The notes beneath the pieces are model-generated. The model saw nothing but the letters and a program-made list of their open reading frames with translations, made no database searches and had not been told where the DNA came from. 22,264 nt of DNA from a virus. The stretch covers positions 1 to 22,264 of the IMG/VR virus record IMGVR_UViG_3300021961_000707, one strand, 5' to 3'. The first letter of the stretch is position 1. Each line of letters starts with the position of its first letter. The translations under genes and the position numbers were made by a program. Shown piece by piece: positions 1-22,264 of this stretch.

Positions 1-1418
1 TCACCACAAGTAGTATCTACAATGTTAATAATCTCGGCAGACATGCATCCAGCCAAGACTACATTTATATATTCTTCACTGTTTATACCGCCAGAAGAAT
101 CATTCAATCTAAAAACATAAGTTCCACCACTCAGACCCGTGTAACTAGCGGTACCTGTAAAACCAACATATGGTGACAATGTGCCAGGAATATCATTATC
201 TAAAGTATATGGAGGAACACCTCCTGAAGGAGTTATTTCAATCACACCCCCATTCGGGTCGGCACATGTACCTGTGATTACAAAAGTGTAACTTAATGGG
301 TTACCTAATTCTGTAGAGGAAGGTGTTAGTGTTGGTGTTACCGTACTAGTTACAGTACTTGTTATCGTAGGTGTTGGTGTTACCGTACTTGTTACTGTAG
401 ATGTTGGAGTAGATGTATTTGTTGGGGTATATGTTGGTGTTGGTGTAGGAGTTTCTGTACTTGTTACAGTTGATGTTGGGGTAGACGTATTTGTTGGGGT
501 ATATGTTGGTGTAGGTGTTGGGGTATATGTCGGCGTTAATGTCGGTGTTGGAGTCGGAGATTGTGATACTGGAGGTGCCGAACAACAATCAAAACTATCT
601 ACATATGATGACGTACCATTTTCTTCACCATTATTTTTATAATAATATGTATATGTTAAAATACCAATTTGACTAGCTAATGCACAAACAGAATGCACAT
701 AAGTACCTGCAGTATCGTACTCAAATGATACTGGTGAACTATTACAATCAGTGTAGTAAATATAAACTTTACCATTTTCAGATGGGTTCGAATTACCCGT
801 AGCATCATCAATATCCTGTTGTGTAATTGTGACATCCAAATATCTACAAATACAAGTTGTTTCTGTTGGTGTGGGTGTTGGTGTAGGTGTAGACGTTGGT
901 GTCTGTGATGGACATGACAAAGATTCACTTGTAAGACAGGTTGTGCAATCACCATATGATGTAAATGTATCTAATGGATACCCCCAATTGTAGGTTGAGT
1001 ATGTATCGGGCTGAACTACAACAGTATAACATGTATTCTCAGGATTTAGACCTCCAGGACTATTAAGGTTCAAATAAACAACGTCACCAAGATTCCAAGA
1101 AATTACAGAACCTGTATTTATTCTCCAATTAGTTCCACCACAACAAGGCTCTAAATAATATTCAACATCACTACAATATTCAACGGATGTAATTTCACCA
1201 CCACCACCAGTAACCACATATATTACTGTACTTTCATTTGGGTCTTGATAGAAACCATCCGCAGTTGGACCAGCACATGTCAATCCACTATATAAAATTG
1301 TACCAACCTGAAGCACTGGAGTAATACTCTCATCATAAGAAAATGAGTCCATTACAGGTGCAGTACACGCTGTGACTTTGGAAGAGAAACTATAATTTAA
1401 AGTAAGACCACTACACAT
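1..1418 (-). CDS. Modular Cys-rich, Pro/Thr-linked tail fibre-like protein (C-terminus cut by window edge)
   Basis: An open frame runs from an ATG at 1418 to the left edge with no stop (472 codons seen). The start overlaps the stop of the upstream gene as TAATG, and no Shine-Dalgarno is visible. There is no signal peptide. Layout: a Cys-containing N-terminal region (residues 1-169), a short Ser/Thr/Pro linker (about 170-187), a Cys-flanked beta-rich module (about 188-280), a long Pro/Thr linker of TPTPTYTPTNTSTPT type (about 285-367), and a domain (about 370-460) with the pattern GGVIEITPSGGVPPYT, then LSGGTYVFRLND, which resembles the SprB repeat of flavobacterial gliding adhesins. Position at the end of the baseplate operon and the string-of-domains design suggest a virion surface fibre or host-contact protein; this is inference. 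Confidence is high that the gene is real, moderate for the role. Confidence 0.8.
   Translation of the reverse strand, partial: MCSGLTLNYSFSSKVTACTAPVMDSFSYDESITPVLQVGTILYSGLTCAGPTADGFYQDPNESTVIYVVTGGGGEITSVEYCSDVEYYLEPCCGGTNWRINTGSVISWNLGDVVYLNLNSPGGLNPENTCYTVVVQPDTYSTYNWGYPLDTFTSYGDCTTCLTSESLSCPSQTPTSTPTPTPTPTETTCICRYLDVTITQQDIDDATGNSNPSENGKVYIYYTDCNSSPVSFEYDTAGTYVHSVCALASQIGILTYTYYYKNNGEENGTSSYVDSFDCCSAPPVSQSPTPTPTLTPTYTPTPTPTYTPTNTSTPTSTVTSTETPTPTPTYTPTNTSTPTSTVTSTVTPTPTITSTVTSTVTPTLTPSSTELGNPLSYTFVITGTCADPNGGVIEITPSGGVPPYTLDNDIPGTLSPYVGFTGTASYTGLSGGTYVFRLNDSSGGINSEEYINVVLAGCMSAEIINIVDTTCG
318..565 (-). repeat. Pro/Thr low-complexity linker coding repeat
   Basis: This part of the fibre-like gene encodes about 83 residues almost only of Thr, Pro, Ser, Val and Tyr, as degenerate TPT/TYT/TVTST units. 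On the plus strand it reads as GGTGTT/GTTGGG-like repeats. A shorter linker of the same kind is at 861-912. Such linkers are usually extended and flexible and here separate Cys-bearing modules. Confidence 0.9.
379..522 (-). repeat. 72-bp imperfect direct repeat, two tandem copies
   Basis: Copies at 379-450 and 451-522 align with a 72-base (24-codon) period. A 20-base core is identical at 421 and 493. Differences are mostly at third codon positions, so the protein repeat is kept while the DNA has drifted. The period is a multiple of three, so copy-number change would keep the frame. Confidence 0.85.
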
Positions 1419-4390
1419 TAACTACAATATATCGTTATATCAATCCCCACATTTAATTGTAGAGTTTTATTAGTAAAGTCTGCCATACATCCCGTGTTAC
1501 TTACAGTAATTACTCCGTTAGTTATAGAATAGTTCAATCCCCACACATATAAATCAGAAAAATTAGAATTTAATCCATTAATCCATTGTTGGTCTGTTGG
1601 TGCGTCAGTGGCCGTATATCCAGTAAAGAAAGGTGTCTGAACCAATATATTATTATCTAATCTCAAATCCGTATACCAAATAGATGTAACAGAATTCAAA
1701 TCACACTGACTTGTAGTGTATCCACTTAATTGAATCAAACTATTAATTTGATTATACAATACTTGTTGGAAATTACTACCCGAAGTTTCTGATGTGGATT
1801 CTGTCCATGGATAAATACCACATTGAAGTGTTTGGTCGATGCAATCGTAACCAAAAAGTTGACCCTCTAAAGTACAAGGTATACAAGGAACAGGAACAAT
1901 CTCACAACCTCTTTGTCTTCTCCAAACAACCTTTTGTCTGTGGAACTGTGAGTTCTCAAAACGTGTACCCGTATTCCAAAGTGTTGATGCTGGAATCATC
2001 TGTTCAACCAAACGAACCCAATAGTTTCCAAGACCCAAAGTGAAATCAATCATCTTTTGGTATGTGTACTGATTTGAAGGTATGTTAACTGTTTGGTCTG
2101 ATTGTAGATAATTCCAATAAATTTGTTGCAGTGTTGGGTAACCACCACCTTTTCCATCATTAATCGTCTGTCTGTTTCTGACATTAATCATGTTCTTCCA
2201 AAACGTCTGAGCAAATTCAAAGAATGTCTTTTGTTTTGGATTTGGCTGAATTACAGTATTATCAATACCACCTTGACCTGTTGTCAATCCTGACGCAGGA
2301 ATTGGGTAGTTGTATTTTCTACTCATATCCCAAACATCATACTCCAAACCTTGACCCATATTCATGAATAGGTCTACGTTCTTGGCATTTAGAACAAGTT
2401 TTTCATTTGAAACTGCATAATATGCATTGAATCCGCCTTGTGTTTTTCTTAAACCAATTTCGTCATCAGTCCACGACTTTTTGTTATCTATTGTTTGAGT
2501 TAAATCAAAACCTAAAGTCATGTAAGGGAAACTTCTAAATCTATCAAAATACTTTTGTCCGTAAGTGTACGGTTGAAGTACTGTTTGAACATTAGGATTT
2601 TGCCCTGTAAATGTTGATTCAGTAACAATAGTATCTTGTTCAGCTCTATGTTTTGGAGTTTGTTCAAACCAACCTGAACCTTTTTCGAAGAAGTAGTCAT
2701 CTCCGTTAAATGGCGCTTTTGGATATCCTTGAGCATCCACAGGGTAATTTTCTAATTCGAAGTTTACGTCTTCAATTTCATAATCAATTGTAAATCCTGT
2801 ATATGTTACACCTTGAATCTTGTATGTATCTTCAGGGTCTAAGATTGGAACCACTTGACTGTATGTACCACCAGTTAATTGAACAAACTGTTCGGTAAAC
2901 TGTGTCATATTAATTTTTGAATCAGCTAAGTATATTGTCTCATTAAACTCAACAAGTGCTTGTGGTGCACCAACCATTCTCATTATAAACTCAACAGATT
3001 TTCTCGTACCTTTGGACCTAAATAACCAACCCGAATTAATAATAAGTTTTCTGTAGTATTCATAGTTCAACTCGCTCGGAGTCAAATCTCTTGTCATACC
3101 AGGATAAATTGACTGATTCTTCGTTCCAAACACCGAAGTAAGAAAGTCGTCATTTGTAATTGGCGAAATGTTTACTTGATAACCTAAAGTATATGCCAAA
3201 TTAACAAGAAGTTGTGATGGAATATCATCCTTCGGTACATAATTTACAGATGTAATGTATGCTAAAGCGTCAATGAACTTTTTAGTTTCATCATACGCCC
3301 TACCATAAATCTGAATTACTTTTTCAACTCTTTGGTCTTCGGTATCAAATTCTTTGAATGAACCTGTAATTAAAAATCTACTAATAAGATTTGTCTTGAA
3401 GCTATCTAAAGCAACGGCAACTTCATTAACTTGGTCAAGGTAACTATCAAATGCCCTTGTTCTAATATCCAAGTTCCATGTACCCTCTAACGGCCAAGTA
3501 ACTGTTTGGTTTGCAATATAAGTTTGTCCATTATCATTTTCTCTTGGATACTTGAAATATGCAGTATATCTTGGTGTAACCATTCTGTTGAGAAGGAATT
3601 TCTCAACCTCATCAAATGGTTCGTCAAAAGCAACTTCCGTTTCAAATAAATTAGGTCTTAATACTATTGGTAGTGTTGAAGATGAATTACCCGAGAATGG
3701 GTTACCCTCAACAACAATTTGTATTGTACCAGCACTTAAAGATGATGATGGGGTAAAGTCAATTATCTTATATTCAGTCTCAAAATCACCACTAATAAAC
3801 AAAGCATATTTTAGATATTCCCTTGTAAAGTTTCTAAGAGGTGAAAACTCAAATGGTCTAACAGATAAGTTTCTATCAGCATTTGTTGAGTAATCAATAT
3901 CAAATGGGTTTTTAAATCTGGTTACATCAATCTCTAATGTTGTTTCGTTTTCAACAACATTAAATGATATGTTGTTTGCAGTATTAGCCGTTGTATAGTC
4001 GTAATATATTTTGTCGACAACCAACCCCGCAGGAAAATAGTTGATTACTTTAATAATTGATACCTCAAGTCTTTTTGCTAGCGAACCATATAAAGAAAAA
4101 TTCGTTACATTTGAAATATCATAGTTAGGATAAACCGAATACTGTTTTGCTAATATTGCCCTTGATTGTTCAATATTATCAATGTTCAGTGTATCTAACG
4201 TAAATGGGTCTGAAAATACACCAATATCAAACCTTCTGTTTACCTTTTCGACAACAGAGGTTGTGAACTCAAAGTTAGCCTGAGTTAATCCACCCCCGTT
4301 TACAAGTTGAAAACCAACTAAATCGGGAGAGAATGTTTGGTCACCTGAGTTCGGTGCTGGTGGATACCTGTATTTCAGAGAGCTCGCCAT
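1418..4390 (-). CDS. Baseplate wedge protein with tail-protein-I-like segment
   Basis: A 990-residue protein whose start overlaps the preceding stop as TAATG. Residues about 355-480 show the arrangement known from tail protein I / Afp12-like wedge components: a helix with IYGRAYDETKKFIDAL, then DIPSQLLVNLAYTLGY, then YYRKLIINSGWLFRSKGT followed by RKSVEFIMRMVGAP. In the family this segment belongs to the wedge component that pairs with the gp6/J-like protein at the baseplate rim. The rest (1-340 and 490-900) is beta-rich and unassigned. Near the C-terminus is a Cys cluster (CEIVPVPCIPC, then YDCIDQTLQC). The length far exceeds that of P2 gpI and is nearer to T4 gp7 (about 1030 residues), so it may be the gp7 counterpart. 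Structural role likely; exact identity uncertain. Confidence 0.65.
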   Translation of the reverse strand: MASSLKYRYPPAPNSGDQTFSPDLVGFQLVNGGGLTQANFEFTTSVVEKVNRRFDIGVFSDPFTLDTLNIDNIEQSRAILAKQYSVYPNYDISNVTNFSLYGSLAKRLEVSIIKVINYFPAGLVVDKIYYDYTTANTANNISFNVVENETTLEIDVTRFKNPFDIDYSTNADRNLSVRPFEFSPLRNFTREYLKYALFISGDFETEYKIIDFTPSSSLSAGTIQIVVEGNPFSGNSSSTLPIVLRPNLFETEVAFDEPFDEVEKFLLNRMVTPRYTAYFKYPRENDNGQTYIANQTVTWPLEGTWNLDIRTRAFDSYLDQVNEVAVALDSFKTNLISRFLITGSFKEFDTEDQRVEKVIQIYGRAYDETKKFIDALAYITSVNYVPKDDIPSQLLVNLAYTLGYQVNISPITNDDFLTSVFGTKNQSIYPGMTRDLTPSELNYEYYRKLIINSGWLFRSKGTRKSVEFIMRMVGAPQALVEFNETIYLADSKINMTQFTEQFVQLTGGTYSQVVPILDPEDTYKIQGVTYTGFTIDYEIEDVNFELENYPVDAQGYPKAPFNGDDYFFEKGSGWFEQTPKHRAEQDTIVTESTFTGQNPNVQTVLQPYTYGQKYFDRFRSFPYMTLGFDLTQTIDNKKSWTDDEIGLRKTQGGFNAYYAVSNEKLVLNAKNVDLFMNMGQGLEYDVWDMSRKYNYPIPASGLTTGQGGIDNTVIQPNPKQKTFFEFAQTFWKNMINVRNRQTINDGKGGGYPTLQQIYWNYLQSDQTVNIPSNQYTYQKMIDFTLGLGNYWVRLVEQMIPASTLWNTGTRFENSQFHRQKVVWRRQRGCEIVPVPCIPCTLEGQLFGYDCIDQTLQCGIYPWTESTSETSGSNFQQVLYNQINSLIQLSGYTTSQCDLNSVTSIWYTDLRLDNNILVQTPFFTGYTATDAPTDQQWINGLNSNFSDLYVWGLNYSITNGVITVSNTGCMADFTNKTLQLNVGIDITIYCS

Positions 4391-5295
4391 TATTGAATAA
4401 TACTATTGAAGTTTTTACTAAAGTCGATGTTATCACCTCTATTTTGACGAACTTCATAAAGAAGATTGTTGAACTCATCACGAACTTCAAACAAGTTGTA
4501 CTGTTGGAAGATATTGTTGTTAGTATCGTAAAGAGTGTAGATACCGTCTTCAATACTCTTAGTTTGGTTACCGTAAAGTGCAATTGCAAGAGTATCGATG
4601 TCGTATTGAGCCATTTCAATCTCAACCGTAACTGGGTTGAAATAAGTGTTTGTAATTATAATATTCTGATTTGGTTGACCGATGAATGGTGTTGCCGATG
4701 GTTTGTTAGACGGAGCACTTGAAGGTGACAAAGTACAAAACATCAAATCGCTTCCTGATTCAACATATCTATATCTGATTTGTTTTTGTTGTGTGTTTAC
4801 CAAATTAGTAGTAACAGGTTCACAATAAAAAGAAGAAGTAATAATTCTAAAGAAGTTTGGAATCTTAGAACCGTCCTCATTAAGGTATTCAACTCTGAAA
4901 CCAACAAGACCTTGGTTTACAAACTTGTTTCTATATTGTGGGTCAACATTGTTCAAATCTACAATGATACCTTTTACGTTTGGTAATGCAGATAAAATAC
5001 CACAATCGGTAATATTAGTTCTTATTTCAGCAGGTCTGATGTACAAGGTGTATATACCAAGTGCATTGAATTCAGATGCTGGTAATTGTAGATTATAAAG
5101 TCCACCCAAAATTTCATTTGTATTACCACCCGTATCGTTGTTATTGAAGTATGGTGTTAATAGTGAGGCTGCGTCTAACTTTTTTAAGACGAAATTTTGG
5201 GTCACATCTCTACTTGGTGTGTAATTCATGATTATCTCCACATCTTCGGGAGACATGTCAGCGGGTCTTGTAATTCCGTAGGTTCCGAGTGCCAT
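4390..5295 (-). CDS. Unrecognised virion/baseplate-operon protein, 301 aa
   Basis: I do not recognise this protein. It begins MALGTYGITRPADMSPEDV and has no signal peptide or membrane segment. The middle looks beta-rich (LGIYTLYIRPAEIRTN; GIIVDLNNVDP; FFRIITSSFYCEP), and a linker rich in Pro and Ser (about 195-210) separates it from a C-terminal part containing YDIDTLAIALYGNQTKSIEDG. It starts 5 bases after the upstream gene and its stop overlaps the next start as TAATG, so it is co-translated with baseplate proteins. A structural role in the baseplate or fibre attachment is inferred from context only. Confidence 0.75.
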   Translation of the reverse strand: MALGTYGITRPADMSPEDVEIIMNYTPSRDVTQNFVLKKLDAASLLTPYFNNNDTGGNTNEILGGLYNLQLPASEFNALGIYTLYIRPAEIRTNITDCGILSALPNVKGIIVDLNNVDPQYRNKFVNQGLVGFRVEYLNEDGSKIPNFFRIITSSFYCEPVTTNLVNTQQKQIRYRYVESGSDLMFCTLSPSSAPSNKPSATPFIGQPNQNIIITNTYFNPVTVEIEMAQYDIDTLAIALYGNQTKSIEDGIYTLYDTNNNIFQQYNLFEVRDEFNNLLYEVRQNRGDNIDFSKNFNSIIQ

Positions 5296-5300
5296 TTTTC

Positions 5301-6386
5301 TTATATTGTTGTGTTAATCTTGAAGAAGCCATAACCGTATCGAGCTAAGTCTCCTAAGTTATCGACCTCTCCAAGTCGTTGTAATCCTTCGAATGCCGAA
5401 ATCTTACCCCTATCAATAAATATTTCAGTTTGAATTTCTGGAGAAGAAACTATATCGAGTAAAACTTCTTGTTTTGTAATCGCACTTGCGACTATATCGT
5501 TGGATGTTAATCCTGATGATTGGCTAAAGAATACGGTGGACCCGTCGGGGTAATCATAATAGTCCACACCATTGATTGTGTACGCAGTATATGATGTACT
5601 CATTTCATTTATAACACCATAAACTTGTCCGTTTTTGAATATCGGAACGTTGGTAGCATACTTAATTGAACCGTAATTTTTTAAATCTGTAATTTGTGAT
5701 TTTGTAAATCCCGACACTACAAATGGTACTGTTGTCCATGTACTTGATACTTGAGCTTCAACAGTATTTTCAGAATCACCTGTAAAAATAAAATTGGCAT
5801 TGATTGGTATTCCTGACCAGTTACCCCCCGTTTGAGTAAAGGTACATGTCCCTTGCGGATTAGGTATTGTTGCACCCGTAACAGGAACAGGCAAAGTTTT
5901 AGTTACTTGTGTAGTACCCCACGGATTGTTCTGTGTTAAACTAATTTCAAAGTCACCGGCATATGAATATGTGTGTGACAAATATTGTGGTGCAGTTTCA
6001 TTTAAAACTTGAACGGGCGAACCGTCACCCCAATTCAAAATATAATTTGATAATGAAAGGAATTTTCTAAATTCAATATCCGAAGTGTTATACACCAACA
6101 CAGTATATGGTGAACCGGTTGAAGCACTAAAGATAAAATTATTGACAACTTCTTTTTGTAAAATAAAACCATCAAAAGGTGTATAAAAACCTAAGTCATT
6201 GAAACTATTCTGAAAAACAACATCAATAGTCAACCCTGTAAGTAAACTACTACCATTTGTACCCCCCGACAAAATACTTGTCATGGCAGAATAAACACCA
6301 AAAGTATTTGTCTGATATGTTTCAGAAACGATATCAGTACTCAACACCTCAGGTGATACTCTTATTTTGTAGATTTCACTATTCAT
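5301..6386 (-). CDS. PKD-domain baseplate-operon protein, 361 aa
   Basis: Residues about 95-168 form a recognisable PKD (Ig-like) domain: NWGDGSP at 118-124, HTYSYAGDFEISL at 138-150 and a closing strand with TTQVTKTLPVPV. PKD domains are beta-sandwich modules common in surface and adhesive proteins of Bacteroidota and in some phage tail proteins. The remainder is beta-rich; a C-terminal helical stretch (ISAFEGLQRLGEVDNLGDL) precedes a Gly/Tyr-rich end. No signal peptide. Its start overlaps the upstream stop as TAATG. A structural or receptor-facing role at the baseplate is inferred. Confidence 0.8.
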   Translation of the reverse strand: MNSEIYKIRVSPEVLSTDIVSETYQTNTFGVYSAMTSILSGGTNGSSLLTGLTIDVVFQNSFNDLGFYTPFDGFILQKEVVNNFIFSASTGSPYTVLVYNTSDIEFRKFLSLSNYILNWGDGSPVQVLNETAPQYLSHTYSYAGDFEISLTQNNPWGTTQVTKTLPVPVTGATIPNPQGTCTFTQTGGNWSGIPINANFIFTGDSENTVEAQVSSTWTTVPFVVSGFTKSQITDLKNYGSIKYATNVPIFKNGQVYGVINEMSTSYTAYTINGVDYYDYPDGSTVFFSQSSGLTSNDIVASAITKQEVLLDIVSSPEIQTEIFIDRGKISAFEGLQRLGEVDNLGDLARYGYGFFKINTTI

Positions 6387-7189
6387 TATGGATTAATATA
6401 TTCATACCATTTTATGGGGTTACCTTGAGTTCCGATTCTTACGTTGTTCTGTGTTGTTACTATATATTCATAATTCAGATAATCTATATCGACTACGTAA
6501 TAAAAATATTTAGATTTATCAAAATTAAATGTTTGTGGGACATTACTTTGTGGTTCGTTCATCATTCTAATAAACTCACCCGTTTTAGCATTGAAGAACT
6601 TTGCGGACATATAAAACCTTGTTGTGGTGACATATGTTGGGTTCTTTAACCAGTAAACAAAATACCCTTCTTTATCACCAACATAGTCTAAATTATATGA
6701 TGGTTTATTTATATTAATATTTTGTACTGTAAGTCCCGTTCCTAACAACGCACCTTGTTCATTACCCTGTTGTGTTGGGATAACAATAGTTGCCATAATT
6801 TTTTGGTCTTCACTACGTGGTGTGTCGTATAAATCAATTTTAAAAAAACTTCTCTGAAACGCCGCTGAAAAATAATATATTTCTGCAACTGTAAATGTCT
6901 CGGCAGTGTAACTACAAACCCAATCGTTTGATGTTGCAGCAGTCACTTGATATAATGGAGGTAAAAAGTAAAACTCATAGTTAGTTGATGTTAATCCACC
7001 ACTATAAGGAACATGACCATATCTTGTTACTTCAAAATCTTCAGTAGGGTTGATAATCTTTTCTAAGATATCTGCCTCGTATTCGTCCAATCCGTCACTT
7101 CTACCTGCATTGTCCCAAGTAAGCTCAATCGGTATATTGACTTGCTTATCCTTGATAATGTTCGGTAATCTAAATTTATTCACATCCAT
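6386..7189 (-). CDS. Unrecognised baseplate-operon protein, 267 aa
   Basis: I do not recognise this protein. It starts MDVNKFRLPNII, is rich in Tyr and Phe, and appears to be all-beta; no membrane segment or signal peptide is seen. A middle stretch, DLYDTPRSEDQKIMATIVIP, is followed by alternating polar/hydrophobic strands to the C-terminus (WYEYINP). The start lies 14 bases inside the end of the upstream gene and its stop overlaps the next start (TAATG). Placement suggests a structural component made with the baseplate proteins; an analogue of T4 gp9 to gp11 is possible but not shown by the sequence. Confidence 0.72.
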   Translation of the reverse strand: MDVNKFRLPNIIKDKQVNIPIELTWDNAGRSDGLDEYEADILEKIINPTEDFEVTRYGHVPYSGGLTSTNYEFYFLPPLYQVTAATSNDWVCSYTAETFTVAEIYYFSAAFQRSFFKIDLYDTPRSEDQKIMATIVIPTQQGNEQGALLGTGLTVQNININKPSYNLDYVGDKEGYFVYWLKNPTYVTTTRFYMSAKFFNAKTGEFIRMMNEPQSNVPQTFNFDKSKYFYYVVDIDYLNYEYIVTTQNNVRIGTQGNPIKWYEYINP

Positions 7190-8903
7190 CGATGAAGGGG
7201 TCTACAATATATTCAACCAAAGGTCTGTTTATGTTTCTATAGAATGAAGTTGGAACTTGTAGAAACAGTATGTCACTGAAAGGATAATGTGCGTCATTTA
7301 AAAATGGTGAATCAACTCCAACACCTTCCGTATCAATATACCCATACGGATACAAATCTCTCCACCTCCATTGTCTTTCAGTATTTGAATAAAAAGCCCA
7401 ATCAGGAATCAAATCCACAGTCTCTTTATCTCCAACTTCTATGTAAGTTGAGTAGGCTCTAATGGGTACCGAAAAATGTGGTTGATAGTAATATCCCGAC
7501 TCAAAATTTAATGGAGATGAATTTGTAAATAATAGTGGGTTGTATGAGAACTTATGTACCATATTAGATAACACAGTCTCAGTCATAGAAAAATCATTCC
7601 ACTCACAAAAATCACCAGAAATAATATCACCAACATTTAAAGAATCGTTGTAATAAAAAGTTCTTCCTGAAAAATTATAAAAAGAGGTTTTTAAACCTAA
7701 ATCTTTATTTGTAGGACTTGAACTGTCCCACCAAATATCATCTTTACCGTCAAGGAAATTCATATCCCAACCAATTAATAATCCCGGATATCCATTAGCA
7801 TATGGCTTATTGAAATAACCCATGTACCCTTTTTCTATTATGGTTACAAATAATTCTGAAAGTGGTCTCCCTTGATTATCTAATAATAATGAAGTATCAA
7901 TATCTTTTGTAATGGTAAATCCGCAAGTTTGACTTCCGTCTTTAACTGAAATTCTTGTTACACCATTAGGTGTTAATGCTGAGTATTCAACTTGTTTTCT
8001 ATTACTAAAGGCATTGTTTTCAAAACCAAGTTTTGTTAAATCATATTCAGATTCTGATGTTAATATTTTGTGTCTTCTCACATAATACTGAGATGTTGTT
8101 TCACCCGTATTATTAATATCCAAAACTCTTTTAAACGTACCTGTAGTGTTATCTGTTAAGGCTGTGTACCCAATATTATAAATTGAAAATATTTTCTCAT
8201 CTGAACCATAATATTGGTCTCCGAGCGATTCAACCTGAAAGTAATTTGTTCCGTTTGATGTTACTGACAATTCGACGAATTCACCAATCTGTAAGTTGTG
8301 TGGTACACCACAATAAAATGTTACTAAAGATTTACCATCAGGATTTGTATTTTTAATTACAAAAGGAACACCATCACCCGCTTGGAAATATGTTACAGCA
8401 GAAAACTGAGTGTTTTCATACCTCATCTGTTGTTGACTATCACCACTTACAGGGTACGAAACGTATATATTCCAATTGTACGTAGATGCACTTTTATTGT
8501 AAAATGGAATATGACCAGGTATTCCTGTAGTCCTGTAAAAAGTAAATTCATCAAATTGAACGTATCCTTTCCACGCATTAATCTGTGGTGGATTTTGATT
8601 TGAATTTATTGTTTTTGCTTCAACACCGTTTATATAATATAAGTTATTACCAAAAGGAGTATAAGAAGTAGAACCTGTAACACCATTATCAAAAATATTA
8701 ACTATTTTTCCACCAATCCTAAAAACGTTACTTGACTGTCTTTCTTCTTCAAATTGACTTGTCTGAGATAAATAAACATTTCTATCACCTTCAATGATTT
8801 CCCTACCTTGTGACTCCAACGGTACCTGAATAAGGTAATCCTGTTCAGGTGCCCCTTTGAATCTATCCTGATTCCTTATTATTCTAACCTCGCCTAAACT
8901 CAT
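7176..8903 (-). CDS. Unrecognised baseplate-operon protein, 575 aa
   Basis: No family is recognised. The protein starts MSLGEVRIIRNQDRF and is rich in Tyr, Phe, Asn and Gly, with a beta-rich pattern typical of phage structural proteins. A striking aromatic segment is LLIGWDMNFLDGKDDIWWD, and around residue 431 is GDFCEWNDFSMTETVLSNM. No signal peptide or membrane segment. Its start overlaps the stop of the 1652-residue gene by 4 bases (ATGA), and it is the only gene of the set with a clear Shine-Dalgarno (GAGGA at 8910-8914). By order it sits where T4 has gp8, and it could be a wedge subunit, but I see no diagnostic motif. Confidence 0.75.
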   Translation of the reverse strand: MSLGEVRIIRNQDRFKGAPEQDYLIQVPLESQGREIIEGDRNVYLSQTSQFEEERQSSNVFRIGGKIVNIFDNGVTGSTSYTPFGNNLYYINGVEAKTINSNQNPPQINAWKGYVQFDEFTFYRTTGIPGHIPFYNKSASTYNWNIYVSYPVSGDSQQQMRYENTQFSAVTYFQAGDGVPFVIKNTNPDGKSLVTFYCGVPHNLQIGEFVELSVTSNGTNYFQVESLGDQYYGSDEKIFSIYNIGYTALTDNTTGTFKRVLDINNTGETTSQYYVRRHKILTSESEYDLTKLGFENNAFSNRKQVEYSALTPNGVTRISVKDGSQTCGFTITKDIDTSLLLDNQGRPLSELFVTIIEKGYMGYFNKPYANGYPGLLIGWDMNFLDGKDDIWWDSSSPTNKDLGLKTSFYNFSGRTFYYNDSLNVGDIISGDFCEWNDFSMTETVLSNMVHKFSYNPLLFTNSSPLNFESGYYYQPHFSVPIRAYSTYIEVGDKETVDLIPDWAFYSNTERQWRWRDLYPYGYIDTEGVGVDSPFLNDAHYPFSDILFLQVPTSFYRNINRPLVEYIVDPFIDGCE

Positions 8904-11900
8904 AGTATTTCCTCATTGAATATATATTTGTTTATATACTTATTCATCGCAGATTTACCAACTCTAAGACCAAAATAAAAATGGTAAGGTGAACCAACAC
9001 CAACAGCAGGTGGTGGTGGATATAAATAAGAATTTGGTGTAATTGTAGGATTTACCCCACCAGTAGATGACGAGTTATATATAAACCCAGGTCTTTCAAA
9101 TGTTGGTGTAACAACACTCGATGGGAATGTTGGTTGACCTGACGCTATGTTACCACCCAACAGTCTATCAACTGATTGGTATTTGTAAGTGTAAATCTGT
9201 GATGGTACACTATTTTTGATTTGCCAATCATTAATCTGTGAACCAAATATTAAATTACTATTGTTTTGTATTTGCCACGGCCAATACGGTACTTGTTGGT
9301 CTTCAAACCCGTAATAGTTAGTTAAATAAATTATTGTATTATCCGCAAATGTAGTTCTACCAGGTGTAATTAAATCTCTGTTTTCTGTGTTAGCCGAGAA
9401 GAAAACACCCAAAACAGGTCCTTGACCTGTCTGATAGTATTTAATTTGACTTTGAGAATAGTTGTCACCCAAGTATGGTGTAACACCAAACTCAGAGTTA
9501 ATACTCAACAATTGTGTAACATCACCATCTAATCTTTGTTTTGGTCTTGAGAACAACTGACCTATTGATGAATCACCTGCGTTTAGAACTTGTTCCCAGA
9601 AATTAGCATCCGCAAGTCTACTAATAACAAACAATTGTAAAATGTCTGAAGTGTCATTATAAGAAGTTGTAGGAATCTTATTTATAATGAATCCCTCGTA
9701 ATCAGGGTTAAATGTAATCTCTTTGATGAATTGGTCTCTTGGTCCCAAATCAATCATAGTTGTTGGGCTGCCTAATAGTCTTTTGTTACTCGCATCATAC
9801 AATTCATCATTAGTATTTAATGGTGGTGTTTTACCAATGAAAATATTTCCATTGTATGGTGAGCTACGGTAGAAGAATGAGTTATTAGTTTCTTTAAAAA
9901 CGATAGTATCTGTACAGTATCTGTAAGTCGTATCTGAGTTAAATGTTGCCGCTGAGAATGGTGCCAAATACAAAGTATCTTTTTGAAAAGAATACATGTA
10001 TAATGAACCATTAATCCAGTTGTTTACGAACGTAAGTGATATAACATTTCTACATAACGCAAACATCATTCTAAATCTTGACCTCCATTCAAAGAATGTT
10101 GTTATATCTTTTCCAATTGTGGAAAAAGCCGGTCTTTGTACTAAATAATAACAACCACCATATATTTTTTTGATGTCATCTTCTTTATCAAAATAATAAC
10201 AATCATCGGTAGTCACCGCAACTCCAAAGTTTTCACCATCACCTGTGTAACACTTAAGGGGTACCATCCCTTCACAACTGAATGTTTGAATGATATTAGC
10301 AGCAACACTACCAGCATCTTCCAAGAAGTCGTCAGCAGCTTCGTTTGAGTTGTCACTTCCAACATTGTAGGTTGGTGTTACTTGTTCAGCCAAACCACTG
10401 TCACTAATAGCATAAACTGCAAAATTTTTGTTTTGATGTAAAACAAATCTTCTATCATGAGTATCTGATGTTGGTAATCTATCAGACCTCATAACTATCC
10501 TTGTGGTATTAGACATGGCTAAAGTATCTGTGGGATATTGAGTGAAATAAGTTGGAGAGTAATAGAAATAATCATTTCTACTTGGATTACCCGAACCACC
10601 ATTACACAACATCATAGTACCACCTTCAATTATTTCATTGTTTTTGTAACCGTTTTTAAAACCTGACGAATTGGTTGAGTTAACCATTTTGTTACCGCTA
10701 TTCTTAGTCGCTAAAGCACCACTAACAGTATTGAAATTGCTGATTGAGCCGGCAGTACCAGAACCAACTTTAGGGTTGTTAGAATCCAAACAAGAATAAT
10801 CTAAATGGTTTTTTGTTGCAAATGTTTGGTAATTTGTTCCAACCGTAAATGTGTAACTACCAAAAAACAAATAACCATTATTATTTGCTCCGTTATTAGT
10901 TATTAAATTGTGTCTTGGTAGCGTGTAGTTTACGGAGTTATACTTTTGAATAGGGACATTCATTTTATAGTTACCTCTCACTGTTGGTCCAGTACCAAAT
11001 GATTTACCATATAATGGTGATAAATCAAAAATAGTATCCTGTCTATCAGTATACATGTCAACACCCCTAACTAAAAAGACTACTATGTGATTCTTATATT
11101 CTGCATTAAGTTGGAAGTTTGGTACGTTGTATTTGAATTTTTCCGTACCTGAAGAATCTGGATAATCATCCGGATTATCACCACCACCTTTACTCACTCT
11201 TTGGTATCCAAATATGAATCTATTAATCAATTTATCATTACCGAATCCGTATGTTGTTGGTATGTTTGATACCCCTGCGAGTTGTATATAATCTTGTATT
11301 GTTGATGCCGTGATTACCTGATAATACTCAACATCTGACGGATACAGATATTTGTTTTTTAACTCATTTGTGGAACCTGTAATCTCATAAACCGTAGCAC
11401 TGTTTGAACTTAGGTTTGATGGGTTCATATAATTTACCGTTGCGTAGTAAGTAGTACTTGTAATTGACGTACCTGTTGTACCCCCACTTACGTTTGGGTC
11501 TGCTGAATTGGCAGTATTTTGGAAAGATATTACTCTACCCGTTTGTAACGCATCTTGACTTTCAGGGTCACATAACAAAACCAAAACATTGTCATAGTGA
11601 AACTTACCAGAGTTTAACGGTGACGATGGATTTACACTTACCTTAACTTTATTTTGTGCATTGTCAGCATGATACTTAGCTTTGACATTGAACAGGTTCA
11701 TTCTTTCAGATAATGTTAAATCCCACGACCAAGTTTTGTAATTGGTGTATGGATTACCATCATCATTGTTATCATCCATAAAAGGAGATTTTGTCCAAAC
11801 TGAATTATCTACACCGTTATCGAAACCTGACATTGTAGATTGGAAACCATAAACATATTTTGATTGCCAAGTAGTATCAACTTCACTACCATTAAGACCA

Positions 11901-13858
11901 ATCACTTGTTCAAAAAACAAATAGTCAGTTGAGTTAACTAATAAACTATTATTTGGTGAAGGTGTTGTATCATTTTGAGTAACGACATCACGACTTTCAC
12001 AGTTACACATATCACAGTCAGGATATGACATATTAGGTAAAGGAATCGCAGTTAATGGACAAGTTTCGCTAATATTGACTAACTGCCATTTAGGACAATT
12101 TAATTTTAACAAACCAAACGATAATGCCTTTACAACATTACATAGAATAATCAAAGCACTTAGAAGAACAGTACCAACAACATTAATGATTACTCTTAAG
12201 ATTGGCCAAAGAATACATATAATATTTGATAAGAATATTAAAGTAATAATTGTTGGAACTAAAAGAGTTAATAATATATTGAATAGGAAATATAATAAGT
12301 CAAAATTCCTAACCCCATCGTTTACAGGGAACTTATTATTTTCAGACTCACAACTTCTATCAAGAATTTCTTTAATACCTAAAAATCTTGCTCTACCACT
12401 ACCTTTTCTATAATCCTCAATAAATTGTGACGTAGTATAAACTTTATTATACTTCATCAAATAGAAAAAATCTTCACAATTAATTGCAGCTTGTTTGTCA
12501 GCATAATCATTCCAATCTAATGAAAACGCATAACTTTTTTGGAATAATTGCCAGTTAGTATTTCCTGTATAGTTCGGGTCATAATATGGACTATTATCTT
12601 TTGCATATAATGCCGGGTCAACACCGGGGTTTGTTGTTGTAGCACCTGTCCATCCATATTCTCTAATATTTGGTACTAAAAAGTTGGCTCTTTGTATTTC
12701 ACCCTGAATTGGTATTAGGGTATTACCCTCCCTAAGTGGTCCGTTTTGTTGTGACTGATACTTAATTTTAAATCTATATTTACCCTTTGTTGGGATACCA
12801 ATTCTTGGGTCTCTTGAATAAACTAATTCACCATATTCATTTGTAACAACATAGTCTAAGTTCATCGGCACATCACAAACAAACGTACCGTCCTCATCTA
12901 TAACTTTACCACCATTTGCAAGTCTAAATTGCTCAAGGATAGGATTACCATTTTCATCAGAATTTACAGTCTGTCTAATCGCTAATATTTCACCAGGACC
13001 GGTAACCATCCCACACAAATCACCTTGTTCAGTTTTTGGTTTACAATTTTTCTTTAACATCTGAGCATCCTGTGAACTCATAATTGAACCCATGAATACC
13101 GCAGTTGGTTGAATCTCAATACCTAATTCTCTTAGGTCAAAATCGGCACGAGTAATTCCTATACTACATTGTGAACCGTCACCCCAAAATGAAGTCACGT
13201 TTACATCTTTCTTAGCATTAATAATTTGAGGAAGTGAGTCCAAATCCTCAGATGCCCTAAACTGTACACCATCAAATTGCTCCGCAGTTGCAAGACCCAT
13301 TCTAATCAAATCCGCAGGTCTTAAAGAGAACTCACCTATGTTTGATAGGTCTAAGTCCATTGTGAGTGTCTGTATACCCAAAGGGACACCTACAATCATA
13401 AAGTCACCAGACTCATTTGTTTTAACCGTATACTTGTAATACTTTTCGTATATTTCAAGTACCTCACTACGAGTTAGTAAGTCTTCACGAGTTGGGAATG
13501 TTCCTGTTGGTGTATGTCCCCCATATTCCTGATTATATGGTAATAAATTATAACGATATCCGTCTTCATTTTTTTCAGCGGGACTTTTGTAAGGATAAAG
13601 TGCAGATATTACAGGATTTAATAAATCTTCATCATCCACTGGTACAAACACAGAAACACGTACATTTGGAACACCAAATCCGCCATTGGCAACAACACGA
13701 CCGACTATCACACCATAATCAGCACAAAAACGAGTATAGACATCTCCTTGAGAAAGTTTCATTGATAAGATTTCCAAAAAGTCGAAATCTTGTTCTACAT
13801 TCAGTTGCAAAGTTTGGTCTACTCCTAATTGTGTACGTAGTCTGTATGATTTAGGCAT
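8900..13858 (-). CDS. Giant baseplate-operon protein with Ig-like N-terminus and internal hydrophobic segment
   Basis: A 1652-residue protein directly downstream of the gp6-like gene, the place of gp7 in T4 (about 1030 residues), but no clear gp7 similarity is visible. Residues about 48-172 look like a carboxypeptidase-regulatory/Ig-like sandwich (VGRVVANGGFGVPNVRVSVF, then TNESGDFMIVGVPLG); a second similar unit with IDEDGTFVCDVPMNLDYVV lies at about 285-370. Residues 519-586 are almost wholly hydrophobic (LLYFLFNILLTLLVPTIITL and onward, broken only by R555 and K577), long enough for two or three membrane helices, and are followed by a Cys cluster (C588, C600, C615, C618, C620). More Cys occur later (CEGMVPLKC; DDCYYF; GGCYYL). 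The C-terminal half is Asn/Tyr-rich and beta-like. A large structural protein is likely; membrane interaction is inference. Confidence 0.8.
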   Translation of the reverse strand: MPKSYRLRTQLGVDQTLQLNVEQDFDFLEILSMKLSQGDVYTRFCADYGVIVGRVVANGGFGVPNVRVSVFVPVDDEDLLNPVISALYPYKSPAEKNEDGYRYNLLPYNQEYGGHTPTGTFPTREDLLTRSEVLEIYEKYYKYTVKTNESGDFMIVGVPLGIQTLTMDLDLSNIGEFSLRPADLIRMGLATAEQFDGVQFRASEDLDSLPQIINAKKDVNVTSFWGDGSQCSIGITRADFDLRELGIEIQPTAVFMGSIMSSQDAQMLKKNCKPKTEQGDLCGMVTGPGEILAIRQTVNSDENGNPILEQFRLANGGKVIDEDGTFVCDVPMNLDYVVTNEYGELVYSRDPRIGIPTKGKYRFKIKYQSQQNGPLREGNTLIPIQGEIQRANFLVPNIREYGWTGATTTNPGVDPALYAKDNSPYYDPNYTGNTNWQLFQKSYAFSLDWNDYADKQAAINCEDFFYLMKYNKVYTTSQFIEDYRKGSGRARFLGIKEILDRSCESENNKFPVNDGVRNFDLLYFLFNILLTLLVPTIITLIFLSNIICILWPILRVIINVVGTVLLSALIILCNVVKALSFGLLKLNCPKWQLVNISETCPLTAIPLPNMSYPDCDMCNCESRDVVTQNDTTPSPNNSLLVNSTDYLFFEQVIGLNGSEVDTTWQSKYVYGFQSTMSGFDNGVDNSVWTKSPFMDDNNDDGNPYTNYKTWSWDLTLSERMNLFNVKAKYHADNAQNKVKVSVNPSSPLNSGKFHYDNVLVLLCDPESQDALQTGRVISFQNTANSADPNVSGGTTGTSITSTTYYATVNYMNPSNLSSNSATVYEITGSTNELKNKYLYPSDVEYYQVITASTIQDYIQLAGVSNIPTTYGFGNDKLINRFIFGYQRVSKGGGDNPDDYPDSSGTEKFKYNVPNFQLNAEYKNHIVVFLVRGVDMYTDRQDTIFDLSPLYGKSFGTGPTVRGNYKMNVPIQKYNSVNYTLPRHNLITNNGANNNGYLFFGSYTFTVGTNYQTFATKNHLDYSCLDSNNPKVGSGTAGSISNFNTVSGALATKNSGNKMVNSTNSSGFKNGYKNNEIIEGGTMMLCNGGSGNPSRNDYFYYSPTYFTQYPTDTLAMSNTTRIVMRSDRLPTSDTHDRRFVLHQNKNFAVYAISDSGLAEQVTPTYNVGSDNSNEAADDFLEDAGSVAANIIQTFSCEGMVPLKCYTGDGENFGVAVTTDDCYYFDKEDDIKKIYGGCYYLVQRPAFSTIGKDITTFFEWRSRFRMMFALCRNVISLTFVNNWINGSLYMYSFQKDTLYLAPFSAATFNSDTTYRYCTDTIVFKETNNSFFYRSSPYNGNIFIGKTPPLNTNDELYDASNKRLLGSPTTMIDLGPRDQFIKEITFNPDYEGFIINKIPTTSYNDTSDILQLFVISRLADANFWEQVLNAGDSSIGQLFSRPKQRLDGDVTQLLSINSEFGVTPYLGDNYSQSQIKYYQTGQGPVLGVFFSANTENRDLITPGRTTFADNTIIYLTNYYGFEDQQVPYWPWQIQNNSNLIFGSQINDWQIKNSVPSQIYTYKYQSVDRLLGGNIASGQPTFPSSVVTPTFERPGFIYNSSSTGGVNPTITPNSYLYPPPPAVGVGSPYHFYFGLRVGKSAMNKYINKYIFNEEIL
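8909..8914 (-). promoter_or_regulatory. Shine-Dalgarno site of the 575-residue gene
   Basis: Minus-strand GAGGA is followed by AATACT and the ATG at 8903, a six-base spacing. Most other starts in the window have only A/T-rich leaders. The site lies inside the end of the upstream gene, so it may restore initiation at a four-base overlap. Confidence 0.6.
11980..12310 (-). other. Hydrophobic membrane-like segment plus Cys cluster within the giant baseplate protein
   Basis: This part encodes residues 517-626. A stretch of some 65 residues is nearly all Leu, Ile, Val, Phe, Thr and Ser with one Arg and one Lys, then CPKW and the cluster CDMCNC. The flanking segments are soluble in character. It could form two or three transmembrane helices or a buried hydrophobic hairpin. 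Confidence 0.75.
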
Positions 13859-13929
13859 ATAATATCTTTTTAGATAAATAGTTATTCATCTATTTTCATA
13901 ATAACTTAGTAAAACTCTATGTAAATGAA
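13859..13929 (-). other. 71-base A/T-rich gap ahead of the giant baseplate gene
   Basis: This is one of the two largest gaps in the late block. The minus strand holds an imperfect palindrome (GATGAATA AC TATTTATC) with a two-base centre, too tight for a stable hairpin and without a T-tract, so it is not a terminator. No TATAAATA late-promoter box and no Bacteroidota-type TAnnTTTG box is seen. A promoter or operator is possible but unsupported. Confidence 0.25.
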
Positions 13930-15768
13930 TTAAGAGAAATCGACTGTCTTCAGATTCTTAATTCTAACCTTAATGTCCTTATTAGGGAATCTAACTTGGT
14001 AAATCTGTGATGGTTCTGCAAAAATAGTGTCATCAATTAATAAAATCTCTTTAGTTGCACTATTAGCATATCTCTGTGAAGTTTCAGATGAAGAGTACTG
14101 TCCACCTACTTTATTGAACACTTTTAAGTCTGTTACCGATATAACACCAGCCACGTCTTGTACTTGGCTTCTGATTTCTGATATGAATACATTACCACCC
14201 ATCTCTCTAAACACAGGACTCATAAGTGTTTGTATTTTATCAATTACTCTTGTAATAACTTCACCTTGGTTTTGGGCTGCATCTACAACCACTGAAATAT
14301 CAAATTCTAAATCAATAACTTGAGCGACATTAATTGAAATATAGTCATTAATCATTCTATAATTTGACAAGTAGTTTGCTAAGTTTGTTTTCAAAGTATT
14401 TGATACTGTTTGAGTTAACGAACCCGTCGAATCATAAGACACAATATTGATATTAATTTTGTTGTCTTGTTCTGTAATAGCCACTTTAGCAGGTGCCCCA
14501 AACTTACCAGGCATTTTTCTAATTAATGCGTAGTAGTCATTAACGGTTACCGCTCTGTTTTGTGATGCGAAGTTGAACGTAACCATGTTTCTTACTTCTT
14601 CTATATTTGGTTGGTTAGCACCACCAATTGCAGCAGTCACGTTATTAACTCTCAACGAGTTCACCACCTGTTGGTTAATATTAGCCGAAGGTCCGTTTAC
14701 AAAGAAGTTAACAGTTCCAATTTGATTGATTGTGTTTACACCGATGTTAGAAACAGTTCCTCCACCGACTCTATATTGAACAAACAATGTCGTGTTTGCT
14801 TTTACTGTTTTACCTAAACCAATATTGTTCTGATAATCTTGTATTCTTAAAGGGACACCAGTTCTTGAGAACTGAGCTAATTGGTCGTCAGCGGTTACTG
14901 TAGCATTACCAAACTGAACTCTTAAGAAACCTTCAGGTGTATATTCGGTAATAAATCTTAATTCAGTTTCAATGTATCTACCGACCTTGATACCGGGTCT
15001 GTCTGCTGGTTTTGTAGGGTCTTCAATAAAAACTCTACTTTCGGCTAACGAATCAACTTCAAACCATCTATCAGGTGAGTTGATAAATTCAGAATACGTT
15101 GGGATAGACTGGAATGATGTTCCGTCTTTTTGAATAACAGATGTTACACCTATAATGTTTTTTTCAGGTAAGAAAAATTCAAAGAATGGTTTGATGTCTG
15201 CCGGTGTTATTACTTTTTTGTAAACCTTAGTAATACCGTTTACTACCACTTCCCTTTTAGTAATTGTATAGTTTAACAACTTACCATTTGAATCAAAGTT
15301 AGGTATTTTGGTTTGGTTTGGGTATCCTTCACTGTTATATTGTGATGAGAAATCAATATCGAAAACATTTTCAAATGTTTGTCCCGCACCGACTACTTGA
15401 GAACCCGCTCTTAAAATACCTAAGTATCTTGTGTCTTCTTGGTCACCGAAGGCAGGTACTGTAATGGCAAAGTCACAAAGAGCAACCGATGGTCTATTAC
15501 CGGGTATCTTTAAACCGTAGGTTCTGGCAATGTTAAAGATAGATGAACGTTGTTGAGCGTATTGAAGAACTGTTTCTTGAATACTTCTATCCATGTGATA
15601 ATGTAAGTTATCACCGATAGCTGCGTTCAAATCTAAAAATACTGAATAAACTGAAGCGTCATTGAAGTTATCAATTAGTTCAGGATAATACTGTTGAGTG
15701 TAATTAATGAGGTCCTGACGTAGTGATTCAAAGTCTCTGTCTGCGTATGATATTCTTCTTTGTGCCAT
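13930..15768 (-). CDS. gp6-like baseplate wedge protein (baseplate J family)
   Basis: A 612-residue protein (T4 gp6 is 660). The N-terminus ISYADRDFESLRQDLINYT, followed by DASVYSVFLDLNAAIGDNLHY and QYAQQRSSIFNIARTYGLK, matches the T4/cyanophage gp6 pattern in which each wedge protein starts with a helical region around DFE..R..LI. The middle and C-terminal parts carry baseplate-J-like blocks: NMVTFNFASQNRAVTVNDYY, RKMPGKFGAPAKVAITEQ, and near the end REMGGNVFISEIRSQVQDV with GVISVTDLKV. In T4 a gp6 dimer joins neighbouring wedges into the ring around the hub. It starts 5 bases after the gp25-like gene with no Shine-Dalgarno. Family assignment is firm. Confidence 0.88.
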   Translation of the reverse strand: MAQRRISYADRDFESLRQDLINYTQQYYPELIDNFNDASVYSVFLDLNAAIGDNLHYHMDRSIQETVLQYAQQRSSIFNIARTYGLKIPGNRPSVALCDFAITVPAFGDQEDTRYLGILRAGSQVVGAGQTFENVFDIDFSSQYNSEGYPNQTKIPNFDSNGKLLNYTITKREVVVNGITKVYKKVITPADIKPFFEFFLPEKNIIGVTSVIQKDGTSFQSIPTYSEFINSPDRWFEVDSLAESRVFIEDPTKPADRPGIKVGRYIETELRFITEYTPEGFLRVQFGNATVTADDQLAQFSRTGVPLRIQDYQNNIGLGKTVKANTTLFVQYRVGGGTVSNIGVNTINQIGTVNFFVNGPSANINQQVVNSLRVNNVTAAIGGANQPNIEEVRNMVTFNFASQNRAVTVNDYYALIRKMPGKFGAPAKVAITEQDNKININIVSYDSTGSLTQTVSNTLKTNLANYLSNYRMINDYISINVAQVIDLEFDISVVVDAAQNQGEVITRVIDKIQTLMSPVFREMGGNVFISEIRSQVQDVAGVISVTDLKVFNKVGGQYSSSETSQRYANSATKEILLIDDTIFAEPSQIYQVRFPNKDIKVRIKNLKTVDFS

Positions 15769-15773
15769 TTACA

Positions 15774-16238
15774 TTAAATATTGATAATAACAAAATCCTT
15801 ACTATCGAAGGTACTGTCTGTTATAGTATAGTCAATTCTGATTTTAGCTGTATAGTCGGCAACACCTGTTCCCGGTACTCTATAAATACCACTCACACCA
15901 ATTTGACTCATATTTAGGTCACCAATCAATTCAAGTTCTTCCGTATATGGTGTAATCGTAATATCATTCAAAACTAAATTTGGTAAAAATTCATCAACCG
16001 CCTGTCTAATATCTGCCTTGATTGCTTCGAACGATAAACCATCCATAGGTTCAAAAATGAACTCATATATTCTTGTACCAAAATTTGGTAAATAATATCT
16101 ACTACCCTTTCTTGTTAAGATAAGGTGTAATAAATCTGTTCTTATCTCTTCCTCAGGAGTTTGAGATAATGAAAGGTATTTTCCATCCTGACTTTGTCCA
16201 AAAGGAAAATTAATACCATATGTTTTACCATCCGCCAT
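15774..16238 (-). CDS. gp25-like baseplate wedge protein
   Basis: A 154-residue protein using the ATG at 16238 (MADGKTYGINFPF). The frame could be read from a TTG at 16277, but that lies in the terminator's T-tract and adds a Lys/Ile-rich tail unlike the family, so I reject it. The block LTRKGSRYYLPNFGTRI (residues 41-57) followed by EFIFEPM matches T4 gp25 (TTRKGSRPFDPEFG); the family also includes TssE of type VI secretion. Gp25 joins the wedge core to the first sheath ring. The family's EPR motif is not intact: the aligned residues 85-87 read LPN. It is the first gene after the terminator and is directly followed by gp6, as expected for the wedge core. T4 gp25 is 132 residues, so this one is slightly longer. 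Confidence 0.88.
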   Translation of the reverse strand: MADGKTYGINFPFGQSQDGKYLSLSQTPEEEIRTDLLHLILTRKGSRYYLPNFGTRIYEFIFEPMDGLSFEAIKADIRQAVDEFLPNLVLNDITITPYTEELELIGDLNMSQIGVSGIYRVPGTGVADYTAKIRIDYTITDSTFDSKDFVIINI

Positions 16239-16275
16239 ATTACATAAATATATTCCTATTATTTTTTTTAGAAAC
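16239..16275 (-). promoter_or_regulatory. Candidate promoter/leader for the late baseplate operon
   Basis: A promoter is expected here because a strong terminator stands upstream and a new gene block starts downstream. The minus strand has TATATTTA (a 7 of 8 match to the Bacteroidota TAnnTTTG box) about 22 bases after a TTTG that lies in the terminator T-tract. Spacing is slightly long and the DNA is very AT-rich, so a chance match is plausible. No T4-type TATAAATA box is present. Confidence 0.25.
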
Positions 16276-16308
16276 AAAAAAACCCGACAACTTATTTGTC
16301 GGGTTTTT
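16276..16308 (-). terminator. Intrinsic terminator after nrdA
   Basis: The stem CCCGACAA (16283-16290) pairs perfectly with TTGTCGGG (16296-16303) around a 5-base loop. On the minus strand it is followed by seven T residues (complement of the A-tract 16276-16282). It starts about 27 bases after the nrdA stop. A five-T run on the plus strand makes it potentially bidirectional. It separates the DNA-metabolism genes from the baseplate genes. Confidence 0.92.
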
Positions 16309-16334
16309 CATACATTAATCTACTTTTTTGTGTT

Positions 16335-18041
16335 TTATGCTTCACAACTCGTGCAAACTAAATCATTTAGATTAAGTTTTTTTCTTGCGAAAGCCTGAGC
16401 CGAATTCATTGAGTGTTGATAGTACAATGTTTTAACTCCAAGTTGCCATGCGTCCATAAGAAGTTTGTTAACATCTTTTGTTGGCATATCAGGTGAAATC
16501 ATCAAGTTTAAAGATTGTGCTTGGTCAATAAAATCCTGTCTAACAGCCGCTTGGTTAATGATTGCTGACTGATTAATTTCAGCAAAAGTTCTAAATACTG
16601 CCTTTTGTTCGTCAGATAAGAAGTCCAAATGTTGAACTGAACCATCTTGTTTTTTAATACTGTCCCAAGTTGCTTTAGTGTCTTTTTTCATTGATGCCAA
16701 TAACTTTTGAAGAACAGGGTTCTTAATGGTTACTTTCAATTTAGCCACGTCTTTAACATATGCGTTAGACCAAATAGGTTCAATCGATTGAGATACTTGA
16801 CCCAAAATAAACGCTGATGATGTAGTAGGTGCAATTGCGTTTAATGTAACGTTTCTTCTACCATACCCAACTAAAGTTTCAGGTTCACCAAACATCTCAG
16901 CCAATTTAGACGATGCATCATATGATTTATCTCTAATCAATTTGAAAACTTCAATGTTTAATTTTGCACTATCCTTACTATCAAATGGTAATCCTTTAGA
17001 TTGAAGTAGTGAGTGCCATCCTAATACTCCCAAACCAAGTGCTCTTTGTCTCTTAGCGAAGTTGTATGCTTTTTCAAGGTAGAAAAATGCTCTCTGACCT
17101 TCAATGGTACCACTGTTTCGGATGTCATCAATTTTGCTGATAAACTCTGTTACAACAGCATCAAGGAAATATACCATCATTTCTACTGCGTCGGTGTCTT
17201 TCCACTCATCATAATGAAGTAAGTTCATAGATGACAATACACAAACAAAAGACTCTTCTTCTGAATTGTGAAGTGCAATTTCAGAACAAAGATTCGAATT
17301 GTAAATTTTCATTCCTTTGTCTCTATAAACTTCAGGTGCTTTTTTATTCATTGTGTCAGTGAACATGATATATGGGTAACCAATTTCACCTCTACGTTGA
17401 ATTACTTTTGCCCAAATAGCTCGTTTCTCTTTGTCACCATTAACCATCTGTTCCATAAATTCATCAGTAACAGTCACTGCGTGTGTTAAATCTTGAATTG
17501 GGAATCCTTCCGTACCGATTTCCAAGAACTCCATAATATCAGGATGTTCTACTGGTAGGTATGGTGAAAATCTACCTCTACGTGTTGAACCTTGTGAAAT
17601 ATTATCCACAACACTTTGGAACAAGTTCATAAAGTGAACTGCACCGGGAGCATGTCCGTTGTCTGTAATTTTAGCACCTCTACCACGAATGTTACCAAAG
17701 TAACCTGAGGTACCTCCACCCATTTTACTCATTTCACCAACTTCTGCTTGTGTGTATAAAATTGACTCAATATTGTCACCCACATTAGAACCAAAACAAC
17801 TTACAGGTAATCCCCTTTTCTTACCAAAGTTAGCCCAAACAGGTGATGATAATGAATACCAACCACGCCCCATATAATCATAGAACTTGTCAGCAAAACC
17901 ATCAATACCCAAGATTTTCTCGGCATGTTCTGCAATTGTTTTAATTCTTTCTAAGGGTTCTTCTCCCTCACTCAAATATCCTCTACGAAGAAATGTAATT
18001 GACTCTTCGTTAATCCAATCAAAAGGTTCTCTATTTTCCAT
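16335..18041 (-). CDS. nrdA: Class I ribonucleotide reductase, alpha (large, catalytic) subunit
   Basis: A 568-residue protein that reduces ribonucleoside diphosphates to deoxyribonucleotides with the beta subunit encoded upstream. Key residues by motif: the redox Cys C82 in GLPVSCFGSN, the active-site set N250-C252-E254 in NSNLCSEIALHN, the partner Cys C267 in FVCVLSSMNL, the radical-transfer pair Y540-Y541 in KTLYYQHSMN, and a C-terminal C563-C566 pair (CTSC) for re-reduction. It is much shorter than E. coli NrdA (761 residues) mainly because the N-terminal ATP-cone is absent: the protein opens directly with MENREPFDWI. The ATP-cone is instead on the beta subunit. It begins 19 bases after nrdB and ends at a strong terminator, so the two are co-transcribed in the order nrdB-nrdA. 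Confidence 0.95.
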   Translation of the reverse strand: MENREPFDWINEESITFLRRGYLSEGEEPLERIKTIAEHAEKILGIDGFADKFYDYMGRGWYSLSSPVWANFGKKRGLPVSCFGSNVGDNIESILYTQAEVGEMSKMGGGTSGYFGNIRGRGAKITDNGHAPGAVHFMNLFQSVVDNISQGSTRRGRFSPYLPVEHPDIMEFLEIGTEGFPIQDLTHAVTVTDEFMEQMVNGDKEKRAIWAKVIQRRGEIGYPYIMFTDTMNKKAPEVYRDKGMKIYNSNLCSEIALHNSEEESFVCVLSSMNLLHYDEWKDTDAVEMMVYFLDAVVTEFISKIDDIRNSGTIEGQRAFFYLEKAYNFAKRQRALGLGVLGWHSLLQSKGLPFDSKDSAKLNIEVFKLIRDKSYDASSKLAEMFGEPETLVGYGRRNVTLNAIAPTTSSAFILGQVSQSIEPIWSNAYVKDVAKLKVTIKNPVLQKLLASMKKDTKATWDSIKKQDGSVQHLDFLSDEQKAVFRTFAEINQSAIINQAAVRQDFIDQAQSLNLMISPDMPTKDVNKLLMDAWQLGVKTLYYQHSMNSAQAFARKKLNLNDLVCTSCEA

Positions 18042-18060
18042 GTTTCTTAAATAATTCTTA

Positions 18061-19344
18061 TTAAAATAAATCGTTCATCGTTATCGATTTTGATTTTTTG
18101 CTATAATTGATACTTCTTTTATTGAAGAAATCAGTATGTTTTGTTGTTAAAATTTCATCATCAAACCACTCAGTTGTTTCCAACAAAGGTTGGTTGATTT
18201 CAAAAATATTATCAATACCGATAGCGTTCAAAGAAGTATTAAATCTATGCTTGATGAATTCTAAAGTTTGTGCTTTTGACAAGAAAGTCAAGTCACCCAT
18301 CTCAAAAATCCAATCAACTATATCTTTTTCTGCTTCGTATGCTTCTTTGGTGGACTGAATCAAATCTTCAACCAACTCATCTGTCCACCATGATGGGTTT
18401 TCTTTTTTTATAATGTTAACCAAATCAAAACCAAACTCAGCGTGAATGTTCTCTTCTTTTGATGTTGCTTCTACAGCGTTACTAATACCTTTTAAAACAT
18501 TTTTGTGTTTGTTAAATGACATGATAACCAAGAACTGTGAAAACAATGAAACGTTTTCTACAAACATAGAAAATAAAACAACAGATTCAAAATAGTCCTG
18601 ACTTTCTACAGACTTAGAATTTGTGATTGTCTTTTCCAAATATTTGATTCTTCTACGAATTGCTGGTACTTCCAACAGATTTTCAAACTCACCATTCAAT
18701 CCAAGAAGTTGGATAAGGTGTGAGTACGCATCTGCGTGTCTAACTTCTGATTCAGCGAATGTAGCCCCAACGTTTCCAATTTCAGGTTTTGGTAATCTCT
18801 TGTAGATATCACCCCAAAATGTTTTTACCGCAATTTCAATTTGTGAAATAGCTAACATTGCTCTTTGTACTGCCGCTTGTTCTTTTTCTGACAAGTGTAC
18901 TTTGAAGTCTTGAATATCAGATGTAAAATTAAATTCAGTGTGAACCCAATATGAGTGTCTAATAGCATCCACATATTCAACCAATTCAGGGTATTCGTAC
19001 GGTTTCAAATTAGTTCTTTTATTGAAGATGTTTGGTCTGTGTTTTGAACGGTAGATGATGTATTCTTTTGCAACATCGTTCAATCCATTATCCATAAGTT
19101 TATTCTCCACCATATCATGGATTTCATCCACGTGTGGAACTCTGTCTTTATCTCCTTTGAAGATACTCTTTGTTGTTAGTCTAGCGATTTTATCTGCCAT
19201 TTCTTCATCAACCTTTCCAATCGATGCCATTGCCTTCACAATCGCCCTTTTAATCTTTTCAGATTCAAATAAGACTGTTTCACCGCTTCTTTTTACAACA
19301 TATCGGTGGTCCTTTAGTGCCATACTAAAAATGTAATTATCCAT
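18061..19344 (-). CDS. nrdB: Class I ribonucleotide reductase, beta (radical-generating) subunit with N-terminal ATP-cone
   Basis: A 427-residue protein. Residues about 12-100 form an ATP-cone (VVKRSGETVLFESEKIKRAI; EIHDMVENKLMDNGL; AKEYIIYRSKH), the allosteric nucleotide-binding domain usually found on NrdA. The ferritin-like body follows with likely metal ligands E170 (ISQIEIAV), E200 and H203 (ESEVRHADAY), E263 (FVENVSLF), E298 and H301 (EENIH), and Y207 at the place of the radical tyrosine. The C-terminus (Y414, then TMNDLF) would dock on NrdA. Beta subunits with an ATP-cone are known from Bacteroidota such as Leeuwenhoekiella blandensis, where dATP binding drives formation of an inactive beta oligomer. 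Same control is inferred here. Metal type (Fe or Mn) cannot be told from sequence. It starts 11 bases after the helicase gene, behind an A/T-rich leader. Confidence 0.94.
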   Translation of the reverse strand: MDNYIFSMALKDHRYVVKRSGETVLFESEKIKRAIVKAMASIGKVDEEMADKIARLTTKSIFKGDKDRVPHVDEIHDMVENKLMDNGLNDVAKEYIIYRSKHRPNIFNKRTNLKPYEYPELVEYVDAIRHSYWVHTEFNFTSDIQDFKVHLSEKEQAAVQRAMLAISQIEIAVKTFWGDIYKRLPKPEIGNVGATFAESEVRHADAYSHLIQLLGLNGEFENLLEVPAIRRRIKYLEKTITNSKSVESQDYFESVVLFSMFVENVSLFSQFLVIMSFNKHKNVLKGISNAVEATSKEENIHAEFGFDLVNIIKKENPSWWTDELVEDLIQSTKEAYEAEKDIVDWIFEMGDLTFLSKAQTLEFIKHRFNTSLNAIGIDNIFEINQPLLETTEWFDDEILTTKHTDFFNKRSINYSKKSKSITMNDLF

Positions 19345-19355
19345 AGTTTTTTATT

Positions 19356-20738
19356 TTAATTATTTGTAGTTTCTCGTTGTCTTCTTTGATTCAACAACTC
19401 ATTAATTCTAGTTCTGTTTCTTTCTTCTTTTTGTTCTTCAAGTCCTAACATGGTAACACTTTGTTCAGTATCAATTACCAAGAATTCGTTATCAAACTTA
19501 CAATTCTCAAATACAACCCCGTCTTTACCAAGACGTGATTTTGTAATTGCAATTGTTGCCAAATTCATCTCCTTTTGTTGAAGAGTTTTTGCTACAGTGA
19601 TAATCACGTGACCAACTTGTGCTTTCTTAATAGAACCACCCATTTGGTCTGTTGTTACCACTTCAGAAGAAATTGATGAACGGTTACCTTGGGTTGCAGT
19701 CCATCCAACAATTTGAAGTTCGTGACAAAGAGCTTCAAACGCTCTCATTACTGAACCCTCACTTTTCCATTCATCTTCCAACTTTCTGTCAGGTACAATA
19801 CAATCAATATAGTCAATAACAATCATATCAATTTTATTACCCTCAGCCATCATTTTTCTTACCTGATTTTTGATTTGATTCATAGTCATAGTATCTGATG
19901 GCAATTTCTTCAAAGTTAACTTATTTTTAGTGTTTAACCTAATTTCTTTAACTTTATCTATTACAACTTCTCTGTGGTTTGATAAGTCATCAGGAGCAAT
20001 TCCTGTCCACATTGTGAAGTGTTTACGTTGAATGATTTTAGGGTTGTCCTCAAAAAATATTTGTAGAACGTTGTACCCTAAATTGAATGCATTGTTTGCG
20101 AGTTTAGACAAAATTGTTGTTTTACCAACACCAGTTGGTGCCAATATTACACCGATTTCTCCTTTAGCCAACCCACCTTTTAACAAGTTATCAATACCTT
20201 GAATACCCATAGGAATCGGGTGTCGGTAATCGTCATCCAAAACCTCATCTAAGTTAGAGAACACGTCAGAAGTACCTATCTCAACCTCACCAACCTGTAG
20301 GGCTTCACGAACCATTTCTTCCAAATGGTCATAACTTTCGAAATCCCCTTTGTCAATGATTTTCTGAGCCTTTGACATAACCTTTTGTAGTTCTTGTTGT
20401 TTACAGAACTTCAAAGATTTTTCTTGGACAAAGTCAGAACCCTCAATCGGACATTCTTTAACTTGTTCCAACATGTCCATCACCATCTTTTGAGCCATTG
20501 GTGATGTTATCTCAGATTTTGTCAACTGGTCTAATGTGTTGAACGTAGGTGCGTGTTCGTACTTGATGTAGTATTCCTTTATCATTTGCATGATAAGTCG
20601 GAAGTACTGATTGTCAAAATACTTTGGGTCTAAAACGTCAACGATAGAAGTGGCAAAATCTTTATTGAGAATAATATTGTTTAATAATTGTATTTGAAAT
20701 GTGTTCCCTAAATAACCAAAATTCTTATCGTTTGACAT
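19356..20738 (-). CDS. DnaB/gp41-type replicative DNA helicase
   Basis: A 460-residue protein with DnaB layout: a helical N-terminal domain (about 1-150, starting NTFQIQLLNNIILNKDF), a linker, and a RecA-like motor domain. Walker A is APTGVGKTT (200-208), Walker B is MIVIDYID (305-312), and the sensor/H4-like block is WTATQGNRSS (346-355). The segment MGIQGIDNLLKGGLAKGEIGV just before Walker A is typical of the family. It would form a hexameric ring and unwind the lagging-strand template. Neighbours (flap endonuclease upstream, nucleotide reductase downstream) fit a replication operon. No primase domain is fused and no primase gene is in the window. The C-terminus is a charged tail (EEQKEERNRTRINELLNQRR). 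Confidence 0.92.
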   Translation of the reverse strand: MSNDKNFGYLGNTFQIQLLNNIILNKDFATSIVDVLDPKYFDNQYFRLIMQMIKEYYIKYEHAPTFNTLDQLTKSEITSPMAQKMVMDMLEQVKECPIEGSDFVQEKSLKFCKQQELQKVMSKAQKIIDKGDFESYDHLEEMVREALQVGEVEIGTSDVFSNLDEVLDDDYRHPIPMGIQGIDNLLKGGLAKGEIGVILAPTGVGKTTILSKLANNAFNLGYNVLQIFFEDNPKIIQRKHFTMWTGIAPDDLSNHREVVIDKVKEIRLNTKNKLTLKKLPSDTMTMNQIKNQVRKMMAEGNKIDMIVIDYIDCIVPDRKLEDEWKSEGSVMRAFEALCHELQIVGWTATQGNRSSISSEVVTTDQMGGSIKKAQVGHVIITVAKTLQQKEMNLATIAITKSRLGKDGVVFENCKFDNEFLVIDTEQSVTMLGLEEQKEERNRTRINELLNQRRQRETTNN

Positions 20739-20782
20739 AACTTTTAATAACGTTTAACTCCCTCTCGGATTTATAAATACTC
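20739..20782 (-). other. 44-base gap ahead of the helicase gene
   Basis: The minus strand contains TATAAATC, one base off the T4 late-promoter box TATAAATA, and further on GAGAGGGAG about 20 bases from the ATG, too far for a normal Shine-Dalgarno. A late promoter before a helicase would be unexpected, so I treat the match as probably chance. Confidence 0.2.
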
Positions 20783-21241
20783 TTAAGCGAGCTGATAGTT
20801 CATGTATTTGTAACTTAAATTTTCAGCTGAAAAAATGTCAGTTAGACCTCTAAGTATAGTTTTTAACTCTGGACGTATATCCACGGTATATCTTACCTTT
20901 GGTGGGTACAATTTAGCGTCAACAATTCTATGACAAATTGTCTCTTCACCAATTCTCACATAAAGGTTAAAGTACTCAGCACCCTCGGTATTTGATGTTT
21001 CCAAAATCTCAGGGTCGGTGATAATTTGGTCTTGATTATCAATCATGTAAATCAATGATTTGATTTTAAGATTGTTTTCAACAAGCTCCGCAACCTCTTT
21101 CAAGATAGCCGCAACTTCCAAACTTTTTCGTGCCTTTGGGTTGTACCCCTTAACATTGTAGAATCTTTGTACGATGATGTTGTCATTCAAAGTCAATAAG
21201 AATTCCATCTTTGTCGTGTCTTGCATTTGTTGTTCTTTCAT
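20783..21241 (-). CDS. Unrecognised small protein between flap endonuclease and helicase, 152 aa
   Basis: I do not recognise the family. The protein is soluble in character, without signal peptide or membrane helix, and looks mixed alpha/beta: MEFLLTLNDNIIVQRFYNV, a long helix (LEVAAILKEVAELVENNLK), then strands (ICHRIVDAKLYPPKVRYTV) and a C-terminal helix (LKTILRGLTDIFSAENL). A second in-frame Met at residue 6 and another at 12 are possible starts; the first is preceded by an A/T-rich leader and lies 4 bases after the endonuclease stop. Placement between two replication genes suggests a helper in replication or a regulator, for example a helicase loader or fork accessory, but no motif shows this. 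Confidence 0.75.
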   Translation of the reverse strand: MKEQQMQDTTKMEFLLTLNDNIIVQRFYNVKGYNPKARKSLEVAAILKEVAELVENNLKIKSLIYMIDNQDQIITDPEILETSNTEGAEYFNLYVRIGEETICHRIVDAKLYPPKVRYTVDIRPELKTILRGLTDIFSAENLSYKYMNYQLA

Positions 21242-21245
21242 AATT

Positions 21246-22253
21246 TTAATTTTTAGTATTGTATCGTTTTTTTTCTTTTCTTGATAATTTCATAAATGGT
21301 TGTAAAAATTCGACCCATTGGTCATCAACTTTAGGTAGGTACTTAAAGATTCCATCATCGTTCATTAATCTCATTAGATTTTTGTAACCTCGACCGTCGG
21401 GGTCCAACTCTTCTTCATAATAAGCTTTGACTTCTTCTTTACCCTCGTTTGATATTAATGGGTCGGACAAATCAACAAGTTTTTTGTTGATTTCAAAAAA
21501 TTCTTGACCGAGGGAACCTCGTTTTGTTTTTCCTTCAAGGATGTTACATATCGATTTCTGTTTCTTTTCATCTTCAGTCAATTTATTGATTGTTGTAAAA
21601 ATATCAGAAATAGATGTCGTTTTTTCAAGTACCTCAGGAAATAATTTTACAATAGTCTTTTCACCCAACAACAAAATACCATCAATGTTGTCGGACTTAT
21701 CACCAGTCAAAATTTTGTAAGTAACAACATTTTGATGTGGTATCCAAAGATTACCAATATTAATTCTTTCTCCGTATTTGTGGTACTCCTTTTTAATCGG
21801 CGAATAGATTTCCACATTCTCAGAAATGAGTTGTGTTAAATCTTTGTCCGATGAAAAAATTGTCTTTTTTTCGTCTTGTGATATTTGACAATAGTATGAA
21901 ATCAAATCATCACTTTCAGAGTTTTCAATACATACTTGACGTATGAACATATCCTCCAAATATTGACGTATACGAGACTTTTGCCACTCGTATGACTGAC
22001 GCTTCAACTCGTTGGTTTCAGACCGTCTATTCTCTTTATATTGAGGTAGGAGAAGTCGTCTTTGGGTGGAGTTATTCTCTCCATCCCAAAAGACGATAAC
22101 TTTGTCGTAATTGTGCTCTTTTAAGAACTTTCTCAAGGTGTTAACAAAGTGAAATATTCCACCAATATGATTTCCATTGTGGTAATATTCCTTTACCCCA
22201 TGAAAACCTATTTTGAAAAGATTATCTCCGTCAACTAAAAGTGTCTTGGTCAC
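21246..22253 (-). CDS. Flap endonuclease / 5'-3' exonuclease (T4 RNase H type)
   Basis: A 335-residue PIN/FEN-superfamily nuclease (T4 RNase H is 305). Acidic metal-binding positions fall in the expected order: D8 (LLVDGDNLFK), D57 (VIVFWDGENNS), E113, D115 and D116 (ENSESDDLI), D136 and D138 (FSSDKDLTQL), D185 and D188 (LTGDKSDNI). The last motif begins the helix-hairpin-helix DNA-binding part (GEKTIVKLFP). The family removes RNA primers and 5' flaps on the lagging strand. The start is a GTG at 22253 that places the first beta-strand motif where relatives have it; the frame stays open to the window edge, so a slightly longer N-terminus cannot be excluded. It begins the visible replication block. 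Confidence 0.9.
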   Translation of the reverse strand: MTKTLLVDGDNLFKIGFHGVKEYYHNGNHIGGIFHFVNTLRKFLKEHNYDKVIVFWDGENNSTQRRLLLPQYKENRRSETNELKRQSYEWQKSRIRQYLEDMFIRQVCIENSESDDLISYYCQISQDEKKTIFSSDKDLTQLISENVEIYSPIKKEYHKYGERINIGNLWIPHQNVVTYKILTGDKSDNIDGILLLGEKTIVKLFPEVLEKTTSISDIFTTINKLTEDEKKQKSICNILEGKTKRGSLGQEFFEINKKLVDLSDPLISNEGKEEVKAYYEEELDPDGRGYKNLMRLMNDDGIFKYLPKVDDQWVEFLQPFMKLSRKEKKRYNTKN

Positions 22254-22264
22254 AATTAAATTTT

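Follow-up and report, generated by a model that had tools for sequence, protein, structure and literature searches.

A long membrane-type helix in an exchangeable cassette of a giant putative baseplate protein of uncultured T4-like phages

Can a protein of a phage baseplate carry a segment that is built for a membrane, and what would such a segment do? The question is raised by a 22-kb viral record (22,264 nucleotides, analysed at its full length and termed the window), which encodes a giant protein of 1652 aa. Residue numbers refer to this protein. It is only partly understood how phages with contractile tails hold, seal and cross host membranes, and hardly any part of a phage baseplate has been documented as embedded in a membrane. 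Among the papers covered by a literature search, none dealt with membrane segments of this kind in phage baseplate proteins.

Gene neighborhood and phage type

The giant protein (8900..13858, minus strand) is encoded directly after genes for two baseplate wedge proteins, and this synteny is found in relatives. The first is a gp25-like protein at 15774..16277 on the minus strand (PF04965, E = 3.3e-11; phrog_261, E = 6.6e-17), and the second is a gp6-like protein of the Baseplate_J type at 13930..15768, also on the minus strand (phrog_219, E = 2.1e-17; PF04865, E = 7e-4, just below the cut-off). From reading the sequences, helicase and ribonucleotide reductase genes are located upstream of the gp25/gp6 block. 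For the giant protein itself, a Pfam search at E = 0.1 returned no family, the PDB gave no sequence match, and the single PHROG match is weak (0.015).

Among the relatives, a gp23-type capsid protein is above the cut-off in four of the five large records, and a tail sheath match with E of 8.4e-6 or less is found in all five, in one of them above the curated cut-off. These matches indicate T4-like phages with a contractile tail. The tail sheath open frames of L553, L554 and records G001, G003 and G005 have chain lengths of 940–1201 aa; T4 gp18 is shorter.

The giant gene is in the position of T4 gene 7, i.e. directly after gp25–gp6 in a T4-like gene order. An earlier note on this DNA had called the product a baseplate wedge protein. 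The gene position agrees with this, but a profile or fold link to gp7 is absent: hhalign comparisons of T4 gp7 with the family sets A2 and A3 gave less than 1% probability, and there was no PDB match. We infer a wedge or periphery protein of the baseplate, from the position after gp25–gp6 only.

The gpI-type motif (R..I..a..l..KGT..ai....G) was not placed in the giant protein. A 990-aa open reading frame at 1418–4390 (minus strand) carries RKLIINSGWLFRSKGTRKSVEFIMRMVG, a pattern presumably typical of gpI/gp7 proteins, and the best local hhalign match of P2 gpI, although not significant, is found there. This 990-aa open reading frame, and not the giant protein, may thus be the gp7-type wedge protein and the true gp7 counterpart, in which case the giant protein may be an additional wedge protein.

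T4 gp7 is a monomer in solution before it becomes part of the wedge, and is present in six copies per tail (PMC3004832). The statement in the earlier note that wedge proteins are normally soluble has to be qualified, since the T4 gp7 record (NC_000866) itself reads "C-terminus is predicted integral membrane domain". The hydrophobic stretch of gp7 is, however, about 20 residues long (positions 886–908), and its 60-residue mean hydropathy of 0.32 is far below that of the segment described next.

The hydrophobic segment

The KD19 hydropathy is above 1.4 throughout residues 518–588 (window 12095–12307, minus strand), and its maximum in the rest of the giant protein is 1.31. The best 60-residue mean KD is 2.15; 2000 shuffled versions reached at most 1.43 (mean 0.67, sd 0.18). 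The description of residues 519–586 as almost free of charge is borne out, as D520, R555, K577 and K585 are the only charged residues. There is also the room for membrane helices that had been proposed: a biological-hydrophobicity scan predicts two candidate spans within the segment, at 525–543 (−1.4 kcal/mol) and 556–574 (+0.3 kcal/mol), and none elsewhere in the protein. The segment therefore displays what is looked for in an integral membrane protein, i.e. an uncharged hydrophobic span of at least 19 residues with a favourable insertion energy.

A continuous helix with a polar stripe

Two AlphaFold runs with different alignments (residues 1–645 and 472–1652) predict one continuous helix at residues 521–579 (window 12122..12298, minus strand), with a pLDDT of about 73–88. 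In both models the helix is outside of any beta or globular domain. Thus neither run buries the segment in a globular domain, an outcome that the earlier note had named as evidence against its proposal. The mean pLDDT of the models (77 and 75 overall) is too low to trust contacts.

Along residues 521–580 the hydropathy oscillates at 101 degrees per residue and its phase hardly drifts; none of 500 permutations reached this periodicity. Polar and small residues are concentrated in one heptad register (0.47 on the stripe versus 0.17 off it, in 73 of 75 relatives; column-permutation p = 0.005). In the window protein the stripe consists of N527, T531, N545 (His is usual here), C548, P552, R555, N559 and C573. 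A distant clan, represented by L156 (40% identical to the window protein over the segment stretch), has a stripe of its own with a period of 102 degrees (p about 0.01), and its residues N503 and N510 are invariant in 59 of 59 sequences. A small/polar heptad stripe on a hydrophobic helix, the pattern looked for in an oligomeric bundle, is thus seen in two distant clans.

A polar stripe on an otherwise greasy helix appears to be an "inside-out" coiled coil. This inverts the arrangement in soluble coiled coils and is the one found in membrane helix bundles. Heptads of polar residues and Gly favour the association of membrane helices (PMC1190194).

A helix of 59 residues far exceeds one bilayer, and the segment could instead be a hairpin broken at the WPILR turn. 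The AlphaFold predictions and the continuity of phase favour a continuous helix.

Conservation of the segment in relatives

No relatives of the giant protein were detectable in cultured phage records by tblastn with three queries; viral contigs of uncultured phages hold hundreds of them. Distinct sequences that cover the N-terminal core (N-core, see below) and exceed 640 residues number 289. Of these, 287 reach a mean KD of 2.0 or more over 20 residues at the segment position, and the highest value elsewhere in any of them is 1.88; L157 and L159 are the two that fall short. In further contigs, L475 is also without the segment, and it is weaker in L517 and L547 (1.93 and 1.89). Homologues without the segment, which the earlier note had named as a second outcome against its proposal, are therefore rare. 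One to three spans are predicted at the segment, and none elsewhere, in all 95 complete relatives examined.

Columns 521–554 are nearly charge-free in 77 relatives despite wide sequence divergence. Residues that recur in these 77 representatives are N527, T531, T/S534, H545 (Asn in the window), W/Y551, P552, R/K555 and C573. Identity to the window protein is 60%–80% in the flanks and about 30% in the segment, with hydrophobicity maintained. This is the reverse of the prediction that the segment would be conserved while its flanks diverge; its letters diverge faster than those of the flanks. Between the window protein and its closest relatives the dN/dS of the segment is 0.05–0.06, and the replacements are hydrophobic residues or Thr. 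Since dN/dS is low and hydrophobicity is steady while the letters diverge, selection appears to preserve the hydrophobic character and not the exact sequence.

Segments fall into a short class (about 56–94 residues) and a long class (100–138 residues), the latter with an apparent third helix. The classes alternate among close relatives and swap at least 11 times on the tree of the flanking N-core.

The interpretation in the earlier note is thus partly supported: the membrane-like character of the segment is backed by its retention in nearly all relatives, by the predicted long helix outside of globular domains and by the inside-out heptad. The gp6 neighbor matches Microcystis phage Mel-JY01, Flavobacterium phages (immuto) and a 484-kb uncultured phage, and the genes downstream of gp6 in these are without such a segment.

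An exchangeable cassette

The giant protein can be divided into three parts. The N-core (residues 1–520; 12299..13858, minus strand) is the best conserved part and has a carboxypeptidase-regulatory-like beta domain of the transthyretin/CnaB type. It is followed by a cassette (residues 521 to about 1255; 10094..12298, minus strand) made up of the helix, a Cys motif and a variable middle domain, and by a C-terminal core (C-core, residues ~1256–1652; 8903..10093, minus strand) that co-evolves with the N-core. The Cys motif, P608–E621 (11996..12037, minus strand), has the consensus PMxSYPDCxxCxCE, and C615, C618 and C620 are nearly invariant in the main clan. In the window protein these residues form the cluster CDMCNC, which starts about 27 residues after the segment and not directly after it as had been described.

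Residues 501–520 are identical in the window protein, L017, L027 and L032, and the entire N-core of L017 is 93% identical to that of the window. Past residue 520 identity drops to ~35% at 521–551 and ~17% at 552–580, with the same break in the DNA. Codon 520/521 is thus a sharp recombination junction, and on its 5′ side the exchangeable block begins with the helix. At the other end, identity between the window protein and L007 remains low until roughly residue 1250, recovers from ~1261 and is 0.78–0.84 thereafter.

In L157 and L475 the N-core is joined straight to the C-core, and the helix, Cys motif and middle domain are all absent. Partial correlations of identity matrices are 0.76 between N-core and C-core, 0.66 between helix and Cys region, and a weak 0.15 between middle domain and helix. 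Judged by these sequence comparisons, the helix, the Cys motif and the variable domain appear to act as one cassette that is swapped between phages. In several hundred related sequences a membrane-type helix is thus nearly obligatory and yet exchangeable, and the relatives without the cassette are natural controls.

PF13620 is found in the N-core of 19 of 77 relatives (best E = 6.7e-5), and the N-core also weakly resembles pilin CnaB-like folds. When the profiles and members of family sets A2, A3 and A4 were searched against Pfam, PHROGs and the PDB, PF13620 for the N-core was the only match, and a Foldseek search of residues 472–1652 against the PDB gave no match below E = 0.79. A further N-core relative is A0A8S5LA66, an uncharacterised protein of Myoviridae sp. 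ctPuP5 that is known solely as a metagenomic prediction (38% identity over ~480 columns; Foldseek E = 3.5e-45).

Proposed role and alternatives

The hydrophobic helix, its near-universal hydrophobic character, the polar heptad stripe and the cassette behavior are observations. The reading we prefer, tentatively and with a probability of about 0.4, is that of a membrane-active module: a T4-like baseplate protein with an inserted cassette whose hydrophobic helix self-associates and inserts into the host membrane. The N-core and C-core would form a soluble structural core, with the cassette placed between them. The position and composition of the stripe support its being a self-association face, and thus a candidate homo-oligomer interface, with the remaining faces of the helix meeting an apolar environment. 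We infer that this environment is a lipid bilayer.

The most speculative part concerns the order of events. Because virions have to remain in solution, the free particle would need some way to mask the helices. They would then be freed when the baseplate rearranges on the host, and would associate with one another, six of them if T4 gp7 is a guide to the copy number. The associated helices would insert into the host envelope, anchoring or sealing the baseplate around the penetrating tube. The sequence data suggest that the tails of these T4-like phages may be able to engage a cell membrane directly.

An extension of this proposal, which we consider unlikely, is that six or more of the long helices, joined through their Asn/Thr/His/Gly stripes, form a ring or pore that spans the membrane and surrounds the tail tube, and that the cassette is tuned to the host. 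Were it true, a membrane channel or seal in the host envelope would be encoded by the baseplate itself.

A serious alternative is that the helix is permanently buried as part of a hydrophobic core of the assembled baseplate, packed on neighboring subunits and never in lipid. Tail proteins can have hydrophobic helices without being membrane proteins; the one in T4 gp7 is shorter, and that wedge protein is monomeric in solution (PMC3004832). The continuous helix phase agrees with burial, as does the tight co-evolution of N-core and C-core, which is expected for one rigid assembly. The relatives with these tightly coupled cores have one, two or three predicted spans, which is hard to reconcile with a transmembrane topology that is fixed and leaves burial a live option; a stable polytopic topology of the segment is doubted for the same variation in span number. 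However, in length and hydrophobicity the segment far exceeds that of gp7 (60-residue mean 2.15 versus 0.32), and with all faces except the stripe hydrophobic, a large enclosing partner surface would be required. Its divergence also outpaces that of the whole upstream part, and the flank tree shows at least 11 switches between length classes, which is unusual for a buried core, and the flanking core domains occur without the helix in L157 and L475.

A helix this hydrophobic is normally targeted for membrane insertion as it leaves the ribosome, and this would fit a third explanation, an assembly tether that holds the protein, and with it the nascent baseplate, at the inner membrane of the host, as in type VI secretion and thylakoid injection systems. 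The flanks also have the usual sign for such a topology, with a mean net charge of +2.8 after the helix and −1.0 before it, and the C-terminal value above the N-terminal one in 65 of 77 relatives. Anchoring has been demonstrated for Cis13 in the thylakoid system, tCIS (PMC8894136). A tether is nevertheless rather improbable: tailed phages must come free at lysis, and no cleavage site or protease was identified. With coupled cores and a varying number of spans, the C-core and N-core could moreover be on opposite sides of the membrane in some relatives.

Large proteins often have short hydrophobic runs, but an ordinary run or a frame error is a very remote explanation and was rejected, as shuffles never came near the observed value, 287 of 289 relatives keep the segment and its dN/dS is ~0.05.

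Comparison with known systems

Three known proteins bear on the membrane-active module proposed here. Tape measure proteins of tailed phages are virion proteins with hydrophobic, putatively membrane-active helices tied to DNA delivery. They sit inside the tail tube, whereas the giant gene is in the baseplate block and its product has a folded, beta-rich core. T4 gp7 shares with the giant protein the slot after gp6, a predicted membrane domain and the status of a large wedge protein; it differs in the lack of profile similarity and in its short, less hydrophobic segment near the C-terminus.

In the thylakoid contractile injection system of Anabaena, the tail-fibre protein Cis13 has a C-terminal transmembrane helix that anchors the machine (PMC8894136). 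The likeness, drawn from descriptions of the two proteins, is that of a membrane helix in a tip protein of a contractile tail-like machine, and the Cis13 helix is experimentally needed for proper anchoring. Cis13 is, however, trimeric and tail-fibre-like with a single C-terminal helix, while the giant protein is a much larger phage protein whose segment is internal, longer and exchangeable.

Other observations

L156 is a Prochlorococcus single-cell contig. Between its gp6 and giant genes there is a 137-aa open reading frame (9579–9992) with a very hydrophobic stretch (KD20 = 3.17) and a leading MGCDTCKQK. L160, a Cytophagales MAG contig with chromosomal-looking genes, has a remote N-core relative at its edge and could represent a prophage or an injection system.

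The ribonucleotide reductase genes of the window are at 16335–19344 (minus strand). A 427-aa open reading frame within this region resembles an NrdB with an N-terminal ATP-cone-like stretch, an arrangement that occurs in some Bacteroidota. At the other end of the window, an open reading frame of at least 472 aa (3–1418, minus strand) has long, linker-like PTPTPT/TSTPTSTVTST repeats and runs off the window.
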